This document shows, piece after piece, positions 1-64,000 of a stretch of 64,000 nucleotides of DNA. The notes under the pieces are model-generated. The model did not search any database. It had not been told where the DNA came from and saw nothing but the letters and a program-made list of their open reading frames with translations. Within the stretch, counting starts at the first letter, position 1; every line of letters begins with the position of its first letter. The position numbers and the translations under genes were made by a program. The DNA comes from Mycobacterium senriense (GTDB taxonomy: Bacteria; Actinomycetota; Actinomycetes; Mycobacteriales; Mycobacteriaceae): contig NZ_AP024828.1 in the NCBI RefSeq assembly GCF_019668465.1, forward strand, positions 930,001 to 994,000, in the 5' to 3' direction.

Positions 1-572
1 CCGGACCGGTCGGAGCAGCGCACGACCTGCTTGCCCAGCACCGCGCTCGCGAATTCCTCGGTGCGCGCGGCGGCGGCCTCGTCGGTGACCAGCGTGCTGA
101 CCAGCTCCACCAGCGGCAGCACCGGCACTGGGTTGAAGAAGTGCAGCCCCAGCACGCGTTGCGGGTTCTTGGTGGCCGCGGCGATCTTCATGATCGGGAT
201 GCTGGAGGTATTGGACGCGAGAACCGCGTCGGGGTCCGTGATGACCCGGTCGAGTTCGGCGAAGACCTGCGCCTTGACCGCGTCGTCTTCGATGATCGCC
301 TCGATGACCAGCTGGCGGTCGGCGAGGTCCTTCAGGTCGGTGGTGAAGGTGAGCTTGCTCAGCGCCCGGTCGCGTTCACGCTCGGTCACCTTGCCGGCAC
401 TGACGCCGCGCTCCAGCGACTTCACGATGCGGTTGCGTCCGGCCGTGATGAGGGCCTCGGTGGTCTCGAACACGGTCACGTCGACCCCGGCGCGGACCGA
501 GACCTCGGCGATGCCGGACCCCATCTGGCCGGCCCCGACAACTCCTACCCGCTGGATCGTTGCGTCACTCAC
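1..572 (-). CDS. fadB2: 3-hydroxybutyryl-CoA dehydrogenase, N-terminal part (cut by window edge)
   Basis: About 190 N-terminal residues of an NAD(P)-dependent 3-hydroxyacyl-CoA dehydrogenase are present; the C-terminal dimerisation domain lies outside the window. The GTG start is followed by VSDATIQRVGVVGAGQMGSG, whose GxGxxG is the Rossmann dinucleotide-binding loop, and by the family motifs ASNTSSIPI and GLHFFNPVPVLPLVE near residues 110-140. The preceding GAGAG about six bases upstream supports this start. It reduces acetoacetyl-CoA or oxidises 3-hydroxybutyryl-CoA in short-chain fatty-acid metabolism. It follows aceA on the same strand, as in M. tuberculosis, linking beta-oxidation to the glyoxylate shunt, but a strong hairpin separates the two genes. 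Confidence 0.93.
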   Translation of the reverse strand, partial: MSDATIQRVGVVGAGQMGSGIAEVSVRAGVDVTVFETTEALITAGRNRIVKSLERGVSAGKVTERERDRALSKLTFTTDLKDLADRQLVIEAIIEDDAVKAQVFAELDRVITDPDAVLASNTSSIPIMKIAAATKNPQRVLGLHFFNPVPVLPLVELVSTLVTDEAAAARTEEFASAVLGKQVVRCSDRS

Positions 573-609
573 TGATTTCTCTCCGGTGTCGTATCGTCGT
601 GCACCGCAA

Positions 610-643
610 TAGGCCCCGCCCAGGTTCAGCTGGGCGGGGCCTA
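610..643 (-). terminator. Strong hairpin between aceA and fadB2
   Basis: A perfect 14-bp inverted repeat (610-623 with 630-643, TAGGCCCCGCCCAG and its complement) around a 6-base loop lies 54 bases after the aceA stop and 38 bases before the fadB2 start. There is no U-run, which is common for mycobacterial terminators. It probably ends or attenuates aceA transcription; partial read-through into fadB2 is possible. Confidence 0.75.
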
Positions 644-696
644 CGCTACTTCATCTCATTTTCACGGCGCGGCGTGCGCCGCGCGCTCACTCGTCC

Positions 697-1983
697 TCAG
701 TGAAACTGACCCTCTTCGGTCGAGCCGGTCAGCGCGGTGGTCGACGAGGACGGGTCCACCGTGGTGGCGATGCGGTCGAAGTAACCGGCACCCACCTCAC
801 GCTGGTGCTTGGTGGCGGTGTAGCCACGCTCCTCGGCGGCGAACTCGCGCTCCTGCAGCTCGACGTAGGCGCTCATCTGGTTGCGGGCGTAGCCGTAGGC
901 CAGATCGAACATCGAGTAGTTCAGCGCGTGGAAGCCGGCCAGCGTGATGAACTGGAACTTGAATCCCATTGCCGCAAGCTCCTTTTGGAACTTCGCGATG
1001 GTGGAGTCGTCCAGGTGCTTGCGCCAGTTGAACGACGGCGAGCAGTTGTAGGCCAGCATCTGATCCGGGAACTCGGACTTGACGCCCTCGGCGAACTTGG
1101 CGGCGAGCTCGAGGTCCGGAGTACCGGTCTCCATCCAGATCAGGTCGGAGAACGGCGCGTAGGCCTTGGCCCGGGCGATGCACGGCTCGAGGCCATTGCG
1201 GACCCGGTAGAAGCCCTCCTTGGTGCGCTCACCGGTGATGAACGGCTGGTCGCGCTCGTCGACATCGGAGGTGATCAGCGTGGCGGCCTCGGCGTCGGTG
1301 CGGGCGATGACGACCGTCGGCACGTCGCACACGTCGGCGGCCAGGCGGGCCGAGGTCAGGGTGCGGATGTGCTGCTGGGTCGGGATCAGCACCTTGCCAC
1401 CCAGGTGGCCACACTTCTTCTCCGAGGCCAGCTGGTCCTCCCAGTGCGACCCCGCCACACCGGCGGCGATCATGGCCTTCTGCAACTCGTAGACGTTGAG
1501 CGCACCACCGAAGCCGGCCTCACCGTCGGCGACGATCGGCGCCAGCCAGTTCTTCACCGAGGTGTCACCCTCGACCGCGGCGATCTCGTCGGCGCGCAGC
1601 AGCGCGTTGTTGATCCGACGCACCACCTGCGGCACCGAGTTGGCCGGGTAGAGGCTCTGGTCGGGGTAGGTGTGGCCGGACAGGTTGGCGTCACCGGCGA
1701 CCTGCCAACCGGACAGGTAGATGGCCTTGAGGCCGGCGCGCACCTGCTGGACCGCCATGTTGCCGGTCAGGGCACCGAGCGCGTTGATGTACTCCAGGTC
1801 GTGAAGCTGCTCCCACAGCACCTCGGCACCGCGACGGGCCAGGGTGGCCTCCTCGACGACGGTGCCCTGCAGGGCGACGACGTCCTTGGCGGTGTAGGTC
1901 CGGGTCACATCCTTCCAACGCGGGTTGGTGTCCCAGTCCTTCTGGATCTGTTCGGCGCTCTTGGGGGTGCCAACGACAGACAT
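697..1983 (-). CDS. aceA: Isocitrate lyase
   Basis: This is a full-length 428-residue isocitrate lyase of the short bacterial (Icl1) class. It cleaves isocitrate to glyoxylate and succinate, the first step of the glyoxylate shunt, and in mycobacteria also acts as methylisocitrate lyase during propionate use. The signature KKCGH is at residues 189-193 with catalytic Cys191, and the substrate and metal-binding stretch IARTDAEAA is present. The ATG is preceded by AGGAGCATGCCCA. The gene is monocistronic or leads weakly into fadB2. Regulation by RamB, encoded 1.2 kb away, is expected from work on M. tuberculosis and C. glutamicum. Confidence 0.97.
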
Positions 1984-2114
1984 TGGGCATGCTCCTTCAC
2001 GATCTTCACTACTGAGTTGCTGGACGCCTCACCGGCGGTAGCTAGCGGCTCAACTTCACTGGTGTGCTAACTCGAAGATGACACAGCTCGTAGGGGGCGG
2101 TCCACCCATTTCAG

Positions 2115-2169
2115 TTGCCAATTTAAGCAACGGGAGCGCGCGAATTTGCGAAGCTTGCTAAGTTGCTAA
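2115..2169 (-). promoter_or_regulatory. aceA upstream region with TTGC half-sites, candidate RamB operator
   Basis: The 266-bp gap between aceA and the thioesterase-like gene is AT-richer than its surroundings. It contains TTGCCAATTTAAGCAA (2115-2130, an imperfect palindrome with TTGC/GCAA arms) and a direct repeat TTGCTAA-G-TTGCTAA (2155-2169), with ATTTGCGAAG just before. RamB sites described in actinobacteria are AT-rich 13-mers containing a TTTGC core, so these are reasonable binding candidates. Assignment is by resemblance only. Confidence 0.45.
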
Positions 2170-2249
2170 CCAACTTAACCGTTTCAGAAACTACCCGCCG
2201 GTAACAAAAAGGCGCAGGTCAACGGCGGTTAACGGGACGCTTGTCCGAT

Positions 2250-3047
2250 TTAGCGAGCAAAGATCGCGGCGACAGCTTTGGCCTCGTCGCCGACGGCGTA
2301 TGTGAGCGTTGTAACAGTGCGATCGGCCAGCTCGGGGCCGAATTGTTCGGTGGATCCGGCCGGGTGGACGTGCGAGATGATGTCGAGCTTGTCGCCCAGC
2401 GCCACCGGCGCCTCGTGCTCGATCGTGATGCGCAGCGGCGGCTGCATCAGTTCTGGATGCGATGCCAGGTAGTCCTCGATCACACTCCAGTACACGGAGT
2501 TGTTCATGTGGTCGAACAGGTCGATGTCGGTGACCCGGACCGGGAACTCGTGGATCTCGACCGCGTCGTCGCGGCTCCCCGGCTTCAGATAGGACTTCCA
2601 CCGCAGCCGGTCCACGGAGGTCGTCTTGTGCAGGCCGGCCAGGAAGTCGTCGGCGATGCGCGAGGGCATCTGGGTCTCGCGGTTGATGTTGATCCAGAAG
2701 GCCTCGGACTCGATGAGCCCGGCGCCGCGCTTCCCATCGATCCGAACCCGCATCTCACACCAGCGGTTCGAGGTGCCCGAACACCATCTGCGCAGGCGCA
2801 GCATGTCGTTGAATTCGATCGGCCGGATCAGGTCGAGCATGGTGCGCCGGACGATCCACAGCGGGTGGGTCTCCTCGAAGCCCATCTCGCGCAGCTGGTC
2901 CTGACCGATGTCCTGGATGTGGCGCGCGGAGGCGTCCAGCCGCAACCGGCCCGTGCGGTCGATGTCGCCGACCCGCAACGGCCACTGGCGATCGAAAACG
3001 TCAGGGTGGCCGTCGGGCACCGGCATCAGTTGTTTATCCAGGCTCAC
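2250..3047 (-). CDS. Acyl-ACP thioesterase-like double-hotdog protein (Rv0466 type)
   Basis: This 265-residue protein has two hotdog halves like plant FatA/FatB and bacterial acyl-ACP thioesterases. The N-terminal half begins near FDRQWPLRVGDIDRTGR. The second half carries VTDIDLFDHMNNSVYW, in which D, H and NN match the hotdog active-site helix. It presumably releases fatty acids from acyl-ACP or acyl-CoA in the cytosol. I chose the GTG at 3047 (VSLDKQLMPVPDGHP) because GGGAG lies eight bases upstream and the length fits the mycobacterial family. An upstream ATG at 3113 would add 22 residues unlike the family. It is divergent from ramB, so the two may share a control region. Confidence 0.88.
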   Translation of the reverse strand: MSLDKQLMPVPDGHPDVFDRQWPLRVGDIDRTGRLRLDASARHIQDIGQDQLREMGFEETHPLWIVRRTMLDLIRPIEFNDMLRLRRWCSGTSNRWCEMRVRIDGKRGAGLIESEAFWININRETQMPSRIADDFLAGLHKTTSVDRLRWKSYLKPGSRDDAVEIHEFPVRVTDIDLFDHMNNSVYWSVIEDYLASHPELMQPPLRITIEHEAPVALGDKLDIISHVHPAGSTEQFGPELADRTVTTLTYAVGDEAKAVAAIFAR

Positions 3048-3209
3048 CGCGTCGCTCCCCAGTTCCTCCTCGTGGTCACCCCAGGCTAAGGCCAGAGGCC
3101 CCGGTCGAATCATGCCAACGAGGTGCGCCGAATACCAATTTTCGACGCGGTCGCCTGCGCTGCCAAGTCTGCGAACCCAGATCTTCACATCGCCGGTAAC
3201 CTCGGTGGA

Positions 3210-4630
<1,421 letters not shown>

Positions 4631-4634
<4 letters not shown>

Positions 4635-5197
4635 CCGGCGCGCTGGAAGGACGCATCCCGCCGGGGCGGTTTCGCGAACTGGGACCGATCAATTGGGTGA
4701 TCGCGAAGCTGGGGGCTCGCACCGTGGCCGCCCCGGAGATGCACCTGTTCACCACGCTGGGTCAGCGCCGGTTGCTGTTCTGGACGTGGCTGGCGTACGG
4801 GGGACGGCTGCTGCGCGGGAAGCTTCCCACCATCGACACCGAACTGGTGATCCTGCGGGTCGCGCATCTGCGCGCGTGCGAATACGAGCTCCAGCATCAC
4901 CGCCGGATGGCGCGGGCGGCCGGGCTGGACGCGGACCTGCAGGCCGCCATCTTCGCGTGGCCCGAACAGCTGGACCCGGTCGATGCCCGCCTGACCGTGC
5001 GTCAGCAGGCGCTGCTGGCGGCCACCGACGAGTTCGTCAAAGACCGGACCGTCACCGCCGACACGTGGCGACAGCTGGCAACCCATCTGGATCGGCGGCA
5101 GCTGATCGAATTCTGTCTACTGGCAAGCCAATACGACGGCCTCGCCGCGACCATGTCGGCGCTCGACATCCCGCTGGACCATCCGCCCCAGCTATAG
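4631..5197 (+). CDS. AhpD/carboxymuconolactone-decarboxylase-fold protein (Rv0464c type)
   Basis: This 188-residue all-helical protein belongs to the AhpD-like superfamily. The core is TELVILRVAHLRACEYELQH, where a single Cys in a CxxELxxH context replaces the redox CxxC of true AhpD, so peroxidase-reductase activity is doubtful. A second half contains LTVRQQALLAATDEFV. It starts at a GTG overlapping the ramB stop (GTGA), so translation is coupled to the regulator. Its 3' end overlaps by six bases with the convergent small membrane gene. Function is unknown; a thiol-based partner for the neighbouring LpdC is conceivable but speculative. Confidence 0.85.
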
Positions 5198-5473
5198 GTA
5201 GACGTCGACGAGGATGGCCAGCGTCAGTATCACCGGAAGCACCGGCAGCGCGAAGGCGAAGACCGCCCATGCCTGCTTGCCGCGCCGGCGCTGCCGCAAG
5301 CCCCACAGCGCGGCGCCGATCCCCAGCACCACCGCGCCCAGCAGCACCAGCGGGGCCCACTGGCCGGCCGTCGCGTTGTCACCGTTCGAAATGGCCAGCA
5401 ACCACAGCACATAACCGCCCGCCAGGCCACCGACGGCAGCCGCTATGGCCTCAGGCGTGAGTGTGCGCATCAT
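5192..5473 (-). CDS. Small membrane protein downstream of lpdC (Rv0463 type)
   Basis: This 93-residue protein is mostly hydrophobic. Three predicted helices lie at about residues 9-28, 39-58 and 68-90, with a basic RQRRRGKQ loop between the second and third. No domain or catalytic motif is visible. It starts with two adjacent ATGs eight bases after the lpdC stop, so it is probably the last gene of an lpdC operon. Function unknown. Confidence 0.82.
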   Translation of the reverse strand: MMRTLTPEAIAAAVGGLAGGYVLWLLAISNGDNATAGQWAPLVLLGAVVLGIGAALWGLRQRRRGKQAWAVFAFALPVLPVILTLAILVDVYL

Positions 5474-5480
5474 CGACGAC

Positions 5481-6878
<1,398 letters not shown>

Positions 6879-6928
6879 GAGCCCCACCCTAGTTGGCGGC
6901 GATCGTTGGCGGCCGCCCGGGCGAGGCG

Positions 6929-7513
6929 TCAGTACGGAATGAGACCGACGAGACAGTGGCCCACCCGCTCGCAGTGGTAATAGCCGTACAGCGGCGCCGC
7001 GGCCACCAGCGCGGCGAACGGTCCCGACATCATCGCCACCGAGAGCGCCGAGATCAGCGGCCGGCCCGGGGTCATCGCCAGCATCACCCCACCGACGATG
7101 CACACCACCACGTAGACCAAGACCACGAACAGCACCGCGGTCTTGTCGACCGAGTGGTACCACCAATAGAACAGCCCCAGCCCGATCACGGCCGCCGCGG
7201 CCCACACGCCGAGCAGCACCATGGCCAACTTCCACCACTTGAGGTAGAGGTACCGGCCGGGCACGTTGACCGGTTGCACCGGGCCGACGGACTCGACCGG
7301 CTCCGGCCCGCCGGCATCCGGGATGGGCGTCGCCCCCGCGTCCTCAACGGTGTCGGCCTCGCGCTCTTTTACGGCGGGGTGCTCGCCGGTGTCGTCATCG
7401 AAATCGGGCACCCACGACTGGGTGCCGGTGTGCTCGGCGTCGTCCTCGTCATCCGAGAAGTCCGGCACGAAAGCCTGAGTGCCAGGGTTCGAGGCTTCCT
7501 TGTCGTCAGGCAC
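6929..7513 (-). CDS. Membrane protein with acidic repeated N-terminus (Rv0461 type)
   Basis: This is a 194-residue protein. The first 85 residues are acidic and probably disordered, and contain two copies of a short unit, GTQAFVPDF and GTQSWVPDF, each followed by an aspartate/glutamate run. Then come about four hydrophobic helices between residues 95 and 188, ending with a cysteine pair (YHCERVGHC). It starts with GTG and overlaps the preceding small membrane gene by eight bases. The repeated threonine-containing unit in an acidic tail might be a kinase target, but that is a guess. Confidence 0.85.
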
Positions 7514-7784
7514 CGGCGGTCACCCGCAACGCGACCAGCACGCCGAACCAGCCCGGCGCCACCGACAACAGGAACGCGCCCAGCATGGTGACCCAGCGGC
7601 GTCCGGAAAACAGGATCGTCGTCAGCCCGACGACGCTGAGGATGCCCACCACCGCCGCGATCGCGATGCCCGGCCGGACGCTGGCGTGGACGTCCGCGGC
7701 GCACGCCACGCCCGCCAAAAGTCCGACCGCACTGCCGATCAGCATGGCGCTGGCCAACAACCACGGGCGCGGAAGAGGGATCAC
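7506..7784 (-). CDS. Small membrane protein (Rv0460 type)
   Basis: This protein of about 92 residues has three hydrophobic segments (residues about 8-28, 35-55 and 62-85) and no known motif. The start is uncertain. GTG at 7784 (VIPLPRPWLLASAMLIG) is preferred because it keeps the first helix intact, but a shorter form from the internal ATG is possible. It overlaps the following membrane gene by eight bases and follows the DUF779 gene by 19, suggesting one transcript from the aldehyde dehydrogenase onward. Confidence 0.7.
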   Translation of the reverse strand: MIPLPRPWLLASAMLIGSAVGLLAGVACAADVHASVRPGIAIAAVVGILSVVGLTTILFSGRRWVTMLGAFLLSVAPGWFGVLVALRVTAGA

Positions 7785-7803
7785 TTTGCCGACTGTACTG
7801 CGG

Positions 7804-8289
7804 TTACCGGCGCGGGGGGCATGTCGTCGGGGCCGCGTCGGCCACCACCGCGCCCCGCGCGCCGGGGCGCTCACCGCGTTCGTAGTCGGCGCCGGTGATC
7901 ACCGCCGCGGTGGCCAGCGACGCCTGCTCTTCGTCGGTGAAGACGCGGCCGCGGGACAGGAACCGGACCCCTTCGGGCGCCTCCAGGCTGAACCCGCCGC
8001 CGCGACCCGGCACCACGTCGATGACCAGTTGGGTGTGCTTGTCGCGGTAGTGAGCCGCGTACTGCGGGCCCGAAATCCACACCGGCACGCCGTCCGTCCC
8101 GATGTCGAGTACACCGAGCAGCACGTCGCGGTCACCGACGAGGAAGTCGCCGCGCGGATAACACATCGGCGACGAGCCGTCGCAGCAGCCGCCGGACTGG
8201 TGGAACATCACCGGGCCGTGGGTGGCCTGCAGCCGCGTCAGCACCTCGGCGGCCGGGGCGGTGATGACCACCCCAGCGGGCGGGACCAT
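7804..8289 (-). CDS. DUF779 protein coupled to aldehyde dehydrogenase (Rv0459 type)
   Basis: This is a 161-residue protein of the DUF779 family. The conserved cysteine-rich motif HQSGGCCDGSSPMC lies near residues 30-43, followed by VWISGPQY and HTQLVIDVVPGRGGGFSLE. The cysteines suggest metal or cofactor binding. Genes of this family are repeatedly found next to aldehyde dehydrogenases, so an accessory role for that enzyme is inferred. The ATG overlaps the dehydrogenase stop by one base (TGATG), a sign of coupled translation. The last 20 or so residues are low-complexity and not part of the domain. Confidence 0.88.
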   Translation of the reverse strand: MVPPAGVVITAPAAEVLTRLQATHGPVMFHQSGGCCDGSSPMCYPRGDFLVGDRDVLLGVLDIGTDGVPVWISGPQYAAHYRDKHTQLVIDVVPGRGGGFSLEAPEGVRFLSRGRVFTDEEQASLATAAVITGADYERGERPGARGAVVADAAPTTCPPRR

Positions 8290-9812
8290 CAGAAGAACCC
8301 TTGCGCCTTCTCGGAGTAGGACACCAGCATGTTCTTGGTCTGCTGGTAGTGGTCCAGCATCATCTTGTGGTTCTCCCGGCCGATGCCGGACTGCTTGTAG
8401 CCGCCGAACGCCGCGTGGGCGGGATAGACGTGATAGCAGTTCACCCACACCCGGCCGGCCTGGATGTCGCGCCCGGCCCGGTAGGCGGTGTTGCCGTCGC
8501 GGCTCCACACCCCCGCGCCCAGGCCGTAGAGGGTGTCGTTGGCGATCGAGATGGCGTCGTCGTAATCGGCGAACGACGTCACCGTCACCACCGGCCCGAA
8601 GATCTCCTCCTGGAACACCCGCATCTTGTTGTTGCCGCCGAAGATGGTGGGCTGCATGTAGAAGCCGCCGGACAGGTCGCCGCCGAGCTCGGCGCGTTCG
8701 CCGCCGGTGATCACCTTGGCGCCCTCGTCCTTGCCGATCTCGATGTAGGACAACACCTTTTCCAGCTGGTCGTTGGACGCCTGCGACCCCAGCATGGTCT
8801 CGCTGTCCAGCGGATCGCCCTGGCGGACCGCCTTGGTGCGGATCGCGGCCAGCTCGAGGAACTCGTCGGAGATGTCGGCCTGGACCAGGCTGCGCGACGG
8901 GCAGGTGCACACCTCACCCTGGTTGAGGGCGAACATGGTGAAGCCCTCCAGCGCCTTGTCCTGGTAGTCGTCGGCCTTGGCCATCACGTCGGAGAAGAAG
9001 ATGTTGGGGCTCTTGCCCCCGAGTTCCAGCGTGACCGGGATCAGGTTCTGCGACGCGTACTGCATGATCAGTCGCCCGGTGGTGGTCTCGCCGGTGAACG
9101 CGATCTTGGCGATCCGGTTGCTCGACGCCAGCGGCTTGCCTGCCTCGGCGCCGAACCCGTTGACGACGTTGATCACTCCGGCCGGCAACAAATCGCCGAT
9201 CAGCGACATCAGGTAGAGGATCGAAACCGGCGTCTGCTCAGCGGGTTTGAGCACCACCGCGTTGCCCGCCGCCAGCGCGGGCGCCAGTTTCCAGGCACCC
9301 ATCAGGATGGGGAAGTTCCACGGGATGATCTGCCCGACCACGCCGAGCGGCTCGTGGAAGTGGTAGGCCACGGTGTCGTCGTCGATCTGGCTCAGCGAGC
9401 CCTCCTGCGCGCGCAGCGCCCCGGCGAAATACCGGAAGTGGTCGGCGGCCAACGGAATGTCGGCGGCCAGCGCCTCGCGGATCGGCTTGCCGTTGTCCCA
9501 GACCTCGGCCACCGCCAGCGCGGCGGTGTGCTCCTCGATGCGGTCGGCGATCTTGTTCAGGATCGCGGCCCGCTCGGCCGGCGCCGTCTTACCCCACGCC
9601 GGAGCCGCCGCGTGCGCGGCGTCGAGCGCCTTCTCGACGTCCGCCTCGTCGGAACGGGCCACCTCGCAGAACGTCTGGCCGGTCACCGGTGTCGGGTTCT
9701 CGAAGTAGCGCCCCTTCACCGGGGCGACCCACTGCCCGCCGATGAAGTTCTGGTAGCGGGATTCATACGACATCAATGCCCCGGGAGAACCTGGACGTGC
9801 GAAAACAGTCAT
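8289..9812 (-). CDS. Aldehyde dehydrogenase (Rv0458 type, AldB/ExaC-like)
   Basis: This is a 507-residue NAD(P)-dependent aldehyde dehydrogenase oxidising an aldehyde, probably acetaldehyde or another short one, to the acid. The motif LELGGKSPN contains the general base Glu263, and [11 protein letters not shown] contains catalytic Cys302. This cysteine spacing is typical of the AldB/ExaC group that pairs with DUF779. The first 13 residues may be an extension, since an internal ATG before SYESRYQNF is also possible. It heads a leftward operon with DUF779 and two membrane genes and is divergent from the oligopeptidase gene, with 57 bases between starts. Confidence 0.94.
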
Positions 9813-9869
9813 CTGCTCTCACCCCTCACTCGGCTGTGTAATTCACCTCACACTACCGCCGGCGCCACA

Positions 9870-11921
9870 ATGGCTTCCATGACGTCGCAAGCTCACGCCG
9901 CCCCCGAAGACAACCAAGATCCGTACCTGTGGCTCGAGGACGTCACCGGCGACGAGGCGCTGGACTGGGTGCGGGCGCGTAACGAGCCGACGCTGGCGCG
10001 GTTTCGCGACGAGAACTTCGAACGGATGCGCACCGAGGCGCTCGAGGTGCTCGATACCGACGCCCGCATCCCCTACGTGGTCCGCCGGGGCGAGTACCTC
10101 TACAACTTCTGGCGTGACGCGGCCAACCCTCGGGGCCAGTGGCGGCGCACCACGCTGGACAGCTACCGCACCGAGTCCCCCGAGTGGGACGTGCTGATCG
10201 ACGTCGACGAGCTTGGCCGGGCGGACGGCGAGAAATGGGTATGGGCCGGCGCCGGCGTCATCTACCCCGAATACACCCGCGCGCTGGTCAGCCTGTCCCG
10301 GGGCGGCTCGGACGCCTTCATCGTGCGTGAATTCGACATGCTGACAAGGCAATTCGTCGATGACGGATTCCAGCTTCCGGAGGCCAAGTCGCAGGTCAGC
10401 TGGGCCGATCCGGACACCGTGCTGGTGGGCACCGACTTCGGGCCCGGTTCGCTGACCGATTCCGGCTATCCGCGGGTGGTCAAGCGCTGGCGCCGCGGCA
10501 CCCCCCTCGCCGAGGCCGAAACGGTGTTCGAGGGGGCGCGTTCCGACGTCAACGTGGTGGCGAGCGCCAGCCGGATCCCCGGCTACGAACGCACCCTGAT
10601 CGGCCGGGCACTGGACTTCTGGAACGAAGAGGTCTACGAGTTGCGCGGAACGGAACTCATCCGCATCGACGCGCCCACCGATGCCAGCGTGAGCCTGCAC
10701 CGCGAGTGGCTGTTGATCGAGCTGCGCAGCGACTGGTCGTTGGGCGAGGCCACCTACCCCGCCGGGTCACTGCTGGCCGCGAATTACGACGAATTCCTCG
10801 CCGGCACAGCGCGATTGCAAGTGATCTTCGAACCCGACGAGCACACCGCCCTCAACCACTACGCGTGGACCAAGGATCGGCTGCTGATCGTCTCACTGGC
10901 CGACGTGGCCAGCCGCGTGGAGATCGTCACGCCCGGCGACTGGCGGCGCGAGCCGTTGGCCGGCATTCCCGCCGCGACCAACACCGTGGTCGTCTCCGCC
11001 GACGACACCGGCGACGAGTTCTTCTTGGATTCCAGCGGTTTCGACTCGCCCTCGCGGCTGATGCGCGGAACCGACGACGGGCAACTCGAACAGATCAAGT
11101 CCGCCCCGGGCTTCTTCGATGCCGAAAACATCTCGGTGACACAGAATTTCGTCACGTCGCAGGACGGCACCTCGATCCCCTACTTCGTGGTGCGGCCCGG
11201 CGGTCCGCAGGCTTCGTACGGACCGGGACCGACCCTGCTCTATGGCTACGGCGGCTTCGAATCGTCGAACACCCCGGGCTACAGCGGCGTGCTGGGGCGG
11301 CTGTGGCTGGCCCGCGGCGGCACGTATGTGCTGGCCAACATTCGCGGCGGCGGTGAATACGGCCCCGGCTGGCACACGCAGGCGATGCGCGAGGGCCGGC
11401 ACAAGGTGGCCGAGGACTTCGCCGCCGTGGCAACCGATTTGGTGGATCGCGGCATCACCACGGTCGAGCAGCTCGGAGCCCAGGGCGGCAGCAACGGGGG
11501 CCTGCTGATGGGCATCATGTTGACCCAATACCCGGAGAGGTTCGGCGCGCTGGTGTGCAGCGTGCCCCTGCTGGACATGAAGCGCTATCACCTACTGCTG
11601 GCGGGCGCCTCGTGGGTCGCCGAATACGGCGACCCCGACAACCCCGACGACTGGGCGTTCATCTCCGAATACTCGCCCTACCAGAACATTTCGTCGACAC
11701 GACGGTACCCGCCGGTGCTGATGACCACCTCCACCCGGGACGACCGGGTGCATCCGGGTCATGCCCGCAAGATGACCGCGGCGCTCGAGGCCGCCGGTCA
11801 TCCGGTCTTCTACTACGAGAACATCGAGGGCGGGCACGCAGGCGCGGCGGACAACGAGCAGGTGGCGTTCAAGTCGGCGCTGACCTACTCGTTCCTATGG
11901 CAGATGCTCGCGCGGCCATAG
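9870..11921 (+). CDS. Prolyl oligopeptidase family serine peptidase (Rv0457c type, S9A)
   Basis: This cytosolic 683-residue peptidase has an N-terminal seven-bladed propeller starting at DPYLWLEDVTGDEALDWV and a C-terminal alpha/beta-hydrolase domain. The nucleophile is Ser541 in GGSNGG, the acid is in TRDDRV (residues 624-625) and the histidine is His656 in EGGHAG, so the catalytic triad is complete. The family cleaves short peptides, often after proline. Two ATGs, at 9870 and 9879, are possible; neither has a clear ribosome-binding site. The following small gene begins ten bases after the stop. Confidence 0.93.
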   Translation: MASMTSQAHAAPEDNQDPYLWLEDVTGDEALDWVRARNEPTLARFRDENFERMRTEALEVLDTDARIPYVVRRGEYLYNFWRDAANPRGQWRRTTLDSYRTESPEWDVLIDVDELGRADGEKWVWAGAGVIYPEYTRALVSLSRGGSDAFIVREFDMLTRQFVDDGFQLPEAKSQVSWADPDTVLVGTDFGPGSLTDSGYPRVVKRWRRGTPLAEAETVFEGARSDVNVVASASRIPGYERTLIGRALDFWNEEVYELRGTELIRIDAPTDASVSLHREWLLIELRSDWSLGEATYPAGSLLAANYDEFLAGTARLQVIFEPDEHTALNHYAWTKDRLLIVSLADVASRVEIVTPGDWRREPLAGIPAATNTVVVSADDTGDEFFLDSSGFDSPSRLMRGTDDGQLEQIKSAPGFFDAENISVTQNFVTSQDGTSIPYFVVRPGGPQASYGPGPTLLYGYGGFESSNTPGYSGVLGRLWLARGGTYVLANIRGGGEYGPGWHTQAMREGRHKVAEDFAAVATDLVDRGITTVEQLGAQGGSNGGLLMGIMLTQYPERFGALVCSVPLLDMKRYHLLLAGASWVAEYGDPDNPDDWAFISEYSPYQNISSTRRYPPVLMTTSTRDDRVHPGHARKMTAALEAAGHPVFYYENIEGGHAGAADNEQVAFKSALTYSFLWQMLARP

Positions 11922-11931
11922 GATCGTCGAC

Positions 11932-12258
11932 GTGTCCGCGATCCAACGCATCGAACTCACCCTGCTCGCGACGGGATTGATCTTCATCCTGGCCTCGGCG
12001 GCTCAGGCGCGATATCGCTTCGTCAAGCACCGCCGCGCCGGCCGGCGGTTCTACTGGGCGACCGCGATCGTCGGCATCGTCTGCTTTGCGTTCGGAACCG
12101 GCCAGCTCTGGCCGAACGGCGTCCTCGCGGCGGCGGTCTTCTCCGCCATCGTCGCGTTCTCGGCCTACCTCACCACGCCGTACCTGAAGATCGGCGGGCG
12201 AATCTACGCGTCCTCGCCGGAGAACCGGGAGGATGATCCGCCCGCCGAGGAGCGCTAG
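11932..12258 (+). CDS. Small membrane protein of unknown function
   Basis: This 108-residue protein has three hydrophobic helices at about residues 8-24, 42-59 and 64-84, a basic loop (RFVKHRRAGRRF) after the first and an acidic hydrophilic C-terminus. No family is recognised. It occupies the place where H37Rv, as recalled, has mazF1, but it does not resemble a MazF toxin. It begins with GTG ten bases after the oligopeptidase stop and ends two bases before echA2, so the three genes look like one operon. Confidence 0.75.
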   Translation: MSAIQRIELTLLATGLIFILASAAQARYRFVKHRRAGRRFYWATAIVGIVCFAFGTGQLWPNGVLAAAVFSAIVAFSAYLTTPYLKIGGRIYASSPENREDDPPAEER

Positions 12259-12260
12259 CG

Positions 12261-13166
12261 ATGCCCGATTTCCAGACGCTGCTGTACAGGACGGCCGGCC
12301 CGGTTGCCACCATCACGCTGAACCGTCCGGAGCAGCTCAACACCATCGTGCCGCCGATGCCCGACGAGATCGAGGCCGCCATCGGCCTGGCCGAGCGCGA
12401 CCCCGGGGTCAAGGTCATCGTGCTGCGCGGTGCGGGCCGGGCCTTCTCCGGCGGCTACGACTTCGGCGGCGGGTTCCGGCACTGGGGCGAGTCCATGATG
12501 ACCGACGGGAAATGGGATCCCGGCAAGGACTTCGCGATGGTCAGCGCCCGCGAGACCGGGCCGACGCAGAAGTTCATGGCCATCTGGCGGGCATCCAAGC
12601 CGGTGATCGCGCAGGTGCACGGCTGGTGCGTGGGCGGGGCCAGCGACTACGCGCTGTGCGCCGACATCGTCGTCGCCAGCGAGGACGCCGTGATCGGCAC
12701 GCCCTACAGCCGGATGTGGGGGGCGTATCTGACCGGGATGTGGCTCTACCGGCTGAGCCTGGCCAAGGCGAAGTGGCACTCGCTGACGGGACGGCCGCTG
12801 ACCGGCGTGCAGGCCGCCGAGGTCGAGTTGATCAACGAGGCGGTGCCGTTCGAGCGGCTGGAGGCGCGGGTCGCCGAGATCGCGGCCGAGCTGGCGCAGA
12901 TCCCGCTGTCGCAGCTGCAGGCGCAGAAGCTGATCGTCAACCAGGCCTACGAGAACATGGGGCTGGCCTCCACCCAGACGCTGGGCGGCATCCTCGACGG
13001 CCTGATGCGCAATACTCCCGAGGCGCTGGACTTCATCAAGACCGCCGAGGCCGACGGCGTGCGGGCCGCGATTGAGCGTCGCGACGGCCCCTTCGGCGAC
13101 TACAGTCAGGCGCCTCCGGAGCTGCGGCCCGACCCGACGCACGTCATCGTCCCTGATCGCGACTGA
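12261..13166 (+). CDS. echA2: Enoyl-CoA hydratase/isomerase family protein EchA2
   Basis: This is a 301-residue crotonase-fold protein. The oxyanion-hole strands are GAGRAFSGGYDF (about residues 57-68) and HGWCVGGASDYALCADIVVAS (about 120-140). The second strand lacks the usual glutamates of a standard hydratase, so the exact reaction on the acyl-CoA is uncertain. A GAGGAGCG sequence, within the end of the upstream gene, serves as ribosome-binding site and the ATG comes two bases after the upstream stop. Position and length match EchA2 of M. tuberculosis. Confidence 0.9.
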   Translation: MPDFQTLLYRTAGPVATITLNRPEQLNTIVPPMPDEIEAAIGLAERDPGVKVIVLRGAGRAFSGGYDFGGGFRHWGESMMTDGKWDPGKDFAMVSARETGPTQKFMAIWRASKPVIAQVHGWCVGGASDYALCADIVVASEDAVIGTPYSRMWGAYLTGMWLYRLSLAKAKWHSLTGRPLTGVQAAEVELINEAVPFERLEARVAEIAAELAQIPLSQLQAQKLIVNQAYENMGLASTQTLGGILDGLMRNTPEALDFIKTAEADGVRAAIERRDGPFGDYSQAPPELRPDPTHVIVPDRD

Positions 13167-13245
13167 TACTGAGATGCGCTAGCGAATTCCTGGCAGTGAC
13201 CTGGGTACTGTTCCCGGCGGGCCAAAAAGTGTTACCGTATTCGCT

Positions 13246-13749
13246 ATGTCTCGGCTGAGTACTGGCCTGCGTGCAGGCGCCGCGTTCCTTGCTCTGGGTG
13301 TTACCGCTGCGATTTTCCCGTCGACGGCGGTAGCCGACTCCACGGAGGACTTTCCCATCCCCCGCCGGATGATCAATACGACGTGTGACGCCGAGCAGAT
13401 CCTGGCGGCCTCGCGGGACACCAGCCCGGTGTATTACCAGCGCTACATGATCGACTTCGACAACCACCCGAACGTGCAGCAGGCGACCATCGACAAGGCG
13501 CACTGGTTCTACGCGTTGTCGCCGGAGGACCGCCGGAACTATTCCGAGAACTTTTTTGCGCCACAGGCCGATCCGCTGTGGCTGGCCTGGCCCAATCACA
13601 TGAAGATCTTCTGGAACAACAAGGGCGTGGTGGCCAAGGCCACCGACATCTGCAACACCTACCCGCCCGGCGACATGGCGGTCTGGAACTGGGCCGAGCC
13701 AACTGGTCCGCCTGGGTGGCCGGGACCCGTCAAGGGCAGGGACCAGTAA
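13246..13749 (+). CDS. Exported protein of the Rv0455c family (siderophore secretion)
   Basis: This 167-residue protein has a classical Sec signal peptide ([18 protein letters not shown] through AVADS, cleavage near residue 31). The mature part has two cysteines, in NTTCDAEQ and DICNTYP, that could form one disulfide, and is rich in Trp and Tyr. In M. tuberculosis the homologue Rv0455c is reported to be needed for mycobactin/carboxymycobactin secretion together with the MmpS4/MmpL4 and MmpS5/MmpL5 exporters. The adjacent MmpL/MmpS genes fit that. It is preceded by an AT-rich stretch (GTTACCGTATTCGCT) immediately before the ATG, which may be a promoter of a nearly leaderless mRNA. Confidence 0.88.
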
Positions 13750-13825
13750 CGCGCGGACGGCGCCCCGAACCGATCCTTGGCGTCGTCGCGGCGTCATCCT
13801 CCCGCGAAAGCGGAATCTAGACATT

Positions 13826-13840
13826 CGTGCGCCTCGCACG
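13826..13840. terminator. Small hairpin between convergent genes
   Basis: CGTGCG-CCT-CGCACG forms a perfect 6-bp stem with a 3-base loop just after the mmpL stop and 77 bases after the Rv0455c-like stop. Its position between two convergent genes suggests a short bidirectional terminator. No U-run is present, so the call is tentative. Confidence 0.35.
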
Positions 13841-13841
13841 A

Positions 13842-16772
13842 TCAGCGCGGTTGTACCAATCCGCCCGCCGGGTGCTCGTCGACGTCCTTGAGGATCAGCT
13901 CGCGCACGGCGCGGCGCGGTCCGTAGGGCCGCAGCATGGTGCTGGCCGGCCGTGGTCGCACGTGCTGGGGCCACCAGAACCAGCGCCCGAGCAAGGTGGC
14001 CAGCGACGGTGTCATGAACGAGCGCACGATCAAGGTGTCGAACAGCAGACCCAGCGCGATCGTCGTACCCACCTGGGCCATCACCAGCAGCGGGCTGAAC
14101 ATGAACGTGGCCATGGTGGCGGCGAACACCAGGCCCGCGGAGGTCACCACCGAGCCCGAACCGGCCATCGCGCGGATCGTCCCGGTTTTGAGCCCGGCAT
14201 GGATTTCCTCTTTGAACCGCGATATCAGCAGCAGGTTGTAGTCCGAGCCGACCGCCAGCAACAGGATGACCGCCATTGCCAGCACCATCCAGTGCAACTT
14301 CATGCCCAGGATGTACTGCCATAAGAGCACGGAGAGCCCGAATGAGGCGCCCAGCGACAGCAACACCGTGCCGACGATCACGAAGGCCGCCACGGCGCTT
14401 CGGGTGATCACCAGCATGATGACGAAAATCAAAGTGGCCGCGGCGATTCCGGCGATCATCAGGTCGATGTTGGAGCCGTCGTGCATGTCCTTGTAGGTCG
14501 CGGCGGTGCCGCCGAGGTAGACCTTGGCGCCCTCCCAGGGGGTGCCCTTGATCGCCTCGTGCACGGCCTGCTTGATCGGTTCGATGTGTTTGATGCCTTC
14601 GGGAGTCGCCGGGTCGCCTTCATGGGAGATGATCAGCCGGACGGCGTGCCCGTCCGGCGAGATGAACTGTTTGAGACCCCGCGCGAAATCCGGGCTCTTG
14701 AACGCCTCCGGCGGAAGGTAGAACGTGTCGTCGTTCTTGGCTTTGTCGAAGGCATCGCCCTGCGCGGTGGCGTTGTCGGACTGCGCTCTCGCCTGTTCGT
14801 TAAGACCCTGTGTGATCGCATAGTTCGACATGATGGTGTCGAGGTTGCGCTGCTGGCTCTCGATCTGGGGCGGTATCAGCGCCACCAGCTTGGGCTGGAT
14901 CCGATCCAGCTTGTCGAGATTCGCGCTGAGGTTCACGATGTTCTCAGCCACCTGGTCGATGCCGTCGAGCGCGTTGAAGACCGACCGGATTGCCCAGCAG
15001 GACGGGATGTCGTAACAGTGCTTCTCCCAGTAGAAGTAGCTACGGATCGGCCGGAGGAAGTCGTCGAAGTTCGCGATGTCGTCGCGCAGCTTCTCGGTGA
15101 TCTGCACGGTTTCTTTGGTGAGCTTGGTGGTTTCGTGTGTGGTGTTGCTCAGATCCTGGGTGACCTGCATCTGCTCATGCAGGGTCGCCATCGTCTTGTG
15201 CAGCTCGTCCGCCTGCTTGAGCAGATTCGCCGCCTGCTCGTCTTGATAGTGCTGGGTCTGGATCCGCCCTGCTGCTTGCGCGCCCATCTGAAAACCGAGG
15301 GTGCTGTGGTCGAGCGGCGTGCCCAACGGCCGGGTGATGGTCTGCACCCGGCCGATACCGGGGATGTGGAAGACCGCCTTGGCGACCTTGTCCAGGACGA
15401 TGAAGTCGGCCGGGTTACGCAAGTCGTGATCGGTCTCGATCATCAACAGCTCGGGATTGAGCCGAGCCTGGTCGAAGTGCCGGTCCGCGGCGGCATAACC
15501 GACGTTGGCCGGGGTGTCCGCCGGCAGGAAGTGGCGGTTGTCGTAGTCCGTCTTGTAACCGGGCAGGGCGAGCAGACCTACCAGCGCGACCCCGATGGTC
15601 ACCGCGAGAACGGGTGCGGGCCACCGGACTACCGCGGTGCCCATGCGACGCCAGCCCCGGGTCTGCAGCAGGCGCTTCGGATCCATGAGCTTGAAGAACG
15701 AAGCCACCGTCAGCACCGCCGGGCCCAGCGTCAACGCCGCGAGAACCGCCACCAGCATGCCGACGGCACACGGCACCCCCAGCGACTCGAAGTACGGCAA
15801 CCGGCAGAAGCTCAGGCAGTACATCGCGCCGGCGATGGTCAGACCCGACCCGAGCACGACATGCGCGGTGCTGTGGAACATGGTGTAGAAGGCTTTTTCG
15901 CGCGACTCGCCCAAACCGCGTGCTTCGTGGTAGCGGCCGACCACAAAGATCGCGTAATCCGTTCCGGCGGCGATCGCCATCAGCACCAGCATGTTATTGG
16001 CGAAGGTGGAAAGCCCGATGACTCCGTAGTTTCCCAGGACTGCGACGACGCCACGGGCCGCTGCCAACTCGATGAACACCATGGCCAGCATGATCAGCAT
16101 GGTGACCACCGACCGGTAGACGAACAGCAGCATCACCACAATCACCGCGAAGGTGACGAGCGTGACCTTTGCTACGCCCTTCTCCCCCGCGTGGGACTGA
16201 TCGGCGAACAGCGGACCCGCGCCGGTGACGTATGCCTTGACTCCCGGCGGCGCGGGCACCGAGTCCACGATCTTGCGGACGGCCGCGGCAGACTCGTTCG
16301 CCAGCCCGCCGCCCATGTTGCCGGCGAGGTAAACCTGGACGTACGCGGCCTTTTGATCGTGGCTCTGGGAACCCGCCGCCGTCAGCGGATCACTCCAGAA
16401 ATCCTGGACGTGCTGAACGTGTTTCTTGTCCTGCTCGATGCGCCTGACGATCTCGTCGTAGTAGCGGTGCGCTTCGGCCCCGAGTGGCTTGTCGCCCTCC
16501 AGCAAGATCATGGCCGAGTTGTCGGAGTTGAACTCTTTGAACGTCGACCCGACCTTCATCATCGACTGAAAGGATGTCGCGTCAGTCGGACTCATCGACA
16601 CCGAGTGGGTTTTGGCGACGACCTCCAGCTGCGGGGCCACGGTGTTGGTGACGAACACGATGCCCAACCACACCAGGACGATCGGCAGGGCCAGCCGGTG
16701 GATCATCCGCGGCAGGAACGGCGGGATCAGCGGCTGATCGACGCGCGGCGGAACCTCGCCCGGCTCGCTCAT
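13842..16772 (-). CDS. MmpL-family RND transporter (MmpL4/MmpL5 subgroup)
   Basis: This 976-residue inner-membrane transporter belongs to the mycobacterial MmpL group. An N-terminal helix (about 25-45) precedes a periplasmic domain, then five helices (about 205-365) with [16 protein letters not shown], then a second periplasmic region with a long coiled coil at about 490-640. A last helix set (about 755-930) contains [17 protein letters not shown]. The coiled coil and the CYDIPSCW disulfide-like motif are typical of MmpL4/MmpL5, which export siderophores and, for MmpL5, drugs. The ATG overlaps the mmpS stop by four bases (ATGA), so the pair is translated together. The substrate is not shown by the sequence. 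Confidence 0.93.
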
Positions 16773-17317
16773 GCGGACTTGTCCAGGCAATAGACGAAGG
16801 CGTTCACGGTTTGGTTGGGATCTGAGCGGTTCGGAGTCTTGATGACGTCACCGCTCCCGTCGTGCTTGTTCACCACGAACTGGCAGGCGATCCAACTGCC
16901 GTCTCCTTGCGCCACCAGGTTTGCCGGGATGCCGGGCTTCGTCGAGCTCAATACTTTGCTCCAGGGCAAGGGCACATTAAGGGCCTGCTGCGGATGGGAG
17001 TTTTCGTCGAGGTAATTGATGGTCGCCGTGCTGCCCGGTGGACCCCAGACCTCGAGCGTGATCGTCTTGGCGTTGAACTCGTCGAGGACCTCGCCCGAGG
17101 TGCCACCACCGAACGAACCGCGGTGAACGCCGAAGACGCCGTGCAACCGGTACACCACGAATCCTGAGAGCGCGACGACCGCTGCGATCGTGAGCACCAG
17201 CCAGAAACGCCCCAGGAGTCCCCTTTTCCTAGGGCGCTGCGGGGCGGCCTTGTTGCCCTCGCTTCCGGCGGAACCCTGCATCATTAGCGGCTCGGTCCTT
17301 GGCTCAGTCGTCGTCAT
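16769..17317 (-). CDS. MmpS-family membrane adaptor
   Basis: This is a 182-residue accessory protein of the MmpL pump. A basic N-terminal cytosolic part ([14 protein letters not shown]) leads into one helix at about residues 42-62, followed by a periplasmic beta-sandwich domain with [20 protein letters not shown] and two cysteines (IACQF, VYCLD) for a disulfide. MmpS proteins are usually about 140-150 residues; the extra length here is in the N-terminus. The ATG at 17317 is preferred ([12 protein letters not shown]). It sits 71 bases after the TetR gene on the same strand and overlaps mmpL. Confidence 0.9.
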
Positions 17318-17388
17318 GGGCGCTTCAAGTCCTTCGTATTCACCGGTTGCAGTTCGCCAAACCACAGCGCTCCGGTCTCCTTCCGGGG

Positions 17389-18057
17389 TCATGAGGATTC
17401 CGCGATGAGGCCGACGCACGTGGCCGTCAGCAGGCGGGTAAGGGCGGATGCGAAGTCCAGATTCCATTCGGGCGGAACCACTTCCGGCTCCTCGGCGTAG
17501 ACGTCGGTCAGCTGCTCCGGCGGGTTCGCGACTTGCCACAGCGTGGCCGCCAGCGAGTATGCGGCCAGCAAGATGTCCAGCGAGCCCGATCGTCCGAGCT
17601 CGGGCAGCGCGCTCCCGATCGCGTCGGCCAGCGACAGTGTGGCCGCGGTGCTGATCCGCCTGACCTCGATGACGCGCTCCGCGTCCACCTCGTGTTCGAG
17701 GTGCAGGTGCAGGTTGGCCAGCAGGTCGCAGAACAACGGGTCGTCGGCCAGGGCCTCGGCCAGTGTCTCGGCGATGCGCGACGGTGATTTCGCGCCGGGC
17801 TCGGCCAGCTTCTCCGACACGGTGTTCGACCACCGCACCCAGCCCTCGGCGGACAGGTGCAGCAGAACTTCCTTGTGCGAGCTGAAGTAGCGACGCACCG
17901 CTGAATAGTGGATTCCGGCGCGGCTGGCGACGGCGGTCAGGGTAACCGAGGCGACGCCCGCTTCCATTGCCAGGGAGCGTGCGGCTTCCACGAGGGCGTC
18001 CGCACGTTGGCGCTTCTTCTCCTCTGTGCGGGCGCGCTGGAAAGTGAGTTGCGCCAC
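17389..18057 (-). CDS. TetR-family regulator of the mmpS-mmpL operon
   Basis: This regulator of about 222 residues has an N-terminal TetR DNA-binding domain: EEKKRQRADALVEAARSLAM followed by the recognition helix region VASRAGIHYSAVRRYFSSHKE. The C-terminal domain with LHLHLEHEVD and LLAAYSLAATLWQ should bind the ligand. It resembles the TetR gene next to mmpS4 in H37Rv (Rv0452), but there that gene is divergent, whereas here it reads in the same direction as mmpS-mmpL. The GTG at 18057 is preferred. Upstream starts (18075 or 18123) would run into a repeated sequence that looks like its operator. Confidence 0.88.
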   Translation of the reverse strand: MAQLTFQRARTEEKKRQRADALVEAARSLAMEAGVASVTLTAVASRAGIHYSAVRRYFSSHKEVLLHLSAEGWVRWSNTVSEKLAEPGAKSPSRIAETLAEALADDPLFCDLLANLHLHLEHEVDAERVIEVRRISTAATLSLADAIGSALPELGRSGSLDILLAAYSLAATLWQVANPPEQLTDVYAEEPEVVPPEWNLDFASALTRLLTATCVGLIAESS

Positions 18058-18067
18058 CGGCTGAGCG

Positions 18068-18111
18068 TAACGCACGGTGTGTGATTTGCATAACGCACGG
18101 CGCATGATTTG
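18068..18111. repeat. Two 21-bp direct repeats upstream of the TetR gene, candidate operator
   Basis: TAACGCACGGTGTGTGATTTG (18068-18088) and a copy differing at three positions (18091-18111) lie two bases apart, giving a 23-bp period, which is close to two helical turns. They sit between the starts of the TetR gene and the divergent dipZ-like gene. Autoregulation by the TetR protein, and perhaps control of both directions, is inferred. Confidence 0.6.
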
Positions 18112-18197
18112 TCGCCGGATCACTCGGCGGCGCCAGAACAGGTAAAGGTGTAACCATGCTCATCGTCCGGCGCTCGTCGATCCCCTCCGAGTAGCGC

Positions 18198-19940
18198 GTG
18201 CAGACCATCGCCCTGATCGGGTTTCTCGGCGGGCTGATCACCGGTATCTCGCCATGCATCCTGCCGGTGCTTCCGGTGATTCTGCTGTCCGGCATGGACA
18301 GCAGCCGGGCCGACGCCCGCAGCGTGAAGTCCGCGACGCGCCCGTACCTGGTGATCGCCGGCCTGGTGTGCAGTTTCAGCCTGGCCACGTTGATCGGTTC
18401 CGCGCTGCTGACGGCGCTGCACCTGCCGCAGGACGCGATCCGATGGGCCGCACTGGTGGTGTTGGTCCTGATCGGCCTGGGGTTGATCTTTCCGCCGGTG
18501 CAGCACCTGCTCGAGCGGCCGTTCTCGTATTTCCCGCAGCGCCAAATCAGCTCTGGGACAGACGGTTTCGGCCTGGGTCTGGCACTGGGGGCCCTATATG
18601 TGCCGTGCGCGGGTCCGGTGCTGGCCGCCATCGTGGTGGCCGGGGGGACGTCGTCGATCGGGCCCGGCGCGCTGGTGTTGACCGCGACGTTCGCCATCGG
18701 CAACGCGTTGCCGCTGCTGGCCTTCGCACTGGCCGGGCGGCGCGTCGCCGAACGAGTGGCCGCATTCCGCCGCCGCCAGCGCGTCATTCAGATCGCCGGC
18801 GGGATCGCGATAATCGTCCTGGCCGTGGCGCTCGTGTTCAACCTGCCGGCGATGCTGCAGCGCGCCGTCCCCGACTACACGACGGCGATGCAGAACAAAC
18901 TGGGGGCCAACGACATCGAGCGCGGTCTGGGTTCGGCCCCCATGCAGCACCCCAGCCAGGGCAGCGGGCTGCAGCTGAGCCGGCCCGGCACCACCATCGA
19001 CGGCGCGCTCAGCGATTGCGCCAGCGGTTCCACCGAGCTGCAACAGTGCGGACCCGCTCCCGCCCTCGCCGGGGTCACCGGGTGGCTCAACACCCCGGAC
19101 GGCAAGCCGCTGGACCCGGCATCGGTGAGCGGCAAGGTGATCCTGATCGACTTCTGGGCCTACTCATGCATCAATTGTCAGCGCGCCATCCCGCACGTGA
19201 TCGATTGGTACAACCGGTATCGCGACAGCGGGCTTCTCGTCATCGGGGTGCACACCCCCGAGTACGCCTTCGAGCGGGTGCCCACCAACGTGGCCAGCGG
19301 CGCCGCCGACCTGCACATCAGCTATCCCATCGCACTGGACAACGACTACGCGACGTGGAACAACTTCGCGAACCTGTACTGGCCGGCCGAGTACCTGATC
19401 GACGCGAATGGGCAAGTGCGGCATACCAACTTCGGCGAGGGCGACTACAACGGCACCGAAGAGCTGATCCGCAAGCTGCTGACCGACGCCCACCCCGGCA
19501 TCCAACTGCCAGCGCCGACCAGCTCGGCCGACATGACTCCGCAGACCAGGCTCACACCGGAGACGTATCTGGGTGTCGGCAAGTCCGGAAACTACGGCGG
19601 CAGTGGGGATTACAAGAACGGGCCCGCCACGCTGAGCTTCCCGCCGAACCTGGCCGACGACAAGTTCGCCCTGCGTGGCCGTTGGACCCTGGACGACCAG
19701 GGGGCCACGGCCGACGGCGACGACTCCGCCGTCCGGCTGAACTACACCGCGAAAGATGTCTACGCCGTCGTCGGCGGCACCGGCACGCTCACCGTGACCC
19801 GCGACGGCAAGACCACCACGACGCCGATCGGCGGAGCGCCCACGTTGCATCGGATCGTCGCCGACGACTCCGCGCATCGCGATCAGCTGGACATGCAGGT
19901 CAGCAAAGGCCTGCAGGTGTTTTCGTTCACGTTCGGCTAG
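18198..19940 (+). CDS. DipZ-like thiol-disulfide protein (CcdA domain plus thioredoxin domain)
   Basis: This 580-residue membrane protein starts with a CcdA/DsbD-type domain of six helices. The two redox cysteines are in [10 protein letters not shown] (near residue 20) and [10 protein letters not shown] (near 137). A periplasmic TlpA-like thioredoxin domain follows, with the CxxC in [11 protein letters not shown] (about 326-331) and YWPAEYLID. The C-terminal 150 residues are a beta-rich domain as in DipZ of M. tuberculosis. It passes electrons from the cytosol to exported disulfide proteins or cytochrome c maturation. H37Rv DipZ has a longer N-terminus and lies in the mpt70/mpt83 cluster, not here. 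The GTG start has only a weak upstream GAG. Confidence 0.88.
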
Positions 19941-19949
19941 CCGCCGGGT

Positions 19950-20804
19950 TCACGACTTCTTCGCGAGGCTGCCCAGCATCGCGACGACCACGCCGACCCC
20001 CACCAGCGCGGCGCCGGCGAGCAGCATGACGTTGAGCCATTGGTGCAGACCGGCTTCGGCGTGGTCGACCATCACCTCGGCGACACCGCGGACGTTGCCG
20101 GTGGTGCGATTGAGCGCATCGTTGACGTAACGCCCGGCGACCTCGATGCCCGCCCATCCGCCCGCGCCGACGAGCAGCGCCGAGATGCCCAGGCTGCTCA
20201 GCGCCTTGCCGCGGCGCCGCGCGGCGGCCACCGTCAGCAGCGCGCAGACACCGCACAGCGCCGCCGCGCCCACGCTCACCCAAGGGCCCCAGCTGGACAG
20301 CCGGCTCAGCCGGCCCTGCCGCATCGAGTGTGGAACCGAAACAGTCAGCGGGACAGTGAGTTTCGCGGGTACGGTGACGTTGTGACGGCGCAGCAGCGGC
20401 TGGATCGCGCTGTCGTTGAGCATCGGTGCCACGTCGACCGCCCATTGATTGCCGGCGTCGCCGGCCGCCGGGTCGACGAACAGCCAGCCGTGCGCCGCCC
20501 GGTTGGCCTGGGCGAACAACGGCGGAAACGCCGGGCCGGCGGTGAAGGCGCGGGCGGCTTCGTGCACCTCGGAACTGTCGACCGGGGAGCGGCCCCCACC
20601 ACGCTCGGCGATGAGAGTCATTGCCCGGGTGGTCAATTCGGATGCCATGGCCGACTCCAGAGCCGGGTCGGTCGCCGCGTGCTGCGCCAGCGCGGCGTAG
20701 CCGTCGGCGTCAACAACGTGCAATTGTGTCCACGCGGCGGGGATCGCGACCGCCAGCGCGAGCGTGGTGATGAGCCACAACAGCACGGTCGCCGCGAATC
20801 GCAC
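19950..20804 (-). CDS. Membrane protein of unknown function, exported middle domain
   Basis: This protein of about 284 residues has an N-terminal helix (VRFAATVLLWLITTLALAVA), a hydrophilic region of roughly 150 residues (with LTVPLTVSVPHSM) and then three or more helices between about 175 and 275, ending in LAKKS. The topology suggests an extracytoplasmic loop anchored at both ends. No domain is recognised. GTG at 20804 is taken as start; a TTG at 20822 would overlap the upstream DinB-like gene. It ends nine bases from the convergent dipZ-like gene. Confidence 0.75.
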   Translation of the reverse strand: MRFAATVLLWLITTLALAVAIPAAWTQLHVVDADGYAALAQHAATDPALESAMASELTTRAMTLIAERGGGRSPVDSSEVHEAARAFTAGPAFPPLFAQANRAAHGWLFVDPAAGDAGNQWAVDVAPMLNDSAIQPLLRRHNVTVPAKLTVPLTVSVPHSMRQGRLSRLSSWGPWVSVGAAALCGVCALLTVAAARRRGKALSSLGISALLVGAGGWAGIEVAGRYVNDALNRTTGNVRGVAEVMVDHAEAGLHQWLNVMLLAGAALVGVGVVVAMLGSLAKKS

Positions 20805-20814
20805 GCCTGCGAAT

Positions 20815-21327
20815 CTACGCAATCCCCCGCACGTACGCGGCCTGCCCGAGGTGCTGGGCGCAGTCGTCGATGATGCTCACCAGCCGTGCGCTGGCCGTCA
20901 CCGGCGGATCCCAGTTGGTGTCCACGACGCGGGCCAGCTCCTCGGCGGTGACCCCGGCGACGTATTCGAGGGTGAGCTTGTGCACCGCGTGGTAGTAGCC
21001 GGACAGCAGGTCCGCGGGCGCCTGCACCTTGGCCACGTCCTCGGGCTTGTGCCCATAACCGGTGTCGTCGCGCGGCAGGTCCAGTCCGAACCGGTCCACC
21101 CAGCCGTCGCGGAACCACACCTGCTCGACGCCGGCCACGTCGGCCAGCTGGATGTCCTGCACCCGCGCGCTGTGCCAGAGCAGCCAAGCGATGCTGTTGG
21201 CGTTCGGGGCCGGCCGGTAGCCGGACACCTCGTCGGTCAGCCCCTCGGTGATCTGGTCGACGTGCTCGATCAACCGGGTGAACGCGTCGCGCAGCAGCTC
21301 TTGGAAGACGGCGGCATCGTCGGCCAT
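20815..21327 (-). CDS. DinB-fold protein (Rv0443 type)
   Basis: This is a 170-residue four-helix protein of the DinB/YfiT-like metalloenzyme superfamily. Possible metal histidines are in IAWLLWHSARVQD, GYYHAVHKL and CAQHLGQAAYVRG, the classic three-histidine pattern. Some mycobacterial members use bacillithiol or mycothiol as co-substrate; that is possible here but unproven. It is probably co-transcribed with the downstream membrane gene, ten bases apart. In H37Rv this gene borders PPE10; here a 1.7-kb amidohydrolase gene intervenes. Confidence 0.87.
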   Translation of the reverse strand: MADDAAVFQELLRDAFTRLIEHVDQITEGLTDEVSGYRPAPNANSIAWLLWHSARVQDIQLADVAGVEQVWFRDGWVDRFGLDLPRDDTGYGHKPEDVAKVQAPADLLSGYYHAVHKLTLEYVAGVTAEELARVVDTNWDPPVTASARLVSIIDDCAQHLGQAAYVRGIA

Positions 21328-21410
21328 ACCCGCGACACTACGGGAGGATCCCGGATCGATCACGGAGAAGATCCTGGCACGACCCAGCGCAACGGTCGTA
21401 GATTGTTTGA

Positions 21411-23141
21411 ATGACTTACGACCTCATCATCCGTAATGGCACCATCGTCGACGGGCTTGGGGGTGAGCCGTACGTCGGCGACGTGGCCGTGCAGGACAAC
21501 GTGATCAAGGCGGTAGGCGCGATCAACGGGGCGACCGCCGCGCGGGAGATCGACGCCACCGGGCTGCTGGTCACGCCCGGCTTCGTCGACCTGCACACCC
21601 ACTACGACGGCCAGTCCATCTGGTCGGAGCGCCTGACTCCGTCCTCGGCGCACGGGGTGACGACCGTGGTGATGGGCAACTGCGGGGTCGGCTTCGCGCC
21701 GTGCCGCCAGTCCGACCACGACGTGCTGGTCGACGTGATGGCCGGTGTGGAAGACATTCCCGGCGTCGTCATGACCGACGGGCTGCCGTGGACGTGGGAG
21801 ACGTTCCCCGAATACATGGACGCGCTGGAGTCGGGCAAGCGCGACATCGACGTGGCCGCCTACCTGCCGCACTCGCCGCTGCGGGTGTACGTGATGGGCC
21901 AGCGCGGCGCCGACCGCGAGCCGGCCACCGACGAGGACCTGGCCAAGATGCGGGCGCTGGCCAAGGAGGCGATCGAGGTCGGGGCGCTCGGCTTCGCGTC
22001 GTCGCGGCTGACCATCCACAAGACCGAAAGCGGTTCGCCCATCCCGAGTTACGAGGCCGCCCGGGAGGAGATCGAGGAGATCGCCCGCGGCGTCGTGGAC
22101 GGCGGCGGCGGCCTGCTGCAGTTCGTTCCCGACATCCCGTCGGGCGGCTACCAGCCGGTGCTGCAGACGGTGTTCGACGTCGCCGAGGACGTCGGGTTGC
22201 CGGTCACCTTCACCCTCGTCGTCGCCAACTCGGGCGACCCGTCCTGGCCGGACGCCATCACCATGATCGAGAAGGCCAACGCGGCAGGCGGAGACGTGAC
22301 CGCGCAGCTGCTGCCGCGCCCGATCGGGTTGATCATCGGCCTGCAACTGACCGCCAACCCGTTCGTGCTCTACCCCAGCTACCGCGAGATCGCGCACCTG
22401 CCGCTGGCCGAGCGGGTCGCCGAGATGCGCAAGCCCGAGGTCCGCGCCCGCATCCTGGCCGACAAACCCGGCCAGGGACACCCGATCCTGTACGTGGCCC
22501 AGATGTGGGACTGGATCTTCCCGCTGGGCGACACCCCCGACTACGAGCCCGACCCGTCGACCAGCATCGGGGCCCGGGCTCGCGCCCGCGGCGTGGATCC
22601 GATGGAGGAGGCCTATGACCGGCTGCTCGACGACGAGGGCCGGGCCATGCTGCTGGTCGCGACCAGCAACCTGCAGAACAATTCGCTGGACACCGTCGGG
22701 GAGCTGCTGCACCGCGAGGACGTGGTGCTCGGCCTCGGCGACGGCGGCGCGCACTACGGGATGATCTGCGACGCCAGCTACTCGACCTTCTTCCTGACGC
22801 ACTGGGCGCGGGACCGCAAGGCCGGGCGGTTCACCGTGTCCGAGGCGGTTCGCGAACTCACGTCGGTTCCCGCTCGCGTCGCCGGGCTGGCCGACCGCGG
22901 CCGAATCGCGGTGGGCTACAAGGCCGATCTCAACGTGATCGACCACGCCGCATTGCGGCTGCACAAGCCCATCATCAGCTACGACCTGCCCGCCGGCGGG
23001 CGTCGCCTGGACCAGACCGCCGAGGGGTATGTCGCCACGATTGTGGCCGGGGAGGTCATCGCCGAGAACGGCGTTCCCACCGACGCCCGGCCCGGCAGGT
23101 TGGTGCGCGGACGCCGGCCGGTCCCCGCAGCCTCGCGATAA
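21411..23141 (+). CDS. D-aminoacylase-like amidohydrolase (N-acyl-D-amino-acid deacylase family)
   Basis: This is a 576-residue enzyme of the amidohydrolase_3 family. The N-terminal beta-domain starts MTYDLIIRNGTIVDGLG. The metal-binding HxH is in GFVDLHTHYDGQ (about residues 58-69), NCGVGFAPCR carries a cysteine seen in D-aminoacylases, and the catalytic aspartate region is VVLGLGDGGAHYG (about 437-449). Closing strands are GYKADLNVID. It hydrolyses an N-acyl group from a D-amino acid or a related amide. Similar genes occur elsewhere in mycobacterial genomes; it is not at this place in H37Rv, so it is an insertion relative to that genome. Confidence 0.9.
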   Translation: MTYDLIIRNGTIVDGLGGEPYVGDVAVQDNVIKAVGAINGATAAREIDATGLLVTPGFVDLHTHYDGQSIWSERLTPSSAHGVTTVVMGNCGVGFAPCRQSDHDVLVDVMAGVEDIPGVVMTDGLPWTWETFPEYMDALESGKRDIDVAAYLPHSPLRVYVMGQRGADREPATDEDLAKMRALAKEAIEVGALGFASSRLTIHKTESGSPIPSYEAAREEIEEIARGVVDGGGGLLQFVPDIPSGGYQPVLQTVFDVAEDVGLPVTFTLVVANSGDPSWPDAITMIEKANAAGGDVTAQLLPRPIGLIIGLQLTANPFVLYPSYREIAHLPLAERVAEMRKPEVRARILADKPGQGHPILYVAQMWDWIFPLGDTPDYEPDPSTSIGARARARGVDPMEEAYDRLLDDEGRAMLLVATSNLQNNSLDTVGELLHREDVVLGLGDGGAHYGMICDASYSTFFLTHWARDRKAGRFTVSEAVRELTSVPARVAGLADRGRIAVGYKADLNVIDHAALRLHKPIISYDLPAGGRRLDQTAEGYVATIVAGEVIAENGVPTDARPGRLVRGRRPVPAASR

Positions 23142-23180
23142 CGCCACCAAAAGTGGCATACGCCAGCTAAGTTGGGTTCC

Positions 23181-23825
23181 GTGACGAACCCGCATTTTGC
23201 GTGGTTGCCGCCAGAAGTCAACTCGGCACTAATTTTCTCCGGCCCTGGTCCCGGGCCGCTGCTTGCTGCCGCGGCGGCGTGGGACGGCCTGGCCGAGGAG
23301 TTGGCATCGTCGGCATCGTCATTTTCTTCGGTGACGACAGATCTGGCCAGCGGGTCCTGGCAGGGCGCGTCGTCGGTGGCCATGATGTCCGTGGCCAGTC
23401 AATACGTGAGCTGGCTCAGTGCGGCCGCCGCGCAGGCCGAAGAGGTGTCGCACCAGGCCTCGGCCATCGCGACCGCCTTCGAGGTGGCCCTTGCCGCCAC
23501 CGTGCAGCCGGCCGTGGTGGCGGCCAACCGCGCCCTGGTGTCGGCGTTGGCGGCAAACAATCATCTGGGTCAGAACACCCCGGCCATCGCCGACATCGAG
23601 GCGGCCTACGAGCAGATGTGGGCCTCCGACGTCGCGGCGATGTTCGGCTATCATGCCGACGCGTCGGCGGCCGTGGCCAAGTTGCCGCCCTGGAACCAGG
23701 TGCTGCAGAACCTCGGCTTCTCCAACACCAGCACCGCCGTCACCCGCCCGGCCAGTTCCGGCGCAGTAGCCCGCGGCTACACCTCGCGCATCGCCGGGTT
23801 CCTGCGTCCCCCTGCACCCCAGTAG
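23181..23825 (+). CDS. Short PPE protein, PPE domain only (PPE10 position)
   Basis: This is a 214-residue PPE protein. Starting from [22 protein letters not shown] gives the PPE motif at about residues 10-12. SWQG near residue 57 is the WxG turn, and [17 protein letters not shown] closes the conserved 180-residue helical domain. Only about 30 residues follow, ending [12 protein letters not shown], with no pentapeptide or SVP tail. PPE10 of H37Rv at this synteny has a long NxGxGN-type repeat tail, so this is a much shorter form. PPE domains normally pair with a PE protein for ESX secretion; no PE gene is next to it. Confidence 0.9.
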
Positions 23826-23855
23826 CGCCGGAACTCGCGCCTATCCTGGAAGATC

Positions 23856-24251
23856 ATGCGCACCAAGAAGAAGGTCGATCTCAAGGCGCTGGCCGACGCG
23901 CTGGCCGACTACCCGTATGCGTACTTGATCACGGTCGACGACGGATACCGCGTGCACACCGTGACGGTCGAGCCGCAGCTGCGCGAGGCCACGCTGGACG
24001 TCGGACTCATCGGTGGGCGGACCCGCAACAACCTCGCCCAGCGCGCCGACGTGACCCTGCTGTGGCCGCCCGCCGAACCGGGCGGCTATTCACTGATCGT
24101 TGACGGCACCGCCGAAGTCACCGAGGCCGGCGCCGAGACCGCCCGCCTGACCGTGGTGCCCACCCGCGCGCTGCTGCACCGCGACGCCGACTCCCCCGAC
24201 GCCGCCAAGGGCTGTCTGCACGACTGCGTGGTGTTCTCGCTGCCGGCCTGA
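23856..24251 (+). CDS. Pyridoxamine-5'-phosphate-oxidase-like split-barrel protein (Rv0441c type)
   Basis: This is a 131-residue protein with the FMN-binding split-barrel pattern: an N-terminal helix ([20 protein letters not shown]), a beta-strand series, and [15 protein letters not shown], in which the second half matches the PNPOx-like fold. FMN or F420 binding is possible. A late CLHDCVVF cysteine pair is unusual for the family and might bind metal. It lies 30 bases after the PPE gene on the same strand. Confidence 0.83.
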
Positions 24252-24269
24252 CGTCGTACAGTCTCATCC

Positions 24270-24830
24270 GTGAGCCGCGTCGCACCGCTCGCTCCGCCGT
24301 GGAGCGAAGAAGATGCCACTGGCATCAACAGCTGGGGTCACCCCGACCGCACCTACGAGCCGCTACTGCTGGTGCGTTGCCTGCAGCGTCACCCGGCGCT
24401 GGCCTCCCGGCTGCGCAAGCTCGGCGAATCCCTTTATGTCGGAGCGCTTTTGCCGGGCCGGATCCGGACCATCGCCATCCTTCGCATCTGCGCGTTGGTG
24501 GGCTGTGCATACGAGTGGGGCGGGCAGGCGGCGTTCTGGGGCCCGATCGCGGGCGTCAGCGACGACGAGTGCGACGCGCTGGTCACCGGCGGCCCCGACG
24601 ACCCGCGGTGGAGCCCGGCCGAGCGGACGCTGATCGAGGCGGTGGACGAACTGGAGCGCACCGGCTCGTGGTCGGAGGCGACTTGGATGGCACTCGGGCG
24701 CTTCCTTTCCGACGAGCAGCGCATCGAATTGCTCACGGCCGTGGGCTGGTACCGCACGATCTGCACGCTGTGCAACGCGCTCGCGCTTCCGGTGGAGGGC
24801 TGGATGCGGCCCTGGCCCTCAGCCCGCTGA
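24270..24830 (+). CDS. Carboxymuconolactone-decarboxylase/AhpD-fold protein
   Basis: This is a 186-residue all-helical protein with RTIAILRICALVGCAYEWGG, the CMD-family core with one Cys (CxxEW) instead of the AhpD CxxC. WSPAERTLIEAVDEL and WYRTICTLCNAL also fit the family. It starts with GTG 19 bases after the PNPOx-like gene. Its 3' end overlaps the convergent SDR gene by 12 bases. No counterpart in the H37Rv order is recalled at this spot. Function unknown. Confidence 0.82.
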   Translation: MSRVAPLAPPWSEEDATGINSWGHPDRTYEPLLLVRCLQRHPALASRLRKLGESLYVGALLPGRIRTIAILRICALVGCAYEWGGQAAFWGPIAGVSDDECDALVTGGPDDPRWSPAERTLIEAVDELERTGSWSEATWMALGRFLSDEQRIELLTAVGWYRTICTLCNALALPVEGWMRPWPSAR

Positions 24831-25643
24831 GCGGTCTCTGCGCAGGCTGGGATGCTGATTCTTCAGTAGCGGCAACAACACCCGCCGCGGCATGAACTGA
24901 AACAGGCGGGCGCTGATCTGGCTCGGCAGGCCGGGTATCACCGTCCCGCGGTCGTGGTCCAGCGCGTCGACTCCGGCGCGCGCCACCTCACGCGACGGCT
25001 TCCACATGAACTTCGGGAACGCGTCGGCGAAGTCTCGCTCGTCCATGCCCGCGCTCTTCACGAATTCGGTGCGCACCGGCCCCGGGCACAGTAGCGCGAC
25101 GGTGACGCCGGTGCCGGCGAGCTCACCGCGCAGCCCTTGGGTGTAGTTGTTGACGAACGCCTTGGTGGCCGCGTAGCCGACCTGTCCCGGAAAGGGTTGG
25201 TAACCCGCGGTGGATCCGACGTTGAGGATCGCGCCACGGCCCCGCGGCACCATCTGCTGGACCGCACGGGTAGTCAGATCGACGACGGCCTCGACATTGA
25301 CCCGCACCTGGGCGATCTCGTCATCGACGGGCGTTTTGGTCACCGAACCCATCGTGCCGATGCCGGCATTGTTGACCAGGATGTCGGCGGTCAGGCCGCG
25401 ACGCTCGACCTCCTCGAAAGGGCCGGCGCGGGCGGCGGAATCGCTGACGTCGCAGGCGATCACCTCGACGCGCACGCGGCCTGCGAGTTCGTCGGCCAAC
25501 TCGCGCAGCCGCTCTTCGCGGCGGGCGACCAGCGTGACGCCGTGGCCGCGCTCGGCCAACTCGCGTGCGATGTCGGCGCCGATGCCCGACGACGCGCCGG
25601 TCACGACGGCGGTGCTGGTGGGTGAGGGAGTCGGAAGGGCCAC
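24819..25643 (-). CDS. Short-chain dehydrogenase/reductase (Rv1544/Rv2509-like)
   Basis: This is a 274-residue classical SDR. The cofactor loop TGASSGIG is at about residues 15-22, ARRE after the second strand suggests NADPH preference, NNAG is at about 91-94 and the catalytic Tyr-Lys is YAATK at about 158-162, with a preceding serine in NVGSTAGY. The C-terminal QFMPRRVLLPLLK stretch could touch the membrane. Such enzymes reduce long-chain keto or aldehyde groups in mycobacterial lipids, but the substrate here is unknown. It is downstream of groEL2, separated from it by a clear terminator. Confidence 0.87.
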   Translation of the reverse strand: MALPTPSPTSTAVVTGASSGIGADIARELAERGHGVTLVARREERLRELADELAGRVRVEVIACDVSDSAARAGPFEEVERRGLTADILVNNAGIGTMGSVTKTPVDDEIAQVRVNVEAVVDLTTRAVQQMVPRGRGAILNVGSTAGYQPFPGQVGYAATKAFVNNYTQGLRGELAGTGVTVALLCPGPVRTEFVKSAGMDERDFADAFPKFMWKPSREVARAGVDALDHDRGTVIPGLPSQISARLFQFMPRRVLLPLLKNQHPSLRRDRSAG

Positions 25644-25697
25644 GGGTTCACCCTAGAGCGCCGAACGTCCCCCACGCTCGATGCATAACCAGACACG

Positions 25698-25730
25698 AAA
25701 AAGCCCGGCCCCTTGTGAGGACCGGGCTTT
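25698..25730 (-). terminator. Intrinsic terminator of groEL2
   Basis: Read leftward, AAAGCCCGG (25730-25722) pairs with CCGGGCTTT (25708-25700), and the transcript ends in five U residues (25702-25698). It lies 20 bases after the groEL2 stop. This is a textbook factor-independent terminator and the clearest in the window. Confidence 0.9.
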
Positions 25731-25749
25731 CCCGTTGTGAGTCGTGGAC

Positions 25750-27465
<1,716 letters not shown>

Positions 27466-27478
27466 TCACCGTCCCGAC

Positions 27479-27505
27479 CTAGCACTCGCTGGTCGCGAGT
27501 GCCAA
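27479..27505 (-). promoter_or_regulatory. CIRCE operator (proximal) for HrcA
   Basis: CTAGCACTC-N9-GAGTGCCAA matches the CIRCE consensus TTAGCACTC-N9-GAGTGCTAA with two mismatches. It lies 104 bases upstream of the groEL2 start. HrcA repression is established for this element in mycobacteria. Confidence 0.88.
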
Positions 27506-27512
27506 GTCATTC

Positions 27513-27539
27513 TTAGCACTCGCCTATGCCGAGTGCAAG
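27513..27539 (-). promoter_or_regulatory. CIRCE operator (distal) for HrcA
   Basis: TTAGCACTC-N9-GAGTGCAAG matches the left arm of CIRCE exactly and the right arm with two mismatches. It is centred 34 bp from the proximal copy. The two elements together define the heat-inducible groEL2 promoter region; this copy ends just before the stop of the neighbouring TetR gene. Confidence 0.9.
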
Positions 27540-27551
27540 AAGAGGTCAGCC

Positions 27552-28118
27552 CTATCGCCCAGCGCGTAAACCGTCGACGACGACGTCGGTCACCCGCTCG
27601 GCCAAGTCCGGGTTGTAGGCCTCCGCCGCCTGGCACCCGACCAGGATCGCCTTCACTTCGCGCACCCCGACGTCCTGGCGTGCGGTGCCCGCCCGCTGCG
27701 CGGCCCGCAGCAACTCGTCAAGCATCGCCAGGAACGCGTCCTCGGCGTCGGGCGCGGCGCTGGCGATGTCGATCCCGAATCCGGCGAGCGCGTCGACCAG
27801 GCCGCGATCCGCCGCGCCCCAGTGCAGCACCATCGACCGCAGGAGAGTGAACAGCGCCTCGCCGGGTCCGACGGAGTCCAGCAGGGCCCGCCCGTCGTCG
27901 ACCAGCCGCTGCATCCGGTCCTCGATGACCGCCTGAAACAGCGCCTCCTTGGTCGGGAAGTGCCGGTAGACGGTGCCGGCCCCGACGCCGGCCCGGCGTG
28001 CGACCTCGTCGATGGGCACCGAGAGGCCCTCGGCCGCAAAGGTTTCGTAGGCGACGTCCAGCACGCGCGCACGGTTGCGCGCCGCGTCGGCGCGCAACCG
28101 GCGTTCGGGCTGCGCCAT
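27552..28118 (-). CDS. TetR-family regulator divergent from an SDR gene
   Basis: This 188-residue regulator has a TetR DNA-binding domain at about residues 8-55 (RNRARVLDVAYETFAAEG, then EVARRAGVGAGTVYRHFPTKE) and an alpha-helical ligand domain. The ATG at 28118 has AGGAGTGAACAG immediately upstream. It is divergent from the SDR gene at 28222, with a promoter and a 10-bp inverted repeat between them. It most likely represses that SDR gene and itself. Confidence 0.9.
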   Translation of the reverse strand: MAQPERRLRADAARNRARVLDVAYETFAAEGLSVPIDEVARRAGVGAGTVYRHFPTKEALFQAVIEDRMQRLVDDGRALLDSVGPGEALFTLLRSMVLHWGAADRGLVDALAGFGIDIASAAPDAEDAFLAMLDELLRAAQRAGTARQDVGVREVKAILVGCQAAEAYNPDLAERVTDVVVDGLRAGR

Positions 28119-28136
28119 CTGTTCACTCCTCAACGG

Positions 28137-28196
28137 TTGACAAAGCGGGGCGTGCGTTCCGTATAGTGACACTGAACCGGAGCGCTCGCCCCGCTT
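28137..28196 (+). promoter_or_regulatory. Promoter with TTGACA box and flanking 10-bp inverted repeat
   Basis: TTGACA (28137-28142) and TATAGT (28162-28167), 19 bp apart, look like a sigma-A promoter for the SDR gene. AAGCGGGGCG (28143-28152), directly after the -35 box, has its exact complement CGCCCCGCTT at 28187-28196 downstream of the -10 box. The two arms would let the divergent TetR protein block the promoter from both sides, or could fold in RNA. Confidence 0.6.
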
Positions 28197-28221
28197 ACTC
28201 TACAAGTTCAAGGAGCCTCTT

Positions 28222-29136
28222 ATGGCCAAGTGGACCACCGCGGACATTCCCGACCAGACCGGCCGGGTCGCCGTCATCACCGGGGCCAACACCGGCCTGG
28301 GCTACGAGACCGCCCTGGCGCTGGCCGACCACGGCGCCCACGTGGTGCTGGCGGTGCGCAACCTGGACAAGGGCAAGGACGCGGCGGCCCGGATCACCGC
28401 CCAGAGCCCGCACGCCGACGTCGCGCTAGCCGAGCTCGACCTGACGTCGCTGGCGTCCGTGCGCGCCGCGGCCGAGCAGTTGCGGTCCGCGCACGACCGC
28501 ATCGATCTGCTGATCAACAACGCCGGGGTGATGTACACGCCGAAGTCCAACACCAAGGACGGCTTCGAGCTGCAGTTCGGCACCAATCACCTGGGCCACT
28601 TCGCGTTCACCGGCCTGCTGCTGGATCGCCTGCTGCCGGTCGCCGGCTCGCGGATCGTCACGGTCAGCAGCGTCGGCCACCGCATCCTCGCCGATATCCA
28701 CTTCGACGACCTGCAATGGGAGCGCCGCTACAACAGGGTCGCCGCCTACGGGCAGGCGAAGCTCGCCAACCTGCTGTTCACCTACGAACTGCAACGACGG
28801 CTCGCCCCGCACGGCACGACGATCGCCGTCGCCGCGCACCCCGGCATGTCGGACACCGAGTTGATGCGCAACATGCCCGCCCCGCTGGTCGGAGCCTTCG
28901 AGCGGATCGCACCACTGGTCGCTCAGAAGCCGGCCATGGGTGCGTTGCCCACCCTGCGTGCGGCCACCGACCCGGCGGTGCTCGGTGGGCAGTACTACGG
29001 ACCCGACGGTCTCGGCCAGACGCGCGGCTATCCCAAGATCGTGGGGTCCAGCGCCAAGTCGCACGACGTCGACCGGCAGCGCCGGCTGTGGGCGATCTCC
29101 GAGGAGCTCACCGGGGTGGTCTATCCCGTCGACTGA
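28222..29136 (+). CDS. Short-chain dehydrogenase/reductase, retinol-dehydrogenase-like
   Basis: This is a 304-residue SDR with TGANTGLGYETA at about residues 17-28, NNAGVMYTP near 97, VTVSSVGH and the catalytic YGQAK near 175. Its long FELQFGTNHLGHFAFTGLLLD segment is typical of the WWOX/retinol dehydrogenase group. It is a close paralogue of the SDR at 32775-33713; long blocks such as KDGFELQFGTNHLGHFA are identical. AAGGAGCCTCTT is a strong ribosome-binding site. Divergent TetR control is likely. The substrate is unknown, probably a lipophilic alcohol, aldehyde or ketone. Confidence 0.9.
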   Translation: MAKWTTADIPDQTGRVAVITGANTGLGYETALALADHGAHVVLAVRNLDKGKDAAARITAQSPHADVALAELDLTSLASVRAAAEQLRSAHDRIDLLINNAGVMYTPKSNTKDGFELQFGTNHLGHFAFTGLLLDRLLPVAGSRIVTVSSVGHRILADIHFDDLQWERRYNRVAAYGQAKLANLLFTYELQRRLAPHGTTIAVAAHPGMSDTELMRNMPAPLVGAFERIAPLVAQKPAMGALPTLRAATDPAVLGGQYYGPDGLGQTRGYPKIVGSSAKSHDVDRQRRLWAISEELTGVVYPVD

Positions 29137-29142
29137 TCCGGC

Positions 29143-29841
29143 TCAACCCAGGTCGAGCAACTGCTCGTAAAAGCCGCCGAAGCCGCGCGGGCGATCGACG
29201 AGGTGGATCTCGAGGATCCAGTGGCAGATGCGGCCGCGCGGATCGGTGCGGCGCATCGGTTTGTTCGAGCCGGGCATGATGATCCATTCGACGCCGGGAC
29301 CCGCGATCTTCTTGTGCGGGAACTCGCCGATCAGATGGCCCGCGATCCGACTGCCCCACTCGAAGCCCTCGGCCCGGGCCACCCCGACGACGTGGTCGAA
29401 CAGCTCGGCGCCGGTGATCTCGGGATGGCCGGCGAAGTGGTCGCGGCCGGCCTCCCAGACCCGTGGCAGCGCATCACGAAGGGCCGTCTTGTGCGGGTCG
29501 TCGCCGAGCACGAACGTCCGCCCGAAATCGGCCTCCCACTCCTCGAAGATCGGGCCGAGATCGAGGAACACGATGTCGTCGTCGACGATCGTGCGGTCCG
29601 GTGGGCGCTCCTGAAACGGCTGCAGCGTGTTCTCCCCGGCCCGCACGATCCGCCGGTGCCAGTGCCGGGTCACCCCGAACATCTCGCCGGCGAGGTCGTG
29701 GATCTGGTCGGAGAGTTCCTTCTCGGCCAGCCCGGGGCGGATCATGGCCCGCCGCTCGATCTCGTCGAACAGTTGCGCGGCTTTGCGCTCGGCATCCAGC
29801 AGCCGTTGCACGCGAACATCTTCGGCGGTCGATCCGTCCAC
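29143..29841 (-). CDS. M24-family metallopeptidase-like protein
   Basis: This is a 232-residue pita-bread-fold protein related to methionine aminopeptidase and prolidase. All five usual metal ligands can be placed: Asp94 (FLDLGP), Asp105 (ADFGRTF), His169 (IAGHLIGEFPH), Glu211 (WILEIHL) and Glu226 (GFYEQLL). It lacks the N-terminal domain of full aminopeptidase P. A dinuclear peptidase or a related hydrolase is plausible. It starts with GTG, is divergent from the cupin gene 29 bases away and ends seven bases from the convergent SDR stop. Confidence 0.82.
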   Translation of the reverse strand: MDGSTAEDVRVQRLLDAERKAAQLFDEIERRAMIRPGLAEKELSDQIHDLAGEMFGVTRHWHRRIVRAGENTLQPFQERPPDRTIVDDDIVFLDLGPIFEEWEADFGRTFVLGDDPHKTALRDALPRVWEAGRDHFAGHPEITGAELFDHVVGVARAEGFEWGSRIAGHLIGEFPHKKIAGPGVEWIIMPGSNKPMRRTDPRGRICHWILEIHLVDRPRGFGGFYEQLLDLG

Positions 29842-29870
29842 AACAGCGATGCTATGCGCACACTGGAACC

Positions 29871-30365
29871 ATGTCCCTCGTCGTGCCGCCCTACCCGCCC
29901 GCCCGCTACACCAAAGACGAACCGGAGATCAGCGCCTGGCTCAAGCGGGCCGATCAGCCGCCTGACTATGAGACGTCCGAGGTCAAGTACCACTACCTGG
30001 CCAACCAAGAGGACACCGCCGGCGACTACGGCCTCTACCGGGTCGACATCGCGCCGGCCGGCGGCGGGCCCCCGGCGCATTTCCACCGTGCGATGTCCGA
30101 GGCGTTCTTCGTCCTGTCCGGGACGATGAAGCTCTACGACGGCACGCAATGGGCGGACGGCCATCAGGGCGACTTCCTCTACGTGCCGCCCGGGGGGGTG
30201 CACGGATTTCGCAACGAGGCGGACGAGCCGGCATCGATCCTGATGTTGTTCGCGCCCGGCGCACCCCGCGAGGCCTACTTCGAAGGCTTTGCGGCGCTGG
30301 CCGATATGACCGACGACGAGCGCCGGGAGTGGTTTATCCGGCACGATAATTTCTGGGTGCAGTAA
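29871..30365 (+). CDS. Cupin-domain protein
   Basis: This is a 164-residue single-domain cupin. The metal-binding motif 1 is PPAHFHRAMSEAFFVLSG (about residues 66-83) with two histidines and one glutamate. Motif 2 is PPGGVHGFRNE (about 104-114), which supplies the third histidine. A C-terminal helical tail (DMTDDERREWF) follows. Such proteins are small metal enzymes or sensors; the substrate is not apparent. It shares a 29-base divergent gap with the M24-like gene, so the two may be regulated together. Confidence 0.85.
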   Translation: MSLVVPPYPPARYTKDEPEISAWLKRADQPPDYETSEVKYHYLANQEDTAGDYGLYRVDIAPAGGGPPAHFHRAMSEAFFVLSGTMKLYDGTQWADGHQGDFLYVPPGGVHGFRNEADEPASILMLFAPGAPREAYFEGFAALADMTDDERREWFIRHDNFWVQ

Positions 30366-30445
30366 ACCCTTGCATTAACGCGAAATTTCCTCTGCCGTAA
30401 TGTTTCTGCTCTTTGTTCCGGACCCGGCAACGGTGGGCGTAGGGT

Positions 30446-30793
30446 GTGGCCGTGCGTACGAGGAAGCCGTCGAAGCGGGCCGCGGCCTGGATGCGGCAAA
30501 GAATCGATTGGTCGATGAGCGCCCCGGTGATGATCGACCTGCGGGTCAAACGCCCAAAACCACGGAGCACACCGGATTTTCGGCCGCGACGACCGGTGCC
30601 GGTCGCCGTGCCGGAGCGCGGCACCCGAGTGAGCGGCTATCAGCGGGGTGGGCGTGGATACCGTGAACGGGCCCGGGCACGGCTGTCCCTCGCACCGCCC
30701 GCGATGGTTCGTCGGCCCCGCGTACCGCGCGCGTCGGGTCGACGTACTGCTGCGGTTGGGATCAAGAACGCGGGCTACGGACGTAGCAGGTAG
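30446..30793 (+). CDS. Possible small basic protein in a gene-poor gap
   Basis: The 409-base gap between the cupin and monooxygenase genes contains an open frame of 115 codons from GTG. The product is extremely arginine-rich (RKPSKRAAAWMRQRIDWSM, then VPRASGRRT) with no known domain, and its end overlaps the convergent monooxygenase by 19 bases. It could be a DNA- or RNA-binding small protein, or simply a chance frame in GC-rich DNA. The first 70 bases of the gap are AT-richer and may hold a promoter. Confidence 0.25.
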   Translation: MAVRTRKPSKRAAAWMRQRIDWSMSAPVMIDLRVKRPKPRSTPDFRPRRPVPVAVPERGTRVSGYQRGGRGYRERARARLSLAPPAMVRRPRVPRASGRRTAAVGIKNAGYGRSR

Positions 30794-32226
30794 TCCTCGG
30801 TGACCATGCTGCGAGTGCGCTCGAAGAATTGCCGGCCGCTATAGGGCAATTGGGTGACGACCTTCCCGCTGGGATGTCGAAAGTAGTTGGTACAGGCCAG
30901 CCAGACCTTGCCCGCCATCGCGGCCTGGATCTCGTCGTTGTAGCGGCGCTGCGCCGCGGCCGTCACCTCGACGGTGTGCGCTCCGCGGCCGTCCATCACG
31001 TCGAGGATGTGCCGGATGAAGGTCGTCTGGGCCTCGTGGATATAGATGATCGAGTTGACGCCGTTGGTGTTGGGGCCATACAGCACAAAGAAATTCGGAT
31101 ACCCGGCGACTAGCGTGCCCAGGTAGGCCTCCGCACCGTCACTCCAATCATCGCAAAGGTGACGGCCGTCGGCTCCGTACACGTCGATGCTGGCCAGATA
31201 GTCGGCGGCGGTGAACCCGGTGCCGTAGATGATGGTGTCGACGCGGTGTTCGACGCCATCAACGGTATGCACTCCGCGTTCGGTCAGTTCGGCGATGGGG
31301 GTCGTTTCCAGGCTGACGTTGGGCAGTGCGAACGTTGGGTACCACTCGCGCGACATCAGCGGCCGCTTGCATCCGGCGGGATAGTTCGGTGTCAGCTTCG
31401 CCCGCAACTCGGGGTCGGACACCTTGCGGACCAGGTAACTGCGGGCAAGCTCGGTCGCTTCGAGGGTCTGTGGGTGGTCGACGTCGAAGCTGGCCGACTC
31501 GTAGGCATCAAAGGCCTCGTCGCGCAGCTTCTGTGCGGTAGCCGGTTCACGTTCGAACAGCTCGTGCTGATGGGCGGTGAACGGGAAGTCGAATCGCGGC
31601 GCGATCCATATCGGGGTCCGCTGAAACACGGTCAGGTGGGCAGTCTTTCGCGCTATCGCGGGCACGTATTGGATCGCGCTGGCGCCGGTGCCGATGGAAG
31701 CGACGCGTTCTCCGTCGGTCGGCTTGCTGTGGTCCCAGCGCGAGGAATGAAATCGGCGCCCGCGAAACCGCTTGGCCCCCAAGAGGTCCGGGATGTACGG
31801 CACATCGAGCATACCGACCGCGCTGACCACCACATCGAAGTCGTGCTGTCGGCCGTCGTCACCGGTCAGCGTCCAGCGGCGCTGCGAGTCCGACCAGCGC
31901 GCGGTGGTGATCGCGGTGTTGGCCCGCAGGTGCCCGGCCAGCTTGTGCTCGGCCGCCACCCTCTCGAGATAGGCAAGGATCTCGGGCTGGTTGGCATAGG
32001 TCTTGCTCCACCGAGGGTTGGGCGCAAAGGAATACGAGTACAAGTGGGACGGGACGTCGCAGGCCGCGCCTGGAAACGTGTTGTGGCGCCATGTCCCGCC
32101 GAATCCGTCGGCTCGGTCGAAGATCGTGAAGTCGTAGCCCGCGTCGGCGAGCTGTATCCCCATCGCGATGCCGCCGGCGCCGGCGCCGATGATCCCCACC
32201 GAGGGCTTCGGGACCGCTATCCCCAT
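30775..32226 (-). CDS. Baeyer-Villiger-type flavin monooxygenase
   Basis: This is a 483-residue FAD- and NADPH-dependent monooxygenase. The FAD loop GIIGAGAGGIAMG is at residues about 11-23 and the Baeyer-Villiger fingerprint FRGRRFHSSRWDH (FxGxxxHxxxW) at about 155-167. The NADPH loop SIGTGASA follows, and YGTGFTAADY marks the C-terminal FAD contact. It inserts an oxygen atom next to a ketone, or oxidises a related carbonyl. Its ATG overlaps the end of the VOC gene by ten bases, so the two are made from one mRNA. No H37Rv gene is recalled here. Confidence 0.9.
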   Translation of the reverse strand: MGIAVPKPSVGIIGAGAGGIAMGIQLADAGYDFTIFDRADGFGGTWRHNTFPGAACDVPSHLYSYSFAPNPRWSKTYANQPEILAYLERVAAEHKLAGHLRANTAITTARWSDSQRRWTLTGDDGRQHDFDVVVSAVGMLDVPYIPDLLGAKRFRGRRFHSSRWDHSKPTDGERVASIGTGASAIQYVPAIARKTAHLTVFQRTPIWIAPRFDFPFTAHQHELFEREPATAQKLRDEAFDAYESASFDVDHPQTLEATELARSYLVRKVSDPELRAKLTPNYPAGCKRPLMSREWYPTFALPNVSLETTPIAELTERGVHTVDGVEHRVDTIIYGTGFTAADYLASIDVYGADGRHLCDDWSDGAEAYLGTLVAGYPNFFVLYGPNTNGVNSIIYIHEAQTTFIRHILDVMDGRGAHTVEVTAAAQRRYNDEIQAAMAGKVWLACTNYFRHPSGKVVTQLPYSGRQFFERTRSMVTEDYLLRP

Positions 32227-32696
32227 TGCGCAAAGTACGGTCGCCCGGGCCGGCTCTTTTCCACCAGAATGAACACCACGCCCCATGGATCGACGAACCA
32301 GGTGGTGCGGACCCGCGCCACGTCCGCGATTCCGCTGACCAGGAAGCGCACTCCCTTGGACTCCAGTTCCGCCCGGGTGACGTCGAGGTCCGCACAGAGC
32401 AGACCGACGTGCGAGAGCCCGGGGTCGGTCAGCGTCCGGCCGTCACCGAAAGGCCCGCTTTCTACTCCGAGGTACTCGATCACCTCGAGCACCCTGTCAC
32501 CGTCGTCTTCGAATCCGAGGATCGCCGCTTTCATGCTGGGATCGGACACCAACTCACCCATGTCATCGCGAATGTCGTTACCAGCCATGACATATGGCGG
32601 CGAGAGCACACGCATTCCCAACACATCGCGGTAGAACGCCACCGCGGCCTCGCAATCCGGAACGCACACCCCAGTGTGAGCCAAACCGGTGATCAC
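32217..32696 (-). CDS. VOC (glyoxalase/dioxygenase superfamily) protein
   Basis: This is a 159-residue vicinal-oxygen-chelate protein with two beta-alpha-beta-beta-beta modules. The first contains GLAHTGVCVPDCEAAVAFYRDVLG and the second GLSHVGLLCADLDVTRAELE, ending FVDPWGVVFILVE. The possible metal ligands are the histidines in AHTG and SHVG and the glutamate in the final strand. AAGGTGAGAAC upstream supports the GTG start. Coupling with the monooxygenase suggests a two-step oxidation or isomerisation of one ring or keto compound. Confidence 0.87.
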   Translation of the reverse strand: MITGLAHTGVCVPDCEAAVAFYRDVLGMRVLSPPYVMAGNDIRDDMGELVSDPSMKAAILGFEDDGDRVLEVIEYLGVESGPFGDGRTLTDPGLSHVGLLCADLDVTRAELESKGVRFLVSGIADVARVRTTWFVDPWGVVFILVEKSRPGRPYFAQWG

Positions 32697-32774
32697 GTTC
32701 TCACCTTACGTCGGCCCGGCCCGGCCCACCCGCCTATCCGGCAGCACCAGATCCCGATGAGTAAGTTTTGGGCC

Positions 32775-33713
32775 ATGGCTTCCAACGACACAGAGAACCG
32801 CAATTGGTCGGAGGGTGACGTCCCGGATCAGAGCGGCCGCGTCGTCGTCGTCACCGGCGCCAACACCGGCATCGGCTATGAAACGGCCGCCGTGCTGGCC
32901 TACCGGGGCGCGCACGTCGTGCTCGCGGTGCGCAACCTGGAGAAGGGCAACGCGGCGCTGTCGCGCATCGTCGCGGCCAGCCCGCGTGCGGATGTCACGC
33001 TGCAGCAGCTGGATCTGACCTCGCTGGACGCGATCCGCTCGGCCGCCGACGCGTTGCGCGCGGCCTACCCGCGCATCGACCTGCTGATCAACAACGCCGG
33101 GGTGATGTGGACGCCCAAGCAGGTCACCAAGGATGGGTTCGAATTGCAGTTCGGCACCAACCATCTCGGCCATTTCGCGCTGACCGGGCTGTTGCTCGAC
33201 AACCTGCTGGCGGTGCGGGATTCGCGGGTGGTGACGGTCAGCAGCCTGGGCCACCGGCTGCGGGCCGCGATCCACTTCGACGACCTGCAGTGGGAATACG
33301 GGTACGACCGGATCGCCGCCTACGGGCAGTCCAAGTTGGCCAACCTGTTGTTCACCTACGAGCTGCAGCGCCGGCTGGCCGCCAAGGCCGACGCGAAGAC
33401 CATTGCCGTCGCGGCGCACCCGGGCGGCTCCAACACCGAGCTGGCCCGCAACCTGCCCGGCGTCTTCCGGCCGGTGAAGGCCGTGCTGGGCCCGGTGCTG
33501 TTCCAGAGCCCGGCCATGGGCGCGCTGCCCACCCTGCGGGCGGCCACCGATGCGGCCGTGCAGGGCGGGCAGTACTACGGCCCGGCCGGCTTCCTCGAGC
33601 AGCGTGGCCGCCCGAAGCTGGTCGAGTCCAGCGCGCAGTCCCACGACGAGGAATTGCAGCGCAGGCTCTGGGCCGTCTCCGAAGAACTCACCGGCGTCAG
33701 CTTCCCCGTCTGA
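32775..33713 (+). CDS. Short-chain dehydrogenase/reductase (Rv0439c type)
   Basis: This is a 312-residue SDR with VVTGANTGIGYETA at about 24-37, NNAGVMWTP near 105, VTVSSLGH, and catalytic YGQSK near 183. It sits just before moeA2, as Rv0439c does in H37Rv, so it is the probable orthologue, and the gene at 28222 is its extra paralogue. The ATG at 32775 is used; another in-frame ATG at 32757 would add MSKFWA. The moeA2 gene begins ten bases after its stop. Substrate unknown. Confidence 0.9.
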   Translation: MASNDTENRNWSEGDVPDQSGRVVVVTGANTGIGYETAAVLAYRGAHVVLAVRNLEKGNAALSRIVAASPRADVTLQQLDLTSLDAIRSAADALRAAYPRIDLLINNAGVMWTPKQVTKDGFELQFGTNHLGHFALTGLLLDNLLAVRDSRVVTVSSLGHRLRAAIHFDDLQWEYGYDRIAAYGQSKLANLLFTYELQRRLAAKADAKTIAVAAHPGGSNTELARNLPGVFRPVKAVLGPVLFQSPAMGALPTLRAATDAAVQGGQYYGPAGFLEQRGRPKLVESSAQSHDEELQRRLWAVSEELTGVSFPV

Positions 33714-33723
33714 CGCGCGGATA

Positions 33724-34938
33724 ATGGCTCCGATGCGTTCAGTCGCCGAACATCAGCGGGTCGTCACCGAGTTGATTCGCGCGCGCCCGCCGGTCGCGGT
33801 GCCGCTGACCGAGGCCCAGGGCCTGGTCCTGGCGGAGGACGTGGTGGCGCAGCTGGCTTTGCCGGTCTTCGACAACTCCGCGATGGATGGCTATGCGGTG
33901 CGCGCCGAGGACACGTCCGGCGCCACGCCCGAACAGCCGGTGGTGTTGCCCGTCGCCGAGGACATACCGGCCGGGCGCACCGACGAGCTGACGCTGCGGC
34001 CCGGGACGGCGCACCGCATCATGACGGGCGCGCCGCTCCCGGCCGGGGCGACCGCCGTCGTTCCGGTGGAGGACACCGACGGTGGTGTGGACGTGGTGGC
34101 GATCCGCGCGCCCCGCGATGCCGGCAGGCACATCCGCCGCGCCGGCGAGGACGTCTCCCCTGGGACCACCGTCCTGCGCCGGGGTCAGGTCGTGACACCG
34201 GCCGTGCTCGGGTTGGTGGCGGCGCTGGGCATCGCCGAGTTGCCGGTGATTCCGCGCCAGCGAGTGCTGGTGATCTCGACCGGGTCGGAGCTGGTGACGC
34301 CGGGCACGGCGCTGCTGCCGGGACAGATCTACGAGTCCAACTCGATCATGCTGGCCGGGGCCGTTCGGGATGCGGGCGCCGATCTGGTCGCCGTCGCGAC
34401 CGCGGAAGACGAAGTGTCCCAATTCAGTTCGATCATCGACCGATACGCGGGCGACGCCGACCTGATCATCACCAGCGGCGGCGTCAGCGCCGGCGCCTAC
34501 GAGGTGGTCAAGGACGCGTTCGGGCGCGAGGGCGACCAGGGTGTGGAGTTCGTCAAGGTCGCCATGCAACCGGGCATGCCACAGGGCGTGGGACGGGTGG
34601 CGGGCGCGACGATCGTCACGCTGCCCGGCAACCCGGTCAGCGCGCTGGTGTCCTTCGAGGTGTTCATCCGGCCCGCGCTGCGCAGGGCGATGGGCCTGCC
34701 GGACCCGGACCGCCCGCACCGCACCGCGGTGCTCGCCGAATCGCTGACGTCGCCGCGCGGCAAGCGGCAATTCCGGCGTGCGGTGCTCAACGACGACGCC
34801 AGCACGGTTACCAGTTACGGGCCGCCGGCGTCGCATCACCTGCGCTGGCTGGCGTCGGCGAACGGGCTGCTGGACATCCCCGAGGACGTCGTCGAGGTGC
34901 CCGAGGGGGCCCACCTGCAGGTGTGGGATCTGCGCTAG
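33724..34938 (+). CDS. moeA2: Molybdopterin molybdenumtransferase
   Basis: This is a 404-residue MoeA that inserts molybdate into adenylylated molybdopterin, the last step of molybdenum-cofactor formation. FDNSAMDGYAVRAED (about residues 47-61) is the family signature. VLVISTGSEL starts the MogA-like domain III, with ITSGGVSAG and the C-terminal LPGNPVSALVSFE. The ATG at 33724 or the one three codons later may be used; neither has a strong ribosome-binding site. Its stop codon overlaps the stop of the convergent transporter gene through a shared CTAG. Confidence 0.95.
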   Translation: MAPMRSVAEHQRVVTELIRARPPVAVPLTEAQGLVLAEDVVAQLALPVFDNSAMDGYAVRAEDTSGATPEQPVVLPVAEDIPAGRTDELTLRPGTAHRIMTGAPLPAGATAVVPVEDTDGGVDVVAIRAPRDAGRHIRRAGEDVSPGTTVLRRGQVVTPAVLGLVAALGIAELPVIPRQRVLVISTGSELVTPGTALLPGQIYESNSIMLAGAVRDAGADLVAVATAEDEVSQFSSIIDRYAGDADLIITSGGVSAGAYEVVKDAFGREGDQGVEFVKVAMQPGMPQGVGRVAGATIVTLPGNPVSALVSFEVFIRPALRRAMGLPDPDRPHRTAVLAESLTSPRGKRQFRRAVLNDDASTVTSYGPPASHHLRWLASANGLLDIPEDVVEVPEGAHLQVWDLR

Positions 34939-36143
34939 CCCGCGGGCGTGGCCACGTCCCGGTGGAAGTCGTCGGCCCTGTCAAAGGCCGGCGAGCAGCG
35001 GATCGCGATGCCGACGATCGCCATCATCACCGGAACGGTGACCAACGCCGCCGACAGCCCCACCCGGCCGGACAGGTGGCCGATCAGCGGCGGCCCCAAC
35101 AGATAGCCCAGCCAACCGGTCGCGGCCACGATGGCGATCGCCGACCCGGCGCCGCTGGCGCCGTAGGCCGCGCTGAAGGCGGTGGGCACCAGCAGCGCCA
35201 CACCGATGCCCAGCGCGGCGAACCCAAGCACGCTGACCCAGACGCTGGCGGCCACCAGCGTGACACTCATGCCCGCGACGGCCACCAACGCCAGCGCCGG
35301 CAGCAGCCGGCGGCTGGACACCCGGGCGTGCAGCAGGGGCGCGCCGAACCGGGTGATCACCATCGCACCCGTGTAGGCGGCGTAGCTCAGCGCGGCGACG
35401 CTCGGGCCGGCGCCGATCACGTTGCGCAGGTAGTTTGCCGACCAATCGGTGGCGGCGCCCTCGCAGAGAAAAGACGCGAACGACACGGCCGCCAGGATCG
35501 CCACCGCCGGCGTCATCCAGGCCCGCCTGCCCCGGTCCGGTTCCGGCGACGCGGCACCGGAATCGGCCGCGTCGGGCATCAGGTGGCGGGTCAACGGTGC
35601 CACCACGATCAGGACGACCAGCCCCAGCACAGTCAGCTGGCCGGTCAGGCCGACACCCGCGCCGACGCACGCCGCTCCGATCAGGGCGCCCACCAAAGTC
35701 CCGACGCTCCACATGCCGTGGAACCGCGCCATGATCGGAGCCCTGGCGAGCCGCTCCACCGTGCCGGCCTGGGTGTTCATCGCGACGTCCAGCGCGCCCT
35801 GGAACAGCCCCCACAGCGCCAGCGCACCGAACAGCGCGGCCGCGGATCTGGACAGGCCCACCGCCGCTCCGGCCGCGACGTAGCCGGCCACCGTGACCGG
35901 GATCAGCCGGTGGCTGCCCCAGCGGGGCAGCGCCCAGTGGCTGAGCAGCGTGGCCACCACCGAGCCCAGCGGCGCGCCGAACAGCGCCGTGCCGAGCGCC
36001 GCGTCGGAAAGGCCGAGCTCGGCTTTGACGTGTGGAATGTGGGCGGCCCAGGACGAGAACACCAGACCGTGCGCGATGAAGACGGCGGTGACCGTGGCTT
36101 TCGCCCGGCGCAACTGCGTTGCCCGCCGATCGTTCGATTGCAT
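34935..36143 (-). CDS. Major facilitator superfamily transporter (YbjJ-like)
   Basis: This is a 402-residue inner-membrane protein with about 12 helices. FGAPLGSVVATLLSHWALPRWGSHR is a degenerate MFS loop-2/3 motif, GALDVAMNTQAGTVER lies in the middle of the first half and a hydrophilic loop at about 185-205 separates the halves. The sequence resembles the YbjJ group of unknown substrate. ATG at 36143 (MQSNDRRATQLRR) is chosen; the longer frame would overlap the divergent psd start. H37Rv, as recalled, has moeA2 and psd adjacent, so this gene is an insertion. Confidence 0.85.
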   Translation of the reverse strand: MQSNDRRATQLRRAKATVTAVFIAHGLVFSSWAAHIPHVKAELGLSDAALGTALFGAPLGSVVATLLSHWALPRWGSHRLIPVTVAGYVAAGAAVGLSRSAAALFGALALWGLFQGALDVAMNTQAGTVERLARAPIMARFHGMWSVGTLVGALIGAACVGAGVGLTGQLTVLGLVVLIVVAPLTRHLMPDAADSGAASPEPDRGRRAWMTPAVAILAAVSFASFLCEGAATDWSANYLRNVIGAGPSVAALSYAAYTGAMVITRFGAPLLHARVSSRRLLPALALVAVAGMSVTLVAASVWVSVLGFAALGIGVALLVPTAFSAAYGASGAGSAIAIVAATGWLGYLLGPPLIGHLSGRVGLSAALVTVPVMMAIVGIAIRCSPAFDRADDFHRDVATPAG

Positions 36144-36208
36144 GTCGACGGAGAGCGTTCCCTCTGCGGCCGTCCACGAATCAGCGGCACGCTCCGTAAG
36201 ATGGCCGC

Positions 36209-36931
36209 GTGGCACGACGCCCCCGCACTATCGGCCCCTCTGCTCAGGACCCCGGCTTCAGCCCGCAACACGCGCTGGAGTTGGTGCGCTCCGCGGTCCC
36301 ACCGGTGCATCCGGCCGGGCGACCGTTCATCGGCGCCGGCCTGGCCCTGGCGCTGGTCGGCCGCAGGCATCGATGGGTGCGACGGGCGGGTCTGCTGGCC
36401 GCCGGGGCCTGCGCGGGGTTCTTCCGTCACCCGCCGCGGGTGCCACCCACCCGGCCCGGCGCGATCGTCGCACCCGCCGACGGCGAGATCTGCGTGATCG
36501 ACTTCGCCGCTCCGCCCGCCGAACTGAGCATGGGCGACGCGCCGCTGCCGCGGGTCAGCATCTTCCTGTCGCTGCTGGACGCGCACGTGCAGCGCGCGCC
36601 GGTCAGCGGCGAGGTGATCGCCGTGCAGCACCGGCCGGGCCGATTCGGCTCGGCCGACCTGGCCGCGGCGAGCACCGAGAACGAACGCACCAGCCTGCAC
36701 CTGCGCACCGCCGCCGGCGCGGACGTCGTCGCGGTGCAGATCGCCGGATTGCTGGCCCGGCGCATCATCTGCGACGCGCACGTCGGGGACAAGCTGGCGA
36801 TCGGTGAGACCTACGGCCTGATCCGGTTCGGCTCCAGGCTGGACACCTACCTGCCGGCCGGCTCCGAACCGCTGGTCAAGGTCGGCCAGCGCGCAATCGC
36901 CGGTGAGACCGTGCTGGCCGAGCTGCCATGA
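36209..36931 (+). CDS. psd: Phosphatidylserine decarboxylase
   Basis: This is a 240-residue pyruvoyl enzyme converting phosphatidylserine to phosphatidylethanolamine. [13 protein letters not shown] and the histidine motif [14 protein letters not shown] are conserved. The self-cleavage site is Gly-Ser in [10 protein letters not shown] near residue 211, and the Ser becomes the pyruvoyl group of the alpha chain. A hydrophobic N-terminal segment (about 37-66) holds it at the membrane. It starts with GTG and overlaps pssA by four bases (ATGA), forming the PE-synthesis operon. Confidence 0.95.
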
Positions 36932-37791
36932 TCAGCAAGCCGCGCGGGCGGCCGGCGGTCAACCTGCAGATCCTGCCGAGCGCGATGACGGTGCTCTCGG
37001 TGTGCGCGGGACTGACCTCGATCCGGTTCGCCCTCGAACATCAGCCCAAGGCCGCGATGGCGCTGATCGCCGCGGCCGCCATCCTGGACGGACTCGACGG
37101 GCGGGTGGCACGCATCCTGGACGCCCAGTCGCGGATGGGCGAAGAGATCGACTCGCTGGCCGACGCGGTGAACTTCGGCGTGACCCCGGCGATCGTGCTC
37201 TACGTGACGCTGCTGACCACATCGCCGGCCGGCTGGGTGGTGATCCTGCTCTACGCGGTCTGCGTGGTGCTGCGGCTCGCGAGATTCAACGCCCTGCAGG
37301 ACGACGGCGGCCAGCCGTCCTACGCGCACGAGTTCTTTGTCGGCATGCCCGCGCCGGCCGGCGCGATCTCGATGATCGGTCTGATCGGACTCAAGCTTCA
37401 GTTCGGTGACGGCTGGTGGACATCGCCGCTGTTCCTGTGCATCTGGATCACCGGGACATCGATCCTGATGGTCAGCAAGATCCCGATGCGCAAGATGCAC
37501 GCGCTCGCGGTGCCGCCGAGTTGGGCCGCGCCGCTACTGGCGGTCCTGGCGATCTGCGCGGCCGCGGCGGTGCTGGCGCCCTATGTCTTGATCTGGGTGA
37601 TCATCGTCGCCTACCTGTGCCACGTGCCGTTCGCCATCCGCAACTCGCGCTGGCTGGCCGCGCACCCGGAGGCGTGGGACGACGAACCCAAGCAACGCCG
37701 CGCCGCCCGGCGGGCGATCCGCCGGGCACAGCCCAACCGCCGGTCGGTGGCGCGGCTGGGCCTGCGCAAGCCGGGCAGGCGCTTGCCGTGA
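36928..37791 (+). CDS. pssA: CDP-diacylglycerol-serine O-phosphatidyltransferase
   Basis: This is a 287-residue integral membrane enzyme that makes phosphatidylserine from CDP-diacylglycerol and serine, supplying the adjacent decarboxylase. The CDP-alcohol phosphotransferase motif DG-x2-AR-x8-G-x3-D-x3-D is fully present starting at [12 protein letters not shown] (about residue 54). There are about eight hydrophobic helices and a strongly basic C-terminal tail ([17 protein letters not shown]). It overlaps psd before it and the AAA ATPase gene after it, by four bases each. Confidence 0.95.
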
Positions 37792-39983
37792 GTCGCTCCG
37801 GCGACGATGCACCCCGCGCCGGGTCGGCCCGTCAGCTCACGCTGACCGCCCGGCTGAACACCTCCGCTGTCGACTCCCGGCGCGGTGTCATTCGTCTGCA
37901 TCCAAATGCCATTGCGGCACTGGGCATTCGAGAATGGGACGCGGTGTCGCTGATCGGGTCGCGCACCACGGCGGCCGTCGCGGGCCTGGCCGGCCCGGAC
38001 ACGCCGGTCAGCACCGTGCTGCTCGACGACGTGACGCTGTCCAACGCGGGACTGCGTGAGGGCACCGCGGTGGTGGTCGGCACGGTCACCGTCTACGGCG
38101 CGCGGTCGGTGACGCTGTCCGGCTCGTCACTGGCGACCCAGTCGGTGCCGCCGGTCACGTTGCGACAAGCCTTGCTGGGCAAGGTGATTACCGTCGGTGA
38201 TGCCGTGTCGCTGCTGCCCCGCGACCTGGGCCCGGGCACCTCGACATCGGAGGCCACCCGCGCGCTGGCCACCGCGGTCGGCATCAGCTGGACCTCGGAG
38301 CTGCTGACAGTCACCGGCGTCGACCCCGAGGGACCGGTGAGCGTGCAGCCCAACTCGCTGGTCACCTGGGGCACCGCCGTGCCGTCAGGCGCCGGGGCCG
38401 CGGCACGGATTTCGGTCGAAGTCGCCAGGCCGGAGATGGTCGTCGAGGAATTGAAAGGCACTCAGCCGCAGGCGGCCAAGCTCGTCGAATGGCTCAAGCT
38501 CGCGCTCGACGAACCGCACCTGCTCAAGGCATTGGGCGCCGGCGCCAACCTCGGCGTGCTGGTGTCGGGCCCGCCCGGCGTGGGCAAGGTGACGCTGGTG
38601 CGCGCGGTGTGCGGCGACCGCAGGCTGGTCACGCTGGACGGCCCGGAGGTCGGCGCGCTGGGTGCCGAGGACCGGCTCAAGGCCGTGGCTTCGGCGGTGC
38701 AGACCGTCCGCGACGGTGGCGGCGTGCTGCTGATCACCGATGTCGACGCCCTGCTGCCGGCCACCGCCGAGCCGGTGGCATCGCTGATCCTGGGCGAACT
38801 GCGTACCGCGGTCGCCAGCCAGGGCGTCGCCCTGATCGCCACCTCCGCGCGACCCGACCAGCTCGACGCCCGGCTGCGGGCCCCCGACCTGTGCGACCGG
38901 GAGCTGGGTCTGCCGCTTCCCGACGCCGGCACCCGCAAAGGGCTGCTGGAGTCGCTGCTGCGCAACGTGCCCACCGGCGGTCTCGATCTCGAAGAGATCG
39001 CTTCGCGTACACCGGGTTTCGTCGTCGCCGACCTGGCCGCACTGGTGCGCGAGGCGGCGCTGCGGGCGGCGTCGCGGGCCAGCTCCGACGGCGGGCCGCC
39101 GAAACTGAAACAGGAGGACCTGGTCGGAGCGCTGACCGTCATCCGGCCACTGTCCCGCTCGGCCGGCGAGGAAGTCAGCGTCGGCAACATCACCCTCGAT
39201 GACGTCGGCGACATGGCCGAGGCCAGACAGGCGCTGACCGAGGCCGTGTTGTGGCCGTTGCAACATCCGGACACGTTCGCCCGGCTGGGTGTCGAGCCGC
39301 CGCGCGGGGTGCTGCTGTACGGGCCACCGGGCTGCGGCAAGACCTTCATCGTGCGGGCGCTGGCCAGCACCGGGCAGCTGTCCGTACACGCCGTCAAGGG
39401 CTCCGAACTGATGGACAAATGGGTCGGCAGCTCGGAAAAGGCTGTGCGCGAACTATTTCGGCGAGCACGGGATTCGGCGCCGTCGCTGGTCTTCCTCGAT
39501 GAGGTCGACGCGCTGGCGCCGCGGCGTGGGCAGAGCTTCGATTCGGGCGTGACCGATCGAGTGGTGGCCGCGCTGCTGACCGAGCTGGACGGTGTCGATC
39601 CGCTGCGCGATGTGGTCGTGCTGGGCGCCACCAACCGGCCGGATCTGATCGATCCCGCGCTGCTGCGTCCGGGCCGGCTGGAGCGACTGGTCTTCGTCGA
39701 GCCCCCGGACGCCGCGGCCCGCGGCGAAATCCTGCGCACGGCAGGCAAGTCCATCCCACTGAGCGCCGACGTCGATCTGGACGAGGTGGCGGCCGGGCTC
39801 GACGGCTACAGCGCCGCCGACTGCGTGGCGCTGCTGCGGGAGGCCGCGCTGACGGCCATGCGCCGATCCATCGACGCCACCGACGTGACGGCCGCCGACC
39901 TCGCGGCGGCATGCGACAACGTCCGCCCCTCTTTGGATCCCATGCAGATCGAGTCGCTACGGGCGTTCGCCAAGGCTCTCTAG
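37788..39983 (+). CDS. Cdc48/p97-like double AAA ATPase (Rv0435c type)
   Basis: This 731-residue protein has a Cdc48 N-terminal double-psi barrel (about 12-190) and two AAA modules. Module D1 has a Walker A of GPPGVGKVTLV at 261-271, with Val after the Lys, and TDVDAL instead of a DE Walker B, so ATP hydrolysis there is doubtful. Module D2 is intact: GPPGCGKT at 512-519, FLDEVDA with Asp571/Glu572, and the second region GATNRPDLIDPALLRPGR. It should unfold or extract proteins. The GTG overlaps pssA. Its C-terminus ends RAFAKAL, a sequence repeated at the end of the next gene. Confidence 0.92.
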   Translation: MSRSGDDAPRAGSARQLTLTARLNTSAVDSRRGVIRLHPNAIAALGIREWDAVSLIGSRTTAAVAGLAGPDTPVSTVLLDDVTLSNAGLREGTAVVVGTVTVYGARSVTLSGSSLATQSVPPVTLRQALLGKVITVGDAVSLLPRDLGPGTSTSEATRALATAVGISWTSELLTVTGVDPEGPVSVQPNSLVTWGTAVPSGAGAAARISVEVARPEMVVEELKGTQPQAAKLVEWLKLALDEPHLLKALGAGANLGVLVSGPPGVGKVTLVRAVCGDRRLVTLDGPEVGALGAEDRLKAVASAVQTVRDGGGVLLITDVDALLPATAEPVASLILGELRTAVASQGVALIATSARPDQLDARLRAPDLCDRELGLPLPDAGTRKGLLESLLRNVPTGGLDLEEIASRTPGFVVADLAALVREAALRAASRASSDGGPPKLKQEDLVGALTVIRPLSRSAGEEVSVGNITLDDVGDMAEARQALTEAVLWPLQHPDTFARLGVEPPRGVLLYGPPGCGKTFIVRALASTGQLSVHAVKGSELMDKWVGSSEKAVRELFRRARDSAPSLVFLDEVDALAPRRGQSFDSGVTDRVVAALLTELDGVDPLRDVVVLGATNRPDLIDPALLRPGRLERLVFVEPPDAAARGEILRTAGKSIPLSADVDLDEVAAGLDGYSAADCVALLREAALTAMRRSIDATDVTAADLAAACDNVRPSLDPMQIESLRAFAKAL

Positions 39984-39984
39984 C
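39959..39984 (+). repeat. 26-bp direct repeat, copy 1 (3' end of AAA ATPase gene)
   Basis: The last codons of the ATPase gene, from ACGGGCGTTCGCCAA to CTCTCTAGC, recur 1526 bp downstream with 24 of 26 bases identical. Both copies encode RAFAKAL followed by a TAG stop. Their placement on either side of the efflux gene looks like the target duplication left by site-specific or homologous insertion into a gene end. Confidence 0.7.
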
Positions 39985-40048
39985 GTGTAACCCCGTCACA
40001 TACATCTTCCCGAGAGGGTGCCAACTCAGGCCCTTCGAGGAGGAATCG

Positions 40049-41509
40049 ATGACCGCCACGCAACCGTCCCCCCGGATCGTCTTGACGACCCCCGTGCGCC
40101 GGACGGGAGCGCTCGCGCGACTGCGCGAGGCCACGCCGACCAGCCGAGTCATGCTGGTGGCCACCATGGTGTCGATGGTCACCTTCCTCGACACCACCGT
40201 CGTGAATCTGGCCCTGCCGGCCACCGCGCGCGATCTCGGCGGCGGCCTGTGCCTGCAGCAATGGATAGTCGATGGCTACCTGCTGGCGCAGGCGGCCATG
40301 ATTCTGCCGGGCGGGTCGATCTCGGACTTGTTCGGGCGTGTGCCGGTAATTCGATTCGGGCTGTTGGCATTTGGGACGGGCTCGGTGCTGGCGGCTACCG
40401 CGGCGACGCCAACCATGCTGATCACCGGCCGCATCATCCAAGGCCTGGGTGCGGCGTTCCTGGTCCCCGGGTCCCTCGCGTTGATCAACTCCACCTTCGA
40501 CCGCGGGGACCGTCCCGCGGCCATCGGGTCCTGGACCGCCTGGACCGGCACCGCGTTCGCGCTCGGACCGCTGCTGGGCGGCTTGGCGGTGGACCTGCTG
40601 AGTTGGCGATGGATTTATATTTTGTCGGCCGTTCCGATGGTCATCGGTTTCGCTTTGACGTACTGGCTGTCCCCCGTGCCTCGGCCCAACCACCACGTCC
40701 CCCTCGACGTTGCAGGGGCTTTCTTCTCGGCTGCCGGGCTGGCCGCCACCGTGTATGCCCTCATCGAATCACGAGAACGCGGCTGGGCCGACCCGCGCGT
40801 CGCCGCGTCGCTGGTGGTGGGAGTGGGCGCACTGGTCGCCTTCGTGGCATGGCAGCGCCGCGCCGCTCACCCCTTGGTGCCGCTCAGTCTTTTCGCCGTC
40901 CGCAACTTCGCGGGCGCCAATGTCAGCACAGCGTTCGTCTACGGCGCCATCGCCATGGGTGCTCTTGCCATCTCGCTCTATACCCAAGAGGTCGCCGGAT
41001 ATTGCGCGACCGTGGCGGGGTTGGCCACGCTGCCCACCCCCGTCATGTCGTTTCTGTTCGCAAAACGCGTCGGCGTCCTGGCCGCGCGGATCGGACCCCG
41101 GGTCTTTCTGACGACCGGCCCGATGCTGGCCGGAGTGGGGCTGCTACTCATTCGTCCCGGGCACGGATTCAACATCGTCACCCACCTGCTGCCCGGGACG
41201 ATCGTGGTGGCCATCGGTTCGGTATTGACCCTTGCGCCGCTGGCGGCGGTGAATTTGTCTTCCGTCGAGCCGGCCCGGAGTGGAGTCGCAGCGGCCATGC
41301 AAAATGCGGTGGGCAGGACGTCGGCGCTGACGTCGGTGGCCTGCGTGGGACTGATCGCCGCCGGGTCGCTGACCGACGCCAGCTTCGCACGGCTACTGCA
41401 GGTCGCCGCCGCGTTGTACTTCATCGCCGCGTTGGTCGGCGGCGTCTTCGTCACCAAGCCGATCAGCTCCACCGAACCCGCGCCACGGGCGTTCGCCAAA
41501 GCTCTGTAG
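40049..41509 (+). CDS. DHA2-family drug efflux transporter (EmrB/LfrA/QacA-like)
   Basis: This is a 486-residue MFS antiporter with about 14 helices. Motif A is GGSISDLFGRVPVIRFG (about residues 88-104), the antiporter motif C lies in GTAFALGPLLGGLA, and the opening helix has FLDTTVVNLALPAT with the membrane aspartate. It probably exports cationic drugs or detergents-like compounds in exchange for protons. GAGGAGGAATCG is a very good ribosome-binding site. Its last seven codons copy the end of the AAA gene. The final 117 bases overlap the convergent TetR gene, likely its regulator. Confidence 0.9.
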   Translation: MTATQPSPRIVLTTPVRRTGALARLREATPTSRVMLVATMVSMVTFLDTTVVNLALPATARDLGGGLCLQQWIVDGYLLAQAAMILPGGSISDLFGRVPVIRFGLLAFGTGSVLAATAATPTMLITGRIIQGLGAAFLVPGSLALINSTFDRGDRPAAIGSWTAWTGTAFALGPLLGGLAVDLLSWRWIYILSAVPMVIGFALTYWLSPVPRPNHHVPLDVAGAFFSAAGLAATVYALIESRERGWADPRVAASLVVGVGALVAFVAWQRRAAHPLVPLSLFAVRNFAGANVSTAFVYGAIAMGALAISLYTQEVAGYCATVAGLATLPTPVMSFLFAKRVGVLAARIGPRVFLTTGPMLAGVGLLLIRPGHGFNIVTHLLPGTIVVAIGSVLTLAPLAAVNLSSVEPARSGVAAAMQNAVGRTSALTSVACVGLIAAGSLTDASFARLLQVAAALYFIAALVGGVFVTKPISSTEPAPRAFAKAL

Positions 41510-42079
41510 CACGGCCAGCGCCGACGCCGCCACGTCCTTTTCCAGCCAGCTCGGCATCGGGTCGTCGTGCGCGTGGCGACGCACCACGGCGTAGGGCAGG
41601 TCAGCCACCGCTCGCGCGACGGCGTCGACGGATCGCGGCTTGTTGTTGCCATACAGTTGACGGGCCAACGCCGAGACGCGCTGCGTCAGTGGGGCGTTCA
41701 TCGCGGCGAGGGTCCGCTGGAATGCCGCGTCGGGCTCGTCGTCGAGCAGGTCGCCGGGCCGGATCGTCAACAACAGCCGGGCATCCTTGGGCAGGGCGCG
41801 CGCGAAGCCGACCGCGGCCACGGCCATCGCCACGGCGGCGGCCGTCGGGGTATCGCCCTCGGCCGCCAGCGCCCGCGCCTGGAAGCGTTCGAGCGCCCGC
41901 AGCCACGCCGCGGTCAGGATGCCGTCGCGGTTGCCGAACCGGTGATACAACGTGCCCGCCGGCGCGCCACTGGCTTTCGCGATGGCGGCCACGCTGGCCG
42001 CGCGCGGGCCGCCGTCGAGCACCAGCGCCCGGGCGGCGTCGAGAATCACATCGGTTTCATGCTTCCGCGGAGGTGCCAC
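41393..42079 (-). CDS. TetR-family regulator overlapping the efflux gene
   Basis: This 228-residue regulator has a TetR DNA-binding domain at about 9-55 (DVILDAARALVLDGG, then IAKASGAPAGTLYHRFGNRDG). The ligand domain ends near residue 190. The last 38 or so residues, from QSFGERPWRGFGG, are the antisense reading of the efflux gene's 3' end and are hydrophilic and unlikely to be functional, as if the original stop had been lost. It starts with GTG, divergent from the SRPBCC-DUF2867 gene, and an inverted repeat overlaps that gene's start. Confidence 0.85.
   Translation of the reverse strand: MAPPRKHETDVILDAARALVLDGGPRAASVAAIAKASGAPAGTLYHRFGNRDGILTAAWLRALERFQARALAAEGDTPTAAAVAMAVAAVGFARALPKDARLLLTIRPGDLLDDEPDAAFQRTLAAMNAPLTQRVSALARQLYGNNKPRSVDAVARAVADLPYAVVRRHAHDDPMPSWLEKDVAASALAVLQSFGERPWRGFGGADRLGDEDAADQRGDEVQRGGDLQ
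41485..41510 (+). repeat. 26-bp direct repeat, copy 2 (3' end of efflux gene)
   Basis: This copy, from ACGGGCGTTCGCCAA to CTCTGTAGC, differs from copy 1 at two positions. It provides the last codons and stop of the efflux gene, and its reverse strand encodes part of the TetR C-terminal extension. The preceding coding sequences of the two genes are unrelated, so the match is not explained by gene paralogy. Confidence 0.7.
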
Positions 42080-42090
42080 GATCTAGTACG

Positions 42091-42110
42091 ATCCTTCTAT
42101 ATGGAACGAT
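42091..42110. promoter_or_regulatory. Candidate TetR operator over a start codon
   Basis: ATCCTTC-TATATG-GAACGAT is an inverted repeat with six of seven arm positions matching. It lies in the short divergent gap and includes the ATG at 42101. A TetR dimer bound here would block the rightward gene and probably its own promoter. Confidence 0.5.
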
Positions 42111-42925
42111 TACCCTATATCGATGAGCATGCCATAACCATCGACGCCGACCGCGAAGACACGTGGGCGGCGCTGCTGCGGGTGATGTGCCGCGACCCGC
42201 ACGACCCGTCGACCGTGCCGTTCGGCTTCGTCCTGGACGAGGCCCGACCACCGGCGCGATTCGCCCTCAAGGGACGCCACTGGTTCGCCGTCTACCGATG
42301 GGTCTTCGAGCTGGACGCGCTCGACGGCTCCGCGCGCACCCGGCTGCGGGCGGCCACCTGGGCGGACTTCCCCGGCATCCACGGTAAGGCCTACCGGGCG
42401 CTGGTGATCGGCACCGGCGGGCACCGCATCGTCGTGCGACGAACCCTGAAAAGTGTTGCGGCAGCGGAGCTCGACGCGCGGGCAGAGACCGGCGAGACCG
42501 CGGCCGATTACGTGGACGTCTTCGAAGTACCGCTCACCGCCGGCGACGCGCGCACGGCCGAACAGGCCTTTCGCGACGGCCTCGGCGACAGGCCGGGCGC
42601 GGGCGGAAAGCTCGTGTTGTGGATCCACCGCAACGTGCTGCGGTTGCACCTGGGGCCGGTCCGCTCCGCCGGGCACCTGATCGGCTGGCCGATAGTCCGG
42701 TCGGATCCCGACGAACTGGTGTTGGCGACGCGCGGGCCGCTGATGCGCGGGGAGCTGACGCTGCGCCGCCAGGACGGCCGACGGGCGGTGCTCACCACCC
42801 GCCTGCACTATCGCCGCCGGATGGCCGCCCGGACGGTCTGGGCGTTGATCGGCCCGCTGCATCGGGTCGTGGCGCCACGGCTGATGCGGCGCAGCGCCCG
42901 TAGCGTTCCGGCGGCGCAAGGCTGA
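42101..42925 (+). CDS. SRPBCC-like plus DUF2867 fusion protein
   Basis: This protein of 274 residues appears to have two related lipid-binding-type halves. Residues about 1-125 look SRPBCC-like (ITIDADREDTWAALLRVM, FALKGRHWFAVYRWVFELD, GTGGHRIVVRRTL). Residues about 140-270 look like DUF2867 (YVDVFEVPLTAGDARTAEQAF, then YRRRMAARTVWALIGPLHRVVAPRL). Proteins of this type bind hydrophobic ligands or act with modifying enzymes. It is divergently controlled by TetR and ends 88 bases before the LuxE-like gene, so it may belong to the same pathway. The domain assignment is by eye. Confidence 0.72.
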   Translation: MERLPYIDEHAITIDADREDTWAALLRVMCRDPHDPSTVPFGFVLDEARPPARFALKGRHWFAVYRWVFELDALDGSARTRLRAATWADFPGIHGKAYRALVIGTGGHRIVVRRTLKSVAAAELDARAETGETAADYVDVFEVPLTAGDARTAEQAFRDGLGDRPGAGGKLVLWIHRNVLRLHLGPVRSAGHLIGWPIVRSDPDELVLATRGPLMRGELTLRRQDGRRAVLTTRLHYRRRMAARTVWALIGPLHRVVAPRLMRRSARSVPAAQG

Positions 42926-42928
42926 TAT

Positions 42929-42961
42929 TTGCAGCTTACTGCAATCTTGCCTATGACTGCA
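42929..42961 (+). promoter_or_regulatory. Candidate operator/promoter of the luxE-luxC-like operon
   Basis: The 88-base gap before the LuxE-like gene is AT-rich. It contains TTGCAG-CTTA-CTGCAA (42929-42944), a perfect 6-bp inverted repeat with 4-base spacer. The half-site ACTGCA then recurs 18 bp further on (42938 and 42956). This is a reasonable site for the TetR protein encoded as the last gene of the same operon. Confidence 0.5.
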
Positions 42962-43013
42962 TATTGCGGTTATGGTGGCCATTCTGGGGCGGCAACGAAT
43001 CGAGGGATCCTTG

Positions 43014-44450
43014 ATGACGGTCACTGAAAACACGGCACTTCCCGTGCACGAGTTCATGAACGACCCGATCGACTTCTTCGGCCAGTCCTACACGCAGATG
43101 CACAGCATCGGCCGCCTCGAGCTGGAAGAGCTGCAGCGCCAGGCCATGCGCGTCCGATTCGCCGAGCATTACCAAAGCATCGAGATCCTGCGCAAGCTGG
43201 CCGATCGACTGGGCATCAGCGCACTCGAACAATTCGATGACGTTGTGCCGCTGCTGTTCTCGCATACATCCTTCAAGTCTTACCCGGCGGCGCTGATCGA
43301 CAGGAAACGCTTCGACCTGATGACCAAGTGGCTGGACAAGCTCACCAGCTACGACCTGACCGGCGTGGACACCACCGGCTGCACCGGGATCGACGACTGG
43401 ATCGACCGTCTCGACGCACAGACTCCGCTGGAGGTCATCACCTCCAGCGGCACCACCGGCACCATCTCGATCCTGCCCAAGGACAAGCGCGGCGCCGAAG
43501 AAGGCATGACGCTGTGGAAGATCTGCCTATTTCAGGCTTTTGGTCACGAACCGACGGAGGCGGAGCTCAACCCGTCGGTCGACGTGGTGTGGCCCAACTT
43601 CGCCAGCGGCAAGCTCGGCCATCTGCGCATCGCCGACATGATCAAGCGGGGTTTCACCGGCGGCGACGAAACCAGATTTCACGCGCTGTATCCCTTTGCG
43701 GTGGACACCGATCTGATGTTCCTGGCCTCCAAGATGCGTGCGGCGGCATCGCGCGGCGAACTCGATCGGCTCGAGATCGATCCGGCGCTCGCCGCCCGCA
43801 AGGACGAGTTCATCGCGATGCAGGCGCGCCAGGCCGAGGACATGGATGCGTTCTTCACCCGCATCACCGACCAGCTGCGCGGCAAGCGGGTCTTCATGCT
43901 GGGCACCTACCACCTGATGTACGACATCGCCAAGGCCGGACTGGACCGCGGCGTGCGCAACGTATTCTCTCCCGACTCGGCGATTCTCACCGGCGGCGGC
44001 ATGAAAGGCGTTGCACTGCCGGAGGATTTCATGGACGTCATCAAAGACTTCCTCGGCGTCGACCGCATCCAGGTCGGTTACGGCTTCTCCGAATCGAGCA
44101 CGTTCCACTGGGGATGCAGCCACGGCCGCTACCACGTTGCGCCGTGGGTCATCCCGTTCGTGCTCGATCCCGACACCAGCGAGCCACTTCCCCGCACCGG
44201 TGTACAGACCGGCCGTGCCGCCGTCTACGACATCCTGCTGCGCGCCCACTGGGGTGGTGTCATCTCCGGCGACGAAGTCACGATCGACTGGGATCTGCAA
44301 TGCCCGTGCGGACAGGCCAGCGTCGCGTTCGAGAAGGACATCATCCGCTACAGCGAGAAGCAGGGCGTTGAGGACGACCGGATCACCTGCGCCGCAACGC
44401 AGGAGGTGCACAACGAAGCGGTCAACTTCATGAAGGGTGTGGAGCTGTGA
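43014..44450 (+). CDS. LuxE-like acyl-activating enzyme (acyl-protein synthetase family)
   Basis: This 478-residue enzyme belongs to the LuxE branch of the adenylate-forming superfamily. SSGTTG at 144-149 is the nucleotide loop, VGYGFSESS at 354-362 matches the A5-type aromatic/acidic motif, and WGGVISGDEVTIDWD at 413-427 includes the ribose-binding Asp420. C-terminal cysteines (Cys430, Cys432, Cys459) could include the acyl-accepting residue known from LuxE. In bioluminescent bacteria LuxE forms acyl-AMP from a fatty acid and hands the acyl group to LuxC. It is longer than luminous LuxE (about 370). ATG at 43014 follows GAGGGATCC. It overlaps the LuxC-like gene by four bases. Confidence 0.85.
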   Translation: MTVTENTALPVHEFMNDPIDFFGQSYTQMHSIGRLELEELQRQAMRVRFAEHYQSIEILRKLADRLGISALEQFDDVVPLLFSHTSFKSYPAALIDRKRFDLMTKWLDKLTSYDLTGVDTTGCTGIDDWIDRLDAQTPLEVITSSGTTGTISILPKDKRGAEEGMTLWKICLFQAFGHEPTEAELNPSVDVVWPNFASGKLGHLRIADMIKRGFTGGDETRFHALYPFAVDTDLMFLASKMRAAASRGELDRLEIDPALAARKDEFIAMQARQAEDMDAFFTRITDQLRGKRVFMLGTYHLMYDIAKAGLDRGVRNVFSPDSAILTGGGMKGVALPEDFMDVIKDFLGVDRIQVGYGFSESSTFHWGCSHGRYHVAPWVIPFVLDPDTSEPLPRTGVQTGRAAVYDILLRAHWGGVISGDEVTIDWDLQCPCGQASVAFEKDIIRYSEKQGVEDDRITCAATQEVHNEAVNFMKGVEL

Positions 44451-45904
44451 TCGCGTACACCGTTCCACTGTTCTTGCGGGGCCGGGTCATCACCGACGAT
44501 CTGGTGCCATTCGAGACCCGCATCGGCGCCTCGCAATTCCAGGCGCCGGACATGAGCAAGTACGTCGAACGCCTGCCGCTGAGCAGCCCCGGCCAGCTGA
44601 GCGACCTCTACGAGCTGAGCTTCGACGAGATCCTCGATGTCCTCGCCGCCCTCGGCAACGCGCTGAACTTCGACACGAACACCCACCTGCAGGAGGCCTA
44701 CGAGGCCTCGCTGGTTGCCAACGTGTTGCCGGCGGAGATGCTCGAGAACAGCTATCGCGTTCTGCCCCCGTTGTTTTCCCGTGGCAACGTCACCGAAATC
44801 GCCGACACCCAGGTGGGGCTCGATTACTTGAACGGTTGGGTGCCGCGCACGTTGAGCGACGGCCGTGAATTGCGGGTGCGCGCGTTCGGGTCGCGCGTGC
44901 TGCACATCCCCGCGGGCAACGGCGGCCTGGTCTCGGCGGTGACCATCCTGCGTTCGGTGATCACCCGCTCCGACGTCATCATCAAGGCGCCGTCCAACGA
45001 TCCCCTCACCGCGATCGCCATCGCCCGCACCCTGGCCGACATCGCACCGGATCACCCGATCACCAGGCATCTGGCCGTTGGCTACTGGAAGGGCGGCGAC
45101 CTGGCTGTCGAGGAAACGCTGTACCAGCCTCATCACATCGAAAAGATCGTGGCCTGGGGCGGATTGGCATCGGTCAGGCACGTGACCCGCTACATTCAGC
45201 CCGGTTTGGAGCTGATCGCGCTGGACCCCAAACGCAGCGCGACCATCATCGGTGCCGAGGCATTCGCCGACGACGAGACCCTGCGCGAGGTGGCCCGCCG
45301 CGCGGCGATCGACATCGGCGTGGCCAACCAGGAAGGCTGTGCCAACGCCCGGGTCATCTACGTGCTCACCGGAACCGACACCGCGGGCCTGGCCAACGCC
45401 AACCGGCTCGGCGAGCTGATCTATCGCGAACTGGTAGGCCTGCCCGCGGTCGTCAGCACCGCGCCGCGCTACCCCAGCCGAGAACTGCTCGACCATGTCG
45501 AGGCCTCGCGAATGGCCGAGGATTTCTATCGCGTCGTCGGCGGCGAGCAACGCGAGGGGGCCATCGTCGTCTCTCAGATCGACGAACCGGTCGATTATTC
45601 GCCGATGTTGGCTGGTCGTGTCGCGAACATCGTCCCGGTAGATAGCATCGACAAGGTGACCGCCGCCGTGAATGCCTACACGCAGACCATCGGCATCTAT
45701 CCCGAATCGCTCAAGCGCCGGCTGCGCGACATCCTGCCGTTGTTCGGCGCGCAGCGACTGACCAGCCTGGGATATGCCTGCAGCGTGGCACTCGCCATGC
45801 CGCAGGACGCCATCGAACCGATCCGTCGGATGTGTAAATGGATCGTCGACGAGGAATGCGATCCGAGCGTCGTCGTCCCGCTGTGGCAGGCCGCGCCCGC
45901 ATGA
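44447..45904 (+). CDS. LuxC-like acyl-CoA/acyl-protein reductase
   Basis: This is a 485-residue protein of the LuxC family, a branch of the aldehyde dehydrogenase superfamily that reduces an activated acyl group to an aldehyde with NADPH. The catalytic cysteine is Cys298 in VANQEGCANARVIY, equivalent to the reactive cysteine of Vibrio LuxC. VLHIPAGNGGLVSAVTILRS and VIIKAPSNDPLTAIAIARTLAD form the cofactor region. It starts with GTG in a GTGA overlap and ends in an ATGA overlap with the SDR gene. LuxE and LuxC side by side constitute a fatty-acid-reductase module without luxAB. The natural chain length or acid is unknown. Confidence 0.88.
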   Translation: MIAYTVPLFLRGRVITDDLVPFETRIGASQFQAPDMSKYVERLPLSSPGQLSDLYELSFDEILDVLAALGNALNFDTNTHLQEAYEASLVANVLPAEMLENSYRVLPPLFSRGNVTEIADTQVGLDYLNGWVPRTLSDGRELRVRAFGSRVLHIPAGNGGLVSAVTILRSVITRSDVIIKAPSNDPLTAIAIARTLADIAPDHPITRHLAVGYWKGGDLAVEETLYQPHHIEKIVAWGGLASVRHVTRYIQPGLELIALDPKRSATIIGAEAFADDETLREVARRAAIDIGVANQEGCANARVIYVLTGTDTAGLANANRLGELIYRELVGLPAVVSTAPRYPSRELLDHVEASRMAEDFYRVVGGEQREGAIVVSQIDEPVDYSPMLAGRVANIVPVDSIDKVTAAVNAYTQTIGIYPESLKRRLRDILPLFGAQRLTSLGYACSVALAMPQDAIEPIRRMCKWIVDEECDPSVVVPLWQAAPA

Positions 45905-46821
45905 CCGACCGTCCCACCGCACTTCGCGTCATCGACGGAATCGACCTGTCCGGCAAGACATGTGTCATCACCGGGGCATCATCGGGGCTGGGCCGCGAGT
46001 CGGCCCGGGCGCTTGCCGCCGCGGGGGCGCACGTCATCCTGACCGCCCGCAATCGCGATGCGCTCGCGGAGACCGCCCAGTGGATCGCGGCCGAGACGCC
46101 CGGCGCCAGGACCTCGGCGGTGCAGCTCGACCTCACCGCGCTGTCCAGTGTTCGCGCGGCGGCAAGCGCGATCGGTGACATCACGCCGGTGGTGCACGTG
46201 CTGATGAACAACGCCGGCGTCATGTTCACCCCATTCGGCCGCACCCGGGACGGCTTCGAATTGCAGATCGGGACAAACCATTTCGGGCACTTCGAACTCA
46301 CCCGGCTGCTCGTCGGAGAGCTCGCCGCGGCAGGCAGCGCGCGGGTGGTCATCCTGTCCTCGGGCGGCCATGTGATGGGTGACGTCGACTTCGGTGATCT
46401 CAACTGGGAGCGCCGTGAGTACGACAAGTTCGTCGCCTACGGCGCCGCCAAGACCGCGAATGTGCTGCACGCGGTGGAGGCCGACCGACGCCTGCGTGAC
46501 TTCGGGATCCGTTGCTATGCCGTGCATCCCGGCACGGTGGCCACCTCGCTCGCGCGGTACATGTCTCGCGAGGACTTCTCGCAGCTGCGTAAGTTCGCCG
46601 CCGAAAACAGCCCCGAGCCCTCCGACGGCTTCCTCGACTTCGTCATGCCCGAACAAGGCGCGGCCACCCAGGTGTGGGCCGCCGTCAGTCCCGAACTGGC
46701 CGCCCGCGGCGGCCTCTACCTGGAAGACTGCGCAGTCAGCGCGGCGGCACCGCACGCTTGCGACGAGCGGCGCGCCGCCGAACTGTGGGACCTCTCCGAG
46801 AAGCTCTGTGCCACAGCATGA
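45901..46821 (+). CDS. Short-chain dehydrogenase/reductase of the lux-like operon
   Basis: This is a 306-residue retinol-dehydrogenase/WWOX-type SDR: ITGASSGLGRESA near residue 22, MNNAGVMFTPFG near 102, ILSSGGHVMGDVDF, and catalytic YGAAK near 180. It begins in a four-base overlap with the LuxC-like gene. The simplest role is to reduce the aldehyde from LuxC to an alcohol, or to oxidise a hydroxyl on the substrate acid. It is similar in style but clearly distinct from the two paralogous SDRs at 28.2 and 32.8 kb. Confidence 0.87.
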   Translation: MTDRPTALRVIDGIDLSGKTCVITGASSGLGRESARALAAAGAHVILTARNRDALAETAQWIAAETPGARTSAVQLDLTALSSVRAAASAIGDITPVVHVLMNNAGVMFTPFGRTRDGFELQIGTNHFGHFELTRLLVGELAAAGSARVVILSSGGHVMGDVDFGDLNWERREYDKFVAYGAAKTANVLHAVEADRRLRDFGIRCYAVHPGTVATSLARYMSREDFSQLRKFAAENSPEPSDGFLDFVMPEQGAATQVWAAVSPELAARGGLYLEDCAVSAAAPHACDERRAAELWDLSEKLCATA

Positions 46822-47402
46822 GTAGGGTGGAGCGACGCAAACGCGAGGTGCGGGAGCGGATTCTGACGGCCGCCTTCGACCTGTTTTTGGATCACGGTGT
46901 CGGGGCCACCACCATCGAGGAGATCTGCGAACGCGCCGACGTGGCGAACCGAACGTTTTTCAACCATTTCGCCACCCGGCAGGACATGGTCCGCGCCCTC
47001 GCCGAGCAGCGGCTGGTCAACCTGCACCACGTCGTGTTCGATCGCGCCGACGAGGCGATCCCGGCGCGGCTTGTGGGTGTGTTCGACGACATCGCCGCGA
47101 CGTTGGCCGGATCGGGCGACACCTACCGCGAGTTGATCGGGGAAATGCTGGCCACCAGTGGCTACGGCATCCAGCGCGGATCCAACCTGCACGACACGTT
47201 TGTCGAGCTGGTCAAGGAGGGGGTGGCGCGCGGTGAGGTGAGTCCGCGCCACGACGCACAAACCTTGGCGGACATCATGGTTGGCGCCCTGTCCGGGGGC
47301 ATCCTCAACTGGACGCTGGACCGGACCTATTCGCTCGATACCAACCTGCACAACCTCGGTGCCGCATTGGCCGGGTTGCTCACCGCCGACGCCGGTTCAT
47401 AG
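46818..47402 (+). CDS. TetR-family regulator, last gene of the lux-like operon
   Basis: This is a 194-residue TetR protein with SRVERRKREVRERILTAAFD and the recognition segment ICERADVANRTFFNHFATRQD. The ligand domain contains GEMLATSGYGIQRGSN. It overlaps the SDR gene by four bases, so regulator and enzymes are made together, consistent with autoregulation through the repeat upstream of the LuxE-like gene. Its inducer might be the substrate acid or its CoA ester. It ends in a six-base overlap with the convergent enoyl-CoA hydratase gene. Confidence 0.88.
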   Translation: MSRVERRKREVRERILTAAFDLFLDHGVGATTIEEICERADVANRTFFNHFATRQDMVRALAEQRLVNLHHVVFDRADEAIPARLVGVFDDIAATLAGSGDTYRELIGEMLATSGYGIQRGSNLHDTFVELVKEGVARGEVSPRHDAQTLADIMVGALSGGILNWTLDRTYSLDTNLHNLGAALAGLLTADAGS

Positions 47403-48215
47403 CTCGGGAAGCGGCGACCAGTCCCGGGACAGCTGTGCGGTGAAGCGCGGCGCACGACGATCGAGGAATGCGGCGACGCCCTCGGCGGCATCGGCGCCGC
47501 CCATCACCCGCTCGTGCAGCAGGGTTTCCAGCGCGGCGACCTGTCGCGGCGTGTAGCGATTGATCGCGCTGTCCCACAGCAGGCGTTTGCACAGCGCCGC
47601 CGACATCGGCGCCACGTTGACCGCGATGTCGCGGGCGACGGTCAGCGCATGGTCGAGCACCCGCTCGGCGGGCAACGCGCAGTTGGCGACACCGAGCGCG
47701 GCGGCCTCGGCACCGCCGAACGTGCGCCCGGTGAGCAGGATGTCGGCGGCCACCCCCAGAGTGGTCAACTGGGTCAGCGTCCAGTGCGACATGCAGTCGG
47801 GCAGCACACCCCGGCGGACCTGCACCACACCGTATTTCGCGTCCTCGGCGACGATGCGGATGTCGGCCTGCAGCGCGATGGTCAGCCCGATGCCGATGGC
47901 GTGGCCATTGATCGCGGCGATCACCGGTTTACGCAACTCGAACGCCGCCGGGGTGATCGGCGAGGCCGAGAACGTGCCGTCGCCCGCGGGTGCGTCGAAC
48001 GGGCTTGCGTCGCCGGAGAAATCGGCACCGGCGCAAAAGGCGCGCCCGGCGCCGGTCAGGACGATGGCCCGGACGTCGTCGTCCCCGTCACAATCCCGGT
48101 ACGCGCGGCCCAGCAGCTCGCCCATCTCGGCGGTGTAGGCGTTGAGACGCTCGGGCCGATTGAGTGTGAGTACCGCTACGCCCGAATCGATTTCGACGGT
48201 CAGGTCGGTGCTCAT
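47397..48215 (-). CDS. Enoyl-CoA hydratase/isomerase family protein
   Basis: This is a 272-residue crotonase. LTGAGRAFCAGADFSGD (about residues 55-71) and INGHAIGIGLTIALQADIRI (about 104-123) form the oxyanion hole. The GVLPD region lacks the second usual catalytic glutamate, so an isomerase or hydrolase reaction is as likely as hydration. ATG at 48215 overlaps the upstream oxidoreductase stop by four bases. It faces the lux-like operon and may act on the CoA ester of the same compound. Confidence 0.87.
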   Translation of the reverse strand: MSTDLTVEIDSGVAVLTLNRPERLNAYTAEMGELLGRAYRDCDGDDDVRAIVLTGAGRAFCAGADFSGDASPFDAPAGDGTFSASPITPAAFELRKPVIAAINGHAIGIGLTIALQADIRIVAEDAKYGVVQVRRGVLPDCMSHWTLTQLTTLGVAADILLTGRTFGGAEAAALGVANCALPAERVLDHALTVARDIAVNVAPMSAALCKRLLWDSAINRYTPRQVAALETLLHERVMGGADAAEGVAAFLDRRAPRFTAQLSRDWSPLPEL

Positions 48216-49234
48216 GGCAGCGCGGGCACCCGGTGCAGGGCACCGATCATGTCGGCAACCTCCGCAGGGCGCGGGGTGTAGCCCGGAAAGTAACAGCACA
48301 CCTCGTCGGCGTGCTCGCCGAACCGGGCGGCGATCTGCTCAGCACACTGCTCGGGCGTTCCCACGATGCCGATCCGAGCCACCATCTCGTCGGTGATCAG
48401 CCCGCGCATCTCGGTGAAGCGGCCCTGCTTGGACAGCGCGTTGAGCTCGGGCTGGACGTCGTCCCAACCCTCGACCTGCAGCACGGGCAGGTAGGCCGGC
48501 GTGGAGCCGTAAAACGCGATGAGGGAGGCCACCCCGTTGATCGCGGTCGCCAGGTCGGCCTCGTCGCGACCGACGGCAACCATGGCCTGGGCGACGATCT
48601 GAAACTCGCTCAACGTCCGCCCCGAGCGGCGCAGCCCCTCACCGATGGCGGGCAGGGTGCGCTCGGCGAAGTGACGGGCACTGTTGAACGGCATCACCAA
48701 CAGGCCGTCGGCGACCTCGGCGGCGGTGCGCGTCATCACCGGACCCAACGCACCCAGCAGCACCGGCGGCGGTCCGAACGGGTTGGGGCCGGGATTGAAG
48801 TTGGGCGCCATGATGGTGTGCGTGTAGAACTCGCCGCGGAAGTCCAAGCGGGCCTTGCCTTCCCACGCGGCAAAGATCGCCTTGATCGCGGCGATGGCTT
48901 CGGCCATCCGCGGCGCGGGCCTGTCCCAGCTGCTGCCGTAACGCTTCTCGATGTGCACCTTGATCTGCGAGCCGAGGCCGAGCCGGAACCGGCCGCCGCT
49001 GTAGAGCTGCAGGTCGTAGGCCGAGTGCGCCATGTGTAGCGGGCTGCGCGGCGGGGCGATCGCCACGTTGGTCATCAGGTCCAGGCCGGTCGTCCCGGCG
49101 GCGATCAACAGCGGGAAGAAGACGTCGTGCTGGCCCTCGAAGGTGAACAATCCGTCCGCGCCCGTCGCGGCGATCTCGGCGGCACTCGCCGCCGCCTGCG
49201 CCGGGGAACCGCTGACCTGAAGCTGTACCTTCAT
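48212..49234 (-). CDS. Luciferase-like F420-dependent oxidoreductase
   Basis: This is a 340-residue TIM-barrel protein of the bacterial-luciferase-like monooxygenase superfamily. GADGLFTFEGQHDVFFPLLIAA, ASTTGLDL-type strand spacing (AAGTTGLDLMTNVAIAPPRSP) and RFRLGLGSQIKVHIEKRYG fit the mycobacterial F420-dependent subgroup. It is not a close LuxA or LuxB, so light emission is not implied. AAGGACGGGCGC precedes the ATG. It lies 22 bases after the conserved Lon-N gene on the same strand and is translated with the crotonase. It could oxidise or dehydrogenate the acid used by the facing operon. Confidence 0.85.
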   Translation of the reverse strand: MKVQLQVSGSPAQAAASAAEIAATGADGLFTFEGQHDVFFPLLIAAGTTGLDLMTNVAIAPPRSPLHMAHSAYDLQLYSGGRFRLGLGSQIKVHIEKRYGSSWDRPAPRMAEAIAAIKAIFAAWEGKARLDFRGEFYTHTIMAPNFNPGPNPFGPPPVLLGALGPVMTRTAAEVADGLLVMPFNSARHFAERTLPAIGEGLRRSGRTLSEFQIVAQAMVAVGRDEADLATAINGVASLIAFYGSTPAYLPVLQVEGWDDVQPELNALSKQGRFTEMRGLITDEMVARIGIVGTPEQCAEQIAARFGEHADEVCCYFPGYTPRPAEVADMIGALHRVPALP

Positions 49235-49256
49235 GCGCCCGTCCTTACCTGCCCGG

Positions 49257-49895
49257 TCATTCGGAAAGCTGAAACTCCACCACCTCGGCGACCGCTTCCA
49301 CCGCCTCGCGCAGCGCGACGAGGCGGGCGGCGGCCGTCGGTGCCGACAGCACCGAATAGCGATCGGCCGTGCCGATCGGGATGCGAGCTGCCAACGCGAA
49401 CAGGCGCTTTCCCGCCGGACCGCCCCGGTCGTCGCCCAGGATCACCTCGCGGCCGGGGAGCTTGATGTCGCGCGCTTGCGCGATCCGCTCGAACAGCGCC
49501 ATGGCCCGGTCTTCGACGTCGAGCAATTGATCGTCCGACACCGCCTCGCCCGGCTCGTCGGGCCACGGCGTGACGGTCGCCCGGGGATACGGGTCGTCGG
49601 GCAGCCACTCCGACACCCGAATGCGTTCCCCGGTAAGGCAATTCAGTATGTATTGACCGTCTCCTTGATCGACGCATTCGGTGATCCGCGACAACACACC
49701 GACGTCGCAGCGCGCGTCGCCGCCACCAACCTCACGCCCGCGCGAGATCAGTACCACCCCGAACGGGTCGCCGGTGTCCATGCAGTGCCGCACCAGCGCG
49801 CCATAGCGCGGCTCGAAGATCCGCAACGGCAGGTTCTGGTCGGGCAGCAGCGCCGACTCCAGCGGAAACATTGCCAGCTCAAGGGGTTCCGTCAT
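49257..49895 (-). CDS. Lon N-terminal-domain protein (Rv0434 type)
   Basis: This is a 212-residue stand-alone LonN (substrate-binding) domain: LAMFPLESALLPDQNLPLRIFEPRY at the start, then GVVLISRGREVGG and helical VVEFQLSE at the end. There is no ATPase or protease part. Such proteins may recruit substrates or act in stress; the role is unknown. ATG overlaps the YbdK-like stop by one base. In H37Rv it borders the AAA ATPase gene; here the island separates them. Confidence 0.9.
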   Translation of the reverse strand: MTEPLELAMFPLESALLPDQNLPLRIFEPRYGALVRHCMDTGDPFGVVLISRGREVGGGDARCDVGVLSRITECVDQGDGQYILNCLTGERIRVSEWLPDDPYPRATVTPWPDEPGEAVSDDQLLDVEDRAMALFERIAQARDIKLPGREVILGDDRGGPAGKRLFALAARIPIGTADRYSVLSAPTAAARLVALREAVEAVAEVVEFQLSE

Positions 49896-51025
49896 CAGAT
49901 TTCCAGTTCGGCCACCAGTGCATCGACGACCGCACGCAGGTCGCCGTCGTGTTCCTCGGCCACCCGGCGCTGCCGCTGATAGGAGGCACCCTGCCGGGGG
50001 ATGTCGGCAACCGCGGCCAGCTCGTCGACACAGTTCAACTTCCTGGCCACCGGCTCCAGCCGGTTCAGCACCTCGTCGAGATCCTCGGTGACCAGCCGCT
50101 CGTTACTGTCTGCGTCCAGGATGATCACCGCGTCCAGGCCGTAGCGAGCAGCGCGCCACTTGTTCTCCTGGTTATGCCAGGGCGGCATGCTCGGCAGCGA
50201 CTCGTCGGCTTCCAGCCGGCGATCCAGATCGACCACCAGGCAGTGCGTCAGCGCGACCAGCGCGCCCAACTCGCGCAGGTTGGACACGCCGTCGCAGATC
50301 CGCATTTCGATCGTGCCCAGGTGCGGGGAAGGCCTGATATCCCAACGCACTTCGTCGACGTGGTCGATGATTCCGGTCTTCTTCTGGTCGTAGACGAAGC
50401 GTTCGAATTCCGCCCAGGTCTGAAATTGGAACGGCAGCCCGGCGGTGGGCAGCTGCTGAAACATCATCGCCCGGTTGCTGGCGTACCCGGTGTCCACACC
50501 CGTCCACCATGGCGACGACGCCGACAGCGCCAGCAGGTGCGGGTAGTAGTTCAGCAGCGACGTCATGATCGGCATCACCTTGTTCGGCGAGGAGATGCCG
50601 ACGTGCACGTGCACACCCCAGATCAGCATCTGCCGCCCCCACCACTGGGTGCGCTTGATCAGTTCGGCGTAGCGCGGGGCGTCGGTCAGCTTCTGAGAAG
50701 TCCACTGCGCGAACGGGTGTGCGCCGGCGCAAAAAAGCTCCATGCCCCGCTCCCGCACGATGCGGCGCGCCGGCCCCAGGGTCTGCCGCAGATCCTCCAT
50801 GGCCTCGCCCGTGGACTGGCAGATTCCGGTGACCACCTCGACGGTGTTGCGCAGCAATTCCTTGTGTACACGCGGGTTTTCACCGATCTCGGCGATCACC
50901 GCGGTGGCCTCGTTGCTCAGGTCGCGGGTGTGCGCGTCGACGAGGGCGAACTCCCACTCGACCCCGAGGGTCGGCCGTGCCGAACGGGCGAAGTCGATGT
51001 GGGTGTTGGCCGTGTTAGCCGGCAC
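49895..51025 (-). CDS. Carboxylate-amine ligase, YbdK/glutamate-cysteine ligase type 2 (Rv0433 type)
   Basis: This 376-residue ATP-grasp-like ligase is of the GCS2 family. [12 protein letters not shown] near residue 19 is the nucleotide/metal motif, WGVHVHVGI supplies conserved histidines, and [12 protein letters not shown] is the substrate-side strand. YbdK enzymes join glutamate to an amine or to cysteine weakly. Mycobacteria use mycothiol, not glutathione, so the true product is open. GTG at 51025 gives the family length. It overlaps sodC by 11 bases and the Lon-N gene by one. Confidence 0.9.
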
Positions 51026-51683
51026 CGATGACACCGCACGCCACCCGCTTGCCGGGGTCACCGGTACTCATCGTCGTCATGTCGTTGGGGCCCGGATTGG
51101 TCTGGTTGTTGCCCGGGGCGTTGGCGGAGTTGGCCGCACCGGCGTGAATGATGATCGCCGTCTTCTGCCCGGTGAGCAAATCCTCCATGGCGAACGCGTC
51201 CGTGGTGGTCATCAACGTGCCGGAGCCGTCCTTGCGTACCTGAAAGGAGGGTAGGGCTCCGCTGGCGGGCTCGCCGGTGTGTCCGGGCGCCTGGAAGTGG
51301 TCGCCGGCGGACAGGAAGTCCCCCGGCGCGCCGCCGGTCGGGGCGACCGAATTGGGCTCGCACTTGCCGACCTGGTGGATGTGTACATCGTGGAAGCCGG
51401 GCGTGAGCACACCGTTGGCGGTCGTCTCGATGGTGACGGTGGCGTAGCCGTTGTTGAATTCGAACGTCGCATTGGCGACCTGGGTGCCGTCCGGCGCCTT
51501 CAGGTGCGTGGTGATGCTCGGGGCCGTCGCGGGCCCGGGCTCCGAGGCTTTGGCGCCCGACGGCGACGGTGATCCGGTCCAGATCGCGGGGGTGGTACCC
51601 GGAACGGACGACGCGTGCTCGGGCGACGAGCAGGCACCCAGCAGCACGGCGCCACCGGCCAGAACCAGAGGCAGCTTTCGCAT
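51015..51683 (-). CDS. sodC: Cu/Zn-type superoxide dismutase lipoprotein
   Basis: This 222-residue periplasmic lipoprotein has a signal peptide ending in the lipobox LLGAC with Cys18 lipidated. A Pro/Ser-rich linker leads to the SOD barrel. Copper ligands are in [11 protein letters not shown] and in the distal HAGAAN region, and [10 protein letters not shown] holds the active-site arginine and second disulfide cysteine. The zinc-loop histidines appear reduced, as in M. tuberculosis SodC, which works without zinc. It dismutes superoxide outside the membrane. The gene lies 21 bases after virR. Confidence 0.95.
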
Positions 51684-51704
51684 AGCCAGCAGCCTATCGC
51701 CTAC

Positions 51705-52181
51705 CTAGCCCGCGACGAGGACGATGACACCCGGCGGCTCGCCGCTGAGTGCGGGGATTCGCGGTTCGACGGGCGCGCCCAGACTCTTGCCCACCGCATC
51801 GGCGGTGGCGTGCTCGTCGCCGGCGTCGGTGTAGTAGACCGTGGTGGCCGAGACGTCGGGCACCGCCATGTTGTCGACCTTGGTGACTTTGAACCCGGCG
51901 GACGTCAGTTGGTCCTTGGTGCGCGCGCCGACACCCTCTTTCGAGGAGATGTTGTAGATCTGCACGTCGGCCTGGGTGCTGGCCGGCTTGTTGGTGGGCG
52001 ACGCCGACGTCGAGCTGGTGGCACTGGCGCTGGACCCCGCGGACGCCGAATCGTCGTCAGAGCTCCCGGACGAACCCAGGGCCTGCCAACCGAGCAGCAG
52101 GAAAATGACGCCGAGGAACAACAGCACCATCACCATGGCCCGCAGGGGCAGCCCGGTGGAGTCGGGAACTCGTTCTTTCAT
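51705..52181 (-). CDS. virR: VirR, envelope and vesicle regulator (LytR_C domain)
   Basis: This is a 158-residue membrane protein with one N-terminal helix (about 14-36, MVMVLLFLGVIFLLLGWQAL), a Ser/Ala-rich linker and a C-terminal LytR_C domain (VQIYNISSKEGVGARTKDQL, GFKVTKVDNM). In M. tuberculosis VirR (Rv0431) limits vesicle release and works with LytR-Cps2A-Psr enzymes that attach arabinogalactan. The order DUF3263-virR-sodC matches H37Rv. The 19-base gap to the preceding gene suggests co-transcription. Confidence 0.92.
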   Translation of the reverse strand: MKERVPDSTGLPLRAMVMVLLFLGVIFLLLGWQALGSSGSSDDDSASAGSSASATSSTSASPTNKPASTQADVQIYNISSKEGVGARTKDQLTSAGFKVTKVDNMAVPDVSATTVYYTDAGDEHATADAVGKSLGAPVEPRIPALSGEPPGVIVLVAG

Positions 52182-52200
52182 CGAGCCCTACTGTAACGAG

Positions 52201-52509
52201 TCAGGTCACCTCGAAGCCGAGGCGCCGCGCCGCACGTGCCTTCTGCCTGCTGGCGCGCAGCCGGCGCAGCCGTTTCACCAGCATCGGATCGGCGGCCAGG
52301 GCCTCGGGCCGATCGACGAGCGCGTTGAGCACTTGGTAGTAGCGCGTCGCCGACATGGAGAACAGCTCCTTGATGGCGTCTTCCTTCACACCGGCGAACT
52401 TCCACCACTGGCGCTCGAAGGCCAGGATGTCGTGCTCGCGGCGGGTCAGCCCATCTGCGATCTCAGAGTCGTCCCCCGATCGATTTGCCCGCGCCATGGC
52501 GCTGTCCAT
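52201..52509 (-). CDS. DUF3263 protein (Rv0430 type)
   Basis: This is a 102-residue basic helical protein. LTRREHDILAFERQWWKFAGVKEDAIKEL is the DUF3263 core, followed by SATRYYQVLNALVD, which looks like a helix-turn-helix, and an Arg/Lys-rich tail. A DNA-binding role is plausible. It is the first gene of the leftward operon running through virR, sodC, ybdK-like and Lon-N. The second Met (residue 5) could be the start instead. Confidence 0.85.
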   Translation of the reverse strand: MDSAMARANRSGDDSEIADGLTRREHDILAFERQWWKFAGVKEDAIKELFSMSATRYYQVLNALVDRPEALAADPMLVKRLRRLRASRQKARAARRLGFEVT

Positions 52510-52572
52510 ATCGCTTCCCCTGGACCCTTCCGGCGAATTCCGAAGTGCTCGAATGACTTGACTTAGCTAAGG

Positions 52573-52600
52573 GCGTGTTTCGGCGAATATTGAAACACGC
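52573..52600. promoter_or_regulatory. 9-bp inverted repeat in the divergent gap before def
   Basis: GCGTGTTTC (52573-52581) and GAAACACGC (52592-52600) are perfectly complementary with a 10-base AT-rich spacer. They lie in the 202-base gap between the divergent DUF3263 and def genes, so an operator fits better than a terminator. The rest of the gap shows no clear feature. Confidence 0.4.
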
Positions 52601-52711
52601 GCCAAACCCTCAAGCCGTCATCCAGACCCGCGAGTCGGCGGATTGGCCAAGATTGCCCAGACTCCGATCGCGGGCTGAGCAGCCCACGGGCGTGCGGTAG
52701 CTTAGCCGACC

Positions 52712-53305
52712 ATGGCAGTCGTTCCGATCCGGATCGTGGGAGATCCCGTCCTGCACACCCCGACACAGCCGGTGCCGGTCGCTGCCGACGGTTCACTGCC
52801 GGCGGATCTGGCCGAGTTGATCGCGAACCTGTACGACACCATGGACGCCGCGCACGGGGTGGGGCTTGCGGCCAACCAGATCGGGGTCAGCCTGCGGGTC
52901 TTCGTCTACGACTGCGCCGACGACCGGGGCCGCACCGACCGCCGCCGCGGCGTCGTCGTCAACCCGGTCCTGGAAACCTCCGAGATACCCGAGACCATGC
53001 CCGACCCGGACAACGACGACGAGGGCTGCCTTTCGGTGCCCGGCGAATCGTTCCCGACCGGACGCGCCAAGTGGGCGCGCGTCACCGGACTCGACGCCGA
53101 CGGCCAACCGGTCTCCATCGAAGGCACCGACCTGTTCGCACGGATGCTGCAGCACGAGACCGGGCATCTGGACGGCTTCCTCTATCTGGACCGCCTCATC
53201 GGCCGGCACGCCCGCAGCGCGAAACGCGCCGTCAAATCCCACAACTGGGGCGTTCCCGGCCTCTCCTGGATGCCCGGCGAGGGACCGGACCCCTTCGGCC
53301 ACTGA
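52712..53305 (+). CDS. def: Peptide deformylase
   Basis: This is a 197-residue metalloenzyme that removes the formyl group from nascent protein N-termini. All three motifs are present: GVGLAANQ (about 49-56), EGCLSVPG with the metal Cys (about 104-111) and QHETGHLDG (about 147-155). The length and the insertion between motifs 1 and 2 match the mycobacterial enzyme. Its stop overlaps the GNAT gene start by one base (TGATG). Confidence 0.97.
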
Positions 53306-54216
53306 TGATTTCGTGGCCCGACCCGGGAACCCGGGTGACGGTTCGCTACCGCCGCCCGGCCGGTTCGGTGCCGCCGCTGACCGATGCGGTGGGCCACCTG
53401 CTGGCGGTCGAGCCGATGGTACGGGTGCAGACGAAGACCGGCGCGGTCGTCGAGTTCGCGCCCTCCGACGCGGTCGCGCTGCGCGTGCTCACCGACACCC
53501 CCATCCGCACCTCGCAGATCCGCGCGCTCGAGCATGCCGCCGCCGCGGCCTGGCCGGGCGCGGAGCACTCCTGGCTGGACGGCTGGCTGCTCCGCGCCGG
53601 CCACGGCATCGGGCTCGCCGCCAATTCGGCAGTGCCGCTGTATTTTTCGGCCCAGGTGAGCACCGTCCCGGCGATCGTCGACTGGTATGATCGCCGCGGC
53701 CTGACGCCACGACTTGCCGTGCCCGATCGGGTGCTGCCGTCACCGCCCGGGCTGACCGTTGAACGCACGGAACGGGTTGTGGTGCGCGATCTTTCCGGCG
53801 CGGCAGCCCGCGATGCCGGCCCGTCCGTTGCCTTGTCCACGCGCCCCGACGACGCCTGGCTGCGGATATCGGGCGGCGACGTCCCGGTCGACGTGCTCAC
53901 CGCCGTCCTCGACGGCGAGCTCGCGTTCGCACGGCACGGCGACGCAGCGGTCGCGCGTGCAGCGGTGACCGGCGCACCCGATGGCGCGCGCTGGGTGGGC
54001 ATCTCGTGCCTGCGCTTCGCGCGTGACGCCGACGAGCGGACGGCGGCGAACTTGTGCGAGGCGTTGCTGGCGTGGGGCGCCGGGCTCGGCGCAACGCGCG
54101 GCTACATGTCGGTGCCCGACACCGGCGCGACGACCCTGGCCGCGGCACTGGGATTCCGGCTGCACCACCGCCGCCGCTACGTCCCGGTGCGCCCCGGCGG
54201 CTGGGATAGCGTCTAG
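53305..54216 (+). CDS. GNAT-family acetyltransferase with N-terminal SH3-like domain (Rv0428c type)
   Basis: This is a 303-residue protein. Residues about 1-60 form a small beta domain (GTRVTVRYRRPAGSVPPL). The middle RALEHAAAAAWPGAEHSWLDGWLLRAG is typical of this GNAT group, and the C-terminal half WVGISCLRFARDADERTAANLCEALLAWGAG matches the acetyl-CoA-binding fold, though the glycine-rich loop is poor. Substrate unknown; the tie to def hints at N-terminal or small-molecule acetylation but does not show it. Confidence 0.88.
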   Translation: MISWPDPGTRVTVRYRRPAGSVPPLTDAVGHLLAVEPMVRVQTKTGAVVEFAPSDAVALRVLTDTPIRTSQIRALEHAAAAAWPGAEHSWLDGWLLRAGHGIGLAANSAVPLYFSAQVSTVPAIVDWYDRRGLTPRLAVPDRVLPSPPGLTVERTERVVVRDLSGAAARDAGPSVALSTRPDDAWLRISGGDVPVDVLTAVLDGELAFARHGDAAVARAAVTGAPDGARWVGISCLRFARDADERTAANLCEALLAWGAGLGATRGYMSVPDTGATTLAAALGFRLHHRRRYVPVRPGGWDSV

Positions 54217-54218
54217 CC

Positions 54219-55091
54219 ATGCCCGACGAAACCTTTGATGGCGGCGATCCGGCGCGCCCGGCTTCGCCGCGCTTGGAATCGCCACTGCGGCTGGCCACCT
54301 GGAACGTCAACTCGATTCGCTCCCGGCTGCCGCGCGTCATCGACTGGCTGGCCCGCGCCGACGTCGACGTGCTGGCGATGCAGGAGACCAAATGCTCCGA
54401 CAGCCAGTTCCCCACCCTGCCGTTCTTCGAACTCGGCTACGAGGTCGCCCACGTCGGTTTCAATCAGTGGAACGGCGTGGCGATCGCGTCGCGCGTCGGC
54501 CTCGATGACGTCCAGATCGGCTTCGACGGCCAACCCAGCTGGAGCAGCAAGCCCGAAGTCGCCGCCACCGCGGAGGCCCGTGCCCTGGGCGCGACGTGCG
54601 GCGGCGTCCGGATGTGGAGCCTCTACGTTCCCAACGGTCGAGCCCTGGGCGACCCGCACTACACGTACAAACTCGAATGGCTTGCCGCACTGCGTGATTC
54701 GGCGGAAGGTTGGCTGCGCGACGATCCCAACGCCGCGATCGCACTGGCCGGTGACTGGAACATCGCCCCGCAAGACGACGACGTCTGGAGTATGGAGTTC
54801 TTTGCCGGGGCCACGCATGTCTCCGAGCCGGAGCGCCGCGCGTTCGAGGCCATCGTCGAGGCGCAATTCGCCGACGTGGTGCGCCCTTTCGCGCCGGGTC
54901 CCGGGGTCTATACGTATTGGGACTACACCCAACTGCGGTTCCCGAAGCGACAAGGCATGCGCATCGATTTCATCCTGGGCTCGCCGGTTTTGGCGGGCCG
55001 CGTGACCGACGCGCAGATCGTCCGCGAAGAACGCAAGGGCAAGGCGGCCAGCGATCACGCGCCGGTGCTCATCGATGTGCGCCGTGACTAG
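54219..55091 (+). CDS. xthA: Exodeoxyribonuclease III / AP endonuclease
   Basis: This is a 290-residue EEP-family nuclease of base-excision repair. RLATWNVNSIRSR, MQETK with the metal Glu, GDWNIAP with the catalytic Asp/Asn, and the final SDHAP with the catalytic Asp-His are all in place. It cuts DNA at abasic sites and degrades 3' ends. The first 20 residues (ETFDGGDPARPASPR) are a disordered extension. It begins three bases after the GNAT stop, forming def-GNAT-xthA. Confidence 0.95.
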   Translation: MPDETFDGGDPARPASPRLESPLRLATWNVNSIRSRLPRVIDWLARADVDVLAMQETKCSDSQFPTLPFFELGYEVAHVGFNQWNGVAIASRVGLDDVQIGFDGQPSWSSKPEVAATAEARALGATCGGVRMWSLYVPNGRALGDPHYTYKLEWLAALRDSAEGWLRDDPNAAIALAGDWNIAPQDDDVWSMEFFAGATHVSEPERRAFEAIVEAQFADVVRPFAPGPGVYTYWDYTQLRFPKRQGMRIDFILGSPVLAGRVTDAQIVREERKGKAASDHAPVLIDVRRD

Positions 55092-55211
55092 CCAGGCCCG
55101 TCACGGCCGGGCACCACATTAAGCTCTGGCAAATTCGGTGCGCCTTCTCGTTGTCTGCGCGATCGCTTGGTGGCAGGCTTTAAAAATCAATAGCCAGAGC
55201 AGGGAGTCATC

Positions 55212-55658
55212 ATGAGTGTCATCGGCGGAGCAGTCCGAGGCGTGAGTCAGGCGGTGAACCGCGCGGCGACCGCAACGACCGCGGCCGCCGGTGCCGTGGG
55301 TGGCGCGGCGGTCAACGGGGTCATCGGCGGCGTCACCGGCGCCGCGGAGGGCGTCAAACGCGGGATGAACAGCGGCAGCCACTCGGCCCCCGCGGCGGCG
55401 CTGGCCTTCGGCGCGCTGGGCGTCGCCGGATTGGTGGAGTGGCCGCTGTTGGTTGCGGTCGGCGGCAGCGCCCTGCTGTTGCAGAAGCTGAGCCGCAAGC
55501 AGGAGGCCCAGCCCCGCGCCGTCAAGGCGAACCTCATAGCGGTACCGGCGGAGCCGGCGCCGCGGAAATCGGCGCCCGCGAAAACCGCCAGCAAGTCCAC
55601 GGCCAAGAAAACGGCCGGACGCCGCGCGGGCTCCACGGGGTTGCGCAGCACCAACTAG
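55212..55658 (+). CDS. Small membrane-associated protein (Rv0426c type)
   Basis: This is a 148-residue protein. An Ala/Gly-rich N-terminal half (AVNRAATATTAAAGAVGGAA) is followed by hydrophobic segments at about 60-92 (ALAFGALGVAGLVEWPLLVA) and a lysine/alanine-rich C-terminus (KSAPAKTASKSTAKKTAGRR) resembling a nucleic-acid-binding tail. CAGGGAGTCATC gives the ATG a good ribosome-binding site. Its VEWPLL motif recurs as IDWPVAL in the nearby protein at 56014, so the two may be related. Function unknown. Confidence 0.82.
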   Translation: MSVIGGAVRGVSQAVNRAATATTAAAGAVGGAAVNGVIGGVTGAAEGVKRGMNSGSHSAPAAALAFGALGVAGLVEWPLLVAVGGSALLLQKLSRKQEAQPRAVKANLIAVPAEPAPRKSAPAKTASKSTAKKTAGRRAGSTGLRSTN

Positions 55659-55674
55659 GCGTATCCGCCGTCGA

Positions 55675-55950
55675 TCAGCCTGTCGCTCGGCTGTACACCG
55701 GCGGGTCCAGTTGCCGCAACGGCCAGCGCACCACGCGATCTTCGGCGTGGGCGGACGGATCCGGACAGATCGGGCCCCGAACCACCCGGGGCCGCACGTT
55801 CGCGCCGCGACGAGGCGCCCGATCGCTGTGCCGAATCTCGACAACCCCCACGCGCCACAACAGCGCATAGAGTTCGAGTAGCGGCACCCTCAGCACCGAA
55901 GCAAACGATGAAACTAGCGGATCGCCCCCGGTGTGGGTCATCGTCGACAT
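55675..55950 (-). CDS. Possible small protein in the space of the missing ctpH
   Basis: The 355-base gap between the two small membrane genes contains a leftward open frame of 91 codons from ATG (MSTMTHTGGDPLVSSFAS, LLELYALLWRVGVVEIRHSDR). It has an amphipathic first half and a basic second half. No family is recognised. The upstream GGACTT is a weak ribosome-binding site. H37Rv has the large ctpH gene here; nothing in this stretch resembles a P-type ATPase remnant. Confidence 0.4.
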   Translation of the reverse strand: MSTMTHTGGDPLVSSFASVLRVPLLELYALLWRVGVVEIRHSDRAPRRGANVRPRVVRGPICPDPSAHAEDRVVRWPLRQLDPPVYSRATG

Positions 55951-56013
55951 AAGTCCGACGGTGGACGCGCGACCCAGCGAGACGGCAAACCCTTCGTTAC
56001 CGAAAGGCAAATG

Positions 56014-56289
56014 ATGGCGGAAAAGAAGTCGCGGCGCGGCACGAGCCAGCGCGAGGCGGTGGAGAAGGTCCGCGAGGGCGAAACATTTGTGGTGAACCTG
56101 CCGGCGGTCGGTCAGGTGGAAATCCCCAGGCCAGAGCAGCTGGCGTACTTCGGCGGGCTGGCGGCCCTGGCGGCCCTCGAACTCATCGACTGGCCGGTGG
56201 CCCTGGTTATCGCCGCCGGACACTTCCTGGCCAGCAATCACCACAACAAGCTCCTGGAGGAGCTCGGCGAGGCGATGGAAGAGGCCTAG
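56014..56289 (+). CDS. Small membrane protein (Rv0424c type)
   Basis: This is a 91-residue protein with a charged N-terminus (AEKKSRRGTSQREAVEKV), a short beta part (GETFVVNLPAVGQVEIP), one hydrophobic region (about 45-72, including LELIDWPVALVIAAGHFLA) and an acidic end. AAAGG six bases before the second of two ATGs favours 56014 over 56011. It faces the hybrid kinase gene, with three bases between stops. Function unknown. Confidence 0.82.
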   Translation: MAEKKSRRGTSQREAVEKVREGETFVVNLPAVGQVEIPRPEQLAYFGGLAALAALELIDWPVALVIAAGHFLASNHHNKLLEELGEAMEEA

Positions 56290-56292
56290 CGG

Positions 56293-59200
56293 TCAGCTTG
56301 CCGCCGGGCTCCCCGCGACGGCGTGGTCGAAGCGCAGGGTGACCCGGGTGCCGGCCCGGGTACGCAGCGTCTCGACGTCGTCGGCCAATCCGCTCATCAG
56401 CGTGAGCCCGCGGCCGCGGCGGCGGCTGCGCAGGCTGGCCGACGAATCGCCGAGCCACTGACCGATGTCGCTGACGGTGACGGTGACGGTGCCCCGACGC
56501 AGGAAGGCCTCGATGGACACGGTCTGACGTGGCTCATTGCGGCTGCCGTGTTCGATCGCGTTGGTGACGGCCTCACCGGTCGCCAACAGGATGTCGGTTT
56601 CTCGACGCGGCGCGACGCCGATGGTGTTCAGCCAGTCCCGCAGGTGGGCGCGCGCGACGGGGATCTGAGCGGGCGCGGCAGGCACCACGGTGGCGAAGCT
56701 GCCGGCAGCCAGGTGGCTGGGCCGTAGCGCGAGCACCACGACGTCGTCGCGGTAGCCGGACGGTGGGGCCATCCGGGCCAGCAGTTCCGCACAGACGGAT
56801 TCCACCGGCAGGTCGGCGCACTGCGCCGCGACCGCCTGCAGGCGATCGAATCCATCGTCGAGCGACTCGCCGGACCGTTCGATGAGTCCGTCGGTGTAGA
56901 GCAGAATCAACCCACCCGTCGGCAGCTCCGCCGTCGCGGTGTCGCCGTTCGGGGTGCCGGCGGTGTCGCGGGCGCGGTTTCCCGTCACCGACACCGGGGC
57001 ACGCCGGCCGGACTCCAGATAGACAGTGCGACCGTCGGGCAGCACCAGCAGCGGGTACGGGTGCCCGGCGCAGCTGTAGCTGACGGTGGCACCGCCCCCT
57101 CGATTTGCGGTGTCGATCAGCGCATAGGCCACCGTCGCGCAGCGCGCGCCGTCGACGCTGGCGCCATACCGGTCCAGCGAACCCAGCACGGCGTCGGGCT
57201 CGCCCGCGGTGAGTGCGGACGCGGCGACCGCGGCGCGCAACCTGCTCATCACGATCGCCGCGGCCAGGCCGTGGCCGACCACGTCGCCGACCGAGATCGC
57301 GATCCTGCCGAGCGGATCCAGCGGGGTGACCGAATACCAGTCACCGCCGACCCGCATCGCCTCCCCCGCCGGCTGGTAGACGGCCGCGACGACTGCTGCG
57401 GTGGAGCCGCGATCCAGATCAAGCAGGTGCTCTTGGAAGTCGATGGCGATCTCGTGTTCGCGGGCCATCAGGCGCACCCGGTCCAGAGCCGAGGAGGTCA
57501 GTTCGGCCACGCGGCCGAAGGCGTCGAGTTCGGCGGCGTCGAATCGCCGCGGTGCCGGCCACAACAACGCCAGCACACCCAGGATGCGCCCGGAGCCGTC
57601 CCGCAGTGGATGGGCCACGCAGGCGCGGATGCTCGCCGCGCTGTCCTGAACCGCGTGCTCGTAGCGCGGGGGCAGCTCGAACGTGTCCGGGACGATCATC
57701 GACTCACCGGTGCGCGCGACGTCGGCCCCGATCAACGGGGCGTCGAGCGCGACGACGTGATAGCGGTCCCGGAACTCCGCGGGCAGATCGCCGGCGTATT
57801 CGAACCGCAGGTGATCCTCGCCGTCGACAACGCCGATCGCGACGGCACCCGCGTCGCCGGAGCCCAACGGCGAGCCCAGCAGGGCGTCCATGATCCCGCC
57901 GACCGAGCTGGTGGCCTGCAGCGCAGAGTCGAGGTGCACCAGATCGGCGGCCAGGCCCGACTGCGCCTCGCGACGCTGCCGGTCCCGCTCGCGCCCGACC
58001 GCGGACAACCTCGAGGCCAACCGATCGATCAGCTCTTGGGACCGGAACGGCTTGGGCAGGTAGTCGTCGGCACCGCCCGCGTAGCCCTCGCTGACGGCCT
58101 CGGCGCCGGCCCGGGCGGACAGCATCAGGATCGGCGTCGCGGCCAATTCCGGGTCGGCGCGCACGGCGGCGACGAATCCGAAACCGTCGAGCCCGGGCAT
58201 CATCACGTCGGTGACGATCGCGTCCGGCCGCAGGTTCCGGGTCGCGGCCAGCGCCGACTCGCCGTCGCCGACCAGAACCGTCTCCCACCGCGCCGACAGC
58301 ACCCGGTCCAGGTGGGCCCGCATGTCGGCGTTGTCGTCGGCGATCAGCACCAGCTGGCGGGTCGTGCCGGGCGCGGCGGCGACGGGTTCGGCGACCGTCA
58401 TCACCCACTGACTGGCCTCGGCGACATACGGATTGGTCTCATCCAGGCCGGCGGGCGACGGCTCGACGACCGCGCCCGAGACCGATCGCGGCACCCGGAT
58501 GGTGACGGTGGTTCCGCGGTCCAATTCGCTGTCGATCGCCACCGTGCCGCGTTGCAGTTCGACCAGCCCCCGGACCAAAGACAACCCGATCCCGGTGCCC
58601 TCGACACTGCGGCCGCGAACGTTGTCGGCCCGGTAGAAGCGCTCGAACAGCAGCTTCTGGTCCTCGGCGCCGATCCCGACCCCGGTGTCGCGCACGGCGA
58701 TCACACAATCGCCGGCCTCGGCTCGCACCTGCACCGAGATCGTGCCCTGCAGCGTGTACTTGACCGCGTTGGACAGCAGATTGAGGACGATGGTTTCCCA
58801 CATGCCTGGATCGACGTCGGCCAGGGCCGGCGCGCAGTCGAGCTCCAGCTCGAGCCCGGCCCGGTGGCACAGCTCAGCGAACGACGACGCGATCTGCGCG
58901 GTGAGCGCGCCGACGTCGGTGCGTACCAGCTTCGCGTTGGCCCGGCCCGCCTCGATGCGGGAGAAGTCGAGCAGTGAGTCGACCAGGCGCTGCAGACGGC
59001 GCGCGTTGCGTCCCGCGGTGGTAAGCCGCTCCGCGAGAACGCTTTGCGGCGCGGCGTCGGACAGTGCGTCGTCCAGCGGTCCGAGCAGCAGGGTCAGCGG
59101 GGTGCGGAACTCGTGGCTGACATTGGTCAAAAATGCGGTCTTCGCCCGGTCGAGCTCGGCCAGCGCATCGGCGCGATGCCGTTGCTGCTCGTAGGAGACG

Positions 59201-60159
59201 ATCGAGGCGAACGTCGACGTCAATTGGTCGGCCAGCAGCTGGCAGAAACTTTGAAACTGCGTATCGAGGGGGCGGCGCGGGCTGGCGCCCACTACCAGCG
59301 CACCCGCGGTCGATGCCTCCCCGAGCGGGAGCACTAGAGCCTCCTGCGGACAGTCGGCACCCAGGACGTGATCGACGCCGGGGATCGCGCCCGCGACGTC
59401 GTCGATGACCTTGACCTCGGACCGGGACCGCGCCGCATCCCACTCGGTCAGCTGCGCCAATTCGCCCGGCAACAGCGCCCGCACGGATGGCGTCGCGCCG
59501 CGCAGCGTGATGTCGCCGGTGTCGCCGGCGGCATAGACGGCGACGAACGACAGGTCGGCCGGCTGTGATGCACATACCCGGACCGCGACACCGACCGCGT
59601 CGTCGATGTTGCGACTCTCGACTATCGCGGAGGCGACGGTGTTGAGCAGGTGCAGGCGGCGCTCGCTCAGCACCCGATCGGTGGTCTCGTAGGAGGGGCA
59701 GAAGATGCCGAAGGCCTTGCCGTCAGCGCCCACCAGCGGGCTGTAGGTGAAGGTGAAGTAGCGCTCGACCCGCCGGCCCGCGGTCACCATGGGCAGCATC
59801 AGGTCGCGCGACCAGGTCGCCTCACCGGTCGCGACGACCCCGGTGAGCATCGGGGCGATCGAATCCCAGATGTCCCACCACACGACTCGGCCGGGCTGCC
59901 CCAGGGAGCGGGGATGCTTGTCGCCGAGGATCTCGATGTAGGCGTCGTTGTACACCACGAACAGGTCCGCGGTGTCCAGCCACAGCACGAGCGGGAACCG
60001 CGACGCCAGCGTCGTGGCGACCGCCGCCCGCATCTCGCCCGGCCAGTCCCGCGGCGATCCCAGAGGGTGAGTGTCCCAGTCGTATTCGGCGAACCGCCGG
60101 CCCATCTCACCGCCCAAGGAAACAGCAGCGGCCAGGTCAGCCGGCAGTCGCGAGTTCAT
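56293..60159 (-). CDS. Hybrid histidine kinase/receiver/SpoIIE phosphatase/RsbW-like fusion
   Basis: This 1288-residue cytosolic signalling protein joins six modules. They are a PAS-like sensor (about 30-165), GAF (about 170-325), histidine kinase with His349 in NVSHEFRTPL and ATP-lid motifs NLLSNAVKY and GTGIGLSL (340-560), receiver with Asp651 in VTDVMMPGLDG (603-720), second GAF (740-895), SpoIIE/PP2C phosphatase (910-1147; GGDWY, GDVVGHG, YTDGLIE, YRDDVVVL) and RsbW-like anti-sigma kinase (1160-1280; GEAVTNAIEHG). It has phosphorelay, phosphatase and anti-sigma modules in one chain, so it probably controls a SigF-type sigma factor through the STAS protein made just before it (ATGA overlap). 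Confidence 0.92.
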   Translation of the reverse strand: MNSRLPADLAAAVSLGGEMGRRFAEYDWDTHPLGSPRDWPGEMRAAVATTLASRFPLVLWLDTADLFVVYNDAYIEILGDKHPRSLGQPGRVVWWDIWDSIAPMLTGVVATGEATWSRDLMLPMVTAGRRVERYFTFTYSPLVGADGKAFGIFCPSYETTDRVLSERRLHLLNTVASAIVESRNIDDAVGVAVRVCASQPADLSFVAVYAAGDTGDITLRGATPSVRALLPGELAQLTEWDAARSRSEVKVIDDVAGAIPGVDHVLGADCPQEALVLPLGEASTAGALVVGASPRRPLDTQFQSFCQLLADQLTSTFASIVSYEQQRHRADALAELDRAKTAFLTNVSHEFRTPLTLLLGPLDDALSDAAPQSVLAERLTTAGRNARRLQRLVDSLLDFSRIEAGRANAKLVRTDVGALTAQIASSFAELCHRAGLELELDCAPALADVDPGMWETIVLNLLSNAVKYTLQGTISVQVRAEAGDCVIAVRDTGVGIGAEDQKLLFERFYRADNVRGRSVEGTGIGLSLVRGLVELQRGTVAIDSELDRGTTVTIRVPRSVSGAVVEPSPAGLDETNPYVAEASQWVMTVAEPVAAAPGTTRQLVLIADDNADMRAHLDRVLSARWETVLVGDGESALAATRNLRPDAIVTDVMMPGLDGFGFVAAVRADPELAATPILMLSARAGAEAVSEGYAGGADDYLPKPFRSQELIDRLASRLSAVGRERDRQRREAQSGLAADLVHLDSALQATSSVGGIMDALLGSPLGSGDAGAVAIGVVDGEDHLRFEYAGDLPAEFRDRYHVVALDAPLIGADVARTGESMIVPDTFELPPRYEHAVQDSAASIRACVAHPLRDGSGRILGVLALLWPAPRRFDAAELDAFGRVAELTSSALDRVRLMAREHEIAIDFQEHLLDLDRGSTAAVVAAVYQPAGEAMRVGGDWYSVTPLDPLGRIAISVGDVVGHGLAAAIVMSRLRAAVAASALTAGEPDAVLGSLDRYGASVDGARCATVAYALIDTANRGGGATVSYSCAGHPYPLLVLPDGRTVYLESGRRAPVSVTGNRARDTAGTPNGDTATAELPTGGLILLYTDGLIERSGESLDDGFDRLQAVAAQCADLPVESVCAELLARMAPPSGYRDDVVVLALRPSHLAAGSFATVVPAAPAQIPVARAHLRDWLNTIGVAPRRETDILLATGEAVTNAIEHGSRNEPRQTVSIEAFLRRGTVTVTVSDIGQWLGDSSASLRSRRRGRGLTLMSGLADDVETLRTRAGTRVTLRFDHAVAGSPAAS

Positions 60160-60518
60160 TGCTGTCGTCTTCGTTGCAATGCCGCGGACATGGTCGGGTA
60201 GATCTCGAACACCCGGTCCAATTCGGTGACCTGAATCGGCCGCAGCACCTGATCGTGGTCGGCGACCAGCCGAACCGCGGTCCCGCCGGCTTTCGCGTCC
60301 TCGTGACAGTCGAGCACCGCGTTCAGCGCCGCGCTTCCGAAGAACTCGACAGCCTGCAAGTCGATCACCACGGGGCGCACCGGCTGCGCCGACGCCAGCC
60401 CGAGCGCGGTGGTCAGGTGCGCGGCAAGCTCACCGACGGTACTGGAGTCGACATCGCCTTTGACGCTCACGATCACTACCTCGTCGTGCGTCTCGTGTTC
60501 GACCGCCAACAACTTCAT
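60156..60518 (-). CDS. STAS-domain anti-sigma-factor antagonist
   Basis: This is a 120-residue single STAS domain: VVIVSVKGDVDSSTVGELAAHL, then VVIDLQAVEFFGSAALNAVL, where Ser62 is the expected phosphorylation site. Unphosphorylated STAS proteins bind and inhibit RsbW-like anti-sigma factors. The hybrid protein encoded next has both an RsbW-like kinase and a PP2C phosphatase, which could add and remove phosphate at this serine. GAAAGGC precedes the ATG, and the gene overlaps the hybrid gene by four bases. Confidence 0.92.
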   Translation of the reverse strand: MKLLAVEHETHDEVVIVSVKGDVDSSTVGELAAHLTTALGLASAQPVRPVVIDLQAVEFFGSAALNAVLDCHEDAKAGGTAVRLVADHDQVLRPIQVTELDRVFEIYPTMSAALQRRRQQ

Positions 60519-60648
60519 GCCTTTCGCCGCAGCCTACGTTGGGATCTGCAGCCGCTAAGCCCGACGACGCGGCGAAGATGCGCGGTCGCGCATCGCAGAT
60601 AACCAGAGAGTAACCCCTACCCGAACTGCCCGTTTACCGATTCGGAGG

Positions 60649-61356
60649 TTACCCGGCGGGCTCGGACGGGATCCTCTCGTGCACGGTCAGCAGCAAATGG
60701 TCGAACTGACTCTGCAGGGCGGCCGCCGGCGAAGGCAGGACGGCCACTTCGGTGAGCAACTGCTTGGCCAGCGCACGCAATTTCACGTTGGTTTCCTGCG
60801 AGCGCCACTGCAGCACGCGAAACGCTTGCTCGGCGCTCACCCGGTACACGTACATCAGCACGCCCTTGGCCTGTTCGATGGCAGCGCGGCTCTCGAACAG
60901 GTCCGGCAGCGCCTCGTCGAGCACCTCTCGGCGGGTCTCGTCGAAGGTGTTGGTGAGGTCGACGTAGTAACCCTCGGTGCCCAGCACGGCGCCCGACTCG
61001 TCCAGCATGCGGTCGGCGACGACGATCGCGTCGTGCACCGCGCCCGCGGTGTCGATGAACCGGTGCCGGCTCGAGAACGACTGCTCGGACTGCAGGGCGT
61101 GGTCGAGCAGCTCCTGCACATGCGCACGGTCGTCGGGATGCTTGTGCGACAACAGCAGTTGGGTCGTCGGCACGACCTCCCCCGGTTCGTAGCCGTGCAT
61201 CCTGGCGACCTCGTCGGACCATTCCCAGCACTGCCCGACGAACCAGAAGCGGAACGCGCCGATGTTCAGAAGTCCAGGGTCCGACTCGATAGGCTCGGAA
61301 AATCGCACGCCGCCCACATCGGATGACGATTGCCCTGTTCGCCTGCGCTGTTGCAC
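60649..61356 (-). CDS. PAS-ANTAR RNA-binding regulator
   Basis: This is a 235-residue protein with a PAS_3 domain at about 30-145 (FWFVGQCWEWSDEVARMHGY, SSRHRFIDTAGAVHDAIVVAD) and a C-terminal ANTAR domain at about 158-205 (IEQAKGVLMYVYRVSAEQAF, then LRALAKQLL). ANTAR domains bind paired RNA hairpins and prevent termination. Targets are not evident within this window. It begins with GTG, reads toward the STAS gene with a 130-base gap in between, and is divergent from thiC. Confidence 0.9.
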   Translation of the reverse strand: MQQRRRTGQSSSDVGGVRFSEPIESDPGLLNIGAFRFWFVGQCWEWSDEVARMHGYEPGEVVPTTQLLLSHKHPDDRAHVQELLDHALQSEQSFSSRHRFIDTAGAVHDAIVVADRMLDESGAVLGTEGYYVDLTNTFDETRREVLDEALPDLFESRAAIEQAKGVLMYVYRVSAEQAFRVLQWRSQETNVKLRALAKQLLTEVAVLPSPAAALQSQFDHLLLTVHERIPSEPAG

Positions 61357-61470
61357 GTTTGCATTTTTCCACTTCGGGAGTGCCCTCGGCTACCGCCCCC
61401 GGCGGAAAAGGGCTGTCAACCATGTCACTCGGTCCGGGGTGGGGGTAACGTCGCGTGCGGACCCATCCAT

Positions 61471-64000
<2,530 letters not shown>

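Follow-up and report, generated by a model that had tools for sequence, protein, structure and literature searches.

A TetR-associated LuxE-LuxC-like operon in Mycobacterium senriense, a probable light-independent relative of the LuxC-LuxE acid reductase

Introduction

LuxC and LuxE are the makers of the aldehyde burned by bacterial luciferase. The presence of related genes in a mycobacterial operon raises the question of what such a pair does without light. The operon lies at 43014..47402 of the window, the 64,000 nucleotide stretch of M. senriense DNA analysed here (NZ_AP024828.1, positions 930,001 to 994,000).

Structure of the operon

Four forward-strand genes make up the operon: a putative LuxE-like adenylating enzyme with a PaaK-type core and a C-terminal Cys459 (43014..44450, 478 aa), a LuxC-type acyl reductase with an active-site Cys298 (44447..45904, 485 aa), a short-chain dehydrogenase/reductase (SDR; 45901..46821) and, as the final gene, a TetR-family regulator (46818..47402, PF00440 at 47.5 bits). 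The SDR matches PF00106 at 107.2 bits and is PRK06196-like, scoring 316.8 bits against NF004845, under the cut-off of 414. No luxA, luxB or luxD is present among the four operon genes. The three successive four-base overlaps described in the earlier note are GTGA (44447-44450), ATGA (45901-45904) and ATGA (46818-46821), and the motifs that it listed, SSGTTG, GYGFSES and NQEGCANAR, are all present in the genes to which they were ascribed.

The frames have codon-position GC of the coding type. The overlap of the LuxE-like stop with the LuxC start is found again in 27 of 35 related loci. A genome-context survey, as the earlier note had proposed, found a same-strand LuxC after the LuxE-like gene at 76 of the 80 named loci, and a LuxC match somewhere in all 80. 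On the basis of the codon-position GC, the recurring overlap and the conserved gene order, the arrangement is therefore seen as more than chance. It is likely that the operon genes are co-translated.

The LuxC-type reductase and the LuxE-like protein

Profile, fold and active-site Cys all support the identification of the second protein as a LuxC-like reductase, as had been claimed. It matches PF05893 at 113.8 bits (cut-off 21) over positions 3-401 of 401, and the motif NQEGCANAR holds C298. The predicted fold resembles LuxC more than it does ordinary aldehyde dehydrogenases, and the catalytic Cys is aligned. Against the luminous equivalog NF052251 the score is 125.7 bits, where the cut-off is 750.

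The first protein is best supported as a distant LuxE relative of the activating-enzyme type. It carries SSGTTG at residues 144-149 and GYGFSES, and is, as previously noted, about 100 residues longer than luminous LuxE (478 aa, where the 7xc6 LuxE chain has 373, a difference of 105). Its scores are 20.1 bits against PF04443, under the curated cut-off of 24.9, and 18.9 bits against the luminous LuxE equivalog NF052244, for which the cut-off is 550. Among 35 aligned LuxE-like proteins, 8 match PF04443 at E<=0.001 (best 4.6e-8) and the other 27 have no match. Residues G146, T147, G149, Y356, E360, D420 and R445 are invariant in all 35. Cys459 is likewise present in 35 of 35, and the last Cys is 12-29 residues before the end. 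In luminous LuxE the acylated Cys is near the C terminus. The LuxE profile match ends at chain residue 330, which leaves Cys459 as a candidate counterpart of the luminous Cys that lies outside the alignment.

The model of the LuxE-like protein superposes on the solved LuxE (7xc6) at 1.8 A over 117 of the 118 resolved LuxE residues. The best 50 Foldseek rows for the model hold PaaK-type and other adenylating enzymes and no LuxE, which was recovered only in a second look. The adenylating core fold of PaaK-type CoA ligases is present in the model and aligns to these ligases over more residues than to LuxE. The PaaK alignments stop at chain residue 331-334 of 422-433, leaving the last ~100 residues of PaaK unmatched in the model, and the C-terminal AMP-binding domain, which in PaaK-type ligases closes over the active site, was not matched by Pfam at E 0.001. 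The model extends ~28 residues past the aligned core, with a tail pLDDT of 48-55. The LuxE assignment of the earlier note thus stands as a distant relationship, and not as membership of the PF04443 family by its cut-off; the placement among PaaK-type ligases, which that note had set against its own reading, is half true.

Distribution and neighbours of the pair

LuxE relatives, taken over all groups, are no rarity in the genus, with 57 of 396 genomes carrying one. The subfamily of the pair occurs in mycobacteria, Pseudomonas, Burkholderiales, sphingomonads and Myxococcota; its carriers include Pseudomonas putida, with a LuxE-LuxC-ADH set (L151), and Mycolicibacterium moriokaense (L094/L104). 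Recurring neighbour types are enoyl-CoA hydratase, acyl-CoA dehydrogenase, P450, SMP-30 lactonase and Rieske oxygenase, with CoA ligase, thiolase and alkyl sulfatase recurring elsewhere. Every catabolic neighbour type is present in a minority of loci, except for enoyl-CoA hydratase in mycobacteria (16 of 30). In the 50 named non-mycobacterial loci, a Zn-dependent alcohol dehydrogenase (Zn-ADH) begins 1.5-1.63 kb past the LuxE end in 20, alkyl sulfatase is found in 7 and sulfatase genes in 2. Sulfatase genes are also present on a Caballeronia plasmid, which carries a wax ester synthase and a phasin 7-9 kb beyond LuxC. Sphingobium Tom* plasmids carry the LuxE-LuxC pair. Steroid or tomatine degradation is not claimed as the pathway; the main text of PMC10653915 never mentions LuxC, LuxE or acyl-CoA reductase.

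A linked luciferase-family gene

Convergent to the operon on the reverse strand are an enoyl-CoA hydratase/isomerase-family gene (ECH; 47397..48215, PF00378 at 163.9 bits) and, as the second gene 3' of the operon, a luciferase-family oxidoreductase (LLM; 48212..49234). If ECH starts at the ATG at 48215, as taken from the open reading frame, its first 4 bases overlap the LLM stop. LLM scores 472.1 bits against TIGR03617, over the cut-off of 278.15, and is one of only 2 of the 50 luciferase-family matches in the M. senriense genome to exceed it. Use of F420 by LLM is predicted from this membership; TIGR03617 enzymes are not known to have an assigned substrate. The absence of luxAB reported earlier holds for luxAB proper, no luxA/luxB pair being found in a scan of 9 proteins around the operon. 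The same 9 include one luciferase-family gene (PF00296), the F420-subfamily LLM, which had been overlooked.

An LLM orthologue (67-98% identity) is near LuxE-LuxC in 17 of the 20 related mycobacterial loci fetched. The next-best LLM of the same genome is 33% identical, therefore chance linkage is unlikely. Of the 28 genomes that carry LuxE of the two nearest groups, 24 also have an orthologue, compared with 59 of the 368 that lack such a LuxE (p = 2.8e-14, overstated since the genomes are related). Nine syntenic loci lack LuxE-LuxC; LLM and ECH are kept in all 9 (ECH as a partial match in L204), and 5 of the 9 keep a full-length SDR. These three genes are thus independent of the pair. Six more distant LLM loci have no match to LuxE, LuxC or SDR, and around the 50 non-mycobacterial loci no LLM match reaches E 1e-15, with one weak 25% match in L123. 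In a second LuxE-LuxC lineage, the LLM of locus L007, the only second-lineage LLM scored as TIGR03857, has relatives (38-100%) at 8 of 11 loci; such genes are common and the linkage is weaker than that of TIGR03617. In the most distant mycobacterial group, just 2 of 10 loci (L068 and L069) have a comparable LLM.

A candidate TetR operator

The palindrome TTGCAGCTTACTGCAA at 42929..42944, 70-85 bp 5' of the LuxE-like start, is a candidate operator that the TetR protein may bind to control the operon. The pattern [TG]TGCAN4ACTGCA occurs at a single place in the 64-kb window. Of the 36 loci examined, 8 have it 5' of the LuxE-like gene, and these 8 all belong to the nearest group (9 examined loci, 76-100% LuxE identity). 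With up to 2 mismatches the palindrome has 3 places in the window, where 1.43 are expected and 17 of 100 shuffles reach 3; the copy at 42929 is exact. With up to 1 mismatch there is one place in 5.83 Mb, but the pattern reversed as a control gives only 2. Rarity alone is little proof and is not significant by itself.

Proposed role of the operon and alternatives

The operon is probably, with moderate confidence, a TetR-regulated relative of the LuxC-LuxE acid reductase that operates without light, within a catabolic pathway. The LuxE-like protein would adenylate a carboxylic acid with ATP, take the acyl group onto Cys459 and pass it to Cys298 of LuxC, where NAD(P)H would reduce the thioester to the aldehyde level. 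The SDR, with the F420-type LLM in mycobacteria, may interconvert this aldehyde or a related alcohol or ketone. The substrate may be cyclic or lipid-like and also pass through CoA thioesters. These steps, their direction, cofactor and substrate are what we infer from the genes. Acid reduction is favoured by the LuxE-LuxC pairing, the LuxC fold with Cys298, and the invariant LuxE-like residues including Cys459. The aldehyde/alcohol step is favoured by the recurring oxidoreductase (an SDR in the window, a Zn-ADH in 20 of the 50 non-mycobacterial loci and LLM in mycobacteria), and the acid to aldehyde to alcohol route suggested previously is plausible. The co-occurrence of LLM orthologues with LuxE also counts for the reading. 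The catabolic-type neighbours favour a catabolic role. Against this reading, a degradative pathway would be an odd place for a reduction that costs ATP, the LuxE-like protein is under the PF04443 cut-off with no LuxE in its best 50 Foldseek rows, LLM and ECH (and in 5 of 9 loci a full-length SDR) persist without LuxE-LuxC, and the non-mycobacterial loci have no LLM match at E 1e-15.

The same neighbours would suit the oxidative direction, in which SDR, Zn-ADH or F420-LLM convert an alcohol to an aldehyde, LuxC forms the acyl-thioester and the LuxE-like protein passes it to CoA for beta-oxidation. The alkyl sulfatase and sulfatase neighbours would free an alcohol, and F420-dependent luciferase-family alcohol dehydrogenases (Adf, FGD2) are described in PMC6279831. 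This route is unlikely, however, as it needs no adenylating enzyme, yet the adenylation-type residues are invariant, and separate CoA ligases are close by in 17 of the 50 non-mycobacterial loci. A further reading, in which the first protein is a plain PaaK-type acyl-CoA ligase and LuxC reduces free CoA thioesters with no protein-to-protein acyl transfer, is improbable given the unmatched PaaK C-terminus, the invariant tail Cys and the near-constant pairing with LuxC. The fatty alcohols or wax precursors raised in the earlier note have little support and are the least probable outcome. The enzyme logic with SDR and the Caballeronia wax ester synthase and phasin agree with such products. However, nothing of the kind is present in the annotated subset of mycobacterial neighbour representatives (many neighbours lie outside this subset), recurring neighbours are mostly of catabolic kinds, and both the patchy spread and the ring-oxidising types (P450, KshA-like Rieske) point elsewhere.

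Under the preferred acid-reductase reading, a tentative and rather doubtful extension is a 'dark lux' module, in which the mycobacterial F420-dependent LLM acts on the same aldehyde or alcohol as LuxC-LuxE. If so, a luciferase fold and LuxC-LuxE would be associated outside bioluminescence as well. This association may have arisen more than once, since TIGR03617 and TIGR03857 genes adjoin two LuxE-LuxC lineages in one genome. The pair linked to other oxidoreductases would show the job of LuxC-LuxE without light. It is possibly a carboxylate-reducing enzyme alongside the CAR-type reductases, and the operon would offer an entry point for the study of a TIGR03617 luciferase-family enzyme.

Comparison with known systems

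The mel2 locus of M. marinum is likewise a mycobacterial locus with a luciferase-family gene; it has been called lux-like, with MelK likened to LuxC by domain and no clear LuxE homologue according to its authors (PMC1793995). By that description it is set apart from the M. senriense locus, where a LuxE-like gene is paired with a PF05893 LuxC. V. cholerae RfbN and R. anatipestifer AS87_03730, which are LuxE-domain genes of non-luminous bacteria, are also LuxE relatives serving purposes other than light, but in an O-antigen or unassigned context, with no catabolic or F420-LLM linkage described in the sections of PMC4772473 consulted. The PaaK-type AMP-forming ligases (PaaK1, BT_0428, NatL2) differ in having a C-terminal domain where the LuxE-like protein has a short, low-confidence Cys459 tail, and the LuxE-like protein is coupled to LuxC. 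The luxCDABE light system differs in its luxA, luxB and luxD. From luminous LuxC-LuxE the operon proteins are distinguished by scores far under the equivalog cut-offs and by the longer LuxE-like chain, whose Cys/His set is not retained in the aligned 7xc6 LuxE at C368. With the Photobacterium phosphoreum LuxC-LuxE of 7xc6 they nevertheless share the LuxC fold, the aligned Cys and a superposable adenylating partner.

The operon and its surroundings

The Mycobacterium genome that contains the window measures 5.83 Mb, and M. colombiense is among the best named matches to its LuxE, at 95–96% identity. Four plus-strand genes occupy 43014–47402, each joined to the next by a four-base overlap, which bears out what the earlier note had read from the sequence. 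Its LuxC label is correct; its LuxE label holds only in a wide sense. Upstream, 39911–42925 holds an MFS efflux-type gene, a divergently oriented TetR gene and a DUF2867 gene. On the strand opposite to the operon, the 3' end of an enoyl-CoA hydratase gene (ECH) reaches 6 bases into the operon's TetR gene. The luciferase-family gene, LLM (48212–49234), shares that strand and lies upstream of ECH.

The DUF2867 frame stops 88 bases short of LuxE and this gap contains the palindrome TTGCAGCTTACTGCAA (42929–42944). The window has the pattern [TG]TGCAN4ACTGCA once, 5' of LuxE, and 7 of the 8 other loci examined from the nearest LuxE group share it at that position. It was not seen upstream of LuxE in L046, a related locus where the assigned LuxE start falls within the preceding gene. 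The operon's own TetR is the natural candidate to act at this palindrome. Two loci of the next LuxE group have a different palindrome, AAAACA...TGTTTT.

Distribution of LuxE-LuxC

LuxE relatives were found at E 1e-20 in 57 of 396 genomes of the genus, forming four groups by identity at 76–96%, 59–64%, about 37–45% and about 28–38%, the last including some partial matches. At the level of the class, the profile picks out 27 of 394 genomes at E 1e-30. Scanning one peptide pattern in one genome per species gave 437 loci with a relative, of which 80 were kept, among them Pseudomonas, Cupriavidus, Paraburkholderia, Variovorax, sphingomonads, Halieaceae, Myxococcota, Nocardia and Nocardioides. A tree of LuxC (88 rows) groups the window with the actinobacteria Nocardia, Nocardioides and Marmoricola (28 rows, support 100/97). 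The sister of this group, made up of Myxococcota, gammaproteobacteria and others, has weak support as a group (83/41).

LuxE or LuxC copies are apparently split over several reading frames in four loci, LuxC in L112 (M. genavense) and L063, and LuxE in L035 and L033, which points to decay or assembly faults. L035 is seemingly on the same contig as another locus, L116. Sphingobium Tom plasmids (L168 and related) carry a LuxE-LuxC pair, with LuxE at 33%, amid choline-dehydrogenase-like and FAD-binding genes; a study of alpha-tomatine-degrading isolates (PMC10653915) names TomTYG72, TomTYG74 and TomMM15.

The window genome has a second, distant LuxE-LuxC pair (L007:10441–14517; G000:C1:1988.4–1992.5 kb). 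Since its LuxC falls in a separate branch of the tree, the two pairs would be of old divergence. Before its LuxE is an LLM of its own, of subfamily TIGR03857 (359 bits, cut-off 218), and after LuxC are a gene without a Pfam match and an SDR. Mycobacterium avium plasmid pP7a carries a similar LLM-LuxE-LuxC set (L167; NZ_CP076857.1 253085–278467), annotated in the order LLM, hypothetical protein, acyl-CoA reductase, phosphotransferase and SDR, the phosphotransferase being at the place of the Pfam-less gene. The plasmid LLM is 98% identical and overlaps LuxE by 4 bases. The 396 kb plasmid is typed mobilizable, and P450, limonene-epoxide-hydrolase-family, nitronate monooxygenase and mycofactocin-coupled SDR genes surround the set.

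Linkage to oxidoreductase genes

In 76 of the 80 named loci, LuxC is downstream of LuxE and on its strand, and a 4-base LuxE/LuxC overlap is present in 27 of 35. The most useful additions to the earlier note are the linkage of the pair to LLM in mycobacteria and to a zinc dehydrogenase elsewhere. The two nearest groups comprise 28 full-length mycobacterial loci, excluding the window. Stretches around LuxE-LuxC were examined for 20 of these, and 17 contain a close LLM relative (67–98%), with none seen in those of L043, L044 and L050. By coordinates, the remaining 8 have LLM less than 4 kb from LuxE (5), on a different contig (2) or absent (1). The position of LLM differs by locus, being downstream and convergent in the window and its closest kin, directly 5' of LuxE in L049, L052 and L053, upstream with called frames overlapping LuxE by 4 bases in L054, and separated from LuxE by one or two genes in L046 and L047. 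Only 2 of 50 LLM matches in the window genome, one being the window LLM, pass the TIGR03617 cut-off. Across 396 genomes, an LLM orthologue (E<=1e-150) is present in 24 of the 28 with LuxE of the two nearest groups, three of which carry broken or split LuxE copies, versus 59 of the 368 others.

Neighbour families were counted at E 1e-15 with one query per family (for acyl-CoA dehydrogenase the larger count of two queries), and the counts stand without a random-locus control. The 30 mycobacterial loci have SDR (18), TetR (18), LLM (17), ECH (16), SMP-30 lactonase (7), P450 (6), acyl-CoA dehydrogenase (5), CoA ligase (5) and KshA-like Rieske oxygenase (3). The 50 others have Zn-ADH (23), CoA ligase (17), acyl-CoA dehydrogenase (16), thiolase (14), ECH (11), P450 (8), alkyl sulfatase (7), SDR (7), MMPL (6), TetR (5), SMP-30 (3) and sulfatase (2, assigned from the record's own annotation), with no LLM match. 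Zn-ADH begins 1.5–1.63 kb past the LuxE end, just after LuxC, in 20 of these 50. This suggests a single acid/aldehyde module in which the alcohol/aldehyde oxidoreductase can be exchanged, set mostly in catabolic pathways. Wax or fatty alcohol synthesis, as proposed earlier, is the less likely setting.

Loci lacking LuxE-LuxC

Fifteen LLM loci whose genomes lack LuxE of the two nearest groups were compared; a sixteenth, L215, carries LuxE. Nine of the 15 share the window's flanks. DUF2867 is followed directly by ECH and LLM in L200, L201, L204 (ECH matched only in part) and L205, and by SDR, ECH and LLM in L202, L203, L206 (DUF2867 unmatched), L207 and L208. LuxE, LuxC and TetR have no DNA match at E 1e-6 in these nine loci, and two short SDR pieces remain in L200. 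In the six more distant loci (L209–L214) only LLM is matched, plus ECH in two. Because Nocardioides and M. septicum share LuxE-LuxC-SDR with a TetR of the operon TetR's cluster, loss seems likelier than gain.

Comparison with known systems

No study of a mycobacterial LuxC-LuxE pair was found in a search of open-licence papers, which is weak evidence. The nearest published locus is M. marinum mel2, called lux-like, for which its authors report no clear LuxE homologue (PMC1793995). The window's LuxE-like protein (43014–44450) has C368, H374, C430 and C432, a Cys/His/Cys/Cys set that is nearly invariant in the LuxE-like family and looks like a metal site. Aligned Photobacterium LuxE differs in lacking the first Cys of this set, equivalent to C368.
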